From: Phreatobacter cathodiphilus
GTDB taxonomy: Bacteria > Pseudomonadota > Alphaproteobacteria > Rhizobiales > Phreatobacteraceae
Direction of reading: 5' to 3'
Length of the DNA stretch: 64,000 nt
Assembly: GCF_003008515.1 (NCBI RefSeq)
Contig: NZ_CP027668.1
Location: 248,001-312,000 of the forward strand
Shown: in pieces, positions 1-64,000 of the stretch
Layout: every line of letters starts with the position of its first letter
Numbering within the stretch: the stretch's first letter is position 1
Notes under the pieces: generated by a model
Seen by the model: only the letters and a program-made list of their open reading frames with translations
Told to the model about the DNA's origin: nothing
The model's database searches: none
Made by a program: the position numbers and the translations under genes

Positions 1-272
1 CCGTCCGTGTCGAAATAGGTGGCAGTGCGGGCCGGGCCGCGGCGCACCGCCTCGGCCGCCGCCGCCTTGCGCGACGTGGCGGCACGGGACACCGGCTTGT
101 CCGTCCTGGCGGTCATCGTATGCCATCTCCCATGGCAGATAAGACCGGCAGAATATATGGCATTTCTACCGTCGCGGCAAGCCGCGTCCGCAGGGGACGG
201 CATGGAGGCATGGGACGGCGGCGCGAAGGCCAGGGCGATCAGGGCCAGCAGTGCGACGATGACGGGTCTCAT
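1..272 (-). CDS. Small secreted protein, N-terminal part, runs off left edge
   Basis: An open frame runs from ATG at 272 off the window. An AGGAGG ribosome site lies 6 nt before that ATG. The first ~22 residues (MRPVIVALLALIALAFAPPS, then HA) form a clear Sec signal peptide. The mature part is short, Arg/Ala-rich and unlike any family I recognise. A second in-frame ATG at 116 has its own GGGAG site and a sigma70-like promoter just upstream, so a cytoplasmic product starting at 116 is the alternative. The C-terminus is outside the window, so the function cannot be named. Confidence 0.45.
   Translation of the reverse strand, partial: MRPVIVALLALIALAFAPPSHASMPSPADAACRDGRNAIYSAGLICHGRWHTMTARTDKPVSRAATSRKAAAAEAVRRGPARTATYFDTD
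152..180 (-). promoter_or_regulatory. Sigma70-like promoter inside the left-edge frame
   Basis: On the minus strand TTGCCG (180-175) is followed after exactly 17 nt by TATATT (157-152), an unusually AT-rich -10 for this GC-rich region. It would start transcription near 145, about 30 nt before the in-frame ATG at 116, which is preceded by GGGAG. Confidence 0.4.
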
Positions 273-377
273 GCGGTCCTCCTGTTGCGAGAAGAGGGAG
301 GATGCCTGAGGCGACCGCCGGCGTCAAGTAAAAAATCCTATGATAGGACGTTAGGCGGAATTGCGGGGCCTTGCCTC

Positions 378-528
378 CCCCTCACCCGCCCGCTGCCGCG
401 GGCACCCTCTCCCACGAGGGGAGAGGGATCGCGGCGGGGCGGGGTGTGCCAGTTCGAATGCGCCGCGCGACGCAGTCTCCCTCTCCCCTCGTGGGACAGG
501 GTGGCACCGTCAGGCGCCGGGTGAGGGC
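378..528. repeat. Intergenic imperfect palindrome (copy 1 of 3)
   Basis: The left half carries CCCTCACCC and ACCCTCTCCCACGAGGGGAG (near 378-427). The right half carries the reverse complement (near 477-528) with few mismatches, so the ~150 bp unit folds on itself. Similar units lie at 54963-55120 and 61579-61736. All three sit between genes; this one ends 12 bp beyond the amidase stop. The intervening 430-476 contains nothing else recognisable. Confidence 0.75.
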
Positions 529-539
529 CTCCGCCACAC

Positions 540-1937
540 TCACCCCTTCCGCCGCTCCGCCGCCAGCACCGTCTCCGCCACCCAGCGGGCGATGCCGGTG
601 AGGGCGTGGTCGCCGTGCTGCTGGCCGATCACCTGCACGCCGCAGGGCAGGCCGTCGACGGCCAGCAGCGGCAGCGAGATGGCCGGCGCGCCGGTCACCG
701 AGGTCCAGGCGTTGAAGGCCGGCAGGCCGGTGGTGTGGGCGATGCCGGAATCGGTGCCCTTGTTGTCGAGGCGCGGGGCGGCGCCGACGTTCGACAGGCA
801 GATCATGGCGTCCCCCGCCGCCGCCACGGCGAGCAGGGCGCGCTTGGCATGGTCGCGGGCCACCAGCAGGGCGCGGTACTCGTCCAGCGTCACCTTCTGG
901 CCGAGAATGTGCCGCTGCATCATGCTGTCGGAGAGGCCGCCGCCGTGCTCGGCCACCAGATTGTCGAGCGACCAGCGCATCTCGTAGGCGCAGATGTCCC
1001 GCGTCATGGCGAGGCTGTCGCCGATGGCCCGCTCGAAGGCCTCCACGACGGGGTTGTCGCGGCGAGAGACGATCTCGACGCCGGCGTCGCGCAGCACCGC
1101 CAGCACGCCCTCGAAGGCGGCGCGGGAGGCGGCGTCGGTGGCCGCCCAGCCCTCCGCCTCGATCACCACGAGGCGGGAGGGTGCGACGGGGGCGTGCAGC
1201 GTCGCCGGGCCGACCAGGCCGGGATAGCCGGGATCGCCGCCGGCCCTGATGGCGATTGCGTGGGCGACGCGCCACATGTCCTCGAGGCTGCCGGCATGGA
1301 CGCCGAGATGGCTCTGGCTGAAGCCCTGCCGTTCGCCGCGGTGCAGGGCGCCCATGGTGGGCTTCAGCGCGTAATTGGCGCAGAAGCCGGCCGGCCGAAT
1401 GCAGGAGCCGACCACCTGCGAGCCCAGCGTCACCGGCACCATGCGGGCGCCCACCGCCGCGGCCGAACCCGAGGACGAGCCGCCCGGCGAATGCTCCGCC
1501 GAGAAGGGATTGGTGGTGGGGCCGGGATGGGACATGCCGAGCTCGGTCGTCACCGCCTTGCCGAGGATGACCGCGCCTGCCGCCCGCAGCGCCTGCACGC
1601 TGGCCGAATCCTGCTTCGGCCAGTTTTTCTCATAGAGGGGGCTGCCCATCTTCGTCGGCATGTCGCGGGTGGCGTAGAGGTCCTTGATACCCACCGGGAT
1701 CCCGTCGATGGGCGAGAGCGGCTGCCCCGCCTTATAGCGCTCCGTGGCGGCATCCGCCGCGGCGCGGGCGCCCTCCCGGTTCAGCGTCACCCAGGCCTTC
1801 ACCACCGGCTCGCGCTCGTCGATCGTGGCGAGGCAGCGTTCCAGATAGGCCCGCGGGCTGTCGGTGCCGGCGAGGAAGTTCGGCACCTGGTCACAATAGG
1901 TCAGGGCCTGGAACGTGGTCGGGCTGTAGGACGGCAT
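540..1937 (-). CDS. Amidase signature family hydrolase
   Basis: 465 residues, the usual length for an amidase-signature enzyme. These cytoplasmic hydrolases cleave C-N bonds of amides using a Ser-cisSer-Lys triad. Lys85 lies in GIPVGIKDLY, the Ser/Gly-rich strand PGGSSSGSAAAV is at 151-162, and the nucleophile is probably Ser178 in VGSCIRPA. A GGGAG site 6 nt before the ATG supports the start. The gene stands alone between an intergenic palindrome and a small conserved gene. Substrate cannot be read from sequence. It lacks the gatB/gatC neighbours expected for a GatA role, so a catabolic or scavenging amidase is the better inference. Confidence 0.88.
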   Translation of the reverse strand: MPSYSPTTFQALTYCDQVPNFLAGTDSPRAYLERCLATIDEREPVVKAWVTLNREGARAAADAATERYKAGQPLSPIDGIPVGIKDLYATRDMPTKMGSPLYEKNWPKQDSASVQALRAAGAVILGKAVTTELGMSHPGPTTNPFSAEHSPGGSSSGSAAAVGARMVPVTLGSQVVGSCIRPAGFCANYALKPTMGALHRGERQGFSQSHLGVHAGSLEDMWRVAHAIAIRAGGDPGYPGLVGPATLHAPVAPSRLVVIEAEGWAATDAASRAAFEGVLAVLRDAGVEIVSRRDNPVVEAFERAIGDSLAMTRDICAYEMRWSLDNLVAEHGGGLSDSMMQRHILGQKVTLDEYRALLVARDHAKRALLAVAAAGDAMICLSNVGAAPRLDNKGTDSGIAHTTGLPAFNAWTSVTGAPAISLPLLAVDGLPCGVQVIGQQHGDHALTGIARWVAETVLAAERRKG

Positions 1938-2059
1938 CGGCGGCTCCCGGCGATACGAGGGTATCGGCGAATGCTAGACGCCTTTGCCGGGATGGGGATG
2001 GCCGTCGCCGCACGACAGGGGCGAGCCCGGCGCAGGGACGTGCCGCAGGGCGGTGCGGC

Positions 2060-2263
2060 TCAGCCCGGGCGCTGCGCCTCCGGCAGGATGGCGGCGGTCA
2101 GCGTCAGCACGGTTTCGGCCGGCTCGTCCTCGGCGAGCGCCGCGATGTCGTCGAGCAGGGCGCGGATGGCGCGGCGGGGATCGCCGTCGAATTCGGCCAG
2201 CACGGCCTCGACCTCGGGGTCCTCGACGGCGGCGCTGCGGATGGCGGTGAGGCTCTGGGCCAT
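2060..2263 (-). CDS. Small conserved hypothetical protein (67 aa)
   Basis: An acidic, helix-prone 67-residue protein (MAQSLTAIRSAAVEDPEVEA) of a kind common in Hyphomicrobiales, without known function. A near-perfect GAGGAGGAGAG ribosome site lies just before the ATG. No signal peptide, membrane segment or cysteine is present. It lies upstream of and in the same direction as the amidase (122 bp gap), so co-transcription is possible. Confidence 0.7.
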   Translation of the reverse strand: MAQSLTAIRSAAVEDPEVEAVLAEFDGDPRRAIRALLDDIAALAEDEPAETVLTLTAAILPEAQRPG

Positions 2264-2434
2264 GGATCTCTCCTCCTCGGGTTGAGATCACCCTACACGG
2301 CCTCTTGCCAAATTCTGTCAGCAGGATGGCAGCAAGCCCATCAACCCTAACGCGAGCCGGTGCTTGCCGGATGGTTTCCGAAGCGTTAAGAGATGACGTA
2401 AGGTTAATCGTTACCCCCCTACCGGTGCCGTCTC

Positions 2435-3337
2435 ATGTTCCGCGTTTTCGGCATTGTCGCCGTCCTCGGCCTGGCCTGCCTGTCGATTTCCGGATCGGTG
2501 GCGGAGGATCGCGACGAGTTCTACGCCATCGCCCGCGGCGAGAGCGGTCGCCGTGCCGCGCCTGCGGCGCCGGGCGGCTGGTTCGGTCAGCGCCAGGCGC
2601 CGACCGTGGCGCATCTGCCCGCCGGCAGGGCGCCGCGCCAGATGAACACCCGCCCGACGCGCCAGGGTCAGGCGCTGGCGGGGGCCGACGGCTCCTCCCG
2701 TGCCTTCTGCGTGCGCTCCTGCGACGGCTATTTCTTCCCCGTCGGCCCGGCCACCGGCGGCGCCGGCCGCACCGCCCAGGCGGAGGCCTGCGGCGCCATG
2801 TGCCCCGGCGCCAGCGTGCGCCTCTACCCCGCCCGCAACGGCGCCATCGAGACGGCGCGCTCCGAGACGGGCCAACTCTACGGCGCCACCGCCACCGCCT
2901 TCCGCTATCGCGAGCGGCTCGTGCCGGGCTGCTCCTGCCAGGCGAACGTCACCCAGGGCCTGGCGCGCCTCGCGCTGGCGAAGGACCACACGCTGCGCAC
3001 CGGCGACGTGGTGGTGACGGATCAGGGCGTGCGCGTGTTCCGTGCCGGCGGACGCTTCCCGCACCAGCCGCGCGACTTCGTCACCGCGCGCGCCTATGGG
3101 CGCCTGTCGCCGGACATGCGCCGGCGCGTGGAGGAGATCGAGACGGCCCGCCTGCCCGAGCGGCTGCGCTATGCCGGCATCGCGCCCGCGTCGACGACCG
3201 ACACCTTCGCGCGCGCGTCGCGGCTCGAGGGCCTGCGCGAGATGACGGCGCTGCGCGGCCCGGTGCGGCAGATCGCCATCGAGCGGCAGACCGCGCCGCG
3301 GATGATGCGGGCGCCGCTGCCGCCGCGCCGGTCCTAG
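2435..3337 (+). CDS. DUF2865 domain secreted protein
   Basis: 300 residues with an N-terminal signal peptide (about 1-23). The DUF2865 core spans roughly 90-170 and shows the family hallmarks FCVRSCDGYFFPV, then CGAMCPG and CSCQ; these paired cysteines suggest disulfides in the envelope. The C-terminal third is Arg-rich and probably disordered. DUF2865 proteins are restricted mainly to Hyphomicrobiales and have no assigned activity. The gene converges with the ChaN-like gene; their stop codons overlap by 3 bp. Confidence 0.85.
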   Translation: MFRVFGIVAVLGLACLSISGSVAEDRDEFYAIARGESGRRAAPAAPGGWFGQRQAPTVAHLPAGRAPRQMNTRPTRQGQALAGADGSSRAFCVRSCDGYFFPVGPATGGAGRTAQAEACGAMCPGASVRLYPARNGAIETARSETGQLYGATATAFRYRERLVPGCSCQANVTQGLARLALAKDHTLRTGDVVVTDQGVRVFRAGGRFPHQPRDFVTARAYGRLSPDMRRRVEEIETARLPERLRYAGIAPASTTDTFARASRLEGLREMTALRGPVRQIAIERQTAPRMMRAPLPPRRS

Positions 3338-4203
3338 CCTGCGACGAGCCGCGCGCGCGTGCGCCGGGTCGCGGGCGGCTCGGGCCTGTCCAGTCTGAAC
3401 ACCGCGTCCGCCAGGCGGCGGTCGGGCTCGATGGCGAGAGTCTCATCCTGGTTGGGCAGAAGAACGGCGACGTCGGTCACGCCGAGATCGGCGAGCTGGT
3501 AGGGCGTGCCGTGGCCGTATTCCAGGTGGCCGCGGCCGATGATGCCGACGACGAGGTCGGCGGTGCCGTCGCCGAGCGCCCGCGCGATGGCGCAGGCGAA
3601 GGCGCGGTCCCAGGTCTGCTGCGCGCGCACGAAGCGATCCCACCCCGCATCGTCCGGGCCGGCGGCGCCGGGCGCGCGCCCGCCCGCGCCGGTCAGCTCG
3701 AACAGGTAGCGCCGGTAGGCGGATGTCGCGGGCGCCGCCGGCGTCAGCCCGTCGCGCTCTTCCTCGGGGATGGCGGCCCAGCCCTCCTTGCCCACGCGCG
3801 TGACGAGCGGGCGGTGGCAGTTGAGGGCCAGCATGCGCACGCGCGCCTGCCGGCAGATGTGGAAGATCGGCAGATAGATTTCGGCGGGAAAGCCCCAGAC
3901 CGTATCCCACTCGCTCTCCGCCAGGAAGGCGGCGGTCGAGAGCTGACCGTCGACCCAGCGGTCGAGCACCGGCTGCAGCCGCCGGGGAAACATCTCGAAG
4001 CCGACGGCAAGGCGCGGCTGGAGCTGGTGCAGGGCCGCGATCACATGCATCTGCCAGCGGTGGATCTCGGCCACGTCGTGCGTCTCGCCGAGCAGGACGG
4101 CCTGCCGACGCGCCATCCGCTCCATCAGGGCCCGCCCATCGAGAATCGCGCCCGTGAGGGGATCGCACCATGCGGCGCGGGGATGGGGGTGGTGTATGGC
4201 CAT
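3334..4203 (-). CDS. ChaN family (haem-binding uptake) protein
   Basis: About 289 residues of the ChaN / Haem_bdP family (PF04187). Signatures are LLGETHD near 37-43, GFEMFPRRLQPVLDRW, and the C-terminal GIIGRGHLEYGHGTPYQL. Characterised ChaN is a haem-binding lipoprotein linked to iron uptake, but this copy has no lipobox cysteine at the N-terminus, so localisation is uncertain. I place the start at the ATG at 4203, preceded by GGTGAG; ATGs at 4215 and 4257 are in frame but lack a ribosome site. Confidence 0.75.
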   Translation of the reverse strand: MAIHHPHPRAAWCDPLTGAILDGRALMERMARRQAVLLGETHDVAEIHRWQMHVIAALHQLQPRLAVGFEMFPRRLQPVLDRWVDGQLSTAAFLAESEWDTVWGFPAEIYLPIFHICRQARVRMLALNCHRPLVTRVGKEGWAAIPEEERDGLTPAAPATSAYRRYLFELTGAGGRAPGAAGPDDAGWDRFVRAQQTWDRAFACAIARALGDGTADLVVGIIGRGHLEYGHGTPYQLADLGVTDVAVLLPNQDETLAIEPDRRLADAVFRLDRPEPPATRRTRARLVAG

Positions 4204-4402
4204 CGAACTCACCATGCGGGATCGACGGGTTCTGACGGTCATCGTTGACGCGGTCAATCAGCTTTGTCTGGCAAGCGGTGGGAGGGGCGACGACGGCCCT
4301 GTCCTGCCGGAGCCGCCTCAGGCGACCCGGAGGCGCGCGAGGACATGGTTTTGCCCGGTGCGGAACTGCCCCGCCTGCGGCGAGCGGCGCTCGGCGTTCC
4401 TG

Positions 4403-5479
4403 TCAGGCCGTCCGCCCGGCAGCGATCGCCGCGAGGCCCGTGTCAGCCTGCGTGCTTTCCTCGTGGACGATCTTCGTCTGAGTGCCAGGTGCCATATCGT
4501 TCACATAAATGGTCGCCTGCATCCGGTTGGCGAGTGCCTCGACGATGCTGGTTCCGAGGCCCGACTTGGCGCCGCCTGCACCGGCTGTCGGCATCCCGAC
4601 GCCGTTGTCGGTGACGCTGAGGGTCCAACCGGTCGGACCCGAGGAATAGGCGACGACGATGGCCCCGCGGCGTTCGTCGGCAAAGGCGTGCTTCAGCGAA
4701 TTGATGACCAGTTCCGTAATGGTGAGGCCGAGGCTGATCGAGAACTCGCCGCTCACCGTGGTGTCGTCAGCCTCCACCGTCAGGGTGAGAGCCTCGGGAT
4801 CACGGATCATCGAGGCGGCGAGGCTGCGGCACAGAGCCGTGAAATAGTCCCGCAAGTGGACGTCGCCGGCCTGTGAATCGGCCAGTTGCCGCTCGACGGA
4901 TGCGATCGACATCACCCGGTTGCGGGCGTCCGTGAGATGGCCGCGGGCCTCCTCGGACTGGACCCGGCGGGCGCTCTGCATCAGGACGCTGGCGATGATC
5001 TGCAGGCTGTTGGCGACCCGGTGATGCACCTCCTGCAGGAGGGCGGCCTTGTCGCGGATGAGGGACTGCTTGAAGCTTTCGGACGACCGCTCATCGGTGG
5101 CGTCGAAGATTTCCAGAAGCACGCGCACCTCCGGTCCCGCCGCATGGACGAGACGATGTGCGTGCAGCACCAAGCGTCGCTTGCCCAGGGCCGGGCTGTC
5201 GAGATCGAATTCATAGGCCTCGACGTCGGCTGTTCCCATCGCGGTTTCCCGCAACAGCGAGCGCAGGTTCGCCACGCCCCACTCCCCCTGCCCCAGGGCG
5301 AAGACGCTGCGACCGTCGACGCTGGCCGGATCGATCTGGAAGGCACGGCAGAAGGACGGGCTCGCTCCGATCACCGTCATGTCGGTTTCGAGAAGGACGA
5401 GCGGCGACGTCGAACTGGCAACCACCGCGAGAGCGAGGCTGAGGGCCGGATCTGGGATGGATGGCCGGTGCGGGGTCAA
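4403..5479 (-). CDS. PAS / HisKA_2 sensor histidine kinase
   Basis: About 358 residues. An N-terminal PAS-like domain (about 15-130) precedes a HisKA_2 dimerisation helix with ALLQEVHHRVANSLQ near 146-160 (phospho-acceptor His at 152/153). A HATPase domain follows, with N box TELVINSLKHAF, G1 DNGVGMP and G2 GLGTSIVEALANRM. There is no membrane segment, so this is a soluble sensor of the type found in alphaproteobacterial light and stress signalling. I choose the TTG at 5479 because AAGGGGACG precedes it at good distance; an upstream ATG at 5593 would add 38 poorly structured residues. No response regulator is adjacent, so it is an orphan and its input is unknown. Confidence 0.85.
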   Translation of the reverse strand: MTPHRPSIPDPALSLALAVVASSTSPLVLLETDMTVIGASPSFCRAFQIDPASVDGRSVFALGQGEWGVANLRSLLRETAMGTADVEAYEFDLDSPALGKRRLVLHAHRLVHAAGPEVRVLLEIFDATDERSSESFKQSLIRDKAALLQEVHHRVANSLQIIASVLMQSARRVQSEEARGHLTDARNRVMSIASVERQLADSQAGDVHLRDYFTALCRSLAASMIRDPEALTLTVEADDTTVSGEFSISLGLTITELVINSLKHAFADERRGAIVVAYSSGPTGWTLSVTDNGVGMPTAGAGGAKSGLGTSIVEALANRMQATIYVNDMAPGTQTKIVHEESTQADTGLAAIAAGRTA

Positions 5480-5653
5480 GAACGTCCCCTTTCGCGGAAA
5501 ACGCGGAGGCCTGCGGAACGCGAGGCTTGCCCGGTCGATACACTCCGTCCGCCGCAAGGGGGGCGCTGGCCGATGGAGAACTGATCCTACCACGTCCGCA
5601 AGACCGCCGGTGGAAATACTGTGTGCGGTGCGCTTTCCGGTCTGAACTCTCGC

Positions 5654-6892
5654 CTATCGTCCCGTCTGCGGCCGGAACAACCGGCCCTTCTCCGCAACCA
5701 GAACCATGGCGAGAGCCGCCACGCCGCAGGCGCCGAAGCCCAGCACGATGGGCAGGGCGGTGCCGTTGAAGTGCTGGCCGATCCAGAAGCCGATCAGGGC
5801 TCCGCCCACCGTCGAGACGAAGCCCTGCACGGAGGAGGCGGTCCCGGCGACATGGCCGAGCGGATCCATCGCCAGGGCGCCGAAGTTGGAGGCCATCAGG
5901 CCGAAGAAGAACATGGTGGCGCACTGGAACAGGGTGAAGGTCCAGAGCGTCTCGTAGCCGGCCAGCGCCACGGAGCCGTGGATCAGCGTCGCCGCGAGAT
6001 AGCCGATCAGCGCGGTATGCGAGACCCGCCGCATGCCGAACCGTTCGACGACGCGCGAATTGAGGAAGGAGGCGATGGCCATGAACCCGGCGATCACCGC
6101 GAAGATGATGGTGAAGATGTCGCTGGCGCGGAAGACGTCCTCGAACAGCTGCTGCGAGGCGTTGATGAAGCCGAACAGGCTGCCGATGACGAAGGTCATG
6201 GCGAGCATGTAGCCGACCGACTGGCGCGTCGTCAGACAGATGCGGAAGGCGTTGACGATGGGCCAGAGGGCGATCGGCGTGCGGTCTTCCGGGTGCAGCG
6301 TCTCGGGCAGCTTGCGCGCCACCCAGAGCGCCACGACAATCCCGAAGAGGCCGAGCGAGGCGAAGATCCAGCGCCACGGCGCCACCAGGATGATGACCTG
6401 GCCGATGGAGGGAGCCAGGATCGGCACCGCGAGGAAGACGATGAAGGCGAGCGACATGACCCGCGCCATCTGCCGGCCGGAAAAGGTGTCGCGGACGATG
6501 GAGACGGCGAGCACCCGCGAGGCGGCGGCGCCGATGCCCTGCACCACCCGCGCCACCATCATGGCCTCGAAGCTGGTGGCGAAGGTCGCCGCAAGGCTGC
6601 CGACGACATAGATCGCGAGCCCGATGAGCAGCACCGGGCGGCGGCCGAACCGGTCCGCGAGCGTGCCGTAGATGACCTGTGCCACCCCGAAACCGAGCAG
6701 GTAGGAGGTGACCACCCACTGCCGGGCGTTCGGCGAGACGATCCCGAGCGCCTCGCCGATTTCCGGCAAGGCGGGGAGCATGGAATCGATGGCCAGCGCA
6801 TTGGTCGCCATCAGCGCGGCGATCATGGCGACGAACTGGCGGAAGCCCAGTCCGGGATAGGGTGCCGCGGCGGGCGGGGACATGGCGGTCAT
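5654..6892 (-). CDS. MFS transporter, Bcr/CflA drug-resistance family
   Basis: About 412 residues with 12 predicted membrane segments. The loop 2-3 motif GTLADRFGRRPVLLIG and the family pattern VVQGIGAAASRVLAVSIVRD mark the Bcr/CflA group of proton-coupled drug exporters in the inner membrane. ATGs at 6940, 6892 and 6883 are possible; 6892 best fits the family N-terminus. The gene is divergent from the first Bug gene across 267 bp that hold both promoters; I see no strong operator there. Substrate unknown. Confidence 0.88.
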   Translation of the reverse strand: MTAMSPPAAAPYPGLGFRQFVAMIAALMATNALAIDSMLPALPEIGEALGIVSPNARQWVVTSYLLGFGVAQVIYGTLADRFGRRPVLLIGLAIYVVGSLAATFATSFEAMMVARVVQGIGAAASRVLAVSIVRDTFSGRQMARVMSLAFIVFLAVPILAPSIGQVIILVAPWRWIFASLGLFGIVVALWVARKLPETLHPEDRTPIALWPIVNAFRICLTTRQSVGYMLAMTFVIGSLFGFINASQQLFEDVFRASDIFTIIFAVIAGFMAIASFLNSRVVERFGMRRVSHTALIGYLAATLIHGSVALAGYETLWTFTLFQCATMFFFGLMASNFGALAMDPLGHVAGTASSVQGFVSTVGGALIGFWIGQHFNGTALPIVLGFGACGVAALAMVLVAEKGRLFRPQTGR

Positions 6893-7159
6893 GGAGGCTC
6901 TGCAAAAGGGATATCGCGGCCCGGGGGGCCGCAAGGGCATTCGGGAGTGACGCCCTGACCTAATACGTGGCCCTCCGCGGCACTATTGATTTTGCTGTAA
7001 TGCAGCATCCCGGCCCGCCGCGGGTTGCGGCGGGGCCCGCCTGACGGCTACCATTTACCCAACGCACACGGTCGGGTGTCACGCTGCCTCGGGTCATCGA
7101 GTGGGGGAGCGTGGCTGCAACCCGCTGAAGATGGTCAAACACATGAGGAAATGCTGCTG

Positions 7160-8143
7160 ATGATCACTCGCCGTACGACGCTTGCAGGGCTCGCCGGAGT
7201 TCTGGCCGTCCCCGCCATCCGCACCGCTTCGGCCCAGGACGCTTGGCCGTCCCGGCCCGTGCGCATGATCGTGCCTTTCCCGCCGGGCGGCTCTACCGAC
7301 GTGCTCGCCCGCGTCATCGCCGAGAACCTGTCGAAGGAGATCGGCCAGACCGTCGTCATCGAGAACCGGCCGGGATCGGCCGGCAACGTTGGCGTCAACG
7401 CCGTCGCCAAGGCCGAGCCCGACGGCTACACGATCGGCGTCTCGACCATCGGCCCGCTCTCGGCCCATATCGAGCTCTACCGCAACCTGCCCTTCAATCC
7501 GCTGACCGATTTCACCTATATCGCCGACATCTACGAGATCCCCAACGTCCTCGTGGTCAACCCGCAGACGCCGGTGTCGACGGTTCAGGAGTTCATCGCC
7601 TGGGTGAAGGCGAAGGGCGAGGGCAAGGCCTCCTACGGCACGCCGGGTCTCGGCACCACGGCACACCTGTCGACCGAGTTCCTGTCGCGCAAGGTCGGCA
7701 TGAAGCCGCTCCACGTGCCCTACCGGACCGGCGCGGTCGCCGTGCAGGATCTCATTGCCGGCCGCATCGACTTCATGTTCGACAACCTGCCGACCATCAT
7801 CGGCCAGATCCAGGGCAAGACGATCAAGGCGATCGCCGTCTCGACCGCCAAGCGCTGGCCGGGCCTGCCGGAGATTCCGACCATGATCGAGGGCGGAGTC
7901 GCCGATTTCGACGTGACCTCCTGGTCGGGCATGATCGCGCCGAAGGGCCTGCCCGACGCCGTCACCAAGAAGCTGGTCGACGCCCATATCAAGATCGGCC
8001 AGGACCCGGCCTTCGTGAAGCGCTTCCAGGAGCTCGGCGCCCTCGCGACCATGAAGGGCCCCGACGCCCTCAAGGCGCGCATGGCGACCGAGATCCCGCG
8101 CTGGGCCGAGGTGGTGCGCGCCGCCGGCGCCAAGGTCGAGTAA
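7160..8143 (+). CDS. Bug family tricarboxylate-type substrate-binding protein (1)
   Basis: 327 residues. The N-terminus MITRRTTLAGLAGV with a twin-arginine and an ASA cleavage site indicates export to the periplasm. The Bug/TctC fold follows, with PVRMIVPFPPGGSTDVLAR and VVIENRPGSAGNVG, the loops that grip the carboxylate ligand. GAGGAA lies 9 nt before the ATG at 7160, favouring it over ATG 7151. Such proteins feed tripartite TctAB transporters, but no tctA or tctB is in the window. A paralogue follows directly. Ligand unknown, probably an organic or amino acid. Confidence 0.88.
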   Translation: MITRRTTLAGLAGVLAVPAIRTASAQDAWPSRPVRMIVPFPPGGSTDVLARVIAENLSKEIGQTVVIENRPGSAGNVGVNAVAKAEPDGYTIGVSTIGPLSAHIELYRNLPFNPLTDFTYIADIYEIPNVLVVNPQTPVSTVQEFIAWVKAKGEGKASYGTPGLGTTAHLSTEFLSRKVGMKPLHVPYRTGAVAVQDLIAGRIDFMFDNLPTIIGQIQGKTIKAIAVSTAKRWPGLPEIPTMIEGGVADFDVTSWSGMIAPKGLPDAVTKKLVDAHIKIGQDPAFVKRFQELGALATMKGPDALKARMATEIPRWAEVVRAAGAKVE

Positions 8144-8181
8144 CCGGCCGCCCCCGGGCGCACCGCTCCGATGAGAACCCT

Positions 8182-8215
8182 CCATGGCCGGACATCGTCC
8201 CGGCCATGGTCGTTT
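8182..8215 (+). terminator. Hairpin downstream of first Bug gene
   Basis: CCATGGCCGG (8182-8191) pairs perfectly with CCGGCCATGG (8200-8209) over an 8-nt loop, followed by TCGTTTC. It lies 39 nt after the stop codon and has only a weak U-tract, so a partial terminator or an mRNA 3' stabiliser are both possible. Confidence 0.55.
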
Positions 8216-8289
8216 CAGAAGCCCGGCTGCAAACCGGCTCCCCTCCCAACCGGCCCAGTTGCGCCGTCTTCTGAAATGGCGTTTCATTT

Positions 8290-8310
8290 CCGAAAGAACC
8301 CTTTCGGAGG
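8290..8310 (+). promoter_or_regulatory. Stem-loop overlapping the ribosome site of second Bug gene
   Basis: CCGAAAG (8290-8296) and CTTTCGG (8301-8307) form a 7-bp stem whose right arm runs into the CGGAGG ribosome site (8305-8310) of the gene starting at 8321. Folding could limit translation. Function inferred from position only. Confidence 0.35.
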
Positions 8311-8320
8311 AAACCTGCCC

Positions 8321-9295
8321 ATGACGTCCGCCAGCCGCCGCACCGTTCTCGCCACCCTCGGGGGCGTCGCGGCCGCCTCGATCCTGCCGGCGAGGGCCCA
8401 GTCCTTTCCGGCCAAGCGCGTCACGCTGGTCGTTCCCTTCCCGCCGGGCGGCCCTGTGGACCTGACGGCTCGCCAGATCGGCCAGAAGATCTCCGAATAC
8501 TGGAACCAGACCGTCATCATCGAGAACCGTCCCGGCGCCGATGCGGTCATCGGCGCCCAGGCGGTGCAGCGCGCCGATCCGGACGGCCACACGCTGCTGG
8601 TCTGCGCCATTCATCACTCGGTTCACCCGAGCCTCAAGGCGAGCCTGCCCTACAACTTCCTCGAGGAGTTCGTGCCGGTCAGCGGCGCGGGCATCTTCCC
8701 GATCATCGTCTGCGCCCACCCGTCGCTGCCGGTGAACAACGTCGGTGAACTTGCCGCCTATGCCAAGGCCAATCCCGGCAAGCTCGCCTATGGCTCGGCC
8801 GGCGTCGGCGGCGGCACCCATCTCGCCGGCGAGCTGTTCAAGAGCATGACCGGTGCGGACATGCTGCACGTCGCCCATCGCGGCAGCGCCCCGGCCATGA
8901 GCAGCCTCCTCGGCAACCACGTTCAGCTGATGTTCGCCGATGGCCCCACCGCCGTGCCGCAGGTCCAGGCCAAGACCGTCAAGGCGCTCGGCATCAGCCC
9001 GGCCCGCCTGTCCATTCTCCCCGACATCCCGACCATGCCGGAGGCGGGGCTCCCCGGCTATGAGGCCTATTCCTGGTCGGGCATCGTGGCGCCGAAGGGC
9101 ACGCCGCCCGAGGCCGTCGCGGCACTGAACGCCGCCATGACCCGCGCGCTGAAGGAGCCGGAGACGGTCGAGAAGTTCGAGAAGTTCGGAGCCCAGCCGG
9201 CGCCGCAGACCGCCGCCCAGTTCGGGGCCTTCCTGAAGGCCGAGACCGAGAAATGGGCAAAGGTCGTCGCCGAGGCTAAGATCCCGAAGACGTGA
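8321..9295 (+). CDS. Bug family tricarboxylate-type substrate-binding protein (2)
   Basis: 324 residues with an exported N-terminus ([20 protein letters not shown] then RAQ) and the same Bug core as its neighbour ([33 protein letters not shown]). CGGAGG lies 10 nt before the ATG. Sequence identity to the first Bug protein is limited to the family motifs, so this is an old paralogue rather than a recent duplication. No membrane transporter genes accompany it; orphan Bug proteins are common and may share a distant TctAB or act in sensing. Confidence 0.88.
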
Positions 9296-9335
9296 CACTC
9301 CCCGGCGCCGGCTCCGGGGCAACATGGAGCCGGCC

Positions 9336-10181
9336 ATGACCCAGCCCATTGCGACCATTGCCCTTCCCGACGGCGAGGCCGTTCCCGTGATCGGGCAGGG
9401 GACCTGGACCATTGCCGATCGCCCAGCCCGCCGCGACGGGGCGGTGGCAGCGCTCAGGGCCGGGCTCGACGCCGGCATGAGGCTGATCGACACGGCGGAG
9501 ATGTATGGCGACGGCGCTTCCGAGGAGCTCATCGGCGAGGCCATCGCCGGGCGTCGCGACGAGGCCTTCCTCGTGTCCAAGGTCTATCCCCACAATGCCG
9601 GCCGCCGCAGCGCCGTCGCGTCTTGCGAGGCCTCGCTACGCCGCCTCAACACCGACCGGCTCGACCTCTACCTCCTCCACTGGCGCGGCGGCATTCCCCT
9701 CGCCGAGACGGTCGAGGCCTTCGAGCGGCTGGTTGCTGACGGCAAGATTCGGTGCTGGGGCGTGTCGAATTTCGACGTCGACGACATGGAGGAACTCGTC
9801 GCGGCCGGCGGCGAGGCGGTCGCCGTCAACCAAGTGCTCTACAATTGCGGCCGCCGCGGCATCGAGTTCGACCTGATGCCATGGCAGGCCGCGCGCGGCA
9901 TCCCGGTCATGGCCTATTCGCCCATCGAGCAGGGCCGGCTGCCGCGCCATCCCGCCCTTGCCGCCATCGCCGCCCGCCATCCCGGCGCGACGGCGGCGCA
10001 GGTGGCGCTCGCCTTCACGCTGCGCCTCGGCGGTGTCCTCGCCATTCCGCAGATGAGCACGCCCGCCCATGTGGCGGAGAACCGCCCCGCCGCCGATCTC
10101 GTGCTGACGGCCGAGGATCTCGCCGAGATCGATCGCGCCTTTCCGCCGCCGGCGCGCAAGCGCCCGCTCGACATGCTCTGA
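9336..10181 (+). CDS. Aldo/keto reductase
   Basis: About 281 residues forming the AKR (beta/alpha)8 barrel. Counting from the upstream ATG at 9324, the tetrad residues are Asp56 (LIDTAEMYG), Tyr61, Lys86 (LVSKVYP) and His119 (LYLLHW); the NADPH-binding C-terminal half is intact. The product is a cytosolic NAD(P)H-dependent reductase of aldehydes or ketones, exact substrate unknown. I prefer the ATG at 9336 because GGAG precedes it by 6 nt. The stretch 9307-9334 before it can form a 9-bp stem. It follows the Bug gene by 40 bp and may be co-transcribed. Confidence 0.88.
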
Positions 10182-10187
10182 CGGCGG

Positions 10188-10514
10188 TCAGCGCCCGCCC
10201 AGGCGATAGCCCGACTGTTCGATGCAGGCGGTGAACTGGCCGCGCTGATCAGGCGTCAGCCTGTCGCGGTCCGGCGTGCCGCGGGCGTTGGACGGATTGG
10301 CCACCGCCGCCCGGTAGCAGAGGCGCGCGGCATAGTCGGCGGTGAAGACCTGGCGGTTGACGTCCCCGTCGACCAACTGGCGGGCGAGGCGCCGGGCGGC
10401 GGCGCTCTGCTCGGGCGGCAGATCGACGGGGCCATGGGTCTGGGCCGCGGCAGGGACCCCCACAAAGAGGATGGCGAGGGGGGCGGCGAGCGCTGCCGGG
10501 CGGAAGGGGATCAT
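10188..10514 (-). CDS. Small secreted hypothetical protein (108 aa)
   Basis: A Sec signal peptide (residues 1-24, ending AAAQ) is followed by ~84 mostly helical residues with two cysteines (in RLCYRAAV and FTACIEQ) that could pair. I do not recognise the family. The frame is open further upstream, but the signal peptide fixes the likely start at 10514, with AGGA 8 nt upstream. It converges with the aldo/keto reductase gene 6 bp away. Confidence 0.6.
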   Translation of the reverse strand: MIPFRPAALAAPLAILFVGVPAAAQTHGPVDLPPEQSAAARRLARQLVDGDVNRQVFTADYAARLCYRAAVANPSNARGTPDRDRLTPDQRGQFTACIEQSGYRLGGR

Positions 10515-10617
10515 CGGGCATGTCCTGTGGCGGCCTGGCCCCGTGATGCCCGCAGTTCGTTGCAGCCCCGCCTCGTCCGCGACAGGCGGCGGTTTCAGCC
10601 GCGGCGGGCGCCGGCAG

Positions 10618-10833
10618 TCACGCCCGGCCGGGGTCGTCCTCGTCCTCCCCCTCGTTCTCGACGACGGGGATGGCATAGGCGCCCTTCAGCCAGCGGTTAA
10701 GGTCGATGTCGGCGCAGCGCTTCGAGCAGAAGGGCTTGAAGCGTACCAGGGCGGGCTTGCCGCAGATGCGGCAGGCCTTGGGCGGGTCGACCAGGCGATC
10801 GTTGTCGTTCACGGCGTTCATGGGTGGGGTCAT
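10618..10833 (-). CDS. yacG: DNA gyrase inhibitor YacG (zinc ribbon)
   Basis: 71 residues with a four-cysteine zinc ribbon (Cys21, 24, 36, 40 in CRICGKPALV and FKPFCSKRC) followed by ADIDLNRWLKGAYAIPV and an acidic tail, exactly the YacG pattern. Studied YacG binds GyrB and inhibits gyrase. It lies 56 bp downstream of maf in the same direction, the usual maf-yacG order in this lineage. A shorter start at 10821 is possible. Confidence 0.88.
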   Translation of the reverse strand: MTPPMNAVNDNDRLVDPPKACRICGKPALVRFKPFCSKRCADIDLNRWLKGAYAIPVVENEGEDEDDPGRA

Positions 10834-10889
10834 GGCATGCGATGGGGCTGGAAGGGAAGGAGGACGGCGTTCTTCCCTCCGAACGCGCC

Positions 10890-11528
10890 TCAGCCCTTGG
10901 CGATCCAGCCGAGGGTGACGGGATAGCCCGTCGCGCCGACCAGCCCCACGGCCTCGGCGAGCGGCAGGCCGACGACATTGGTGTAGGAGCCGACCAGCGA
11001 GACGACGAAGGCGCCGGCAATGCCCTGGATGGCATAGCCCCCGGCCTTGCCACGCCATTCGCCGGCGCCGAGATAGGCGTCGATCTCGTCCTTCGACAGG
11101 CGCTTGAACCGCACCCGCGTCTCCACCAGCTTGGCGCTGACGCGGCCCGCCTGATCGACGCGGCAGAGGCCGGTATAGACCCGGTGCGACCGCCCGGAGA
11201 GAAGACGGATGCAGGCGGCGGCCTCCTCGATGGTCTCCGCCTTCGGCAGGATGCGGCGGCCGACGCAGACGACCGTGTCGGCGGCGAGGATCACCGATCC
11301 CGCCCAGTCCGCATCGTCGCGGATTCGGCGCGCGGCCTCCGAGGCCTTCTCCCGGGCCAGGCGCAGGGCGAGCTTGCGCGGGCTCTCGCGCGGCCAGGGC
11401 GTCTCGTCGATTTCGGCGGGAACCAGCGTGTCCGGCTCGATGCCGGCCTGCTGCAGCAGCGCCAGGCGGCGCGGCGAGGCCGAAGCGAGGATCAGTTTCG
11501 GGCGGCCGGGGACGGATGTGGGAGCCAT
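10890..11528 (-). CDS. maf: Maf family nucleotide pyrophosphatase
   Basis: 212 residues. [20 protein letters not shown] at the N-terminus, then DET and [11 protein letters not shown], are the Maf/Ham1-fold signatures. Maf proteins hydrolyse non-canonical or surplus nucleoside triphosphates (dTTP/UTP or 7-methyl-GTP types) and influence septation. The start at 11528 matches the usual Maf length; the frame is open further upstream without similarity. It is followed by yacG. No infA was found upstream, unlike many relatives. Confidence 0.9.
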
Positions 11529-11716
11529 GGGCGCCTTGGTGAGGACGTGCGCGGGGTGTGGGGTTCGATAGCCCATGCGGCGGGGCTTGTGAACTCGCGT
11601 GGCGGGCAGAGCGAAGAGCGAGCGGCGAACGGGTGATGTCACCCCCTCCTTCGTCCTGTTGGATTTCGCATCGCAGCACGGCATAGACTGCCGCGAAAGC
11701 CGAGGGGAGCCGCGCC

Positions 11717-12766
11717 ATGCCCAAGACCAATCCGGGACGTTTCTTCGAGGACTTCCGCCTGGGCGACCGCCTCGTCCACGCGACGCCGCGCACCGTCACC
11801 ACGGGCGATGCCGCCCTCTACACCGCGCTCTACGGCACGCGCTTCGCCGTCCAGTCCTCCGACGCCTTCGCCAAAGCCATCGGCTATCCACGGAGCCCCG
11901 TCGACGACCTCCTCGTCTTCCACGTCGTCTTCGGCAAGACCGTGCCCGACGTCTCGCTCAACGCCGTCGCCAATCTCGGCTATGCCGGCTGCCGCTTTCT
12001 CGCCCCGGTCTATCCCGGCGACACGCTGTCGACCGTGTCCGAGGTCATCGGCCTCAAGGAGAATTCCAACCGCAAGACCGGTGTCGTCTATGTCCGCTCC
12101 GTCGGCACCAACCAGCACGGCGACGACGTGCTCGACTATGTGCGCTGGGTGATGGTGCGCAAGCGCGACGAGGCCGCCGCCGCGCCGCCCGAGCACGTGC
12201 CGGCCCTGCCGAAGGCGCTGGAGCCCGACCAGCTCGGCGACGCCTGCCCGCTGATCGAGCCGGACGAATGGGACACCGCGCTCTCCGGCCAGCGCCACCG
12301 CCTCTCCGACTACGTGGTCGGCGAGAGCATCGACCACGTCGACGGCATGACCGTGGAGGAGGCCGAGCATATGATGGCGACGCGCCTCTACCAGAATACG
12401 GCCAAGGTCCACTTCAACCAGTTCACAGAGGGCCAGGGCCGCTTCGGCCGCCGCCTCATCTATGGCGGCCACGTCATCTCCATCGCCCGGTCGCTCTCCT
12501 TCAACGGCCTCGCCAATGCCTTCCAGATCGCCGCGATCAACGGCGGCCGTCACGTCGCGCCGCTCTTCGCCGGCAACACCGTCTTCGCCTGGTCGCAGAT
12601 CCTCGCCGTTGAGGAACTTCCCGGCCGCGACGACGTGGGCGCCCTGCGCATCCGCACCATCGCCACCAAGGACCGGCCCTGCGCCGATTATCCCCTCAAG
12701 GCCGGCGACGACTACGATCCCGCCGTCATCCTCGACCTAGACTACTGGGCGCTGATCCCGCGCTGA
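11717..12766 (+). CDS. mch: Mesaconyl-CoA hydratase (MaoC family)
   Basis: 349 residues with two tandem MaoC-type hotdog folds. The sequence ([61 protein letters not shown]) closely resembles mesaconyl-CoA (2-methylfumaryl-CoA) hydratase as I know it. That enzyme hydrates mesaconyl-CoA to beta-methylmalyl-CoA in the ethylmalonyl-CoA pathway, which lets cells without isocitrate lyase grow on acetyl-CoA units. GAGGGGAGC lies before the ATG. No other pathway genes (ccr, ecm, mcl) are in the window. A generic MaoC dehydratase is the fallback call. Confidence 0.82.
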
Positions 12767-12937
12767 CGCTCCGGGCACGGCCGGTCCTGCGCCCCGCGAG
12801 GTTGACCTCGTCTCCTGTTTCGTCATGTTACGGAGCTGGGCCGATCCAGCGTCCCCCGACAGATTCTTCCATGGTGCATGAACCTTTTCGCCGGCCGCCG
12901 CGACTGATGCTGCGAGCCCACCGGCTCGGGAGTGGCG

Positions 12938-13498
12938 ATGCAGTCTGACAGCGACCAGGACCTCATCCTCCGGGTTGCCAAGGGCGATCGCCTCGCCTTC
13001 AGGGCCCTCTATGCCCGCCACAATGTCCGCGTGTTCCGGTTCATCCTCCGGTTCATCAAGGACGAGGGGCAGGCCGAGGACCTGATCGGCGAAGTCTTCC
13101 TGGACGTGTGGCGGCAGGCCGACAGGTTCGAGGGGCGCTCCAGCGTCTCGACCTGGATCCTCGGAATGGCCCGTTTCAAGGCGTTGTCCTCGCTGAGGAA
13201 GACGACCGAGGCGGAACTCGACGAGGAACAGGCTGCCGCCATCGCGGACGACGCGGACACGCCCGAGACGGTGTCTCAGAAGCTGGACAAGGCAAAGGCC
13301 ATCCGCCGTTGCATCGACCAGCTCTCACCCGAGCACCGGGAGATCGTCGATCTGGTCTACTATCAGGAGAAATCGATCTCCGAAGTGGCCGAAATCGTCG
13401 GGATACCGGAGAACACCGTCAAGACGCGCATGTTCTATGCGCGCAAAAGGCTCCAGGAGCTCATGCAGAGCGCCGGAGTCGATCGAGGTTGGCCATGA
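12938..13498 (+). CDS. ECF-type RNA polymerase sigma factor
   Basis: 186 residues with region 2 (about 10-75; AFRALYARHNVRVFRFILRF, EDLIGEVFLDVWRQ) and region 4 (about 125-175; LSPEHREIVDLVYYQEKSIS, GIPENTVKTRMFYARKRL). The linker is short, as in group 4 sigma factors. The ATG at 12938 has GGGAG 5 nt upstream; a GTG at 12932 is the alternative. The stop overlaps the next start by 4 bp (ATGA), implying translational coupling to the anti-sigma gene. The 171 bp upstream has a TTGACC at 12802 but no convincing -10. Confidence 0.92.
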   Translation: MQSDSDQDLILRVAKGDRLAFRALYARHNVRVFRFILRFIKDEGQAEDLIGEVFLDVWRQADRFEGRSSVSTWILGMARFKALSSLRKTTEAELDEEQAAAIADDADTPETVSQKLDKAKAIRRCIDQLSPEHREIVDLVYYQEKSISEVAEIVGIPENTVKTRMFYARKRLQELMQSAGVDRGWP

Positions 13499-14193
13499 CG
13501 ACGCGCAGCCCCATGGAGATGACCGAGCGCCGGGCGGTTTCCGAACTGCTGCCCTGGTACGCCGCCGGCACGCTCTCCGCCGCCGACACCGCCCGTGTCG
13601 AATCGGCGCTCGCCGCCGACGAGACCCTGCGCGACGAACTCGAGATCGTCCGCGAGGACCAGGATGCGACCTTCGCCCTCGCCGAAGCTTCGCCGCGGCC
13701 CTCGCCCCGTGTTCTCGACGACCTGATGAAGCGCGTCGAGGCCGAACCCGCGAAGTTCGGCCAGGTCGCCGCCCGCGCCCGCGCCGGCTTCGCCGACTGG
13801 CTCGGCGAGAAGCTCGCCCTGCTCTCGCCGCGGACCCTCGCCTATGCCGCCGGTGCCGCGGCCCTCGCCCTCGTCATCCAGGCCGGCGTCATCGGCTCGT
13901 CCTTCATCTCCGGCCCGGCGCAGTTCCAGACCGCCTCCCACAGCCCGGCGCCGGCCGCACCGCGCGCCGAGGGCACCTACATCCTCATCGGCTTCGCCGC
14001 CGACGCCACCGCCGCCGACATGGGCCGCCTGCTCGAACAGGTGAAGGGCTCCATCGTCGAGGGGCCGCGCCCCGGCGGCTTCTACCGGGTGCGCATCGGC
14101 GAGGGCATCATGAGCCCGGCCGATCTCGACCGGGTGGTCGGCACGCTGCGCGGCGAGGCCCGCCTCGTCCGCTTCGTCGGCCCGGCCTCCTGA
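13495..14193 (+). CDS. Membrane-anchored anti-sigma factor (no zinc motif)
   Basis: 232 residues. The N-terminal ~60 residues (RRAVSELLPWYAAGTLSAAD) resemble an anti-sigma domain, but the HxxxCxxC zinc motif is absent; the whole protein has no cysteine. A single membrane segment lies at about 115-138, followed by a Pro/Ala linker and a periplasmic domain (TYILIGFAADATAADMGRLL) that looks like the small fold seen before peptidase modules. Inference: it holds the upstream sigma factor at the membrane and releases it on an envelope signal. Coupled to the sigma gene by ATGA overlap. Confidence 0.8.
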   Translation: MTTRSPMEMTERRAVSELLPWYAAGTLSAADTARVESALAADETLRDELEIVREDQDATFALAEASPRPSPRVLDDLMKRVEAEPAKFGQVAARARAGFADWLGEKLALLSPRTLAYAAGAAALALVIQAGVIGSSFISGPAQFQTASHSPAPAAPRAEGTYILIGFAADATAADMGRLLEQVKGSIVEGPRPGGFYRVRIGEGIMSPADLDRVVGTLRGEARLVRFVGPAS

Positions 14194-14294
14194 TCCCCAG
14201 CGTCCGGCACTCCGCCGGGCTGTGGAGCCAAACAGAAACAATGCAGGACTAGCGTTCCGGGCAGTTCATGCCATCCGGTCCATGAGGTGCAGCC

Positions 14295-16454
14295 ATGTGC
14301 GTGCGTGACGGTCGTCCTGCGGCTCCGCGGATCGGGTCGGGCATCGTGGCCGGTTTCCTCGGCCTCCTCGCGGCATCGACCTTTCTCATGACCATGGATG
14401 TGCGTCCTGCCCAGGCGCAGTTCGGCATATCCATCGGAGGGTTCGGCGGCGGCGGAGGCTTCCGCGGCCGCGGTGCCCGCAGCGAGGGTTTCTCGCGTGG
14501 CCCCTCCATGCAGCGCATGCCCTCCGGCCGGGGCGGCTTCATGGACGGGGGCGGACGCGGCGGTCGCATCGTCGAGGGTGGCGGCCGAGGCGGCCGTTTC
14601 ATCGAGGGCGGTGGCCGTGGCGGGCGTTTCACCGAGGGCGGCGTGCGCGGCGATCGTTTCGGCGGCCGGCCGGGCCGGGGCCGCTATGGCGACGATGCCG
14701 GCTACGGCAACGGCCGTCCAGGTCGTGAGGCGGGGCGTGGCCGCTACGGCGACGACGTCGGGGGCCGGCCCGGTCGCAGGCCTCCTTGGGGGGGCCGCCC
14801 CGGTCGTCCGGGCGGCGACGACGTCGTCACCCGACCCCCCGGACGTCCTCCAGGCGGAAGGCCGCCCGGCCGTCCGCCTGGCGGCCGCCCGCCCGTCGTC
14901 TATCCCGGCGACGGCCCGGTCGTTCGGTTGCCCCCGGGCCGCCGGCCGCCCGTCATCGTGCCCGATCCAGGTCCTGTCGTGGTGCTCCCGCCGGGTGGCG
15001 GGGGACGTCCGCCGGGAGGTCGCCCGCCTGCCGGTCCGCCCGGCGGCCCGCCGCGCGGACCGGGCTTCGGCCCTGCAGCGGCCGGGGCGGCCGCAGCCTT
15101 CGGCGCGCCGGCGCTCATTTCCGCCGCCCGTGCCGGCACGGACCGCCAGCAGGACTTGCCCGGCCTGCCGCCGGCCAACGAACGGCGCTACGTGCCCGAC
15201 GAGGTGATCTTCGTCATGAACGCCAATGCGCCCGCCAATGCGGTGCGCAACCTCGTCCGCCGCTACAACCTGACGCTGATCGCCGAGGAGCAGTCGCAGC
15301 TCGTCGGCGCGGTTCTGCATCGCTACCGCATCCCCAGCCGCACCACCGTGCCGGCGGCGATCCGCGCCATCACCCGCAGCCCAGGCGTCGGTTACGTCCA
15401 GCCCAACTACCTCTTCGACCGACCGAACTACGTCTTCCGCCTGCAGAGCGCTTCGACGACCCAGGGGGGCGGCGCCTCCATGCAATATGTCGTCGACCAG
15501 CTTCGCCTGCCGGAGGCCCACCGCCTCGCCCAGGGCGAGCAGGTGCCGATCGCCGTCATCGATTCCGGGGTCGAGGCGACCCATCCGGAAATGGTCGGCC
15601 GCATCGCCAAATCCTTCGACGCCATCGGCGGAGCCTTTCAGCCGCACGAGCACGGCACCGGCATGGCGGGCGCCATCGTCGCCCATGCCCAGCTCACCGG
15701 CGTCTCGCCGCGCGCCAACATCCTCGCCGCCCGCGCCTTCGCGCCGGGCCAGAGCACGGGGTCCTCGGGCACCAGCTTCCACATCCTCAAGGCGATGGAC
15801 TGGTCCATCCGCGAGGGCGCCCGCGTCATCAACATGAGCTTCGCCGGCCCCCGCGATCCCCTGATGACCCGCGCCATCCAGGTGGCGGCGGGCCAGCGCA
15901 TCGCCATGGTCGCCGCCATGGGCAACGAGGGGCCGGGCGCGCCCGTCTCCTTCCCCGCCGCCGATCCCAACGTCATCGCGGTGACGGCCACCGACCAAGC
16001 GGGGCGGCTCTTCTCCGCCGCCTCGCGCGGCAACCACGTCGCTGTGGCGGCGCCGGGCGTCGAGATCATCCTGCCCGCGCCGCGTGGCGGCTACCAGATC
16101 TCCTCGGGCACCTCGGTCGCGGCCGCCCATGTCAGCGGCATCGCCGCCCTCCTGCTGGAGCGCCAGCCGGATCTCGACCCCGCCCAGCTCCGCCAGATCC
16201 TGCAGGAGACGGCGCGGCGGGGGGCTACGGCGGATCCGCTGCTCGGCGCGGGCCTCGCCGATCCGGTGCCGGCGCTCACCGCCGCCCGTGCGCCGGACCC
16301 CTCGGTCCCGATGGTAACGGCGCCGCCGCCCGCGCCTCCCGCGGCGACGGCCGAAGCGCCGCCGGCTGCGGGCACGGCGACTGCCGAAGCGCCGCCGCCG
16401 GCCCCGCCGCGCCAGGCGACCGTCGATCCCGGCAAGGCCGAGGCGACGGACTGA
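14295..16454 (+). CDS. Secreted S8 (subtilisin) peptidase with Gly/Arg/Pro-rich spacer
   Basis: 719 residues. A signal peptide (ending near 41, AQA) leads into a low-complexity Gly/Arg then Pro/Gly/Arg tract (45-260), a propeptide-like domain (about 298-385), and the subtilase domain (about 415-640). The catalytic triad is intact: Asp423 (VIDSG), His453 (HGTGMAG), Ser607 (SSGTSVAAAH), with oxyanion Asn543. The C-terminus is Pro/Ala-rich. AGGTG precedes the ATG. It sits 101 bp after the anti-sigma gene, so it may be a target or partner of that regulon. The Gly/Arg tract is highly basic and could bind nucleic acid or surface polymers. Confidence 0.9.
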   Translation: MCVRDGRPAAPRIGSGIVAGFLGLLAASTFLMTMDVRPAQAQFGISIGGFGGGGGFRGRGARSEGFSRGPSMQRMPSGRGGFMDGGGRGGRIVEGGGRGGRFIEGGGRGGRFTEGGVRGDRFGGRPGRGRYGDDAGYGNGRPGREAGRGRYGDDVGGRPGRRPPWGGRPGRPGGDDVVTRPPGRPPGGRPPGRPPGGRPPVVYPGDGPVVRLPPGRRPPVIVPDPGPVVVLPPGGGGRPPGGRPPAGPPGGPPRGPGFGPAAAGAAAAFGAPALISAARAGTDRQQDLPGLPPANERRYVPDEVIFVMNANAPANAVRNLVRRYNLTLIAEEQSQLVGAVLHRYRIPSRTTVPAAIRAITRSPGVGYVQPNYLFDRPNYVFRLQSASTTQGGGASMQYVVDQLRLPEAHRLAQGEQVPIAVIDSGVEATHPEMVGRIAKSFDAIGGAFQPHEHGTGMAGAIVAHAQLTGVSPRANILAARAFAPGQSTGSSGTSFHILKAMDWSIREGARVINMSFAGPRDPLMTRAIQVAAGQRIAMVAAMGNEGPGAPVSFPAADPNVIAVTATDQAGRLFSAASRGNHVAVAAPGVEIILPAPRGGYQISSGTSVAAAHVSGIAALLLERQPDLDPAQLRQILQETARRGATADPLLGAGLADPVPALTAARAPDPSVPMVTAPPPAPPAATAEAPPAAGTATAEAPPPAPPRQATVDPGKAEATD
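14544..14654 (+). repeat. 30-bp tandem repeats coding EGGGRGGRF-type units
   Basis: Within the subtilase gene, residues 84-120 consist of four near-identical ten-residue units (EGGGRGGRFI type), encoded by ~30-bp direct repeats. Such repeats can change copy number by slippage. Confidence 0.7.
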
Positions 16455-16484
16455 CCTCCAGCATTCCAGGCGTCAGGAAGCCTC

Positions 16485-16529
16485 CGGGCCCGCTGCGGAA
16501 AAAAATCGCGGCGGGCCCGAACCTTTTTC
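16485..16529 (+). terminator. Rho-independent terminator after subtilase gene
   Basis: CGGGCCCGCTGCG pairs with CGCGGCGGGCCCG (one G-U) across an A-rich loop and is followed by a run of five T at 16524-16528. It lies about 30 nt after the stop at 16454. Confidence 0.75.
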
Positions 16530-16595
16530 CGGCAGGCCGCGACCCATGGATATCGGGGCGCAACGAGCCCCACACCGAACTCAAGGGGACCTGCC

Positions 16596-16856
16596 ATGAA
16601 CCGCTTCAAGACCTTCGCCATCGCCGCCGCCGCCGTCGCCACCCTCTCGGTGGGTGTCGCGTCCCAGGCCGAAGCCGGCCCGTTCCATCGCCGCCACATC
16701 GGCTTCGGCGTCGGGGCGCTTGCCACCGGCCTGATCGTCGGCGGGGCCATCGCCGCCGCCAACTCCCGCGCCTACGCCTCCGACTGCTACCTGACCCGCC
16801 GCTGGGTCGACGGCCCCTACGGCCCGGAGCGCCGCACCGTCCGCGTCTGCGAGTGA
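16596..16856 (+). CDS. Small secreted hypothetical protein (86 aa)
   Basis: Begins MNRFKTFAIAAAAVATLSVG, a signal peptide cleaved near AEA (about 27). A Gly/Ala-rich hydrophobic stretch (about 36-54) follows, then a C-terminal SDCYLTRRWVDGPYGPERRT with a second Cys two residues before the end. The C-terminal pattern of a YGP-type turn plus two cysteines is common in tiny envelope proteins of this order; function unknown. AAGGGGACC lies before the ATG, and terminators flank both sides, so it is a single transcription unit. Confidence 0.72.
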   Translation: MNRFKTFAIAAAAVATLSVGVASQAEAGPFHRRHIGFGVGALATGLIVGGAIAAANSRAYASDCYLTRRWVDGPYGPERRTVRVCE

Positions 16857-16895
16857 GCGCCGCGACCGCCTGACCTGACCTCCCTCCGACCTGCA

Positions 16896-16927
16896 GCGAA
16901 GCCCCGGCCATGCACCGGGGCTTTCGC
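16896..16927 (+). terminator. Hairpin terminator after the 86-aa secreted protein
   Basis: GCGAAGCCCCGG (16896-16907) pairs with CCGGGGCTTTCGC (to 16927) with one bulge, loop CCATGCA. The U-tract is minimal. It lies 40 nt after the stop codon. Confidence 0.65.
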
Positions 16928-17043
16928 GCGTTCGTGGTCCCGTGACGCCGCCCTCGGTCCTGGGGAGCTCCTGTCCTCGTGGCGGATTCTGTGGCGCCCC
17001 CGGCCGGGTGCCGGCCCCTCTCGGTGCCGCAATGGAGTGGAGG

Positions 17044-17080
17044 CAAAACGAAACCGGCGGAGCTTTCGCTCCGCCGGTTC
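17044..17080 (-). terminator. Rho-independent terminator of the Gly-rich secreted protein
   Basis: Read on the minus strand, AACCGGCGGAGC-GAAA-GCTCCGCCGGTT is a perfect 12-bp stem with a GAAA tetraloop, followed by TCGTTTTG. It begins 22 nt after the stop at 17102. Confidence 0.85.
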
Positions 17081-17101
17081 GGGGTTCGGGGTGTCGAGGT
17101 A

Positions 17102-17371
17102 TCAGCGGCGGCCGCCGCGGCTCTCGCAGACGATGCCACCCCAGTAGGTGGAGTAGTGGCAGGCTTCCATGCTGGCGCTGGCCGGGGGCGGCGCGCCGTA
17201 GCGCTGGTGCGTCGGCCCGCCGGGCAGCACGACGGCATTGCTCGAGGTGGCCTCCGAGCCGCCGCCACCGCCGCCACCGCCCCCGCCGCCGCGGGCCTGG
17301 GCGAGGCCGGTGAAGGCGCTGGTCAGCGCGAGGGTGAGTGCGCCGGCGACGGCGAGCTTGCTGATGGACAT
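17102..17371 (-). CDS. Small secreted Gly-rich protein (89 aa)
   Basis: A signal peptide (MSISKLAVAGALTLALTSAF, cleaved near AQA) leads into an 11-glycine run, then a C-terminal segment with two cysteines (EACHYSTYWGG and GIVCES). AAGGAGATC precedes the ATG. The same C-terminal style (two Cys, aromatic, Gly) is seen in the 86-aa protein on the other strand, suggesting related tiny envelope proteins; no known function. It is isolated by terminators at both ends. Confidence 0.72.
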   Translation of the reverse strand: MSISKLAVAGALTLALTSAFTGLAQARGGGGGGGGGGGSEATSSNAVVLPGGPTHQRYGAPPPASASMEACHYSTYWGGIVCESRGGRR

Positions 17372-17484
17372 GGTGATCTCCTTGGGTTCCGGCGCCGCGT
17401 GGCTGCGGTCGCTTGCGATGTCCATGGGTCGGACCGGGAGCGGCGAAGGTTCACCGGAGGCAGCCGGAAAGATCGCGCACTGGC

Positions 17485-17526
17485 ACAAAAGAAAACCCCG
17501 GCTGCGAAGCCGGGGTTTTCTTTTGT
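17485..17526 (-). terminator. Strong terminator closing the mdh-suc-lpd operon
   Basis: ACAAAAGAAAACCCCGGC and GCCGGGGTTTTCTTTTGT are perfect reverse complements around TGCGAA, an 18-bp stem rich in A/T at its base. On the minus strand it starts 18 nt after the lpd stop. It could work in both directions, but no plus-strand gene leads into it. Confidence 0.88.
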
Positions 17527-17544
17527 CCAGGAAGGGCAGGCGCC

Positions 17545-18942
17545 TCACATGTGGATGGCGCGCTTGTCGACGGCCAGCGCCGCCTCCTTGACCGCTTCCG
17601 ACATGGTCGGATGGGCGTGGGTCGAGCGGCCGAGGTCCTCGGCCGAGCCGCCGAACTCCATGAGCACCACCGCCTCGTGGATCATCTCTCCGGCGCCGGC
17701 GCCGACGATGTGGACGCCGAGCACCTTGTCGGTGGTCGCGTCGGCCAGCACCTTCACGAAGCCGTCCGTGGCGCGGTTGGCGCGGGCGCGGCCGTTGGCG
17801 GTGAAGGGGAACTTGCCGACGCTGTAGGCGACGCCGGCGGCCTTCAGGTCCTCCTCCGACTTCCCGACGGTGGCGACTTCCGGATAGGTGTAGACGACTC
17901 CGGGAATGCAGTCGTAGTTCACGTGGCCCGCCTTGCCGGCGATGATCTCGGCGACCGCGATGCCCTCGTCCTCGGCCTTGTGGGCGAGCATCGGGCCGCG
18001 CACCACGTCGCCGATGGCGTAGATGCCGGGAACGTTGGTCTTGAAATGGTCGTCGATGACGACCCGGCCGCGTTCCATCGCCACGCCGACCGTCTCCAGC
18101 CCCAGGCCCTCGGTATAGGGACGGCGGCCGATGGCGACGAGCACCACCTCGGCCTCGATGGTTTGCGCTTCGCCCCCGGCGGCGGGCTCGACCGTCAGGC
18201 TGACGCCCTTCTTCGAGGTCTTGGCGCCGGTCACCTTGGAACCGAGCTGGAAGGTCATGCCCTGCTTGCCGAGGATGCGCTGGAACTGCTTGGCGACCTC
18301 GGCGTCCATGCCCGGCAGGATGCGATCGAGATACTCGACCACATGCACCTCGGCGCCGAGGCGGCGCCAGACCGAGCCGAGCTCGAGGCCGATCACGCCG
18401 GCGCCGATCACCACCATCTTCGAGGGCACCTTGCCGAGCTCGAGCGCGCCTTCCGAGGAGACGATCTGCTTCTCGTCGATGGCGACGCCCGGCAGCGGGG
18501 TCACCTCCGAGCCGGTGGCGATGACGATGGCCTTCGCCTCGATCTCCGTGACCTTGCCGTCCTCGGCGGTGACCGAGACCTTGCCCGGCGCGGTGATGGC
18601 GCCGCGGCCGAAATGCTGGTCGATCTTGTGCTTCTTCATCAGGAAGGCGACGCCGTTGACGTTGGCGTCCACCGTCTCCTGCTTGTGCACCATCATCTGC
18701 TTGAGGTTGAGCTGGGGCGCCGGCACCTCGATGCCGAGGGCCTGGAAGCCGTGGCCGGCCTCGTCGAAGAGCTCGGAGGCGTGCAGCAGCGCCTTGGAGG
18801 GGATGCAGCCGATGTTCAGGCAGGTGCCGCCATGGGTCTTGCGCTTCTCCACCACGGCGACCTTCATGCCGAGCTGCGCGGCGCGGATGGCGCCGACATA
18901 GCCGCCGGGGCCGGTGCCGATGACGATGAGATCGTAGGACAT
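17545..18942 (-). CDS. lpdA: Dihydrolipoyl dehydrogenase (E3)
   Basis: 465 residues. FAD-binding [15 protein letters not shown] at 9-23, the redox disulfide Cys41/Cys46 in [16 protein letters not shown]-binding [15 protein letters not shown], and the C-terminal catalytic His in [12 protein letters not shown]. The enzyme reoxidises dihydrolipoamide of the 2-oxoglutarate dehydrogenase complex with NAD+. Last gene of the operon, 35 bp after the SDR gene and followed by a strong terminator, so it is probably the E3 dedicated to SucA/SucB. Confidence 0.96.
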
Positions 18943-18977
18943 GGACTGTCTCCGGAAGTGCGGACGGTGGCCGGCGC

Positions 18978-19724
18978 TCAGCGCCCGCCGGACGCGGTGA
19001 TGAAGGTGCCGGTGCAGTAAGAGGCTTCCTCGGAGAGGAGCCAGAGCGCGGCGCGGGCGATTTCTTCGGGGTCGCCGATGCGCTGCATCGGAATGGTCGG
19101 GCGGATGCGCTCGACCCGGCCGGGGTCGCCGCTCGCCTCGTGGATGTCGGTGGTGATCATGCCGGGGCGGACCGCGTTGACGCGTATCCCCTCCGTCGCG
19201 ACCTCCTTGGCGAGCCCGATGACGAAGCTGTCCACCGCGCCCTTGGAGGCGGCGTAGTCGACATATTCGTTCGGGCTGCCGAGCACCGAGGCGACCGAGG
19301 AGATGGCGACGATGGCGCCGCCCTTGCCGCCGTGCTTGGTCGACATGCGCTTCACCGCCTCGCGGGCGCAGAGGATGGTGCCGACCACGTTGATGTTCAT
19401 GATGCGGTGGAGGCGGTCGGCCGTATAGGTCTCGACCCGGCCCGACAGCGACACGACGCCGGCATTGGCGATGAGGCCGACCAGCGGCCCCAGCCTGTCG
19501 GCCGCGGCGAAGATGTCGAGGATGTCGGCTTCCTCGGCGATGTCACCCTTCACCGAGACGGCCTGGGCGCCGAGCGCGTTGATGGCGGCGACGACCTCCT
19601 CGGCCGCCGCGGCATTGGCGGTGTAGTTCACCACCACGTCATAGCCGCGCTCGGCCGCCAGCAGGGCGCAGGCGCGCCCGATGCCGCGGCTCGATCCGGT
19701 GACGATGACGACGCCTTTGGACAT
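18978..19724 (-). CDS. SDR family oxidoreductase inside the suc operon
   Basis: 248 residues, classical short-chain dehydrogenase: TGSSRGIG at 10-17, NAG at 87-89, Ser142/143, and Tyr157-Lys161 in YAASK. Asn33 and the nearby residues rather than Asp suggest NADP(H). It resembles 3-oxoacyl-ACP reductases or sugar dehydrogenases but is not FabG of a fas cluster. It lies between sucB and lpd on the same strand with short gaps (46 and 35 bp), so it is almost certainly co-transcribed. Its role in a TCA-cycle operon is unknown. Confidence 0.88.
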
Positions 19725-19770
19725 GCTGCTCTCCTCGCGCCGCGCGGACCCGCCCGGACCTTCGTCCGGC

Positions 19771-21003
19771 TCAGAGATCCATCACGAGACGGGCCGGATC
19801 CTCCAGGCTCTCCTTGACGCGCACCAGGAAGGTCACGGCTTCCTTGCCGTCGACGATCCGGTGGTCGTAGGAGAGCGCCAGATACATCATCGGGCGGATC
19901 TCGATCTTGCCGCCGACCACCATCGGCCGCTCCTGGATCTTGTGCATGCCGAGGATGCCCGACTGCGGCGCGTTGAGGATCGGCGTCGACATCAGCGAGC
20001 CGTAGACGCCGCCGTTGGAGATCGTGAACGTGCCGCCCTGCATCTCCTCAATGGTCAGCTTGCCGTCGCGGGCGCGGCGGCCGAAGTCGGCGATGGTCTT
20101 CTCGACCTCGGCGATGCCCATCTGGTCGGCATCGCGCACCACCGGCACGACGAGGCCCTTGTCGGTGCCCACCGCCACGCCGACGTGGCAGAAGTTCTTG
20201 TAGACGATGTCGCTGCCGTCGATCTCGGCATTCACCGCCGGGATGTCCTTCAGCGCCTGGACGCAGGCCTTCACGAAGAAACCCATGAAGCCGAGCTTCA
20301 CGCCGTGCTTCTTCTCGAACAGGTCCTTGTACTGGTTGCGCAGGCTCATCACCGCGGTCATGTCGACCTCGTTGAAGGTCGTCAGCATGGCGGCGGTGTT
20401 CTGCGCGTCCTTCAGGCGGCGCGCGATGGTCTGGCGCAGGCGCGTCATCTTCACGCGCTCCTCGCGGGCGGCATCCTCCGGCTGGGAGGCGGGGCGCGGG
20501 GCCGAGACCGGAGCCGGCGCCGGGGCGGCGGCACCGCCGGTGGCGATGGCGGCGAGCATGTCGCCCTTGGTGACGCGGCCGTCCTTGCCGGAGCCGGCGA
20601 CGCCGGCCGGGCTCACGCCGCTCTCGGCGGCGATGCGGGCAACCGCCGGGCCGTTGTCGGCGGAGGCCGCCTTGGCGGGCGCGGCGGCGGCCTTCGGTGC
20701 CTCGGCCTTGGGCGCTTCCGCCTTCGGCGCCTCGGCGGCCTTGGCGGGAGCCGCTGCGGCTGCGGCGCCCTCGGCGATCTGGCCGAGCAGGGCGGCGACG
20801 CCGACCGTCGTGCCGGAATCCGCGACGATTTCCGACAGCGTGCCGGAGGCCGGCGCGTTGACCTCGAGGGTCACCTTGTCGGTCTCGAGTTCGACCAGCG
20901 GCTCGTCCTGCTTCACCGCCTCGCCGGGCTTCTTGAACCACTTGGCGACGGTGGCCTCGGTGACGGATTCGCCGAGCGTCGGAACGCGGATTTCGGTGGC
21001 CAT
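19771..21003 (-). CDS. odhB: 2-oxoglutarate dehydrogenase E2, dihydrolipoyl succinyltransferase
   Basis: 410 residues. One lipoyl domain (1-77; lipoyl-Lys43 in ETDKVTLEV), an Ala/Pro/Lys/Glu linker (about 85-115), the peripheral subunit-binding domain (about 117-152), a second linker, and the catalytic core (about 180-410) ending with [15 protein letters not shown], whose His and Asp are catalytic. It transfers succinyl to CoA and forms the complex core. 72 bp after sucA with a small stem-loop between. Confidence 0.96.
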
Positions 21004-21050
21004 GTGTTCAGTCCCTTGCGGGCCTCTCTTGAGGTCGTTGATGGCGGAAC

Positions 21051-21071
21051 GTCCGGCCCCAAGGGCCGGAC
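21051..21071 (-). promoter_or_regulatory. Intercistronic stem-loop sucA-sucB
   Basis: GTCCGGCCC (21051-21059) and GGGCCGGAC (21063-21071) form a perfect 9-bp stem with a 3-nt loop, directly after the sucA stop codon. No U-tract follows, so mRNA stabilisation or processing is likelier than termination. Confidence 0.5.
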
Positions 21072-21075
21072 CGGA

Positions 21076-24036
<2,961 letters not shown>

Positions 24037-24121
24037 GGTCGTTTCCTGCAGCTTCGGGATCGCCGCTGCGATCCGCTGTCCGCGCTGTCATGCGGGGCGT
24101 CACGAGACGCCGTATCGATGG

Positions 24122-24152
24122 CGGAAATCGGCCGGGACGGGGCCGATTTCCG
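24122..24152 (-). promoter_or_regulatory. Intercistronic stem-loop sucD-sucA
   Basis: CGGAAATCGGCC (24122-24133) and GGCCGATTTCCG (24141-24152) are perfect 12-bp complements with a 7-nt loop, 15 nt after the sucD stop. There is no U-tract on the minus strand, so it is not a classical terminator. Confidence 0.6.
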
Positions 24153-24166
24153 GATTGTGATCGGCC

Positions 24167-25054
24167 TCAGCGCTTCTTCAGCACGTCGACCAGCGTTTTG
24201 CCGAGGCGGGCCGGCGAGGGGGAGACGCGGATGCCCGCGGCTTCCATCGCCGCGATCTTGTCCTCGGCGCCGCCCTTGCCGCCGGAGATGATGGCGCCGG
24301 CATGGCCCATGCGGCGGCCCGGAGGCGCCGTGCGGCCGGCGATGAAGCCGACCATCGGCTTCTTGCGGCCGCGCTTGGCCTCGTCGCGCAGGAACTGGGC
24401 GGCGTCCTCCTCGGCCGAGCCGCCGATCTCGCCGATCATCACGATCGACTCGGTCTTCGGGTCGGCGAGGAACATCTCCAGCATGTCGATGAACTCGGTG
24501 CCCTTCACCGGGTCACCGCCGATGCCCACCGCGGTCGTCTGGCCGAGGCCCTCGCTCGAGGTCTGGAACACCGCCTCGTAGGTCAGCGTGCCGGAGCGCG
24601 AGACGATGCCGACCGAGCCCTTGCGGAAGATGTTGGCCGGCATGATGCCGATCTTCGATTCACCCGCGGTGACGACGCCGGGGCAGTTCGGCCCGATGAG
24701 GCGCGACTTCGAGCCGACCAGCGAGCGCTTCACGCGGATCATGTCCTGCACCGGGATGCCCTCGGTGATGCAGATGATCAGCGGGATCTCGGCGTCGATG
24801 GCCTCGCAGATGGCGTCGGCCGCACCCGGCGGCGGCACGTAGACGACGGAGGCGTCGGCGCCCGTCTTCTCACGCGCCTCGGCCACCGTGTCGAAGACCG
24901 GCAGGCCGAGGTGGGTCGAGCCGCCCTTGCCGGGCGAGGTGCCGCCGACGACCTTGGTCCCGTAGGCGATCGCCTGCTCGGAATGGAAGGTGCCGTTCTT
25001 GCCGGTGAAGCCCTGGGTGATGACCTTGGTCTTCTTGGTAATCAGAATGGACAT
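24167..25054 (-). CDS. sucD: Succinyl-CoA synthetase alpha subunit
   Basis: 295 residues. Rossmann-like CoA-binding N-half ([16 protein letters not shown]), then the ligase half with [19 protein letters not shown] and the phosphorylated His251 in [17 protein letters not shown]. Together with SucC it makes ATP or GTP from succinyl-CoA. The gene is 208 bp downstream of sucC, an unusually long gap for this operon, which holds a GC-rich hairpin. Confidence 0.96.
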
Positions 25055-25220
25055 TCATAGCTCCTGTGCGAGCCGTTCGGCCGCGCGCGATGAGAATGTG
25101 CAGCCGAGGGACCGCCGATGACGATCCGGCGGGGCGGGCGTTCGTGAGCCGCCGCCGCCGGTCCTTGCGATCGTTCCGCTCCGCCGGGGCGGTGAGCGGA
25201 ACTCCCGGAACCGTTGCGAT

Positions 25221-25258
25221 CGGTGGCGCGCCGGCGCCGGGCACCGGCGCGCCGACCG
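25221..25258 (-). promoter_or_regulatory. GC-rich stem-loop directly after sucC
   Basis: GGCGCGCCGGCGCC and GGCACCGGCGCGCC (25225-25253) pair over 13 of 14 positions with a tiny loop, extended by CGGT/ACCG with a bulge. It starts a few bases after the sucC stop codon. No U-tract follows; likely an mRNA 3' barrier or partial terminator lowering sucD-lpd relative to sucC. Confidence 0.55.
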
Positions 25259-25262
25259 GATG

Positions 25263-26945
<1,683 letters not shown>

Positions 26946-27006
26946 CTGAGACCCTCTTTTAGGCGGCCGTCGCCGCTCGCTCAGGTTTTTCGGGCTGCTT
27001 GTGCGA

Positions 27007-27043
27007 CGGACGCCGTGGCGTCCGCCGGGTTGCTGGACGCCAC
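27007..27043 (-). promoter_or_regulatory. Two mutually exclusive stems in the mdh-sucC spacer
   Basis: CGGACGCC (27007-27014) can pair with GGCGTCCG (27017-27024); the same middle segment GTGGCGTCC (27015-27023) can instead pair with GGACGCCAC (27035-27043). The stems share one strand and exclude each other, immediately after the mdh stop. Function inferred: attenuation or mRNA processing. Confidence 0.5.
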
Positions 27044-27052
27044 GCGCAGAAC

Positions 27053-28430
<1,378 letters not shown>

Positions 28431-29144
28431 TCACGCGAAGACGTCGACCGCGCCCGTCGCCAGGTCGTAGCGGGCGCCGACGATCTTCACCGCTCCCGCC
28501 TTGACCGCCTCGGCGATGATCGGACCAGCCGAGGTCAGCTTCGCCACCGTCCGCCTCACGTTCTCCCGCACCGTGTTGTCGATGAAATCGCCCTGGCGAC
28601 CGCGTGCCGCGAGCGCTGCGGGAACGATCGGCTCGATCATCGGTCCGATCGCGCCCGGAAAGGTCGCGTTCTTCGCCACCACGTCGCAGGCCGCGGCGAC
28701 TGCGCCGCAGCCGGAATGGCCGAGCACCACGATGAGCGGCGACTTCAGCACCGCCGCGCCGTATTCGAGCGTGCCCATCGCCGTGGTGTCGACGGTGTTG
28801 CCGGCGTTGCGGACGACGAAGAGCTCGCCGAGGGTGAGGCCGCCGAAGATGAGTTCCGGCGGAACGCGGCTGTCGGCACAGCTCACCAGGGTGGCCCAGG
28901 GCGCCTGGCCGCCGGCGGTCTCGTTGCGCCGCCGCGCCATGTCCATCACGCAGGACTGCGCATCGGCCACGTAGCGCCGGTTGCCCTGCTTCAGCTTGTC
29001 GAGGGCCTGGTCGGGCGTCAGGCCGCTGCCGGGCCCCTCCGCTGCGAAGGCCTTCCCGGCCGCGGAAAGACCGGCGGCCATCGCCAGCCCGGCGGCGCCG
29101 AGCAGCGTCCTGCGGTCGAGCCGCGAATCACACGTCCTGCACAT
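28431..29144 (-). CDS. Beta-type carbonic anhydrase with Tat signal
   Basis: 237 residues. The N-terminus has DRRTLLGAAGLAMAAGLSAA, a twin-arginine signal, so the enzyme is exported to the periplasm. The beta-CA core has the zinc ligands Cys89 (VSCADSRVPPE), His143 and Cys146 (LGHSGCGAV), plus the Asp91-Arg93 dyad. It interconverts CO2 and bicarbonate. Genes on both sides are unrelated. The cysteine pair near the N-terminus (CRTC) lies within the signal and is probably removed. Confidence 0.92.
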   Translation of the reverse strand: MCRTCDSRLDRRTLLGAAGLAMAAGLSAAGKAFAAEGPGSGLTPDQALDKLKQGNRRYVADAQSCVMDMARRRNETAGGQAPWATLVSCADSRVPPELIFGGLTLGELFVVRNAGNTVDTTAMGTLEYGAAVLKSPLIVVLGHSGCGAVAAACDVVAKNATFPGAIGPMIEPIVPAALAARGRQGDFIDNTVRENVRRTVAKLTSAGPIIAEAVKAGAVKIVGARYDLATGAVDVFA

Positions 29145-29225
29145 GGTCGTTCCCCCTCGGGTCGGGTGCGGAACTGGCCATGTTCGCCTCTGCGGGGAAA
29201 TACGCGTGAACCCTGACGGACGGCC

Positions 29226-29861
29226 TCACACGCCGCCGGCGACCAGAGTGCGAATGATCACGCGGGCGAGGAGGCCGGCGCGCTGCTCGACCTGCTGGCG
29301 GGACAGGTCCTTCATCTCGGTGACCAGCACGGGATGGATGAAGCGCTGCATGGCGTCGGCGACGAAGGACACCGCGCGCTCCTCGTCCTTCACCCGGAAG
29401 GGGCCGGGCTCCAGGCCTTCGTCGACGATGGAGGCGAGAAAAGCTCGCAGGCGCGCGCGATGGGCCATGATCGTGTCCCTCCGCGCCTGCCAGAGGGTGG
29501 CGAAGGTGGCGTAGATCGGCGGGTCGCGGTCCAGGCCCTCGCGCTGGGCCCGCGCCCAGGCGGTGAGGAAGCGCTCCAGCTTGTCGTCGGCCGGGTCGGG
29601 GGCATTGGCGATGTCGCCGAGCTGTAGCTCCACCGTGCGCGCCCAGGCGACGACGACCGCCTCGATCAGCCCCGCCTTGGAGGCGAAGAAGCGGTAGACG
29701 TTGGCGTGGCTCATGCCCGCCTCGCGCGCCACCGCCACCACCGTCACCCGCTCCGGGCCGAAACGGCGGATATGGTCGGCGGCGATCGCCACCAGCCGCG
29801 CCTGGACGCGGTCCTCGATCGGCGGCGCGATCGCGCCGATCCGGTCAGGCCGCCGGGCCAC
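29226..29861 (-). CDS. TetR family transcriptional regulator
   Basis: 211 residues. N-terminal HTH (about 15-60; RFGPERVTVVAVAREAGMSH, ANVYRFFASKAGLIEAVV) and a TetR C-terminal ligand/dimer domain (about 75-205). It resembles the TetR group with a TetR_C_7-like tail. Its start overlaps the end of the DUF1003 gene by 17 bp, so the two are co-transcribed and coupled. No obvious repressed efflux gene is adjacent; targets and ligand unknown. Confidence 0.9.
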   Translation of the reverse strand: MARRPDRIGAIAPPIEDRVQARLVAIAADHIRRFGPERVTVVAVAREAGMSHANVYRFFASKAGLIEAVVVAWARTVELQLGDIANAPDPADDKLERFLTAWARAQREGLDRDPPIYATFATLWQARRDTIMAHRARLRAFLASIVDEGLEPGPFRVKDEERAVSFVADAMQRFIHPVLVTEMKDLSRQQVEQRAGLLARVIIRTLVAGGV

Positions 29862-30570
29862 GCGACGCCCTCAGGTCCTGGAGGAGCTCGATCTGCATGG
29901 CCTGGATTTCGGCGAAGCGCTCCCACTGCCGATTCAGGAGGTGGTCGATCTTCTCGTGCAGGTGGCGGATCTCCAACTCGGCCTTCAGGTTCACCCTGTA
30001 GTCGTTCTCCGAGCGGCGGCGGTCCTTCGCCTCCTGACGGCGTTGGCTCATCATGATGATCGGCGCCTGGACCGCGGCGATGCAGGACAGGATGAGGTTG
30101 AGCAGGATGAAGGGATAGGGGTCGAAGGCCCGCGACGCGACGACGACGTTGAGGGCCATCCACACGGCGAGCAGTGCGAAGAAGGCGATGATGAAGGTCC
30201 AGGAGCCGCCGAACTCGGCCACCTTGTCGGCGAGCCGCTCGCCGGTGGTCCGGCCCTCGTCGATGCGCTCCTCGATATTGGCGGCGGTGATCTCCTGGTT
30301 GCGCAGGCTGTCGACCACGTCGCGCTCCAGCGCGGTGATCTCCCCCCGTTCCGCCTTCAGGAGGTCCTCCACGTAGCGGCTGCGGTAGTCGGCGACGATC
30401 GCCCGGTCGATGACATCGCTCGGACCGATGGCGGGCGCGTCGCGGCGAATGAGATCCGCCACCCCCGGCCGGATCGCCGAGAGGCGAATCTCGTGGCCGG
30501 GCCGGATGGGCCGCCCCGTCAATGCACAGACGAGGTGGGCCTCGTCGTCCCCGGCTCTTGCTCGTGCCAT
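29845..30570 (-). CDS. DUF1003 membrane protein
   Basis: About 241 residues. An N-terminal soluble part carries CALTGRPIRPGHEIRLSAIR; two membrane segments (near WTFIIAFFALLAVWMALNVV and FILLNLILSCIAAVQAPIIM) are followed by QRRQEAKDRRRSENDYRVNL and a coiled-coil-like tail ending at AAxx. This is the DUF1003 pattern, function unknown. The ATG at 30582 is an alternative start. It overlaps the TetR gene. Confidence 0.88.
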   Translation of the reverse strand: MARARAGDDEAHLVCALTGRPIRPGHEIRLSAIRPGVADLIRRDAPAIGPSDVIDRAIVADYRSRYVEDLLKAERGEITALERDVVDSLRNQEITAANIEERIDEGRTTGERLADKVAEFGGSWTFIIAFFALLAVWMALNVVVASRAFDPYPFILLNLILSCIAAVQAPIIMMSQRRQEAKDRRRSENDYRVNLKAELEIRHLHEKIDHLLNRQWERFAEIQAMQIELLQDLRASRGPAA

Positions 30571-30609
30571 GTCAGGTCTCATCGCTGGCCGCGCGGGCGG
30601 CGAGCCGCG

Positions 30610-31785
30610 TCACGTCTCGACGATACCACCGGTGTCGCCGGCGCGCTCGTTCCGCCGTTCGTGGGGCAGGGCGAGATAGTCGTCGGAGCGCATCTCGATG
30701 AGGCGCGAGGCGGTGCGATGGAACTCGAACTCCTCCGTGCCGGTGTCGGAAAGATAGAGCCGGTTCGGCTCGTCGCCGGCGCTCGCCACCAGCTTCACCT
30801 GGTTGTCGTAGAGGGCGTCGATGAGGGTGATGAAGCGCTTGGCCTCGTTGCGCCGCTCGAGGCCCTTCATCACCGGAATGCGGTCGAGCAGCACCGTATG
30901 ATAGGCGTGGGCGATGGCCAGATAGTCGGAGGCGCCGAGCGGCTTCTCGCAGAGTTCGGCGAAGCTGAACCTGGCGACCCCGTGCGCCTGGCGCGGCACC
31001 GGCACCCGCCGGCCCTTGACCTCGAGCACCGCGGGATCGCCTTCCACCCCGCCGGTCAGCCGCGACCAGGCGGTGTCCATGGCCCGGTCTGCTTCCGGCC
31101 CCAGCGGCGTCAGCCAGATCGGCTGGCCCGAGAGCTTCTCCAGCCGGAAGTCGGTGCGCGATTCCAGCTTGAGGACGTCCATCCGCTCCTGCAGGAGAGC
31201 GATGAAGGGCAGGAACAGCGCCCGGTTGAGGCCGTCGCGATAGAGCAGGTCCGGCACCACGTTGGAGGTGGCGACGATCACCACGCCCTCCTCGAAGAGC
31301 CGCGTGAAGAGCCGGCCGAGGATCATGGCGTCGGCGATGTCCGTCACCGAGAACTCGTCGAAGCACAGCAGCCAGGCCTCTTCCGCGAGAGCGGCGGCGA
31401 CCGGTCCGATGGGGTCGTCGCCCTTCACCTCGCCGGCCTTCAGCTTCTGCCGCCAGGCGTGGATGCGCTCGTGCACGTCCGCCATGAACTCGTGGAAATG
31501 CGCCCGCCGCTTGTGCCTGACCGGGCTGCCTTCCATGAACAGGTCCATCAGCATGGTCTTGCCGCGGCCGACATCGCCCCAGATGTAGAGGCCGCGAACC
31601 GGCTCGGGCTTCTGGCCGCGCGAGAACAGCCATGCGAGGGCGGAGGACTTGCGGCGGGCCAGCCGGTAGTCGGCGAGCCGGTCGTTGAGCGCCGCCAGCC
31701 GGCGGGCGACGGCGGCCTGCGCGGCATCGAAGGACATCTCGCCGGAATCGACCAGCGCCTGGTAGCGGGAGAGCGTGTTGGGCAT
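30610..31785 (-). CDS. zapE: Cell division protein ZapE (AFG1-like ATPase)
   Basis: 391 residues, the usual AFG1/ZapE length. Walker A GDVGRGKT at 70-77, Walker B WLLCFDEFSVTDIADAMILG, and the C-terminal FSFAELCEKPLGASDYLAIA. ZapE is a cytoplasmic ATPase associated with the Z-ring and with FtsH-type substrate handling. In alphaproteobacteria it often lies near TCA genes such as mdh; here it is divergent from sdhC across 200 bp. Confidence 0.94.
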   Translation of the reverse strand: MPNTLSRYQALVDSGEMSFDAAQAAVARRLAALNDRLADYRLARRKSSALAWLFSRGQKPEPVRGLYIWGDVGRGKTMLMDLFMEGSPVRHKRRAHFHEFMADVHERIHAWRQKLKAGEVKGDDPIGPVAAALAEEAWLLCFDEFSVTDIADAMILGRLFTRLFEEGVVIVATSNVVPDLLYRDGLNRALFLPFIALLQERMDVLKLESRTDFRLEKLSGQPIWLTPLGPEADRAMDTAWSRLTGGVEGDPAVLEVKGRRVPVPRQAHGVARFSFAELCEKPLGASDYLAIAHAYHTVLLDRIPVMKGLERRNEAKRFITLIDALYDNQVKLVASAGDEPNRLYLSDTGTEEFEFHRTASRLIEMRSDDYLALPHERRNERAGDTGGIVET

Positions 31786-31985
31786 GCGAGGTCACGCAAT
31801 AGAGCGCCTTCCCGACCTCGGCAAGCCGCGCACGGCTGGGCCGCGCCGCGCGCACGCCGCGGTCTCTTCCCTCCTTTGTCTCATTCCAGACTCGTTGCGT
31901 CGGCGCGCCGGCTCCCTTAAACAGTCCGATGATTTCCGGTGGGCGCCGCAGCATGCGCTCCAGCCGGTCTTGAGGAATGCCCCAG

Positions 31986-32393
31986 ATGGCCGATTCAAAG
32001 CCCGTGAGCGAGCGCCCGCTTTCGCCGCATCTCCAGATTTACCGCCCGATGCTGACGATGATGATGTCGATCACCCATCGCATCACCGGCGCCGCGCTCT
32101 TCTTCGGCACGCTGCTGATGGCCTGGTGGCTGATCGCCGCCGCCTCCGGCCCCTCCGCTTACGCCACCTTCCAGTGGTTCGCCGGCTCGATCATCGGCCG
32201 CCTCATCCTCTTCGGCTACACCTGGGCGCTCTATCATCACATGCTCGGCGGCGTCCGCCACTTCATCTGGGATACCGGCCGCGGCTTCGGCCCCGCCGAG
32301 CGCGAATGGCTGGTGCGCGCCAACCTCGTCGGCTCCATCGTGCTGACGGTCCTGACCTGGATCGTCGGCTATGCCGTGCGCGGCGGCGTCTGA
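31986..32393 (+). CDS. sdhC: Succinate dehydrogenase cytochrome b556 subunit
   Basis: 135 residues with three membrane segments. RPLSPHLQIYRPMLTMMMSI then THRITG and the haem-ligand His in WALYHHMLGGVRHFIWD are SdhC hallmarks. GAGGA lies 9 nt before the ATG at 31986; the ATG at 31977 overlaps that site and is unlikely. It anchors the complex and binds haem b and ubiquinone. First gene of sdhCDA. Confidence 0.95.
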   Translation: MADSKPVSERPLSPHLQIYRPMLTMMMSITHRITGAALFFGTLLMAWWLIAAASGPSAYATFQWFAGSIIGRLILFGYTWALYHHMLGGVRHFIWDTGRGFGPAEREWLVRANLVGSIVLTVLTWIVGYAVRGGV

Positions 32394-32408
32394 GAAAGGC
32401 TCCGGTCC

Positions 32409-32804
32409 ATGTCCTATTCCAAGTCCTCCATGCGCACCCCCCTCGGCCGCGTCCGCGGTCTGGGTTCGGCCAAGTCCGGCACCGAGCATTTCTGGATGCA
32501 GCGCCTGACGGGCGTCGCCAACCTGCCGCTGTCGCTCTTCGTCATCGGCCTCATCATCACCACGGCGGGCTCCAACTACGCCGCCGTCAAGGCGACGCTC
32601 GGTTCGCCGCTGGTGGCCATTCCCCTCATCCTCTTCGTCATCTCCGCTACCTGGCACATGCGCATCGGCATGCAGGTGATCATCGAGGACTACGTGCCCC
32701 AGGAGGGGCCCAAGGTCGCCCTGATCCTCGCCAACACCTTTTTCTCGTTCGCGATCGGTCTCGGGTCCGTCTTCGCGATCCTGAAGCTGTCCTTCGGCGT
32801 ATAA
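32409..32804 (+). CDS. sdhD: Succinate dehydrogenase membrane anchor subunit
   Basis: 131 residues, three membrane segments, with RVRGLGSAKSGTEHFWMQRL at the N-terminus and a haem-side HMRIGMQVIIEDYV motif, the alphaproteobacterial SdhD pattern. It follows sdhC by 15 bp and precedes sdhA by 36 bp. Confidence 0.94.
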   Translation: MSYSKSSMRTPLGRVRGLGSAKSGTEHFWMQRLTGVANLPLSLFVIGLIITTAGSNYAAVKATLGSPLVAIPLILFVISATWHMRIGMQVIIEDYVPQEGPKVALILANTFFSFAIGLGSVFAILKLSFGV

Positions 32805-32840
32805 CCGTCGACCCGTCCGTCATATCCGGGAGCTCGCCCC

Positions 32841-34661
32841 ATGGTTGAAGCCGCCGCACCTGCCGCCAACGGCCGTGCCTACGACATCACCGACCACACC
32901 TACGACGTGGTCATCGTGGGGGCCGGCGGCGCCGGCCTGCGCGCCGTCGTCGGCTGCGCCCAGGCGGGTCTGAAGACCGCCTGCATCTCCAAGGTCTTCC
33001 CCACCCGCTCGCACACGGTGGCCGCCCAGGGCGGCGTCGCCGCCTCGCTCGGCAACATGGGCGAGGACCAGTGGCAGTGGCACATGTACGACACCGTCAA
33101 GGGGTCGGACTGGCTCGGCGACCAGGACGCGATCGAGTATCTCGTCCGCAACGCCCCCGCCGCGGTCTATGAGCTCGAGCACTGGGGCGTGCCCTTCTCG
33201 CGCACCGAGAGCGGCAAGATCTACCAGCGGCCCTTCGGCGGCATGACCACCCATTTCGGCAAGGGCACGGCACAGCGCACCTGCGCCGCCGCCGACCGCA
33301 CCGGCCATGCCATGCTGCACACGCTTTATGGCCAGGCGCTGAAGAACAATGCCGAGTTCTTCATCGAGTATTTCGCCATCGACCTGATCATGAGCGAGAG
33401 CGGCCGCTGCCTCGGCGTCGTCGCCCTGAAGATGGACGACGGCACCATCCACCGCTTCCGCGGACGCCAGACCATCCTCGCCACCGGCGGCTACGGCCGC
33501 GCCTATTTCTCCGCCACCTCCGCCCACACCTGCACCGGCGACGGCAACGCCATGGTGCTCCGCGCCGGCCTGCCGCTGCAGGACATGGAGTTCGTGCAGT
33601 TCCACCCGACCGGCATCTACGGCTCGGGCTGCCTCATCACCGAGGGCTCGCGCGGCGAGGGCGGCTACCTCACCAATTCCGAGGGCGAGCGCTTCATGGA
33701 GCGCTATGCCCCCTCGGCCAAGGACCTCGCCTCGCGCGACGTCGTCTCGCGCTCGATGACCGTCGAGATCCGCGAGGGCCGCGGCGTCGGCAAAAACAAG
33801 GATCACATCTTCCTGCACCTCGACCATCTCGACCCGAAGATCCTCGCCGAGCGCCTGCCGGGCATTTCGGAGAGCGCCAAGATCTTCGCCGGCGTCGACG
33901 TCACCAAGGAGCCGATCCCGGTCATCCCGACGGTGCACTACAATATGGGCGGCATCCCCACGAACTATCATGGCGAGGTGCTGACCAAGAAGAACGGCGA
34001 CCCCGACGCCGTGGTGCCCGGCCTGATGGCCATCGGCGAGGCGGCCTGCGTCTCCGTCCACGGCGCCAACCGCCTCGGCTCGAACTCGCTGATCGACCTC
34101 GTGGTCTTCGGCCGTGCCGCCGGCCTGCGCGCCGCCGAGACGGTCACGCCCGGCGAGAAGCACGAGGACCTGCCGGCCAACGCTTCCGAGATGGCGCTGT
34201 CGCGCCTCGACGCCTTCCGCCATGCCTCCGGCACGACGGCCACCGCCGAGCTGCGCAACAGCATGCAGCGCGTCATGCAGTCGAACTGCGCCGTGTTCCG
34301 CACCGGCGAGGTTCTGGAGGAGGGCCGCAAGCTCATCGCCGACGTCTGGGGCGGCGCCTCCGACATCAAGACGACCGACCGCTCGCTGATCTGGAACTCC
34401 GACCTGATCGAGACGCTGGAGTTCGACAACCTCATCGCCCAGGCCGTGGTCACCATGGAATCGGCGGCGAACCGCAAGGAAAGCCGCGGCGCCCATGCGC
34501 GCGAGGACTTCCCCGACCGCAACGACAAGGACTGGATGAAGCACACCCTGGCCTTCGCCGACACCTCGGCCCGCCAGGTGACGCTCGACGACCGTCCGGT
34601 CCACACCTACACGATGACCAACGAGATCCAGTACATCGAGCCCAAGGCCCGCGTGTATTGA
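32841..34661 (+). CDS. sdhA: Succinate dehydrogenase flavoprotein subunit
   Basis: 606 residues. FAD-binding [20 protein letters not shown], the covalent-FAD His in [13 protein letters not shown], catalytic [12 protein letters not shown] and [10 protein letters not shown], and the C-terminal [19 protein letters not shown]. It oxidises succinate to fumarate. A strong terminator follows 39 nt after the stop, and the next gene is on the opposite strand, so the iron-sulfur subunit gene sdhB, usually next, is not here. Confidence 0.96.
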
Positions 34662-34700
34662 CCGGGAACCGGGGCGGCCTTTCCGCCCCGTCCGACGCCA

Positions 34701-34736
34701 GGGAGGTCGACCGCCGGTCGGCCTCCCTTCTTTGTT
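34701..34736 (+). terminator. Rho-independent terminator after sdhA
   Basis: GGGAGGTCGACC (34701-34712) pairs with GGTCGGCCTCCC (34716-34727), one mismatch, loop GCC, followed by TTCTTTGTT. This is a textbook terminator and closes the operon at sdhA. Confidence 0.88.
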
Positions 34737-34740
34737 GGGG

Positions 34741-35502
34741 TCACGCCTGTGACAGGCGCGTCGCGGCCGCGGCGAGCCCGGCGGCGGTGTCGCCCCGCGC
34801 CGAGAGGATCGCGAGCTGCGCCTTGTAGAGGGGGCGGACGAAACTCCGCCTCATCTTCTCGACCCGTCCCAACCCGCGGCTGATGGTCGAGCCGCCGAAG
34901 AAGCCCCCGCCGTTCACCACCACCGGCCGCCCCAGATGATGGATCGGCACGCCGGTCTTCCAGGTCATCTGGATGAAGCTGTCGACGGGGCGGTCGAACC
35001 GCGCGCTGGCGCGCAGCAGGGCCAGCGCGGCCTCCGCCGTCATCACCTGGCCGACCATCTCCAACTGCGGCAGCGTCCGACGCGCCAGGAAGGGGGCGCC
35101 CGGTTCCGGGCGACGGTGGCTGTGCAGCTGCACGAAAGACCAGTCCGTCTCAACCTCCATCAGCCGCGCAAGGTCCGGCGCGAAAGCCCCGCAGAGCACG
35201 GCATCGTCCTCGAGGATGACGGCGTGGCAGGCGCCGCTTTCCACGACCGCCCGCCATGCCGCGCGGTGGCTGAGGAAACAGGCGATCTCCGCCTCGCTGA
35301 GCGGGAAGGGATAACGGGGGCGGCGGAGCTTCGGGACGTGCAGGGCGCGCTGCGCCGCGGTCAGTTGCCGTCCGTCCACGGCGTCGAGGATCGTCGTCGG
35401 CACCGGCAGCCTCGCGGCCAGCCGTGTCGCATGGGCGCGGCGGTCGGCCAGACGCGGCAGCGAGATGATGAACGCCCGGGTGGTCTGCGTCCAATGGGCC
35501 AT
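34741..35502 (-). CDS. Glycosyltransferase family 25 protein
   Basis: 253 residues. AFIISLPRLADRRAHATRLA at the N-terminus, SEAEIACFLSHRAAWRAVV, and the ILEDDAVL metal/sugar-nucleotide site are GT25 (LgtB-like) signatures. Such enzymes add hexoses to lipooligosaccharide or other surface glycans. AGGAG lies 9 nt before the ATG. It is isolated, with no other glycan genes near, so acceptor and sugar are unknown. Confidence 0.88.
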   Translation of the reverse strand: MAHWTQTTRAFIISLPRLADRRAHATRLAARLPVPTTILDAVDGRQLTAAQRALHVPKLRRPRYPFPLSEAEIACFLSHRAAWRAVVESGACHAVILEDDAVLCGAFAPDLARLMEVETDWSFVQLHSHRRPEPGAPFLARRTLPQLEMVGQVMTAEAALALLRASARFDRPVDSFIQMTWKTGVPIHHLGRPVVVNGGGFFGGSTISRGLGRVEKMRRSFVRPLYKAQLAILSARGDTAAGLAAAATRLSQA

Positions 35503-35759
35503 GACGAGGAACTCCTGATGACAGGAGACCTCGAATGACGGTGGCCCGCGCCCATTTTGCGGCCTGATTGGGGAGCGCAGAGCGGCGATTGCGGCGCTGC
35601 GGTTTCCGCCCGTATCGGTGCTCTGGCACCGCGGGCGGCGGCCGGCGGCCCCGCGCGCTTGCCAGCCGTCCGTCCCCGCGCAATAGAGGGGCTGCTCCCG
35701 CGCCGCCGGGCGGACACAGTCCTGCGGTTCACTCCGAGCGTCATTGCCGGAACCCTCAC

Positions 35760-36308
35760 ATGCGACGCCTGCTGCGACCCGTCCTCGTCCTCGCCGCCCT
35801 GGTGATCCTCGTCGAGACCTGGCTGTGGGAGCGCCTCGGCCCGCTCATCGCCCGCCTCGTGGAGGTGCTGCCCTTCAAGGCGCTGAAGCAGGCGATCCAC
35901 GACGGCATCCAGCGTCTGCCGCCCTATGCGACCCTGCTGGTGTTCGCCGTGCCGGCGGGCCTGCTCTTTCCCTTCAAGCTGGCGGCCCTCGGCCTCATCG
36001 CCTCCGGGCACCTGGTGCTCGGCGCCGGCGTGCTCGTCCTCGCCAAGGTGGTGGGCGTCGGCATCACCGCCTTCCTGTTCGAGACCTGCAAGCCCAAGCT
36101 CATGCAGATTCCGCTCTTCGTGCGTCTCTACGGGTTGTGGACGCGCTGGCTCGCCTGGGCGCACGGCCACATCGACCCGATCAAGCGGCGCATTCTCACC
36201 CATCTGCGCATCCTGCGGGGCGGCAGGGCAGGGCGCTCCCTGCGCCTGCTGATGCGCTTCCGGCGTGCGCGGCGCGAGCGGGCGGCGCTCCGCCCGGCGA
36301 GCGGCTGA
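35760..36308 (+). CDS. Hypothetical membrane protein (182 aa)
   Basis: Hydrophobic N-terminal segment (about 5-22), then further segments (about 57-78 and 84-105), and a strongly basic C-terminal tail (ILTHLRILRGGRAGRSLRLL, then RRARRER). The LPFKALKQAIHDGIQRLPPY motif recurs in uncharacterised proteobacterial membrane proteins. The frame is open further upstream, but the ATG at 35760 gives a sensible N-terminus. It converges with xerC, 6 bp away. Function unknown. Confidence 0.7.
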   Translation: MRRLLRPVLVLAALVILVETWLWERLGPLIARLVEVLPFKALKQAIHDGIQRLPPYATLLVFAVPAGLLFPFKLAALGLIASGHLVLGAGVLVLAKVVGVGITAFLFETCKPKLMQIPLFVRLYGLWTRWLAWAHGHIDPIKRRILTHLRILRGGRAGRSLRLLMRFRRARRERAALRPASG

Positions 36309-36314
36309 CGGCGA

Positions 36315-37283
36315 TCAGGCCCGCGGGTGCGTGCTCTCGTAGACGCGCAGCAGGGCGGCCGTGTCGACCTCGGTGTAGATCTGCGTCGTCGACAGGGAGG
36401 CGTGGCCCAGCAGCTCCTGGATGGAGCGCAGGTCGCCGCCACGGCCGAGCAGGTGGGTGGCGAAGGAATGGCGCAGCGCATGGGGCGTCGCCGTCTCCGG
36501 CAGGCCGAGCGCCCCGCGCAGCCGCTCCATCGCAAGCTGGATGATGCGCGGCGACAGCGGCCCTCCCTTCACCCCGACGAAGAGGGCGTCCTCCGCGCCG
36601 AGGGTCCAGGGGCATAGGCGGCGGTAGTCGGCGATCGCCCGGGCGACCGTGCGGATCACCGGCACCTGTCGCATCTTGCCGCCCTTGCCGAGCACGGTGA
36701 TCTGGCCATCACTCTCTGGGGGCGGAGCGTCCTTCTGTCTGAGGCCCAGCGCCTCGGAAATGCGGAGCCCCGAGCCGTAGAGCAGGGCGAGCACCGCCGC
36801 GTCGCGGGCGATCACCCAGTCGGCGGCATCGTCATGGGTTCGCGCGTCGACGGATGACACCGCGCGGGCGGCGGAGACGGCGAGCGGGCGGGGCAGACGC
36901 TTGCCGGCCTTCGGCGTGCGCACGGCGGCAAAGGCGGCCATCCGGCCGCGGCCCTCCCGTTCGAGGAAGCGGGCGAAGGAGCGCACCGCCGCCAGCGCCC
37001 GGCCGATAGAGCGCGGATCGAGCCCGTCGCCCCGCCGCCGCGCCATGAAGGCCCTGACGTCGCGCGGCTGCAGGCCGTCCATGGCGCCGAGGCTCACCGC
37101 CCCGCCGAGATGCTCCGCCATGAAGGCGAGAAAGGCCCGGACGTCGCGGCCGTAGGCCTCCAGCGTCTTCGGCGACAGGCCGCGTTCGGCGGAGAGGTGC
37201 AGGAGCCATTGCCCGAGGGCGGCGGCCGTGTCGTCGGCCGCGCCGGGGATGAGGAGGTTCACGGACATGTCGGGACGCGCCAT
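36315..37283 (-). CDS. xerC: Tyrosine recombinase XerC
   Basis: 322 residues. N-terminal SAM-like core-binding domain (about 15-110) and catalytic domain with the Arg in LLYGSGLRISEALGL, Lys in VLGKGGKMRQVPV, HALRHSFATHLLGRGGDLRS, the second His in LLGHASLSTTQIYT and the nucleophilic Tyr in that motif. Length and domain order match XerC, which resolves chromosome dimers at dif with XerD. It stands near priA, whose usual partner gene it is in this lineage. No phage genes surround it, so it is not an integrase of an element. Confidence 0.92.
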   Translation of the reverse strand: MARPDMSVNLLIPGAADDTAAALGQWLLHLSAERGLSPKTLEAYGRDVRAFLAFMAEHLGGAVSLGAMDGLQPRDVRAFMARRRGDGLDPRSIGRALAAVRSFARFLEREGRGRMAAFAAVRTPKAGKRLPRPLAVSAARAVSSVDARTHDDAADWVIARDAAVLALLYGSGLRISEALGLRQKDAPPPESDGQITVLGKGGKMRQVPVIRTVARAIADYRRLCPWTLGAEDALFVGVKGGPLSPRIIQLAMERLRGALGLPETATPHALRHSFATHLLGRGGDLRSIQELLGHASLSTTQIYTEVDTAALLRVYESTHPRA

Positions 37284-37328
37284 GGCGGAGAGCCTGCCAC
37301 GGCGCGGGTTCATGCGGGGTGAACGGGC

Positions 37329-37814
37329 TCAGTGATCCCCGCCCACCGGGCCCATGTGCTTCTGGATGTAGAGCGGCAGGCCGATCGTCTTGATGATCTC
37401 CTGCTGCGTCTCGAGGAAGTCGATATGGCCTTCCTCGTCCGTCATCAGCTCGATGAACAGGTCGCGCGAGGGATAGTCCTTGACGGTCTCGCAATAGGAC
37501 GCCGCCTCCTGGTAGAGCGCGCGGGCGCCGATTTCGGCGTTCAGGTCGCTCTGGATGATCTCGCCGACGTCCTGGCCGATCTGAAGCGGGTCGAGGACCT
37601 GCAGGTTCGGATGGCCCTCGAGGAACAGGATCCGGTCGATGAACTTGTCCGCATGGACCATCTCCTCGATCGATTCCTTGCGCCAGTACTTGGCGAGATC
37701 GAGGAAGCCCCAATTGTGCAGCATGCGGTAGTGCAGCCAGTACTGGCTGACGGCGGTGAGCTCGCTGCGCAGGCCCCGGTTGAGATAGTCGATGACCTTC
37801 TTGTCGCCCTTCAT
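37329..37814 (-). CDS. bfr: Bacterioferritin
   Basis: 161 residues, four-helix ferritin fold. Ferroxidase ligands Glu18, Glu51, His54 and later EEGHIDF are present, and Met52 is the haem ligand that distinguishes bacterioferritin. The protein stores iron in a 24-mer. The start at 37814 matches the family (MKGDKKVIDYLNRG). Its promoter region holds a candidate sigma70 promoter overlapping an Irr-box-like sequence. bfd lies upstream in the same direction. Confidence 0.95.
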   Translation of the reverse strand: MKGDKKVIDYLNRGLRSELTAVSQYWLHYRMLHNWGFLDLAKYWRKESIEEMVHADKFIDRILFLEGHPNLQVLDPLQIGQDVGEIIQSDLNAEIGARALYQEAASYCETVKDYPSRDLFIELMTDEEGHIDFLETQQEIIKTIGLPLYIQKHMGPVGGDH

Positions 37815-37865
37815 GGCCTGCTCCACCTGTTTCCGTCGCGTCGTGCCGCAGAGGGCGGCCGACAC

Positions 37866-37894
37866 TTTTTAATCATTCCAGAAAGTGGAGGCAA
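37866..37894 (-). promoter_or_regulatory. Candidate bfr promoter with Irr-box-like spacer
   Basis: TTGCCT (37894-37889) and TAAAAA (37871-37866) are 17 nt apart on the minus strand, 50 nt before the bfr ATG. Between and over them lies TTCTGGAATGATTAAAA, which matches the iron-control element recognised by Irr (TTTAGAA-N-TTCTAA type) only partly. Confidence 0.35.
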
Positions 37895-37986
37895 GGGAGC
37901 AGACCGGCGGAACCGCCGTTCGGCCGCGGCACGCACAGGGCAGGGGAGAGTGGAAGGCCGGCAGAAACAACCAGCGCCGGGGCGCG

Positions 37987-38244
37987 TTACTCGGCGGCGA
38001 CGAGAACCGGGCCCGCGGCGCCGTCATGGGCATGGCCGGCGCATTCGCCCACCGGGCAGGCGGCGCAGCCCCCGACTCCCGCCTCGCGCATGATGGCGCG
38101 GATGGTGCGGGCGCAGCGTCCGCATTCCGGGCTGCAGCCGAGGCAGGTATAGACCTCGCCCACCGCCCGCGGGCAATCGGGGCCGTCGCCGAGGCAGGCG
38201 CGGATGTCGTGGTCGCTCAGAACGTTGCAATGACAGACGATCAA
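37987..38244 (-). CDS. bfd: Bacterioferritin-associated ferredoxin
   Basis: 85 residues. Cys4 and Cys6 (IVCHCN) with Cys41 and Cys44 (ECGRC) match the [2Fe-2S] ligands of Bfd, which reduces stored ferric iron in bacterioferritin for release. The start is a TTG with AGGAG 7 nt upstream. The C-terminal tail adds further cysteines (GGCAACPVGEC), unusual for the short enteric form. A TGA-N9-TCA iron box lies 35 bp upstream. 172 bp separate it from bfr. Confidence 0.9.
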   Translation of the reverse strand: MIVCHCNVLSDHDIRACLGDGPDCPRAVGEVYTCLGCSPECGRCARTIRAIMREAGVGGCAACPVGECAGHAHDGAAGPVLVAAE

Positions 38245-38278
38245 GGCAGCTCTCCTCTCCAGCCGCCGACGGTAAAGT

Positions 38279-38293
38279 TGACTGGAGATGTCA
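38279..38293. promoter_or_regulatory. RirA-type iron-responsive operator (TGA-N9-TCA)
   Basis: TGA-CTGGAGATG-TCA fits the RirA consensus TGA-N9-TCA exactly. It lies 35 bp upstream of the bfd start, in the promoter region shared with divergent priA. RirA represses iron-uptake genes when iron is sufficient in rhizobia. A six-base consensus can occur by chance, so support comes from position. Confidence 0.5.
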
Positions 38294-38459
38294 GCTATTT
38301 ACCCCGAACGATGACGAGCGGCAATCGCCCGGGAAAACATTGGAAACAATCCAAACTGGACGCCCGATCCAGGTGCCGTAAATCGCCGCGAGAGCCTGTC
38401 CCGGCATCCCGCGCCGCGCTCCCATTCCCTTCGTGCTCCGGGCGCGCTAGGCCATCGGC

Positions 38460-40634
38460 ATGACCGCACCCCGCTTCGCCGACGTGCTGATTCCGGTCGC
38501 CGTCGACCGGCCCTACAGCTACCGCATCCCCGCGGGGATGGAGCTGGGGCCCGGCGACGTGGTCGCCGTGCCCCTCGGCAACCGCACCACGCTCGGCGCC
38601 GTCTGGGCGCTGCGCGACGAGCCCGGCGGCGTCTCGCACAACCGGCTGAAGGAGGTGGCGGCCCGTTTCGACGTGCCGGTCGTGCCCCATGCGGTGCGCC
38701 AGCTCTGCGACTGGCTGGCCGACTATACGCTCAGCCCCCGCGGCATGGTGCTGCGCATGGCGCTGCGCGACCCGGACGATCTCGCACCCCCGAAACCGCG
38801 CGTCGGACTTCGCGTCACCGGCACGGCGCCGGGCCGTATGACGCCGGCGCGGGGGCGGCTGCTCGCCGTTCTCGCCGACGGCCTTGCCCGGGCCAAGGGA
38901 GAGGCGGCCCGCGAGGCGGGTGTCTCCGCCTCGGTGGTGGACGGGCTCGTCGACGAGGGTGTGCTGGAGGCCGTCCTCATGCCGGCCGAGGCACTGGCGC
39001 GGCTCGACCCCGACCACGCCGTCGCCGCCCTCAACGATGCCCAGCACGCGGCGGCTCTCGCCCTCTGCGACGCCGTTGCGGCCCGCGCCTTCGCCGTGCA
39101 GCTCCTCGACGGCGTCACCGGATCGGGGAAGACGGAGGTCTATCTCGAGGGGGTCGCCGAGGCCCTGCGCCAGGGTCGGCAGGTGCTGATCCTGGTTCCG
39201 GAGATCGCCCTGACGACGCAGTTCCTCGACCGCTTCGCCGCCCGCTTCGGCCATCGCCCCGCCGCCTGGCATTCCGGCGTCGGAACGACGAAGCGCGGGC
39301 GGGTCTGGGCGGGCGTGGCCGCCGGCGAGGTGCAGGTGGTGATCGGTGCCCGCTCGGCGCTCTTCCTGCCTTTCCAGGACCTCGGCCTGGTCGTCGTCGA
39401 CGAGGAGCATGAGGGCGCCTACAAGCAGGACGATGGCGTCCACTATCACGCCCGCGACATGGCGGTGGTCAGGGCGCGTCTGGAGGATATTCCCGTCGTC
39501 CTGGCCTCGGCGACGCCTTCCGTGGAGAGCCGCGTCAACGCCGACCGCGGCCGCTACCGCCGCCTCGTCCTGCCCGAACGCTTCGGCGGCCGCGACATGC
39601 CGAAGATCGCCACCGTCGACCTGCGCAGTGCCGGCCCGCCGCGCACCCGCTGGATCGCGCCCGCGCTGGAGGCGGAGATTCGCCGCACGGTGGAGGCCGG
39701 CGAACAGGCGCTGCTCTTCCTCAACCGCCGCGGCTACGCGCCGCTCACCCTCTGCCGCACCTGCGGCGAGCGCATCCAGTGCCCCAACTGCTCGGCATGG
39801 CTGGTCGACCACCGCTTTCGCCGGCGGCTGATGTGCCACCACTGCGGCTTCAACATGCCGCCGCTGGAGCATTGCCCGAAATGCGACGCGGTCGACAGTT
39901 TCGTCGCCTGCGGCCCGGGGGTCGAGCGCCTCGCCGAGGAATGCGCCACGCTGTTCCCCGAGGCGCGGCTGCTGGTGCTCTCCTCCGACATGGCCGGCGG
40001 CATCGAGCGCATCCGCCAGGAGATCGAGGCGGTGGCCCGCGGCGAAGCGGACATCGTCATCGGCACGCAGTTGGTGGCGAAGGGGCACAACTTCCCCAAC
40101 CTTGCGCTCGTCGGCGTCATCGACGCCGACCTCGGCCTGTCCAACGCCGACCCCAGGGCCGGCGAGCGCACCTTCCAGCTGCTGCAGCAGGTGGTGGGCC
40201 GGGCCGGGCGGGCGAAGGACGGCTCGCGCGCCCTCATCCAGACGCACCAGCCCGAGCACCCGATTATCCAGGCCATCGTCAGGGGTGACCGCGAGGGCTT
40301 CTACGAGGTCGAGATCGCGATGCGCGAGGCGGCCATGCTGCCGCCCTTCGGCCGGCTCGCCGCCCTCGTCGTCTCCGCGGAGGCGCTGGGCGACGCGCAG
40401 GCCTACGCGCGCACGCTGGTCCGCGCCGTGCCGCCGACACCCGAGGTGAAGGTGCTCGGGCCGGCGGAAGCGCCGCTGGCGCTGGTGCGTGGCCGCCACC
40501 GGGTCCGCCTGCTGGCGCGCTCGCCGCGGGCTTTCGACCTTTCGGGCTGGATGCGCCGCTGGCTTTCCTCGGTGGAGGCCCCGCGCGGCAATGTGCGGCT
40601 CGAGATCGACGTGGACCCGCAGAGCTTTTTGTAG
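38460..40634 (+). CDS. priA: Primosomal protein N' (PriA helicase)
   Basis: 724 residues. N-terminal DNA-binding domain, Walker A GVTGSGKT at 218-225, DEEHE motif II, paired zinc sites in CRTCGERIQCPNC and CHHCGFNMPPLEHCPKC, then helicase motifs IV-VI (VGRAGRAKDG). PriA restarts stalled replication forks. Divergent from bfd. Complete and of normal length. Confidence 0.95.
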   Translation: MTAPRFADVLIPVAVDRPYSYRIPAGMELGPGDVVAVPLGNRTTLGAVWALRDEPGGVSHNRLKEVAARFDVPVVPHAVRQLCDWLADYTLSPRGMVLRMALRDPDDLAPPKPRVGLRVTGTAPGRMTPARGRLLAVLADGLARAKGEAAREAGVSASVVDGLVDEGVLEAVLMPAEALARLDPDHAVAALNDAQHAAALALCDAVAARAFAVQLLDGVTGSGKTEVYLEGVAEALRQGRQVLILVPEIALTTQFLDRFAARFGHRPAAWHSGVGTTKRGRVWAGVAAGEVQVVIGARSALFLPFQDLGLVVVDEEHEGAYKQDDGVHYHARDMAVVRARLEDIPVVLASATPSVESRVNADRGRYRRLVLPERFGGRDMPKIATVDLRSAGPPRTRWIAPALEAEIRRTVEAGEQALLFLNRRGYAPLTLCRTCGERIQCPNCSAWLVDHRFRRRLMCHHCGFNMPPLEHCPKCDAVDSFVACGPGVERLAEECATLFPEARLLVLSSDMAGGIERIRQEIEAVARGEADIVIGTQLVAKGHNFPNLALVGVIDADLGLSNADPRAGERTFQLLQQVVGRAGRAKDGSRALIQTHQPEHPIIQAIVRGDREGFYEVEIAMREAAMLPPFGRLAALVVSAEALGDAQAYARTLVRAVPPTPEVKVLGPAEAPLALVRGRHRVRLLARSPRAFDLSGWMRRWLSSVEAPRGNVRLEIDVDPQSFL

Positions 40635-40653
40635 TGGCGCCTCTTGTCCGCCC

Positions 40654-41517
40654 TCAGCCCTCCACGGTCTCCCCCGGCCAGGCGAACCGCGCCCAGTCCG
40701 GCTTGATCGGCGTCAGGGCAATGCCGCCGGCCGTGATCGGCTCGCCTGCCGCCAGCGCATCGGCGACGCGGTCGAGGCGGAGCTTGGCGAGCCCATGGCC
40801 CTCGGCCGCCGACCCCATCACGCCGACGGTCTTCTCGCCGGCCGTCACGTCCAGTCCCTCCATCGGCGGGAAGTCGGGGAAGGAGACCGGCACCACGCGC
40901 GTGCGCGCCGTGCCGCGGTGCTGCATGCGGCTCACCACCTCCTGGCCCACATAGCAGCCCTTGTGGAAGTCGACGCCGGCGAGCTGGTCCATGTCCGCCT
41001 CGTGCGGAAAGGTGTCGCCGTAGACGAAGTCGCGCCCGCCATCGGGAATGCCGAGGCGGAGGCGGTGAGCGTCATAGGCGGACGCGTCCGAGACGATCTC
41101 CAGCGGCGGCGGCGCCACCATGCGCCAGCCGAGGCCGGGATGGCGCGGATCGCGGGCGACGACCCCGCCAGCGGCGGGCGGCGCGTCCATGCCCCACAGC
41201 GCCGTCACGGCGAGGCGATCCGACTGGTCCTCCACGGTGACCTTCGCCCGCAGGCGGTAGAAGCCGAGCTTCTTCGTAAGGTCCGCGGCCAGCGCCCGCG
41301 GCACGTCGAAGAGGAAGCCTCCGCCGACGGCGCCCGGCGCGGGAATGACGAGGAAATCGACGACGATCTTGCCCTGCGGCGTCAGCAGCGCCCCGAACCG
41401 CGCCTCTCCTTCCGGGATCGCCGCGACGTCGCAGGTGACGAGACCTTGCAGGAAGGTCGTGGCCTCCTCGCCGGTCACGCGGACGACGCCACGGTCGGGC
41501 AGGAATGCGCTGGGCAT
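40654..41517 (-). CDS. ygfZ: YgfZ/GcvT-like folate-binding protein
   Basis: 287 residues. The signature KGCYVGQEVVSRMQHRG near 205-221 is the YgfZ motif with its redox-active Cys. GcvT-like fold (FLQGLVTCDVA at the N-terminus). YgfZ uses tetrahydrofolate to support assembly and repair of certain Fe-S enzymes. Start at 41517 (MPSAFLPDRG) agrees with family alignment; the frame extends upstream without similarity. Converges with priA, divergent from the dihydroorotase-like gene over 91 bp. Confidence 0.9.
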   Translation of the reverse strand: MPSAFLPDRGVVRVTGEEATTFLQGLVTCDVAAIPEGEARFGALLTPQGKIVVDFLVIPAPGAVGGGFLFDVPRALAADLTKKLGFYRLRAKVTVEDQSDRLAVTALWGMDAPPAAGGVVARDPRHPGLGWRMVAPPPLEIVSDASAYDAHRLRLGIPDGGRDFVYGDTFPHEADMDQLAGVDFHKGCYVGQEVVSRMQHRGTARTRVVPVSFPDFPPMEGLDVTAGEKTVGVMGSAAEGHGLAKLRLDRVADALAAGEPITAGGIALTPIKPDWARFAWPGETVEG

Positions 41518-41608
41518 CGGGGCCTCTCGGTCGCTTGGCACGGTTGTCGTTCTCGGACATAAGCGAGGCCGCGCCGGGGACAAGGCCCGGCACTGCCGGG
41601 AGCCCGCC

Positions 41609-42937
41609 ATGCCGAATTACGACGTCATCTACAGGAACGGCACGGTGGTCAATCAGGACGGCCGAGCGATCCGCGACATCGGCGTCACCGCCGGCCGCAT
41701 CGCCGCCATCGGCGACCTGTCACAGGCCTCGGGCGGCGAGGTGGTCGACTGCACGGGGCTGCACGTTCTCCCCGGCGTCATCGACAGCCAGGTGCATTTC
41801 CGCGAGCCGGGACCCACCCACAAGGAAGACCTCGAATCGGGCTCCCGTGCCGCCGTCATGGGCGGCGTCACCGCGGTCTTCGAGATGCCGAACACCGACC
41901 CGCTGACCACGTCCGAGGCGGCCCTCGCCGACAAGGTGAAGCGCGCCACCGACCGCATGCATTGCGACTTCGCCTTCTGGGTCGGCGGCACCCACGAGAA
42001 CGCCCCCCACGTGGCCGAGCTGGAGCGCCTGCCCGGCGCCGCCGGCATCAAAGTCTTCATGGGCTCCTCCACCGGCTCGCTGCTGGTCGAGGACGATGCG
42101 GGCGTCGCCTCCATCCTGAAGAACACCCGCCGTCGCTCCGCCTTCCATTCCGAGGACGAGTTCAGGCTGCGCGAGCGCAAGGGCGAGCGCATCGAGGGCG
42201 ATGCCCGCTCCCATCCCGTCTGGCGCGACGAGACCGCAGCGCTGATGTGCACCGAGCGGCTGGTGACCATCGCCAAGCGCTACAACGCCAAGATCCACGT
42301 TCTGCACATCTCCACGGCGGAGGAGATCGACTACCTGCAGCACCACAAGGACGTCGCCACCTGCGAGGCGACGCCGCACCACCTCACCCTCGTCGCCCCC
42401 GACTGCTACGAGCGGCTCGGCACCCTCGCCCAGATGAACCCGCCGGTGCGTGACGCGAGGGCGCAGGCCGGCATCTGGAAGGGCATCGAACAAGGCATCG
42501 TCGACGTGCTCGGCTCCGACCATGCGCCCCACACGCTGGAGGAGAAGCAGAAGACCTATCCGGCCTCGCCCTCCGGCATGACCGGGGTGCAGACGCTGGT
42601 GCCGACGATGCTCGACCACGTCGCCGCCGGAAAACTGACGCTGGAGCGCTTCGTCGACCTCACCAGCGCGGGACCTGCCCGCATCTTCGCCATCGCCGGC
42701 AAAGGGCGGATCGCCGCCGGCTACGATGCGGACTTCACGGTCGTCGACCTGAAGCGCCGGCACACCATCACCAACGGCTGGATCGCCTCGAAGAGCCGCT
42801 GGACGCCCTATGACGGCAAGGAGGTCACCGGCTGGCCTGTGGGCACCGTCATCCGTGGCCGCCGTGTCATGTGGGAGGGCGACCTCGTGGCCCCGTCGGG
42901 CGGCCGCCCCGTGCGCTTCCAGGACCAGCGCCCGTGA
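41609..42937 (+). CDS. Dihydroorotase-like amidohydrolase
   Basis: 442 residues of the class I dihydroorotase/hydantoinase group. The metal site has carboxylated Lys (GIKVFMGSS), HSEDE, LHIST and GSDHAPH, but the first motif reads SQVHFREPG where typical enzymes have HxHxR, so Gln replaces the first His. Close relatives in this order share that substitution and are annotated dihydroorotase. Possible roles are pyrimidine synthesis or hydrolysis of another cyclic amide. The stop overlaps the next GTG start by 3 bp (GTGA). No pyrB or other pyr genes are adjacent. Confidence 0.8.
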   Translation: MPNYDVIYRNGTVVNQDGRAIRDIGVTAGRIAAIGDLSQASGGEVVDCTGLHVLPGVIDSQVHFREPGPTHKEDLESGSRAAVMGGVTAVFEMPNTDPLTTSEAALADKVKRATDRMHCDFAFWVGGTHENAPHVAELERLPGAAGIKVFMGSSTGSLLVEDDAGVASILKNTRRRSAFHSEDEFRLRERKGERIEGDARSHPVWRDETAALMCTERLVTIAKRYNAKIHVLHISTAEEIDYLQHHKDVATCEATPHHLTLVAPDCYERLGTLAQMNPPVRDARAQAGIWKGIEQGIVDVLGSDHAPHTLEEKQKTYPASPSGMTGVQTLVPTMLDHVAAGKLTLERFVDLTSAGPARIFAIAGKGRIAAGYDADFTVVDLKRRHTITNGWIASKSRWTPYDGKEVTGWPVGTVIRGRRVMWEGDLVAPSGGRPVRFQDQRP

Positions 42938-43530
42938 GCGAGGCCACCAGCGGCTATGCCGCGGAGGCGGACAGGCTCGCGGTCCAGTACGAGAGCGTCA
43001 CCTTCGAGGAGGTGCACGCCCCGGTCCTCCACCTTCTGCCGCCGGCCGGACGCGCCCTCGACATTGGCGCGGGCACCGGCCGCGATGCCGCGGCCCTGGC
43101 CGATCGCGGCTTCGAGGTCACGGCCGTCGAGCCGACGGCGGAACTGCGCGCCCATGGCGCCCGCCTCCATGCCGCAAAGGCCATCACCTGGATCGACGAC
43201 GGCCTGCCGGACCTGCCGGTCCTCGCCGCGGCGAGGGAGCGCTTCGACCTCGTCATGCTCACCGCCGTCCTCATGCATCTCGATGCCGGCGAGCGCGCGC
43301 GGGCCATGGCACGGCTCGCCGCCCACCTCGCGCCCGGCGGGCGTCTGGTCATGACGCTGCGCCACGGCCCGGTGCCGCCGGGCCGGCGCATGTTCGACGT
43401 GTCGGGGGAGGAAACCCTGGCTCTCGCCGGCCGACATGGCCTCGCCGGCTTGTTCAGCGCCACCCGGGCCGACATGTTCGGCCGGCCCGGCGTCAGCTGG
43501 ACGGTTCTCGTCCTGACGCCGCGCGCCTGA
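42934..43530 (+). CDS. Class I SAM-dependent methyltransferase
   Basis: 198 residues. SAM-binding motif I LDIGAGTGRDAAALADRG, motif post-I VEPT, and FDLVMLTAVLMHLD form a standard Methyltransf_11/25 fold. Substrate unknown. Starts at GTG 42934 overlapping the stop of the amidohydrolase gene (GTGA), so translation is coupled. It converges with the following gene, 2 bp away. Confidence 0.88.
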   Translation: MSEATSGYAAEADRLAVQYESVTFEEVHAPVLHLLPPAGRALDIGAGTGRDAAALADRGFEVTAVEPTAELRAHGARLHAAKAITWIDDGLPDLPVLAAARERFDLVMLTAVLMHLDAGERARAMARLAAHLAPGGRLVMTLRHGPVPPGRRMFDVSGEETLALAGRHGLAGLFSATRADMFGRPGVSWTVLVLTPRA

Positions 43531-43532
43531 GC

Positions 43533-44333
43533 CTATTCGCCGGCGAGAAAGAAGTGGATCGTGCCGTCGGGCCCGATGCCCAGCCTCCAGAACACCCAGG
43601 AGCCGAGGGTGCGCGTGTCGCGCACGTCCTGGGCCGTCATCAGGCGATAGAGATCGACGGTCTGGCGCGGCGTCAGGTCGCCCATCGGCACATGGGCGAG
43701 ATAGGGCCAGACATACATTTCCTGCGGCGTGCCCTTGTTGATGAGGGCGGCCGGCAGGTCGAGGATGTTGAGGAGCACGGCGAGGATCTCCCGGCCCTCG
43801 CCGTCGCCCGAGGCACTCTTCCAGAACGCCACGGGATCGCGCTCGGCGCCCCGGGTGAAAACCGGCATGGTCTCGTTCATCTGGAAGACGACGCCGAGCC
43901 TGGCGATGTCGCCGGAACGCGCCGCGAGGATCAGGCGCTCGCGCATGGAGCCGACGCGTTCGCGCAGGTCCTCGTTGTCGGGCAGGAGCTCCACCGAGAC
44001 GGGCGCCTGCGCCGCACGGCGCGGCGAGGGTGTCGGCACCGGTGCGGCGGAGCGCGGCGGAACGGGTGTCGCGGCCGGAGGGGGAACGGGTGTCGCCGCC
44101 GGCGCGGGCGTTGCGGCCGGCGCGGGCGCCTGGGCGAGCGGGGGCGGCGCGGGTCGCGGCGCCTCGGCCGCCTGTGGCGTGACGTCCCGGATGGTGGTGC
44201 GCAGGGGCGTGCCGGCGGAAACGACGGGTTCGGTCTGCCGCGGCGCCTCGCGCGGCATGATCTGCGCAACCGACACGGCCAGAACGGCGGTGGTGATCAA
44301 TCCTGCGAGAAGGGCCAACTTGCGCGGTTCCAA
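43533..44333 (-). CDS. Membrane-anchored hypothetical protein with Pro/Ala-rich linker
   Basis: 266 residues. One N-terminal membrane anchor (about 6-24), a long Pro/Ala/Thr linker (about 40-110) and a C-terminal globular domain (about 113-266) ending with LGSWVFWRLGIGPDGTIHFF. The layout suggests an envelope protein reaching away from the inner membrane. I do not recognise the domain. Neighbouring small genes on this strand are also uncharacterised. Confidence 0.68.
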   Translation of the reverse strand: MEPRKLALLAGLITTAVLAVSVAQIMPREAPRQTEPVVSAGTPLRTTIRDVTPQAAEAPRPAPPPLAQAPAPAATPAPAATPVPPPAATPVPPRSAAPVPTPSPRRAAQAPVSVELLPDNEDLRERVGSMRERLILAARSGDIARLGVVFQMNETMPVFTRGAERDPVAFWKSASGDGEGREILAVLLNILDLPAALINKGTPQEMYVWPYLAHVPMGDLTPRQTVDLYRLMTAQDVRDTRTLGSWVFWRLGIGPDGTIHFFLAGE

Positions 44334-44372
44334 GGAGCGTTCCCGGCGATGGCGGGCCGAACTACGGGCGAA

Positions 44373-44633
44373 TCAATGGGCCGATCGGTCGACGGTGAAC
44401 TCGCCGCCCCTGACGCGCTCGGCCAGACGCTGGGCGAAGGTGGCTGTCGCCTCCTCGCCATAGGTCGCCACCATCTCGACGAAGGAGGCGAAGATGGCGG
44501 CCTGCGCGATGCAATCGACGTCGAGCCCGTCGAGCCGCGCCTCTGCGAAGGCTTCGGAGACGTAGCCCATCGCCGCATGGCGCTGGTCTTCGGCCTCGGC
44601 CGACCGGAAGGTCGTCTCTGGGGAAAAATGCAT
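44373..44633 (-). CDS. Conserved small hypothetical protein (86 aa)
   Basis: 86 residues, acidic and helical (MHFSPETTFRSAEAEDQRHA; GEEATATFAQRLAERVRGGE). No signal peptide or membrane segment. Proteins of this size and N-terminus occur in Hyphomicrobiales without known role. The ribosome site is weak (AGTGGA). 39 bp separate it from the previous gene on the same strand. Frame choice rests on codon pattern and recognisable N-terminus. Confidence 0.55.
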   Translation of the reverse strand: MHFSPETTFRSAEAEDQRHAAMGYVSEAFAEARLDGLDVDCIAQAAIFASFVEMVATYGEEATATFAQRLAERVRGGEFTVDRSAH

Positions 44634-44775
44634 CGTCGCGTCCACTGCGGGACCGTTGATCGGTCCTGTCCTGTGGCGCGACCGTAGCATGGTCCGATGT
44701 CCAAGACACCCGTTTCTGACCGGAAGGTTAACGGCGGGCAAGAAATTGAAGCCGTTCCCCAAATGACACAGGCGC

Positions 44776-45189
44776 TCAGTTGCCGTAACGGCTGGTGATC
44801 TCTGAGACGAGCTTGCGCGCCTCGGCGACATAGCGTCGCGTCGCCAGCCGCGCGGCGGGGGCGCAGGTGCGGTGGGTCTGTTCGAAGCCGCCATAGCCGC
44901 GGTTGAAGGCCTGCACGAGCCGTTCCCGCCGCTCGCCTCCGGCGGCCTCCGCATCGAGCAGGGCCTGCATTTCGCGCCGCCAGGCGCCCCCTTCCGGACC
45001 CTCGCACAGCGTGCGCAGATAATGCAGCGCGCCCATGATCTCCGACAGCCGGACGAGCTGTGGCTCGTAGGGCGCACGCAGGGCCGCGGGAGGCAGGGGC
45101 ACGGGCGACGACGCCCGCGGCGCCTGGGCCGTCGCCGCGGCCGGAACCAGGATCGAGAGGAGCGCCAGGGCCTGGACGAGCTTCGCCAT
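44776..45189 (-). CDS. TIGR02301 family secreted protein
   Basis: 137 residues. A signal peptide (ending near AAATAQA) precedes PYEPQLVRLSEIMGALHYLR, TLCEG, WRREMQALLDAE and GYGGFEQTHRTC, the TIGR02301 pattern of Hyphomicrobiales periplasmic proteins with two conserved cysteines. Function unknown. The start at 45189 gives a proper signal peptide; the longer frame to 45225 does not. Confidence 0.85.
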   Translation of the reverse strand: MAKLVQALALLSILVPAAATAQAPRASSPVPLPPAALRAPYEPQLVRLSEIMGALHYLRTLCEGPEGGAWRREMQALLDAEAAGGERRERLVQAFNRGYGGFEQTHRTCAPAARLATRRYVAEARKLVSEITSRYGN

Positions 45190-45252
45190 GGCCCGAGATA
45201 TGAGCGAGCCGCCGGGTCGCCGCAACGGAAAGCTGCGCGGGTGGTTGACGCG

Positions 45253-45687
45253 TCAGGCCCGAACCAGCGCGACCGCGCCGGCGAGAACCTCTGCGAGCCC
45301 TTCCGTCGTCGGCAGGCCGGCCGCCTCCTCCGGGCGAATCCAGCGGATGGCGGCGGCTTCGGGCGAGACCGTGCCCTCGCCGGCGGTCCAGCGCGCGGCG
45401 AAGGAGATCACGACGAAATGGCGTTCCACCCGCCCGTCCGCATCGCGCACGATGATGTCGCGCGCGCCGCACAGCCCGACCGGTTCGGCGCTGACGCCGA
45501 CCTCCTCCATCAGTTCGCGCGCCGCCGCCTGGGCCAGTGTCTCGCCCACCTCGACGAGGCCGCCCGGCAGGCTGAACAAGCCGGCGCCGGGGGCATTGGC
45601 ACGCTCGGCGACCAGCACCCGGCCGTCGCGAATCACCGCCGTCGAGACGGTGAGGATCGGCCGTGCGGGATAGGAGCGGTCGCTCAC
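45253..45687 (-). CDS. NUDIX hydrolase
   Basis: 144 residues with a complete Nudix box GGLVEVGETLAQAAARELME followed by EVG. These enzymes hydrolyse nucleoside diphosphates linked to another moiety; this size and ERANAPGAGLFSLPGG suggest an ADP-ribose or 8-oxo-dGTP type. It starts at GTG 45687, overlapping the stop of the upstream gene by 4 bp (GTGA), so the two are translationally coupled. Confidence 0.9.
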   Translation of the reverse strand: MSDRSYPARPILTVSTAVIRDGRVLVAERANAPGAGLFSLPGGLVEVGETLAQAAARELMEEVGVSAEPVGLCGARDIIVRDADGRVERHFVVISFAARWTAGEGTVSPEAAAIRWIRPEEAAGLPTTEGLAEVLAGAVALVRA

Positions 45688-46193
45688 CGCGTCATCAGCG
45701 CGTCGATGGCGTCTTGCGCCGAGGCGCCCTCGCCCTCGTCGTCGTCGTGGATGACGGCGTTCATGATGCCGGAGGTGCGGGCGGCGAGATGTTTCAGCCG
45801 ATCCGAGGCTTCCTCGGCGATGTAGCCGGCCACCGGCGTGCCGGCATGGGCCTTGAGCTGGGCGATGGTCTCCAGCATCACCGTGTCCATCTCCTCCACC
45901 AGCGCGAGGAAGCGGCGGCGGGATCCGACGGGCGCCTCGGCGAAGGCCTCGAGCACCAGGTCCTTGTCGCGGTAGTGCGAGCGGATGAAATGCTCCTCGT
46001 AGGAGGCGGGCTGCCAGGCGAGCACGTCGTCGAGGCAATCGGGCATGGACGGCACCAGCTCCAGGAGCATGATGACTTCGTTGAAATGGTTGAGGTAATC
46101 CGTCGCCAGCCGCGTTTCCGGATGAATATTGGCGGCGCGCAGGCGCTCCGGCGTCAGCTCTATTCTGGATTCCTGACGAACGGCGTCGAGCAT
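45684..46193 (-). CDS. Conserved helical hypothetical protein
   Basis: 169 residues, all helical, acidic, without signal peptide or membrane segment (MLDAVRQESRIELTPERLRA; LATDYLNHFNEVIMLLELVP). The YLNHFNEVIMLLE stretch is typical of a conserved Hyphomicrobiales protein often found next to a Nudix gene. Function unknown; the coupling to the Nudix hydrolase suggests joint action. Confidence 0.75.
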   Translation of the reverse strand: MLDAVRQESRIELTPERLRAANIHPETRLATDYLNHFNEVIMLLELVPSMPDCLDDVLAWQPASYEEHFIRSHYRDKDLVLEAFAEAPVGSRRRFLALVEEMDTVMLETIAQLKAHAGTPVAGYIAEEASDRLKHLAARTSGIMNAVIHDDDEGEGASAQDAIDALMTR

Positions 46194-46303
46194 GGAATGT
46201 GGTCGTCCCCAACTTTACATGACAGGTAGCCACGTCCGGGGTGAAAGAAGGCTTAAATCGATACAGGCCAGTTTGCGGGACGCAAGGGCAGGCGAGGTTC
46301 GAA

Positions 46304-47044
46304 ATGTGCGGTCGTTATGCCATCAAGACCATTCCCGAGGTGATGCAGGCGGCCTTCGGCTATGAGGACAGGCCGAACTTCCCGCCGCGCTACAACATCG
46401 CGCCGACACAGCCGGTGCCGGTCGTCACCCTCGATCACGGCCGGAGGCGATTCGTCCTGATGCGCTGGGGCTTCATTCCCGGCTGGGTGAAGGACCCCAA
46501 GGACTTTCCGCTGGTGATCAACGTGCGCAGCGAGACCGCGCGCGATAAGCCCTCGTTCCGCGCCGCCTTCACCCGCCGCCGCGCGCTGATGCCGGCGGAC
46601 GCCTTCTACGAGTGGCACCGCGAGGGCAAGGTCAAGACGCCCTACATGATCCGCCGGCCGGACGGCGGCCTGTTCGCCTTCCCGGCCCTGTGGGAGACAT
46701 GGATCTCGCCGGACGGCTCTGAGGTCGACACGGTGGCGATGCTGACGGCGGAGGCGCCGCCGCCGGTCTCGGCCATCCATCACCGCACGCCGGTGATCCT
46801 CGACCCCGCCAACTGGAACGAATGGCTGGCGCCCGAGACGACGCCCGAACGCGCCGCCGCCCTCATCGAGCCGCCGGTTCAGGCCGAACTGGAACTCGTT
46901 CCGATCTCCTCGGCCGTCAACCGTGTCGCCAACGACGGGCCGGACCTGCAGGAGCCCGCAGGGCCGGCGGTGGCGGCTCCGAAGGCGGCGCCGCGTCGCC
47001 GGGAGCCGGGGACGGAAGGTGGGCAGGGGAGCCTCTTCGACTAG
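46304..47044 (+). CDS. SRAP (YedK/HMCES) abasic-site processing protein
   Basis: 246 residues. Starts MCGRY, so Cys2 becomes the N-terminal nucleophile after Met removal; then YNIAPTQ, MRWGFIPGW, INVRSETA, FYEWHREG and the His in AIHHRTPVI. SRAP proteins form thiazolidine crosslinks with abasic sites in single-stranded DNA. Family alignment and the need for Cys2 fix the start at 46304. The stop overlaps the stop of the FAD oxidase by 3 bp. Confidence 0.92.
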   Translation: MCGRYAIKTIPEVMQAAFGYEDRPNFPPRYNIAPTQPVPVVTLDHGRRRFVLMRWGFIPGWVKDPKDFPLVINVRSETARDKPSFRAAFTRRRALMPADAFYEWHREGKVKTPYMIRRPDGGLFAFPALWETWISPDGSEVDTVAMLTAEAPPPVSAIHHRTPVILDPANWNEWLAPETTPERAAALIEPPVQAELELVPISSAVNRVANDGPDLQEPAGPAVAAPKAAPRRREPGTEGGQGSLFD

Positions 47045-48486
47045 AGCACCTTGCCGGGGTTGAGGATGCCCTTGGGGTCGAGCACCGCCTTCACCTGTCT
47101 CATGATGTCCATGGCGACCGGGTCCTTCACGCCCGGCAGCAGGTCGCGCTTCATGCGGCCGATGCCGTGTTCGGCCGAGATAGACCCGCCGAATTCGCCG
47201 ACGATGTCGTGGACGATGGTCTGCACCGCGTCCCAGTGGTCGAGGAAGGCGGCCTTGTCCATGCCGACCGGCTGGCTGACGTTGAAATGGATGTTGCCGT
47301 CGCCGAGATGGCCGAAGGGCACGGGGCGGCAGTCCGGCATATAGGCGTAGCAGGCCGCCACCGCCTTCGCGATGAAGTCCGGCACGGCGGCGACCGGCAC
47401 CGAGACGTCGTGCTTGATGGAGCCGCCCTCGAGCTTCTGCACCTCGCTCATGCCCTCGCGCAGGCGCCAGAAGGTGTTGCGCTGGTCGATGGTGTCGGCG
47501 AGCGCCGCGTCGGTGACGATGCCCTCTTCGAAGCCGGCGGCGAGGATCTCCTCCAGCGTCTCGCGAAGGCCTGCGGCAGAGGCGGTGGAGAGCTCCATCA
47601 GGCAGTACCACGGGGATGCCTCCGCCAGCGGGTCGCGGGCGCCGGCGAGGTGGCGCAGCACGAACTCGAAGAGGTTGCGCGGCATCAGCTCGAAGCCGGT
47701 GACGGAGGGGCCTGCGCGCTCCTGCGCGGCATTGAGCAGGGCGAGGCCCGCCTCGGGGGACGGCACCGCCACCCAGGCCGCCTCGATGGAGCGCGGCGCC
47801 GGATAGAGCTTCAGCACCGCCGCCGTGATGATGCCGAGCGTGCCTTCCGCCCCCATGAACAGGTGCTTGAGGTCGTACCCGGTGTTGTCCTTCTTCAGGG
47901 TCCTAAGGCCGTGCCAGATGCGGCCGTCGGCCAGCACCACTTCGAGGCCGAGCACGAGGTCGCGCGCCATGCCATAGGCCACCGCCTGGGTGCCGCCGGC
48001 ATTGGTCGAGAGGTTGCCGCCGATGGTGCAGGAGCCCTTGGAGCCGATGTTGAGCGGGAAGAGCCTGCCCACGGCGGCCGCCGCGTCCTGCGCCTGCTGC
48101 AACGTCACGCCTGCATCCACCGTCATCGTGTTGCCTGCGGGGTCGACGGCGCGCACCGTCGTCATGCGGTTCAGCGACAGGACGATCTCGGCGCCGGTCT
48201 CGTGCGGCACGTGGCCGCCGACGAGGCCCGTCGCGCCGCCCTGCGGCACCACCGGCGTGCCGGTCTCGTGGGCGAGCGCCATGACGGCCGCGACCTCGTC
48301 CGTCGACCCCGGCCGCACCACCAGCGAGGTGCGCCCGTGATAGAGGCTGCGGTCGTCGCGCAGATAGGGCGCCTGGTCGCCGGGATCGGTGATGGCGTAG
48401 CGGGCGCCCACGATCGCCGCGAAGCGCTCGATCAGCGTCGCCGGCATCGGCGGGGCAAGGGCGGTGACGGGTTTCGGCAGCGGCAT
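47041..48486 (-). CDS. FAD-binding oxidoreductase, GlcD/D-lactate dehydrogenase type
   Basis: 481 residues. PCMH-type FAD domain (about 40-220; PVVPQGGATGLVGGHV, SCTIGGNLSTNAGG) and FAD-oxidase C domain (about 225-478; PFGHLGDGNIHFNV, ISAEHGIGRMK). Enzymes of this family oxidise D-2-hydroxy acids such as D-lactate, glycolate or D-2-hydroxyglutarate, passing electrons to quinone or ETF. No glcE/glcF partners are adjacent, arguing for a single-subunit D-2-hydroxyacid dehydrogenase. Substrate is inferred only. Confidence 0.9.
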   Translation of the reverse strand: MPLPKPVTALAPPMPATLIERFAAIVGARYAITDPGDQAPYLRDDRSLYHGRTSLVVRPGSTDEVAAVMALAHETGTPVVPQGGATGLVGGHVPHETGAEIVLSLNRMTTVRAVDPAGNTMTVDAGVTLQQAQDAAAAVGRLFPLNIGSKGSCTIGGNLSTNAGGTQAVAYGMARDLVLGLEVVLADGRIWHGLRTLKKDNTGYDLKHLFMGAEGTLGIITAAVLKLYPAPRSIEAAWVAVPSPEAGLALLNAAQERAGPSVTGFELMPRNLFEFVLRHLAGARDPLAEASPWYCLMELSTASAAGLRETLEEILAAGFEEGIVTDAALADTIDQRNTFWRLREGMSEVQKLEGGSIKHDVSVPVAAVPDFIAKAVAACYAYMPDCRPVPFGHLGDGNIHFNVSQPVGMDKAAFLDHWDAVQTIVHDIVGEFGGSISAEHGIGRMKRDLLPGVKDPVAMDIMRQVKAVLDPKGILNPGKVL

Positions 48487-48664
48487 GGCGGGCGTTCCGG
48501 CGGCACTGTGCGGGTCGGGGACGCCTATTGGGGCGCGCGGAGCGCGAGCGTCAACGGGTCCGAGCGGATGGCGGCGGTGAATTCGCCGCGACCGGCCCCG
48601 AGGGTCTTCCGCCGGGAGACGTTCCGCCCTATCTGTCGTGACGGAGCTGCGACGTTCGTCAGGA

Positions 48665-48825
48665 CACATTTCCCCGGGGCCTTATCGATCTCATGGGAGC
48701 TGTCCCTGTCCTCGACCCTGGTCTTGGGCACACGGCGCCCACCTACTTAGGTAGGTTCCCGGGATCGCCGTCCAACGGCAGAGTGGCTCCGCTGATTTTG
48801 CGGGCGGTGCGGCGATGGCGACAAG
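48665..48825 (+). ncRNA. ssrS: Probable 6S RNA
   Basis: The 512 bp between the FAD oxidase and 5-formyl-THF cyclo-ligase contain a structured, non-coding stretch just upstream of the latter, the classic 6S RNA position. CGATCTC-AT-GGGA (48686-48698) pairs with TCCC-GGGATCG (48757-48767), closing a region with the hairpins GGGC/GCCC and CCTAC-TTAG-GTAGG (48744-48755 area); GCCGT-CCA-ACGGC follows. The layout of outer stem, loose centre and inner hairpins fits 6S, which binds RNA polymerase. Ends are approximate. Confidence 0.6.
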
Positions 48826-48892
48826 GCAGCCGGCTGCCGCGAGCGCGGCGCATAAGGGCTGACGCACTGCGTCCCTGGCGCAAGAACCTCCG

Positions 48893-48925
48893 CCGTCATG
48901 CCCGGCATAAACCCGGGCATGACGG
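48893..48925. repeat. REP-like palindrome
   Basis: CCGTCATGCCCGG (48893-48905) and CCGGGCATGACGG (48913-48925) are perfect 13-bp inverted arms with a 7-nt loop. CGTCATGCCCGG-type palindromes are frequent intergenic repeats in alphaproteobacterial genomes. It lies between the 6S candidate and the next gene and could end the RNA transcript. Confidence 0.65.
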
Positions 48926-48999
48926 AGAGGGCTGTGGCGTGAGTTCGGACGAACTCCGCCATAGTGACGATCGATCGCCGCTCCGCTAAATCCTCCCCC

Positions 49000-49569
49000 A
49001 TGCACCAGCCCACCAAGGCCGATCTGCGCGCCGCGGCGCTCGCCCGCCGCGATGCCCTCGACCCCGCCTTCCGCATCGAGGCGGCGCTGACGCTCGCCGA
49101 GACCTTCCCGCTCGACGTCATCCCCGTCGCCGGCAAGGTCGTCTCCGGCTTCCTGCCCATCCAGTCCGAGATCGACGTGCGGCCTCTGATGGACCGCCTG
49201 CGCCGCGCCGGCGCGCGCCTGGCGCTGCCCGCCTTCCCCGACCGGAAGGGCCCGATGATCTTCCGCGAGCTCGTTCGCGGTGCCGACCTCGTGCCCATGG
49301 GCTTCGGCACCTATGGACCGGGACCCGAAGCCGCCGAACTCGACCCCGACATCCTGCTCACGCCGCTCGCCGCCTTCGACGCGATGGGCAACCGCATCGG
49401 CTACGGCAAGGGCCATTACGACCAGGCCCTCGCCCGCCTCGACGCACTGTCGCGCCGCATTGCCGTCGGCATCGCCTTCTCCTGCCAGGAGGTTGACGCC
49501 GTGCCGCACGAGCCCCATGACCGGAGGCTGAATTTCGTGCTCACCGACACCGGTTTCAGGACCTTCTGA
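49000..49569 (+). CDS. ygfA: 5-formyltetrahydrofolate cyclo-ligase
   Basis: 189 residues. KADLRAAALARRDALD at the N-terminus and the family end motif FDAMGNRIGYGKGHYDQAL (about 127-145) that binds substrate and ATP. It converts 5-formyl-THF to 5,10-methenyl-THF. Its position downstream of a 6S RNA candidate is conserved across proteobacteria. The stop overlaps the next start by one base (TGATG). Confidence 0.93.
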   Translation: MHQPTKADLRAAALARRDALDPAFRIEAALTLAETFPLDVIPVAGKVVSGFLPIQSEIDVRPLMDRLRRAGARLALPAFPDRKGPMIFRELVRGADLVPMGFGTYGPGPEAAELDPDILLTPLAAFDAMGNRIGYGKGHYDQALARLDALSRRIAVGIAFSCQEVDAVPHEPHDRRLNFVLTDTGFRTF

Positions 49570-50369
49570 TGCGCCTCCTCTTCCTCGGTGACGTCGTCGG
49601 CAAGGCCGGCCGCACCGCCGTCACCGACAAGCTGCCCGGCCTGATCGCCGAGCTGAAGCTCGACTGCGTGGTCATCAACGGCGAGAACGCCGCCCACGGC
49701 TTCGGCATCACCGAGGCGATCTACGAGGAACTGCTGGATGCGGGCGCCGACTGCGTCACCCTCGGCAACCATTCCTGGGACCAGCGCGAGGCCCTCGTCT
49801 TCATCGACCGTGCGCCGCGCCTCGTCCGCCCGGTCAATTATCCGTCCGGTACGCCCGGCCGCGGCGCCGCGCTGATCGAGGCCAAGAACGGCGCGCAGGT
49901 TCTGGTGGTCAACGTCATGGGCCGCGTCTTCATGGACGCCATGGACGATCCCTTCGCCGCCGTGGAGCGCGAGGTGGAGAGAGCACCCCTCGGGCGCGTG
50001 GCCGATGCCATCGTCGTCGACATCCACGCCGAGGCGACCAGCGAGAAACAGGTGATGGGGCACGTGCTCGACGGGCGCGTCTCCCTCGTCGTCGGCACCC
50101 ACACCCACGTGCCCACCGCCGACCACCGGGTGCTCTCCGGCGGCACCGCCTTCCAGACCGACGTCGGCATGTGCGGCGACTATGACGGCGTCATCGGCAT
50201 GGACAGGGCAGAGCCGCTGCGCCGCATGCGCGAGAAGACGCCGGGCGGCAAGTTCGAGCCGGCGGGCGGACCCGCCACGCTCTCCGGCATCATCGTCGAC
50301 ATCGGCGCCAACGGGCTCGCAACCGCCGTAACGCCGCTCCGGGTCGGCGGGGTGCTCGCGCCGACCTGA
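49569..50369 (+). CDS. ymdB: TIGR00282 metallophosphoesterase (YmdB-like)
   Basis: 266 residues. LFLGDVVGKAGRTAV, VINGENAAHGFGIT, LGNHSWDQRE and GTHTHVPTAD supply the dinuclear-metal ligands of the YmdB family, which shows phosphodiesterase activity on cyclic nucleotides in Bacillus. Translationally coupled to the cyclo-ligase gene through a one-base overlap, the usual order in this lineage. Converges with the next gene. Confidence 0.92.
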   Translation: MRLLFLGDVVGKAGRTAVTDKLPGLIAELKLDCVVINGENAAHGFGITEAIYEELLDAGADCVTLGNHSWDQREALVFIDRAPRLVRPVNYPSGTPGRGAALIEAKNGAQVLVVNVMGRVFMDAMDDPFAAVEREVERAPLGRVADAIVVDIHAEATSEKQVMGHVLDGRVSLVVGTHTHVPTADHRVLSGGTAFQTDVGMCGDYDGVIGMDRAEPLRRMREKTPGGKFEPAGGPATLSGIIVDIGANGLATAVTPLRVGGVLAPT

Positions 50370-50372
50370 TCC

Positions 50373-50660
50373 TCAGGGGAACAGCGGATCGGGGGGCGGC
50401 GCCTCCACCGGCTCCAGCGCCAGGGGCCGCGCCACGAGCCCCGCTCCCGCGAGGTCTCCGAGTCCCTCCAGAAAGCCGTCGCGGACGGTCGCCGCCGCGA
50501 AGGCGACGATCGTCACATGGGTGCGGCCCGCGCCGTCGAAGCCGGCGGCGAGGACCGTGACGGCCTCCCTCAGCGCCACCTGCCGGAGGCGCTGGGCGAC
50601 AGTGGCCCGGAGGGCGGCCGCATCGCACGGCACCTCCAGGAGAAGCGCCGGCCCCGCCAT
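50373..50660 (-). CDS. Small hypothetical protein after acdS
   Basis: 95 residues (MAGPALLLEVPCDAAALRAT), Ala/Leu-rich with no signal peptide or recognisable domain. It begins 3 bp after the acdS stop on the same strand, so it looks translationally linked to ACC deaminase. Unusual composition makes this less certain than its neighbours. Confidence 0.5.
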   Translation of the reverse strand: MAGPALLLEVPCDAAALRATVAQRLRQVALREAVTVLAAGFDGAGRTHVTIVAFAAATVRDGFLEGLGDLAGAGLVARPLALEPVEAPPPDPLFP

Positions 50661-50663
50661 GGC

Positions 50664-51692
50664 TCAGCCGTTGCGGAAGAGGTAGCTGTAGCCGTTGATC
50701 GCCGGCACGCCGCCCAGATGGGCGTAGAGCACCTTCGATCCCTTGGGGAAGAAGCCCTTCTTCACCAGATCGATCATGCCCTGCATGGATTTCCCCTCGT
50801 AGACCGGGTCCGTCATCATGCCCTCGAGCCGCGCCGAGAGGCGGATGGCCTCCACCGTCTCGGGCGAGGCGAGGCCGTATTCGGGATAGGCGTACTCCTC
50901 GAACAGCACGATGTCGGCGTCGGTGATGGGCCGGCCGAGGTTCACGAGGTCCGCGGTGCGCTCGGCAATGCGCTTGATCTGCGCCCGCGTCTCCTTCGGG
51001 GTGGCGGAGGCGTCGATGCCGATGACGCGGTCGGCGCGCCCGTCGGCGGCGAAGCCCACCACCATGCCGGCCTGGGTGGAGCCGGTGACCGAGCAGACGA
51101 CGATGTAGTCGAAGGCGAAGCCGAGTTCGGCCTCCTGCGCCCGGACCTCCTCCGCAAAGCCGACGAAGCCGAGGCCGCCGAACTTGTGGTCGGAGGCACC
51201 AGCAGGAATGGCGTAGGGCTTGCCGCCCTTGGCCTTCACGTCCTCCAGCGCGTTCTCCCAGCTCCGCTTGAACTCGATGCCGAAGCCCTCGTCGACGAGT
51301 TCCACATGGGCGCCGAGGATGCGGCTCATCAGGATGTTGCCGACCCGGTCATAGACGGCGTCGTTCCAGTTCACCCAGCTCTCCTGCACGAGGCGGCACT
51401 TCATGCCGAGCTTGGCGGCTACCGCCGCCACCTGGCGGGTGTGGTTCGACTGCACGCCGCCGATGGTGACCAGCGTGTCGCAGTTCTGCTGGATCGCCTC
51501 GGGAATGAGATATTCGAGCTTGCGCAGCTTGTTGCCGCCGAAGGCGAGGCCGCTGTTGCAGTCCTCGCGCTTGGCCCACAGCTCGACGCCGCCGCCGAGA
51601 TGGGCGGAGAGCCTGTCGAGCTTCTCCAGCGGCGAGGGCCCGAAGGTGAGCTTCTGGCGGGGGAACTTGTCGAGGGCGAGGGCGCTGGCCAT
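50664..51692 (-). CDS. acdS: 1-aminocyclopropane-1-carboxylate deaminase
   Basis: 342 residues, a fold-type II PLP enzyme. PLP-Lys55 lies in FGGNKLRK, Ser82 in VQSNHTR, Tyr298-Glu299 in DPVYEGKS and Leu326 in YAHLGG. With a four-residue offset these match Lys51, Ser78, Tyr294, Glu295 and Leu322 of Pseudomonas ACC deaminase, and the Glu/Leu pair separates true AcdS from D-cysteine desulfhydrase. The enzyme splits the plant ethylene precursor ACC into 2-oxobutyrate and ammonia. Divergent from the Lrp-type gene acdR, its usual regulator. Confidence 0.94.
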
Positions 51693-51778
51693 GTTGGCTG
51701 TCTCCGAAAGTGGGCGGAGGCGGCCACCGGCAGCCGTCCGATGGGCCATGATGGTGAGCCATCCGGCGTGAACCGGGG

Positions 51779-51802
51779 TTGCGAACTTGCACAAGAATTG
51801 CA
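51779..51802. promoter_or_regulatory. Candidate AcdR (Lrp-type) operator
   Basis: Between the divergent acdS and acdR genes, TTGCACAAGAATTGCA (51787-51802) is an imperfect dyad with TTGCGAAC just before it and GTTGCGCC after. It is the only AT-biased symmetrical segment in the 149-bp spacer. Lrp-type regulators bind such sites and AcdR regulates acdS in studied bacteria. Confidence 0.35.
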
Positions 51803-51841
51803 TCGTCTGTTGCGCCAACAGCCGCCGAAAGCGCAATCCAG

Positions 51842-52360
51842 ATGAAGAAGCCGCAGGCCTCACGCAATCCGAAGTCGCAGATTGCGCCACCCCCCGAACC
51901 GCTCGACCGCATCGACCGCAAGATCCTCAACCGGCTGCAGCGCGACGCCGCCATTCCCAACCAGGATCTCGCCGACCAGGTGGGCCTGTCGCCGGCGCCG
52001 ACCTCCCGCCGTGTCCGCCGTTTGAAGGACGAGGGCTACATCGCCCGCGAGGTCGCCCTCGTCGATCCGGCCCGCGTCGGCTCGACCCTCATCGCCTTCG
52101 TCTCGGTGGAACTCGACCGCCAGCGCGAGGACGTGCTGCGCTCCTTCGAGCGGCATATCTCGACCCAGCCGGAGGTGCAGCAGTGCTATTTCGTCACCGG
52201 CGAGACGGACTACATGCTGATCGTGGTGTGCCGCGACATGGACCACTACAACGATTTCGTCCGGCAGGTCCTCGCCCAGGAGCACAACATCAGGCGCTTC
52301 CGCTCGAGCTTCAACCTGCAGCGGGTCAAGTTCGACACGGGAATCTATCTGGAGGAGTGA
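51842..52360 (+). CDS. acdR: Lrp/AsnC family regulator AcdR
   Basis: 172 residues. N-terminal HTH (about 20-75; [40 protein letters not shown]) and a RAM ligand domain (about 85-165; [15 protein letters not shown]). Divergent placement next to acdS identifies it as AcdR, which in other bacteria activates acdS in response to ACC. The first ~18 residues are an extended Lys/Pro-rich lead; an internal start is possible. Confidence 0.88.
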
Positions 52361-52407
52361 GGCGGCTCCGCTTGCCGAGCGCCGCCTGCGCCTGTAATCC
52401 GCAGCCC

Positions 52408-53493
52408 ATGTCGCACAACACCTTCGGCCACCTGTTCCGCGTCACCACCTTCGGCGAGAGCCATGGCGTGGCGCTCGGCTGCGTCGTCGACGGCTGCCCG
52501 CCGCGCATCCCGCTCACCGCCGAGGACATCCAGGCCGATCTCGACCGCCGCCGCCCCGGCACCTCGCGCTTCACCACCCAGCGCCGCGAGCCCGATGCGG
52601 TGAAGATCCTCTCCGGCGTCATGGTGGACGACGACGGCGTGCAGGTGACGACCGGCACCCCCATCGCGCTGATGATCGAGAATACCGACCAGCGCTCGAA
52701 GGACTATTCCGACATCAAGGACAAGTTCCGCCCCGGTCATGCCGACTTCACCTACGAGGCGAAATACGGCATCCGCGACTATCGCGGCGGCGGGCGCTCC
52801 TCCGCGCGCGAGACGGCGGCCCGCGTCGCCGCCGGCGCCATCGCCCGCAAGGTCGTGCCCGGTCTGACGGTGCGCGGCGCCCTCGTCCAGATGGGCCCGC
52901 ACGCCATCGACCGCGACAACTGGGACTGGGAGCAGGTGGGCGCCAATCCGTTCTTCTGTCCCGACGCCGACAAGGCCGCCTTCTACGCGACCTATCTCGA
53001 CGGCATCCGCAAATCCGGCTCCTCCATCGGCGCGGTCATCGAGATCGTCGCGGAAGGCGTGCCCGCCGGCCTCGGTGCGCCCATCTACGGCAAGCTCGAC
53101 GCCGAGATCGCCAGCGCCCTCATGGGCATCAATGCGGTGAAGGGTGTCGAGATCGGCTCGGGCTTCGCCTCGGCGGCGTTGACCGGCGAGGAGAACGCCG
53201 ACGAGATCCGGATGGGCAATGACGGCGCCCCGCTGTTCCTGTCGAACCATGCCGGCGGCATCCTCGGCGGCATTTCGACGGGGCAGGCGGTGGTCGCGCG
53301 CTTCGCCGTGAAGCCGACCTCGTCCATCCTCACGCCGCGGCTGACCATCGACAAGACGGGCGGCGAGACCGACATCCTCACCAAGGGCCGCCACGACCCC
53401 TGCGTCGGCATCCGCGCCGTGCCCGTCGGCGAGGCCATGGTCGCCTGCGTCATCGCCGATCACTACCTGAGGAACCGCGGCCAGAACGGGTGA
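52408..53493 (+). CDS. aroC: Chorismate synthase
   Basis: 361 residues. [20 protein letters not shown] at the N-terminus, [35 protein letters not shown] and the C-terminal [17 protein letters not shown] are all chorismate synthase signatures, covering FMN and EPSP binding. It completes the shikimate pathway. 47 bp after acdR. A terminator overlaps its stop codon. Confidence 0.95.
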
Positions 53494-53520
53494 GGGTGAG
53501 GGCCACTCACCCTCCGTTTA
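53492..53520 (+). terminator. Terminator overlapping the aroC stop
   Basis: GAGGGTGAG (53492-53500) and CTCACCCTC (53506-53514) form a perfect 9-bp stem with loop GGCCA, followed by CGTTTATTC. It begins inside the aroC stop codon. Confidence 0.75.
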
Positions 53521-53556
53521 TTCATCCCCACCGAATTGCACAGCTGTATCGGCAGA

Positions 53557-53575
53557 ATTTCAGTTTGACTGAAAT
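53557..53575. promoter_or_regulatory. Inverted repeat upstream of the HTH-RibB gene
   Basis: ATTTCAGT-TTG-ACTGAAAT is a perfect 8-bp dyad 24 bp before the ATG at 53600. The protein encoded there has an N-terminal HTH, so autoregulation through this site is plausible. No FMN riboswitch motif is seen in this 106-bp leader. Confidence 0.45.
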
Positions 53576-53599
53576 CCAGTCCGTCTCCATTTTCCCTCC

Positions 53600-54925
53600 A
53601 TGAAGCTCGACACCTGGCTCGCCCGTGCCGGCATGACGCGGCTGGCCTTCGCCCGCCAGCTCGGCGTCTCGCCAGCCACCATCACCGCGCTGTGCAACGG
53701 CGACGCGCCGTGGATGTCGCGCGAGACGGCCCAACGCATCGCCGAGCTCACCGCGGGCGCCGTCACCCCCAATGATTTCATCGGCCTGAAGGGGCCGCGC
53801 GATGAGGAGAGAACCATGCTCGAAGCCGCCGAACGCGTGAAGGCCGCCCTCGACGCCTTCGCCAAGGGGCAGATCGTCGTGGTGACCGACGACGACGACC
53901 GCGAGAACGAAGGCGACCTCATCGTCGCCGCCTCGCTCTGCACGCCCGAACAGATGGCCTTCATCGTCCGTCACACCTCCGGCATCGTCTGCACGCCGCT
54001 GACGCTGCAGGAGGCGCAGCGCCTGCGCCTCGACCCCATGGTCTCCTCCAACGACAGCCCCCACGGCACGGCCTTTACCGTCTCGGTCGACTATCGCCAC
54101 GGCACCACCACCGGCATTTCCGCCGACGACCGCACCGCCACCGTCCGGGCGCTGGCCAATCCCAATGTCGGCGCCGTCGACTTCGTCCGGCCCGGCCACA
54201 TCTTCCCGCTCATCGCCAAGGAGGGCGGGGTGCTCATGCGCTCCGGCCACACGGAAGCGGCGGTGGACCTCTGCAAGCTCGCGGGGCTGCCGCCCATCGG
54301 CGTCATCTGCGAACTGGTCAACGACGACGGCACGGTCACCCGCGGCCCGCAGGTCAACGCCTTCGCCGAGAAGCACGGGCTCTTGATGGTGTCGGTCGCC
54401 GACCTCATCAAATACCGCCAGGCCCGTGACAGGCTGGTGGAGCGCGCGGGCGAATTCCCGATCGAGACGCCCTATGGTCCCGCCCGCGGCATCGCCTACC
54501 GCACGCCCTACGACCGGGTGGAGCACCTCGCCCTCGTCTTCGGCGAGGTCGACGAGGCCGGCGCCACCCTCGTCCGCCTGCACCGCGAGACGGTGCTGCG
54601 CGACGTCTTCGGCAAGAACCGCTCCACGGATGCGGCGATGAAGACGCTCGCCGAGAAGGGCGGCGTGCTCATCTACCTGCGCGACGGGACGGCCGGCGTG
54701 CCGGCTCAGTCGCTCGCCGCGACTGCCCCCGCGCCCGACATCCACGAGAGCCACGGCTCGGCCAAGCTGCGCGACGACCAGTGGCGCGAGATCGGCCTCG
54801 GCGCGCAGATCCTCCGCGACCTTGGCGCCAACCGCATCAGGCTGCTGGCCTCCAAGGCCCGGCACTATGTCGGTCTCGGCGGCTTCGGCATCGAGATCGT
54901 CTCGACGGACATGCTGGAGGGGTAG
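53600..54925 (+). CDS. ribB: HTH - DHBP synthase (RibB) - degenerate RibA fusion
   Basis: 441 residues. An HTH of Cro/YdaS type (about 7-40; FARQLGVSPATITALCNGDA) precedes DHBP synthase (about 73-282; DDDDRENEGD and RSGHTEAAVDL, the metal and substrate site), which makes the riboflavin precursor from ribulose 5-phosphate. A GTP cyclohydrolase II-like domain (about 286-441) follows, but its zinc cysteines are gone: RLHRETVLRDVFGKNRSTDA has Thr331, Ser342 and Thr343/Asp344 where the active form has Cys. This resembles rhizobial RibBX. Internal ATG 53816 (Met73), just before RibB, has AGGAG 6 nt upstream, while ATG 53600 has none, so two products are possible. Confidence 0.88.
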   Translation: MKLDTWLARAGMTRLAFARQLGVSPATITALCNGDAPWMSRETAQRIAELTAGAVTPNDFIGLKGPRDEERTMLEAAERVKAALDAFAKGQIVVVTDDDDRENEGDLIVAASLCTPEQMAFIVRHTSGIVCTPLTLQEAQRLRLDPMVSSNDSPHGTAFTVSVDYRHGTTTGISADDRTATVRALANPNVGAVDFVRPGHIFPLIAKEGGVLMRSGHTEAAVDLCKLAGLPPIGVICELVNDDGTVTRGPQVNAFAEKHGLLMVSVADLIKYRQARDRLVERAGEFPIETPYGPARGIAYRTPYDRVEHLALVFGEVDEAGATLVRLHRETVLRDVFGKNRSTDAAMKTLAEKGGVLIYLRDGTAGVPAQSLAATAPAPDIHESHGSAKLRDDQWREIGLGAQILRDLGANRIRLLASKARHYVGLGGFGIEIVSTDMLEG

Positions 54926-54962
54926 GGGAGGCGGCCGATCCTTGCAGCCGGTTGTTTGCAAC

Positions 54963-55120
54963 GACCCCACCCTTACCCTCCCCACTCGCGTGGGAAGGGG
55001 GCTACCGCGTCGCGCCTCCGTGGAACGGTGAAGCCTGGCACAAGCCATGAAGTGGCCGTGTCGGCCGTAGTCCCCCTCGCCTCGCGTGAGCGAGGGGAGG
55101 GTGCGGGTGGGGCTCTATAC
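54963..55120. repeat. Intergenic imperfect palindrome (copy 2 of 3)
   Basis: CCCCACCCTTACCCTCCCC with GTGGGAAGGGGGCTACC (54963-55007) faces GTAGTCCCCCTCGCC and GAGGGGAGGGTGCGGGTGGG (55067-55115). Same family as 378-528 and 61579-61736. It fills the 235-bp gap after ribB. Confidence 0.75.
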
Positions 55121-55160
55121 GTCTTTCCGACAGAATGGTGGGGGCGATCCGCCCCGTTCC

Positions 55161-55934
55161 CTACTTCCGCGTCATGAAGGCCATGAAGGCCTGCTTCGCC
55201 TCGTCGCCCTTGAGGAGCTCGGCGAAGAGGGCGCCCTCCTCCTCCATGCGGGCGCGGATTTCCTCCGAGCCCTTGCGCATGAGCCGGCGTGAATGGGCGA
55301 GCGCGATCGGCGGCTTGGAGGCGAGCTTCGTCGCGACCGCCAGCGCCTTCGCCTCGATCTCCTCCGACGACACCACGGCGTTGACGAGGCCCATCTCTGC
55401 GGCCTCCTTCGCGCCGAAGGACTCGGCCAGCATCAGGTATTCGGTCGCCTTCTTCATGCCCGCGAGGCGCGGCAGCAGCAGCGAGGAGGCCGCTTCCGGC
55501 ACCAGGCCGAGGTCGACGAAGGGCATGCGGAACATCGCCGAAGGGCTCGCATAGGCGAGATCCATGTGCAGCAGCATGGTGGTGCCGACGCCGATGGCGA
55601 GGCCGTCAACGGCGGCGATCATCGGCACGTCGACGGTCGCCAGCGCCCGGATGAAGTCGCCTGCCGGCGAGCCGGCCGAGGCGCCGCCCGCCGAGCGCTG
55701 CATGAAGTCGGCGATGTCGTTGCCGGAGGTGAAGACGCCGGGGCCGCCGGCGAAGACGACGGCGCGCGTGCCCTCGGCGGAAGCGTTCTCGATGACGCCG
55801 CGCATCGTGTCGTACATGGCGCCGGTCAGCGCGTTCTTCTTGTCGAACCGGTTCATGCGCACCAGCACCACGCCCTTGTCGTGACGGGTGATCGTCACGT
55901 GGTCGGTGCCGGCCTGCGGAGTGATGCCGTCCAT
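55161..55934 (-). CDS. Enoyl-CoA hydratase/isomerase family protein
   Basis: 257 residues, crotonase fold. The oxyanion-hole segments are FAGGPGVFTSGNDIADF and AAVDGLAIGVGTTMLLHMDL, and the catalytic-side PFVDLGLVPEAASSLLLPRL follows; the glutamates of a true hydratase are partly replaced (GNDIADF has Asp), so an isomerase or other crotonase activity cannot be excluded. The ATG at 55934 has GAGGA 8 nt upstream, which overlaps the end of the acyl-CoA dehydrogenase gene; a TTG at 55949 is possible. Acts in fatty or branched acyl-CoA degradation. Confidence 0.88.
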   Translation of the reverse strand: MDGITPQAGTDHVTITRHDKGVVLVRMNRFDKKNALTGAMYDTMRGVIENASAEGTRAVVFAGGPGVFTSGNDIADFMQRSAGGASAGSPAGDFIRALATVDVPMIAAVDGLAIGVGTTMLLHMDLAYASPSAMFRMPFVDLGLVPEAASSLLLPRLAGMKKATEYLMLAESFGAKEAAEMGLVNAVVSSEEIEAKALAVATKLASKPPIALAHSRRLMRKGSEEIRARMEEEGALFAELLKGDEAKQAFMAFMTRK

Positions 55935-55945
55935 GGGGATGATCC

Positions 55946-57730
55946 TCAACTGGCGAGCGGAATGTCGAGATGGGTGACGGACTGGCCGCCGGAGACGATG
56001 GAGGCGCCGAGGCCCGGCGCCGCGGTGGCGAGATTCTCGGCGAAGAAGCGGGCGAGACCCAGGGCCTCGGCGCGCACCGTCTCGGCGGTGTCGCCGTCGC
56101 GCGCCTTCAGCGCCTTTTCGGCGAGCGAGGTGCCGCCGAGCGCCAGGCCGAACAGCCGCGCATAGGGGGTGGCGCCGGCCTGGGCGTCGGCGGGATCGGA
56201 GGCGAGCGCCGCGATGAGGTGACGCGTCGACCCCTCCAGCGCATCCACCGCCTCGCCGAGCCGCGTCGCGGTCTGGCCGAAGCCCTCGGCGTTGGAGCCC
56301 GCCACCGCGGCGACGATGCCCCGCATGCGCGCGATCTCCGCCGCCACCAGCGCGCCGCCGTCGATGCCGATCTTGCGGGTGACGAGGTCGATGGCCTGGA
56401 TGCCGTTGGTGCCCTCGTAGATGGCGTAGATGCGCGCGTCGCGCATGTGCTGGGCGGCGCCCGTCTCCTCCACGAAGCCCATCCCGCCGTGGACCTGTAC
56501 GCCGAGCGAGGCCACCTCGTTGCCGATGTCGGTGGCATAGGCCTTGGCGATGGGGGTGAGCAGCGAGGCACGGGCGTTGCCGGCCTTGCGCTCGGCTTCG
56601 CTGGCGCCGAGATGGGCGCGGTCGATCTCGGAGGCCAGCATGTAGCAGATGGCCCGCGCCGCCCGCGTCGAGGCGCGCATCGTCGCCAGCATGCGCTTGA
56701 CGTCCGGGTGCTCGATGATGGCGCTGATGCCCTCGCCCTTCGCGCCCGGCGCTTTGCCCTGCCGTCGCTCCATCGCATAGGCGACCGCCTGTTGCGTCGC
56801 CCGCTCGGCGATCGAGACGCCCTGCAGCGCGACGGCGAGGCGGGCGTTGTTCATCATCGTGAACATCGCCATCAGGCCGCGGTTCTCCTCGCCCACCAGC
56901 CAGCCGGTGGCGCCGCCCTTGTCGCCATAGACCATGGTGCAGGTCGGCGAGCCGTGGACGCCGAGCTTGTGCTCGATGGAATGGCAGCGCACGTCGTTCC
57001 GCTCACCGATGGAGCCGTCCGCGTTCACGAGGAACTTCGGCACCAGGAACAGCGAGATTCCCTTGGTGCCGGGGGGCGCGTCGGGAAGGCGTGCCAGCAC
57101 CAGGTGAATGATGTTCTCCGTGAGGTCGTGCTCGCCATAGGTGATGAAGATCTTCGAACCGGTGATGCGGTAGGTGCCGTCGCCCGCGCGTTCGGCGCGG
57201 GTCCGCAGGACCGAGAGGTCGGAGCCTGCCGAGGGCTCGGTGAGGTTCATCGTGCCGGTCCATTCGCCCGAGACCATCTTCGGCAGGTACTTGGCCTTCA
57301 ACTCCTCGGAGGCATGGGCGGTGATCGCCTCGATGGCGCCCTGTGTCAGCAGCGGGCCGAGGCCGAAGGCACCGGAGGCGGCGTTCCACATCTCGATGCA
57401 GGCCGAGTTGACGATGCAGGGCAGCCCCTGACCGCCGAAGGCGTCGCTCGCCGTCAGCCCGTTCCAGCCGGCGGCGGCCCAGTCGGAATAGACCTCCTTC
57501 CAGCCCGGCGGCATGGTCACGACGCCGTCCCTGAACGGCGTGCCGTGGCGGTCGCCGACCTTGTTCAGCGGCGCGATGCGGTCGGCGGCGAACTTGCCGG
57601 CCTCCTCCAGGATGGCAGTGATGTCGTCGAGTCCGAGGTCCCCGTAGAGGCCGCTCGCCAGGGCCTGTTCCAGTCCGGCGGCATGTTTCATGGTGGCGAT
57701 CATGTCGGCGACGGGCGCGCGATAGGTCAT
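55946..57730 (-). CDS. Acyl-CoA dehydrogenase (large, C-terminal extension type)
   Basis: 594 residues, of the ~600-residue acyl-CoA dehydrogenase group with an extra C-terminal domain (the DmdC / AcdA class). FAD motif GTMNLTEPSAGSDLSVLRTR, ITGSKIFITYGEHDLTENII, and catalytic-region IYEGTNGIQAIDLVTRKI are clear. GGAGGATATCGC precedes the ATG at 57730. Substrate may be fatty acyl-CoA or 3-methylmercaptopropionyl-CoA; sequence alone does not decide. Next to the crotonase gene, forming a degradation pair. Confidence 0.92.
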   Translation of the reverse strand: MTYRAPVADMIATMKHAAGLEQALASGLYGDLGLDDITAILEEAGKFAADRIAPLNKVGDRHGTPFRDGVVTMPPGWKEVYSDWAAAGWNGLTASDAFGGQGLPCIVNSACIEMWNAASGAFGLGPLLTQGAIEAITAHASEELKAKYLPKMVSGEWTGTMNLTEPSAGSDLSVLRTRAERAGDGTYRITGSKIFITYGEHDLTENIIHLVLARLPDAPPGTKGISLFLVPKFLVNADGSIGERNDVRCHSIEHKLGVHGSPTCTMVYGDKGGATGWLVGEENRGLMAMFTMMNNARLAVALQGVSIAERATQQAVAYAMERRQGKAPGAKGEGISAIIEHPDVKRMLATMRASTRAARAICYMLASEIDRAHLGASEAERKAGNARASLLTPIAKAYATDIGNEVASLGVQVHGGMGFVEETGAAQHMRDARIYAIYEGTNGIQAIDLVTRKIGIDGGALVAAEIARMRGIVAAVAGSNAEGFGQTATRLGEAVDALEGSTRHLIAALASDPADAQAGATPYARLFGLALGGTSLAEKALKARDGDTAETVRAEALGLARFFAENLATAAPGLGASIVSGGQSVTHLDIPLAS

Positions 57731-57838
57731 GCGATATCCTCCGGTCGGACTAGGTTCTAGGTCTGACCCGGCCCAGCGGCAAGGACGTCGGATGGCGGAT
57801 CGGGGAAGGGGGCGCGATGCACCGTTCCCGTCGAACGG

Positions 57839-58053
57839 CTGCATCAGCCAAGTGCGTCCTTCGAGGCTCGCCGCCGGACGATGCTGTGGCATCGCCGGGG
57901 GCTCGCACCTCAGGATGAGGAGCGCGGTGCGGGGCATCGGCCTCCGCAATCGCTGGACTGTCGCGCGTTGTCCGGCTGATGCGGTTCTCCCACCAACCTC
58001 ATCCTGAGGTGCGAGCGACAGCGAGCCTCGAAGGACGCACTTGGCTGATGCAG
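57839..58053. repeat. 215-bp inverted-repeat element
   Basis: CTGCATCAGCCAAGTGCGTC (57839 onwards, arm to 57871) and its exact reverse complement (58021-58053) are 33-bp arms; inner arms GCTCGCACCTCAGGATGAGG (57901-57920) and CCTCATCCTGAGGTGCGAGC (57998-58017) are also perfect. The remainder is unrelated. No target-site duplication was seen. It occupies most of the 376-bp gap before tsaC; nothing else is in that gap. Confidence 0.85.
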
Positions 58054-58106
58054 AGCTCCTCGGCCGAGTGGTGAGTTTCCCCGCCCGCCGTGCTAAGCGC
58101 CGCCCC

Positions 58107-59075
58107 ATGCCACCGCGTTCCACCCTTCGCCTCGCCCCTGACGCCGCCGGCATCGCCGAAGCCGGCCGCCTGCTGCGCGCGGGCCGCCTCGTCGCCTTCC
58201 CGACCGAGACGGTCTACGGCCTCGGCGCGGACGCGACCGACGGGCGTGCGGTCGCCGCCATCTACGAGGCCAAGGGCCGGCCGAGCTTCAACCCGCTGAT
58301 CGCCCATGTGGCGACGCCGGAGGCCGCCTTCCGTCTTGGCCGCTTCGACGCCGCCGCGATTGCTCTCGCCCGCGCCTTCTGGCCCGGACCGCTGACCCTG
58401 GTGGTGCCCGTCGCTCCGGGCGGAGACATCTCCGACCTCGCCCGCGCCGGCCTCGACACGGTCGGGCTGCGCGTGCCGGACCATCCGGTGGCGCAGGCAC
58501 TGCTCGCCGCCGCCGGCCGGCCCGTCGCCGCGCCCTCCGCCAACCGCTCCGGCCATGTCAGCCCGACCGCCGCCGCCCATGTCCTCGCCGACCTCGACGG
58601 CCGCATCGACGCGGTGGTGGACGGCGGGCCGACGGACGTGGGCGTGGAATCGACCATCGTCGCCTGCCTCGGCGACGATCCGGTGCTGCTCCGGCCGGGC
58701 GGCGTTCCGCGTGACGCCGTCGAGGCGGTGATCGGCCGGCCCCTCGGGGCCGCGACGGGGGAGGCGACCATCGCGCCGGGCATGCTCGCCTCGCACTACG
58801 CTCCCAACGCGGCCATGCGGCTCGACGCGACCGACCCCGGGCCCGACGAGGCGCTGCTCGCCTTCGGGCCTGAGGTCCCCGGCGGGGCCGCGACCGTCCT
58901 CAACCTGTCGCCGTCCGGCGATCTCGCCGAGGCGGCGGCCCATCTCTTCGGCCACCTGCGCCTCCTCGACGCCTCCGGCGCCCGGCGAATCGCCGTCATG
59001 CCGATACCGACCGAGGGCCTCGGCGAAGCCATCCGCGACCGCCTCGCCCGCGCCGCCGCGCCGCGGGGGGAGTAG
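58107..59075 (+). CDS. tsaC: L-threonylcarbamoyladenylate synthase (Sua5 type)
   Basis: 322 residues. YrdC domain (about 10-200; FPTETVYGLGADATDGRAVA, KGRPSFNPLIAHV, PSANRSGHVSPT) plus a C-terminal Sua5 domain (to ~320; APGMLASHYAPNAAMRL). Makes threonylcarbamoyl-AMP for the t6A37 modification of tRNAs. Start at 58107 fits the family; the frame continues upstream through the repeat. Confidence 0.93.
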   Translation: MPPRSTLRLAPDAAGIAEAGRLLRAGRLVAFPTETVYGLGADATDGRAVAAIYEAKGRPSFNPLIAHVATPEAAFRLGRFDAAAIALARAFWPGPLTLVVPVAPGGDISDLARAGLDTVGLRVPDHPVAQALLAAAGRPVAAPSANRSGHVSPTAAAHVLADLDGRIDAVVDGGPTDVGVESTIVACLGDDPVLLRPGGVPRDAVEAVIGRPLGAATGEATIAPGMLASHYAPNAAMRLDATDPGPDEALLAFGPEVPGGAATVLNLSPSGDLAEAAAHLFGHLRLLDASGARRIAVMPIPTEGLGEAIRDRLARAAAPRGE

Positions 59076-59087
59076 CGGCGTCCTCCG

Positions 59088-60239
59088 TCAGCGGGCCGGC
59101 CAGCTCCAGGCGGGCGGATCCAGGTCCGGCGTCCTCGTCTCACCTAAATCCTTCTCGAGGTTGACCCGCACCGCTTGCCGCCCGAGCTCGCCGACGAGGG
59201 CGCCTGCATGTGACACGACGATGACCTGCGTGCTTTCCGCCGCCTTGGCGATGAGCCTCGCCAGGGGTGGCAGAAGATCCGGATGGAGGCTCGTCTCCGG
59301 TTCGTTGAGGATCATCAGCTCGGGCGGTCGCGGCGACAGAAGGGCTGCTGCAAGAAGCAGATAGCGCAGCGTGCCGTCCGAGAGTTCCGCCGCCTTCAGA
59401 GGGCGCAGGAGGCCGTGCTGGCGAAGCTCGACCTCGAAATAGCCGTCGGGCGCGCTGATTTCGAGCCGTGTTCCCGGGAAGGCGTCCTCGATCGTGGCGG
59501 CGAGATCGTCCGGGCTGCCGATCTCGCGAATGGTCTGCAGGGCGGCCGCGAGATCGGCGCCGTCGCTCGCCAGAACCGGCGTGTAGGTGCCGACCTGGGG
59601 CCGGCGCGCCGGAGCATCGCGGTCGGTGCGCAGGTGGTCGTAGAAGCGCCAGGAGCGCATGCGCTCGCGCAGCGTCAGGAGCTCGACCGCGTCGCGCGGA
59701 TCGGCCGCGTGGGTCATCATGCTGTCGAAGGGTTCCAGCGTCCTCCAGACGTCTCGCCACTGTCCCGCGTCGTCGCGGATGCGCACCAGGGGGCCGCGGC
59801 GTTCGGCGAACAGGCTGTTGCGCGTAAGCCTGGAGCCGGTCCACAGGCTCTCCGTCTTGATCTGCGGGTCTCGGCCGAACAGCGTTTTGTCGGAGACGAT
59901 CGGCAGGCCGAGGTCGATCGCATAGCCGTAGTCGTCGCCGGCAAAGCCCAGCCGCAGGCTGATGGGCTGCGACCGTCGCGTGCCCTGGACGGGGTGGATC
60001 CCCGCCTTGACCTCCCTGGAGAAGCTCTCGGGTCCGGCCCAGAGCGTCGAGGACAGTCCGCCTTCGGCGGCGAGCGACTGTATCACGCGCCCCTGGGCCG
60101 TATCGGCGAGGAGCCGCAGCGAGCGGTAGAGGCTCGACTTGCCGGCGCCGTTGGCCCCGGTCACGACCGTCAGGGCCCCGAGTTCGATGACGATGTCGCG
60201 GAGCGACCGGTAGCCGGCGACGGCGAGGCGGGAGATCAT
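59088..60239 (-). CDS. AAA family ATPase (RecF/SMC-like, AAA_21)
   Basis: 383 residues. Walker A GANGAGKS at 28-35, ABC-like signature ELSDGTLRYLLLAAALLSPR, Walker B LMILNEPETSLHPDLLPPLA with catalytic Glu, and VIVVSHAGALV. No TOPRIM domain follows, so it is not an OLD nuclease. Such stand-alone ATPases occur in many bacteria without assigned role; links to DNA repair or defence are only possibilities. It is not beside a nuclease gene. Converges with tsaC. Confidence 0.85.
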   Translation of the reverse strand: MISRLAVAGYRSLRDIVIELGALTVVTGANGAGKSSLYRSLRLLADTAQGRVIQSLAAEGGLSSTLWAGPESFSREVKAGIHPVQGTRRSQPISLRLGFAGDDYGYAIDLGLPIVSDKTLFGRDPQIKTESLWTGSRLTRNSLFAERRGPLVRIRDDAGQWRDVWRTLEPFDSMMTHAADPRDAVELLTLRERMRSWRFYDHLRTDRDAPARRPQVGTYTPVLASDGADLAAALQTIREIGSPDDLAATIEDAFPGTRLEISAPDGYFEVELRQHGLLRPLKAAELSDGTLRYLLLAAALLSPRPPELMILNEPETSLHPDLLPPLARLIAKAAESTQVIVVSHAGALVGELGRQAVRVNLEKDLGETRTPDLDPPAWSWPAR

Positions 60240-60321
60240 GGCAATGGTCAGGAAAATCGCTTTGAAACGCGCAGATCGTAACAACCTCGGCCCCTCTGTC
60301 GAGGTGCCTAGGCCGCCGGGG

Positions 60322-61539
60322 TCAGCGCGTGAACGTCGCCACCAGCTCCACATGCGCCGACCAGGTGAACTGGTCAACCGGCGTCACCGTGCCGAGCTTC
60401 CAGCCGCCGGCCGCCAGGCTGCAGGCGTCGCGGGCGAAGGTCGCGGGGTTGCACGACACCGCGACGATGCGGCCGATGTCGGCCTTGGCGAGGATCGTCG
60501 CCTGCGCCTCCGCACCCGCCCGCGGCGGGTCGAACACGACGGCGTCCAGACCCTTGAGGTCGGAGGCCATCAACGGCCGGCGGAAGAGGTCGCGCGTTTC
60601 CGCCTGGATCGGCTTCAGGCCCGAGGCCATGCGCACGGCCTGGGCGAGGGAGGCGACGGCACCGGCGTCGGAATCGACGGCCCGCACCTTGGCCTGGCGC
60701 GCCAGCCTGAGGGCGAAGGGCCCGACGCCACAGAAGAGGTCGGCGACCGCCTTCGCCTTGCCGACGCCGGCGAGCACCAAGTGGGCGAGGGCCTCCTCGC
60801 CGGCATCCGTCGCCTGCAGGAAGCCGCCCGGCGGAAGCGGCACGCGGTGGCCGTCGATCATGACGTTGGGCGGCTCGCGCTGCATGACGAGGTCGCCGTG
60901 ATTGGTGAGGCGTGCGAGGCCGGCCGCGTTGGCCGCCTCCATCAGCCGCAGCCGGTCCTTCTCGCCGAGCCTGCCGGGCCCGCGCAGCTCCACGTCGAGC
61001 CCCTGCAGCGTCGCGGTGACCTGGATGTCGATGGGCTTGCCGACGCCTTCCAGCGCCCGCGCGACCAGCCGCGCCGCCGGCAGGGCTCTCTCCAGTGAGG
61101 GCGCCAGCAGCGGGCAGGCGTCGATGGCGACGATGGCATGGCTGCGGGCTGCGGTGAATCCGACCTCGAGCCGGGTCCCTGCGCCTCGGCGGGCGTGGAA
61201 GGTGACGCGCCGCCGGCCGGTCCCGCGCGCATCGACGGTCGGGGCGACCTCAGGATGCAGCCCGTGCTGGGCGAGGGTCGCGGTGAGAATGTCGCGCTTC
61301 CACGCGAGATAGGGGGTGCTGGCCCAGTGCTGCAGCGCGCAGCCGCCGCAGGTGCCGAAATGCGGGCAGGGCGGCGCCACCCGGTCCGGGCTCGCCGTGA
61401 CGATGCGCGACGGGGCGACGCGCTCTTCCGTCCCCTCCACCTCCACCACCTCGCCCGGCAGCGTGTAGGGCACGAACCGCCCATCGGCGACGCCGTCGCC
61501 GCGATGGCCGACATGGGAGATGGTCAGGCGGGTGGTCAT
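60322..61539 (-). CDS. RlmD/RumA-type 23S rRNA uridine methyltransferase
   Basis: 405 residues. TRAM-like N-terminus, then a [4Fe-4S] site Cys58, Cys64, Cys67 ([13 protein letters not shown]) with a fourth Cys in DACPLLAP, a SAM domain ([21 protein letters not shown]) and the nucleophilic Cys in [11 protein letters not shown]. It methylates C5 of a uridine in 23S rRNA. Its ATG at 61539 gives the family-like start [10 protein letters not shown]. Confidence 0.9.
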
Positions 61540-61578
61540 GTCATCGTCCGATCCGTCGGGAAGGCGGACGGGGAAGGC

Positions 61579-61736
61579 CCCACCCGTACCCTCCCCTCGC
61601 TGCGCGAGGAGAGGGGGACTACCACGTCTGCCTGCTTCACACCCGTCGCGCCAGGCACCAAGGGAAAAGAATCGGGCGCAGCGCGGAAGTCTCCCTCTCC
61701 TTGGAGCGCGACAAGGGGAGGGTGCGGGTGGGGCTT
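61579..61736. repeat. Intergenic imperfect palindrome (copy 3 of 3)
   Basis: GGCCCCACCCGTACCCTCCC (61578 area) with GGACTACCACGTC faces TCCCTCTCCTTGGAG and GGGGAGGGTGCGGGTGGGGC (to 61735). Family of the units at 378-528 and 54963-55120. It fills the 205-bp gap between the two methyltransferase genes. Confidence 0.75.
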
Positions 61737-61744
61737 GTCGGCCG

Positions 61745-62482
61745 TCACGGCCGCATGCCGTGTAGCAGAAACTCGCGATTGCCGTCGCCGCCGGCGATCG
61801 GGCTGTCGATGAGGCCGCCGATCCGCCAGCCGAGGCCTTCCGCTTCGAGGCGGACCGCCGCCACCGCGGCCTCGCGCGCCGCCGCATCCGTCACGATGCC
61901 GTTCTTGCCGAGATGGGCACGGCCCACCTCGAACTGCGGCTTGACCAGCGCCACCAGCTCCGCCGCCGGCGCCAGCAGCGCCGTCACCGCCGGCAGCACC
62001 AGCTTCAGCGAGATGAAACTGACGTCGATCACCGCCAGATCGGGCACCACCGGCAGGTCCGTCGGCGTCAGGCGGCGGATGTCGGTCGCCTCCATCAGCG
62101 TGACGCGGGGATCGCCGCGCAGGCTGCCATGGAACTGGTCGCGGCCGGTATCGACGGCGATCACCCGTGCCGCGCCTTCGGTGAGGAGCACGTGGGTGAA
62201 GCCGCCGGTGGAGGAGCCGACGTCGAGGCAGCTCCGGCCGCCGGGTCTCACCTGGAAGGCCGCGAGCGCCGCGGCGAGCTTCACACCGCCGCGCGACACC
62301 CAGGGATGCGGCGCTTCTGCGGTGATGGCGGCGGTGGACGGGATCTCCTCGGAGGCCTTGCGCACCGGGCGACCGTCGGCGGTGACGAGGCCGGCGGCGA
62401 TGGCCGCCTGGGCCTTGGCGCGGCTGTCGAACAAGTCGCGCTCGACCAGAAGGAGGTCGGCCCGCAGCCGCCGCGGGCTCAA
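61745..62482 (-). CDS. tlyA: TlyA family rRNA methyltransferase
   Basis: 245 residues. N-terminal S4 RNA-binding domain (about 6-65; [20 protein letters not shown]) and a FtsJ-type SAM domain ([38 protein letters not shown]). Methylates rRNA 2'-OH positions; mycobacterial TlyA also influences capreomycin susceptibility. Start is a TTG at 62482 overlapping the dxs stop (TTGA). The downstream position after dxs is usual in alphaproteobacteria. Confidence 0.92.
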
Positions 62483-64000
62483 GCCCTCAGAGCCCCGGTT
62501 CCGGCCCGCACGGCCTCGCGCCCCAGCGCCTCGAAGACCTTGGCGACGATGCCCCGGGCGTCGAGCCCGCAGCGCGCGTAGAGGGCCTCGGGCTTGTCGT
62601 GGTCGAGATAGACGTCCGGCAGCACCATGGAGCGGACGCGGCAGGCGCCGTCGAGCAGGCCGCGATCGGCCAGCGCATGGAGGACGAAGGAGCCGAACCC
62701 GCCGATGGAGCCTTCCTCGACCGTCACGAGCACCTCGTGCTCTCGGGCGAGCCGGGTCACGAGATCGATGTCCAGCGGCTTGGCGAAGCGGGCGTCGGCC
62801 ACCGTCGTCGACAGGCCGAGCGCGCCGAGGTCCTCGGCCGCCTTCAGGCATTCGGCGAGGCGGGTGCCGAGGGAGAGCAGGGCGATCCGCGAGCCCTCGC
62901 GGACGATGCGACCCTTGCCGATGGCGAGCGGCACGCCCTCCGCCGGCAGGTCCACCCCGACGCCCTCGCCGCGCGGATAGCGGAAGGCGATGGGGCCGGA
63001 ATCGTGGACGGCTGCGGTCGCCACCATGTGCACGAGTTCGGCCTCGTCGGCCGCCGCCATGATGGTCATGTTCGGCAGGCAGCCGAGGAAGGCGACGTCG
63101 AAGGAGCCGGCATGGGTCGCCCCGTCGGCACCGACCAGGCCGGCGCGGTCGATGGGGAAGCGCACGGGAAGGTTCTGGATGGCGACGTCGTGCACCACCT
63201 GGTCGTAGGCGCGCTGCAGGAAGGTCGAGTAGATGGCGCAGAAGGGCTTGTAGCCCTCGGTGGCGAGGCCCGCCGCGAAGGTCACCGCATGCTGTTCGGC
63301 GATGCCGACGTCGAAGGTGCGGGCCGGATAGACCTTCTCGAAGATGTCGACGCCCGTGCCGGAGGGCATGGCGGCGGTGATGGCGACGATCTTCTCGTCC
63401 TTCGCCGCCTCCTTCACCAGGCTCTCGCCGAAGACCTTGGTGTAGCTCGGCGCATTGGCCTTGGCCTTCACCTGGGTGCCGGTGACGACGTCGAACTTGG
63501 CCACCGCGTGCAGCTTGTCCTCGGTCTCCTCGGCCGGGCCGTAGCCCTTGCCCTTCTGGGTGACGACATGGACCAGGATGGGCCCGAAATCGGCGTCCCG
63601 GACGTTCTTCAGCACGGGCAGCAGGTGGTCGAGATTGTGCCCGTCGATAGGGCCGACATAGTAGAAGCCGAGCTCCTCGAAGAGCGTGCCGCCGGTGACG
63701 AAGCCGCGCGCGTGTTCCACCGCGCGGGTGACGGTGCGGTCGATGGTCGGGCCGAGGCTCTTGGTCAGCTGCTTGCCGATGTCGCGCAGCTTCAGATAGG
63801 TCTTTCCCGAGGCGAGGCGGGCGAGATAGGCCGACATGGCGCCCACCGGCGGGGCGATGGACATGTCGTTGTCGTTGAGGATGACGATGAGCCGCTCGTG
63901 GCGGGCGCCCGCATTGTTCATCGCCTCATAGGCCATGCCTGCCGACATGGCGCCGTCGCCGATCACCGCGATGACGTGGTTGCGGCCGCCGTCGAGGTCG
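62479..64000 (-). CDS. dxs: 1-deoxy-D-xylulose-5-phosphate synthase, 3' part
   Basis: 507 residues are visible, starting inside the thiamine-diphosphate domain ([20 protein letters not shown], with the GDG..N metal motif) and running through the transketolase pyrimidine domain ([20 protein letters not shown]) to the C-terminal domain ([20 protein letters not shown]). About 130 N-terminal residues lie beyond the right edge. It makes DXP for isoprenoids, thiamine and pyridoxal. Its stop overlaps the tlyA start. Confidence 0.94.

Follow-up and report, generated by a model that had tools for sequence, protein, structure and literature searches.

In Phreatobacter cathodiphilus, the periplasmic C-terminal domain of a membrane anti-sigma factor resembles, in sequence profile and in predicted fold, the prodomain of the exported subtilase encoded by the next gene, and this likeness makes direct contact between the two proteins plausible. 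As the best explanation, to which we give a probability of roughly 45%, we propose that the prodomain mimic docks the mature subtilase, which would cut the anti-sigma and free the sigma factor. The genes lie in a 64,000-nt window (the whole stretch analysed), with the following features in window coordinates.

12880 to 12904, plus strand: putative ECF-type promoter GAACC-N16-CGAC (extended form GAACCTT-N14-CGAC), from a conserved dyad; it stands 33 nt 5´ of the sigma start codon ATG
12938 to 13498, plus strand: ECF sigma factor, 186 aa (Pfam Sigma70_r2, 2.6e-15, and r4_2, 2e-15; NCBIfam NF009168)
13495 to 14193, plus strand: membrane anti-sigma, 232 aa, no Cys, one transmembrane segment at ~115-137 (ATGA overlap, profiles, model, hydropathy)
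13966 to 14190, plus strand: anti-sigma residues 158-232, its subtilase-prodomain-like periplasmic C-terminal domain (HHalign, prodomain HMM, fold matches)
14295 to 16454, plus strand: exported S8 subtilase, 719 aa (Pfam PF00082, Peptidase_S8, 1.1e-43; catalytic residues)
14418 to 15044, plus strand: Gly/Arg/Pro-rich tract of the protease, residues 42-250 (68% Gly+Arg+Pro)
15171 to 15419, plus strand: N-terminal prodomain of the subtilase, residues 293-375 (PF22148; model compared with 2e1p)
15534 to 16253, plus strand: catalytic domain of the subtilase, residues 414-653 (Pfam, model)
16485 to 16519, plus strand: terminator-like hairpin directly 3´ of the protease (consensus scan)

The layout described in the earlier note was confirmed in the sequence: the sigma stop and anti-sigma start share an ATGA (13495-13498), the anti-sigma is free of cysteine, and the gene that follows encodes an exported subtilase with a Gly/Arg/Pro tract. 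The sigma factor has regions 2 (residues 24-89) and 4 (r4_2, residues 121-172) and no region 3, as expected of an ECF sigma factor, and matches NF009168 at 300.6 bits (cut-off 236). Profile matches to the anti-sigma fell under their cut-offs, just so for Pfam zf-HC2 on the N-terminus (21.4 bits, cut-off 22.2) and also for an NCBIfam antisigma profile (2.2e-11), and a single-sequence search of the PDB returned one match, at E 1.7. Its predicted model combines a helical N-domain with a long transmembrane helix. Zinc-binding anti-sigmas (ZAS) carry the motif HxxxCxxC. In the family alignment of 80 rows (A2, omitting L071 for its X residues) no sequence has it, and two have a Cys within the first 90 residues. 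A second alignment, A3, holds 71 of these 80 members (L031, L035, L053, L082, L084, L092, L104, L105 and L108 omitted). The earlier note had singled out the missing zinc motif as special, a claim we drop along with zinc loss as a signal, because, according to excerpts of PMC7406223, membrane class I anti-sigmas divide roughly evenly between zinc and non-zinc motifs.

The similarity of the C-domain to prodomains was detected by two profile approaches. HHalign of anti-sigma C-domains against protease prodomains gave a probability of 92.5 (P 4.9e-7) and a score of 35.5, with controls at 11.5 (reversed), at most 18.0 (300 column shuffles) and 14.8 (N-domain); a repeat with other alignments gave a probability of 90 (P 1.6e-6). 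With an HMM built from prodomains only, the number of C-domains matched, out of 88, was 39 at E<=0.1, falling to 16 at 0.01 and 2 at 0.001, compared with a mean of 0.5 and a maximum of 2 for 50 shuffled sets and 2 for a reversed control. The Pfam family found most often among 71 C-domains was the Fervidolysin_NPro-like PF22148 (17, best 3.3e-5); the window's own C-domain scores 14.3 bits, below the cut-off of 21. SPOR came second (13, best 0.01), with a profile match to PDB chain 1x60_A that covers positions 40-66 only (E 0.008), and we consider it the less likely identity of the domain, its match being weaker than that to prodomains and partial.

The predicted structure points the same way. 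The C-domain was modelled at pLDDT 90-95, the last two residues excepted, with the topology beta-alpha-beta-beta-alpha-beta, the ferredoxin-like fold of prodomains, which is also found in unrelated families. Among the 50 Foldseek matches listed, all 10 with probability 1.00 (six entries) are subtilase prodomains or pro-subtilases; the best row is an RRM, and none of the matches listed reaches E<=0.001. Among the 50 VIA matches listed, 15 are prodomains or POIA1, at Z 7.0-8.3 (for 1scj_B, Z 7.7, rmsd 2.4, 63 residues aligned), the top match is a ribosomal protein at Z 8.4, and ACT/S6-type domains score ~7. That the fold is so common suits another explanation, which we regard as possible though doubtful: the protease would be an output only, processing or clearing exported Gly-rich proteins, while the C-domain would be an old ferredoxin-like sensor of some other ligand, sharing deep ancestry with prodomains, and a different site-1 protease would make the cut. 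A similarity to the prodomain of its own protease that stands well above the controls argues against this. A mirror-tree comparison of distance matrices, given sigma, counts against our proposal: the catalytic domain correlated with the C-domain at 0.46, no higher than with the cytoplasmic N-domain (0.49), and specific co-evolution is therefore not supported. Among the best-ranked matches in open-access PMC full text, we saw none that links a subtilase prodomain or I9 domain to an anti-sigma.

The subtilase's catalytic residues D423, H453, N544 and S607, as in S8 proteases, are intact and invariant in all 58 aligned proteins (A4, omitting L058 for its X residues; a further alignment, A5, holds 50 of the 58), and a simple rule finds a signal-peptide-like core in 56 of the 58 relatives. 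PF22148 matches residues 293-371 (2.6e-6; 28.2 bits, cut-off 21), and the protease model superimposes on pro-Tk-subtilisin (2e1p), prodomain included, with Z 44.7 and rmsd 2.3 over 342 aligned residues, so that an N-terminal prodomain packed against the catalytic domain is predicted. Assignment to a defence system was also considered and rejected: PADLOC linked the protease to a generic subtilase model (4.1e-31) and weakly to IetS, and the sigma factor to one weak CARF match.

The C-domain shares its profile and predicted fold with subtilase prodomains and free I9-type inhibitors (subtilisin prosegment, POIA1), but it terminates a membrane anti-sigma instead of sitting on a protease, and it differs at its end. 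In prodomains and POIA1, the C-terminal tail serves inhibition at the active site. In a structural alignment of the model with 1spb, the final residue of the C-domain, 232, is paired with position 72 of the subtilisin prosegment, which is 77 residues long, and within the family 64 of 80 proteins end at an identical distance from V225, the other 16 being longer. Judged from the aligned ranges of the predicted model, the anti-sigma C-domain thus appears to stop short of the residues with which a prodomain reaches into the active site. This bears on a reading in which the C-domain acts as a brake: it would hold idle mature protease, shielding the anti-sigma (or taming the protease), until substrates titrate the protease away, another enzyme cuts the anti-sigma and sigma makes more protease, in a negative feedback loop. 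The same prodomain similarity would support docking of this kind, and such homeostasis would suit a protease inside its own sigma's operon. Nevertheless, we think it unlikely, given the apparent absence of the inhibitory tail and given that, in lineages without the protease, the anti-sigma would stay permanently unshielded.

The circuit imagined in the earlier note depends on the protease being kept beside the pair, and across Hyphomicrobiales it is. In a sample of the whole order, 67 of the 74 strong anti-sigma places (E up to 4.2e-14) have a subtilase (among the best 120 protease rows, at least 173 bits) no more than 6 kb away, and in genomes from other orders one lies within 2 kb of the anti-sigma in 10 of 10. 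A further 29 weak anti-sigma rows match mostly the N-domain only, and 7 of these adjoin lower-scoring subtilases. At a loose E<=0.001, which lets in some N-domain-only matches, 85 of the 249 genomes sampled from the order had a match to the ECF system. The protease adjoins the pair in 58 of 80 named loci, a count subject to selection bias since these loci were chosen by a shared search pattern; the order and class samples are free of such bias. We conclude that the data support a conserved, cross-family module of protease and sigma/anti-sigma pair and not a chance arrangement. The linkage persists despite rearranged gene order in L040, L041, L055, L080, L098 and L106, contrary to expectation for a protease that is output alone. 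That account gains, and our own proposal loses, from the loci without an adjacent protease: when 18 of the 22 were searched (L031, L037, L101 and L105, with <1 kb downstream, were omitted), 15 genomes had no detectable clade protease and kept the C-domain. Several of the 15 are MAGs and may be incomplete, and L103 is a complete genome.

Unbiased dyad counting in upstream regions yielded the motif GAACC-N16-CGAC. Of 67 deduplicated loci, 41 carry it 5´ of sigma, whereas across 8 shuffled sets no dyad, whatever its sequence, exceeded a count of 5. The canonical ECF promoter GGAA[CT]-N15-19-[ACG]GT[CT] was not enriched 5´ of sigma (5/77; shuffles mean 3.3, max 8) or 5´ of the protease (1/52; shuffles mean 1.4, max 4). 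A separate promoter for the protease was rejected, as GAACC-N16-CGAC occurs in one of 54 deduplicated protease upstream regions ('both' minus 'sigma' counts); the commonest dyads there are GC-rich (8/54; shuffles <=5) and resemble coding composition. In L041, the one clear case among detached proteases, the motif lies immediately 5´ of the protease. A consensus scan of the plus strand from the sigma start to the protease end found no terminator hairpin. With a conserved promoter before the trio and a terminator after it, the three genes probably form one autoregulated operon with a common transcript. Genome-wide, the motif occurs at 13 sites (1 for a reversed control), 8 of which precede an exported-like ORF, and the window holds these further features.

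16519 to 16543, plus strand: promoter motif, second copy, where the terminator ends (motif scan)
16596 to 16856, plus strand: short exported-like protein of 86 aa without a Pfam family, downstream of that copy and predicted to belong to the regulon
17428 to 17452, minus strand: third copy of the promoter motif (motif scan)
17102 to 17371, minus strand: short exported-like, Gly-rich protein of 89 aa without a Pfam family, also predicted to belong to the regulon (from sequence)

Searching six predicted regulon ORFs against Pfam gave nothing above cut-off and one weak DUF3592 match. Linkage, operon layout, promoter motif and predicted regulon were all established computationally, as were the likeness of the C-domain to prodomains in profile and its predicted fold. 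The predicted regulon consists largely of exported proteins, which would fit a protease that merely processes them.

A related system sheds light on whether the protease belongs to the regulon, as the earlier note required. According to excerpts of PMC6180224, overexpression of RpoE6 in S. meliloti induces the divergent protease gene SMa0142 (log FC 4.7), and RpoE6-EcfR6 is classified as ECF26, with the promoter consensus GGAATA/GT, which differs from GAACC/CGAC here. In the pSymA stretch we examined (L121), the ORF divergent from the ECF sigma gene, which we took for SMa0142, is an S8 subtilase. This system thus likewise places an ECF/anti-sigma pair beside a sigma-induced protease gene, although the protease is divergent there and the anti-sigma C-domain is not prodomain-like by eye. 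Both this induction (PMC6180224, in excerpt) and the operon layout in the window argue against a regulon that lacks the protease. Induction of a protease by another ECF sigma, next to an anti-sigma with a different-looking C-domain, also favors the view of the protease as an output. In ECF54, a subtilase is likewise among the conserved neighbours, but an anti-sigma is absent and proteolysis of the sigma itself was proposed, as given in excerpts of PMC8999054.

The mechanism we propose would proceed as follows. The C-domain would be an I9-type chaperone/inhibitor fold lacking the active-site-blocking tail, and mature, prodomain-free subtilase would dock on it via the surface normally occupied by its own prodomain. 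With its active site open, the docked enzyme could cut the flexible linker between membrane and C-domain (site-1 cut); linker residues 138-158 are the least conserved part of the anti-sigma (entropy 2.71). Sigma would next be released by the action of an RseP-type site-2 protease followed by cytoplasmic proteolysis, and would transcribe its operon along with the genes for a set of short exported proteins. Docking, linker cleavage and the direction of control are what we infer, with activation somewhat favored over shielding. The earlier note had suggested that the protease could cleave the anti-sigma; with a version of this in which no docking domain takes part, linkage and the variable linker would agree, yet the prodomain-like domain and fixed C-terminus are left unexplained, and we consider it quite improbable. 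The note's contrast with the RseP route also lacks support, because the genome has one M50 site-2 protease homologue that could act after the first cut.

RseA and DegS are the anti-sigma and site-1 protease of the RpoE system. As in RpoE/RseA/DegS/RseP, the anti-sigma here is a membrane protein with cytoplasmic sigma-binding and periplasmic parts, and a site-2 protease is present; here, however, DegS would be replaced by a secreted S8 protease whose gene is linked and probably co-transcribed, and the sensor is prodomain-like. To our knowledge, the way in which many membrane anti-sigmas perceive their signals has yet to be worked out. In this case the sensor domain points, from sequence alone, to a likely ligand, the neighbouring protease, turning an ECF system into a testable two-protein binding question. 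Since the C-domain resembles the enzyme's built-in chaperone-inhibitor, the cell may sense its protease via docking on the anti-sigma. We tentatively picture the domain as a decoy of the prodomain that only mature enzyme, having shed its own prodomain, would occupy, such that sigma would read out active periplasmic subtilase and feed back on the operon. If true, the prodomain fold would have been put to a new use, as a sensor of active protease.

The earlier note had described the sigma and anti-sigma genes as ATGA-coupled, the anti-sigma factor as cysteine-free and the exported protease encoded next as carrying a Gly/Arg/Pro tract. The ATGA overlap was confirmed between 12938-13498 and 13495-14193, the anti-sigma factor contains zero Cys, and Gly, Arg and Pro make up 68% of protease residues 42-250. 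The absence of a zinc motif, which the note had presented as special, is ordinary (PMC7406223). The tract is of comparable length in Phreatobacter relatives and is mostly a shorter low-complexity stretch in the remaining relatives. The catalytic set D423/H453/N544/S607 is intact in the subtilase (14295-16454) and the D/H/N/S set is unchanged in 58/58 aligned subtilases, 56 of which have a signal-peptide-like core by a simple hydropathy rule.

Conservation of the protease beside the pair, as the earlier note's proposal supposed, was found in named loci as well as in samples of the order and the class. Among 80 named loci collected by anti-sigma profile search and fetched with at most 5 kb per side, 58 have a subtilase, mostly directly downstream (upstream or on the opposite strand in L040, L041, L055, L080, L098 and L106); five of the 22 loci without one have <1 kb of downstream sequence. 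The anti-sigma profile matched (E≤0.001) in 85 of 249 evenly drawn genomes of the order, part of these matches covering the N-domain only. Strong anti-sigma matches (E up to 4.2e-14) number 74, and 67 of them have a subtilase within 6 kb; four of the seven others are <1 kb from a downstream contig end and one, in genome G144, adjoins a catalytic-domain fragment. Conversely, the high-scoring subtilase clade (≥340 bits) has 76 members, and 63 of these adjoin an anti-sigma gene. Eight of the 13 unlinked ones are from Phreatobacter genomes, seven being second copies additional to a linked one, while in the eighth genome (G002) the contig stops <1 kb past the anti-sigma gene. In 289 genomes across the class (E≤1e-12), the anti-sigma was detected in 10 besides the window's own, none from the same order, with a subtilase within 2 kb in all 10.

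The window's own genome (G000, a single contig of 4.49 Mb in which the window is G000:C1:248001-312000) encodes a second same-clade subtilase (fetched locus L110, 6324-8345, - strand; G000:C1:4445434-4446585), with no sigma or anti-sigma gene of this family found in the 14 kb stretch and no copy of the promoter motif described below upstream. Seven other Phreatobacter genomes likewise carry a copy of this kind without linkage. At seven places in the order sample (e.g. G021:C7:469912 and 472386), subtilases with lower scores adjoin anti-sigmas whose similarity is confined to the N-domain, which may represent a distinct ECF/subtilase association.

Beyond its cytoplasmic N-domain, the anti-sigma factor has a transmembrane segment, a variable linker and a terminal periplasmic domain of 75 residues (C-domain), and this domain resembles the N-terminal prodomains of the neighbouring proteases. 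A C-domain profile (81 rows) aligned co-linearly with the prodomain profile (59 rows) over 64 columns (probability 92.5, P 4.9e-7, score 35.5), with scores of 11.5 for reversed columns, at most 18.0 for 300 column shuffles and 14.8 for the N-domain against the prodomain; a repeat with different alignments of these families yielded probability 90 and P 1.6e-6. At E≤0.1, an HMM made from prodomains alone matched 39 of the 88 C-domains of anti-sigmas (16 of them at 0.01 and 2 at 0.001), compared with a mean of 0.5 (maximum 2) for 50 shuffled sets and 2 for reversed sequences. When 71 C-domains were scanned against Pfam, Fervidolysin_NPro-like was the commonest family (17, best 3.3e-5), followed by SPOR (13, best 0.01); the window's own C-domain scores 14.3 bits, under the curated Fervidolysin_NPro-like cut-off of 21.

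The predicted C-domain model has a beta-alpha-beta-beta-alpha-beta order (pLDDT 90-95; 75 for the last two residues). Among the 50 Foldseek rows listed, ten, from six entries, have probability 1.00, and each of these is a subtilase prodomain or a pro-subtilase. By E-value an RRM ranks first at 0.009, and no row is as low as 0.001. In a second structure search, prodomains and the inhibitor POIA1 account for 15 of the 50 listed rows, with Z 7.0-8.3 (for 1scj_B, Z 7.7, rmsd 2.4, 63 aligned). Because a ribosomal protein scores Z 8.4 and further domains of the ferredoxin-like type come close to 7, the fold alone would not decide the identity of the domain; sequence and neighbourhood do. In the structural alignment with 1spb, the final anti-sigma residue pairs with residue 72 of the subtilisin prosegment, which is 77 residues long, and the modelled C-domain therefore appears to lack the tail by which a prodomain reaches into the active site. 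This end is probably under constraint, since 64 of 80 members have exactly 8 residues from V225 (itself counted) to the terminus, the other 16 being longer. Variability is highest, by contrast, in the linker. Longer anti-sigmas (264-293 aa) with an extended linker and no adjoining subtilase are found at L081, L082, L097, L103, L104, L107 and L109, L081 and L103 being examples of Rhodopseudomonas/Bradyrhizobium loci, many of which have longer anti-sigmas; long forms also occur together with the protease (L067, L086, L100).

Unbiased dyad counting recovered GAACC-N16-CGAC upstream of the sigma gene in 41 of 67 deduplicated loci (48 of 77 with a spacer of 15-17); across 8 shuffled sets, the highest count for any dyad was 5. 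The sites around the probable operon are as follows.

12880-12904: promoter motif, 33 nt before the sigma ATG
16485-16519, + strand: strong terminator-like site directly after the protease gene (consensus scan)
16596-16856, + strand: short exported-like protein downstream of the operon, its own motif site just upstream
17102-17371, - strand: short exported-like protein downstream of the operon, its own motif site just upstream

The only other terminator-like site on the + strand of 12700-17600 is weak and lies ahead of the promoter. The simplest reading of the sequence is that sigma, anti-sigma and protease would form one autoregulated transcript. The extended motif GAACCTT-N14-CGAC has 13 sites in the genome (1 for the reversed control) and 139 over 12 Phreatobacter genomes, this one included (16 reversed). 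For 39 distinct sites inspected (13 own, 26 from other Phreatobacter genomes), the following feature is an ORF exported-like by a crude signal-peptide rule in 18, a sigma gene in 4, another ORF in 12 and no ORF in 5, compared with 121 exported-like among 2000 random positions. The 13 own sites include eight before exported-like ORFs (one of 243 aa, the others 86-130 aa) and one before the sigma gene; six predicted regulon ORFs matched no Pfam family above cut-off. A near-identical copy of the 16596-16856 protein is encoded elsewhere in the genome behind the same motif (L130, site 2865732). L133 and L134 (G000:C1:4414236 and 4415286) are adjoining and encode similar exported-like proteins of ~130 aa, each behind the motif; the member scanned has no Pfam family.

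Serine protease neighbours of ECF sigma genes are on record for ECF26 (PMC6180224) and, as a subtilase with no anti-sigma, for ECF54 (PMC8999054). In S. meliloti, the divergent serine protease gene SMa0142 is strongly induced by RpoE6 overexpression (log FC 4.7; PMC6180224). The pSymA record is unannotated, and we take the ORF divergent from an ECF sigma gene there (L121 11426-12832, - strand) for SMa0142; it encodes an S8 subtilase, in which a prodomain-like stretch can be made out by eye. The anti-sigma C-domain there differs from the window's, again by eye, and an ECF sigma can thus have a subtilase among its outputs where no prodomain-like sensor is present. No such sensor in an anti-sigma was found in open-access PMC full text, searched partly through top-ranked matches only.

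Besides the S. meliloti case, two results speak against the C-domain sensing the protease. Among the 22 named loci without an adjoining subtilase, 18 genomes were searched; the clade protease is encoded elsewhere in three, eight have only distant subtilases and seven have no match. All 15 lacking the clade protease keep the C-domain (nine are named Bradyrhizobium or Rhodopseudomonas, and several of the other six are MAGs, possibly incomplete), and in these genomes it must either be a relic or act together with a different partner. Further, distance correlations given sigma did not single out the C-domain, which correlates with the catalytic domain at 0.46, the prodomain at 0.47 and its own N-domain at 0.30, the N-domain correlating with the catalytic domain at 0.49.

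Subtilisin prodomains fold their own protease and inhibit it until they are degraded. A tailless prodomain on the anti-sigma factor could dock the mature enzyme at the surface that the enzyme's own prodomain has vacated, leaving the active site unblocked, and the main variant is that the docked protease would shield the anti-sigma factor. We prefer a model of docking followed by a site-1 cut, because the active site would not be blocked and the variable linker adjoining the docked enzyme would be a good substrate; here docking, cleavage and the direction of the effect are all inferred. After the cut in the linker, the single M50 site-2 protease found in the genome would act, and the sigma factor would be set free to give more of the operon and of the exported proteins.
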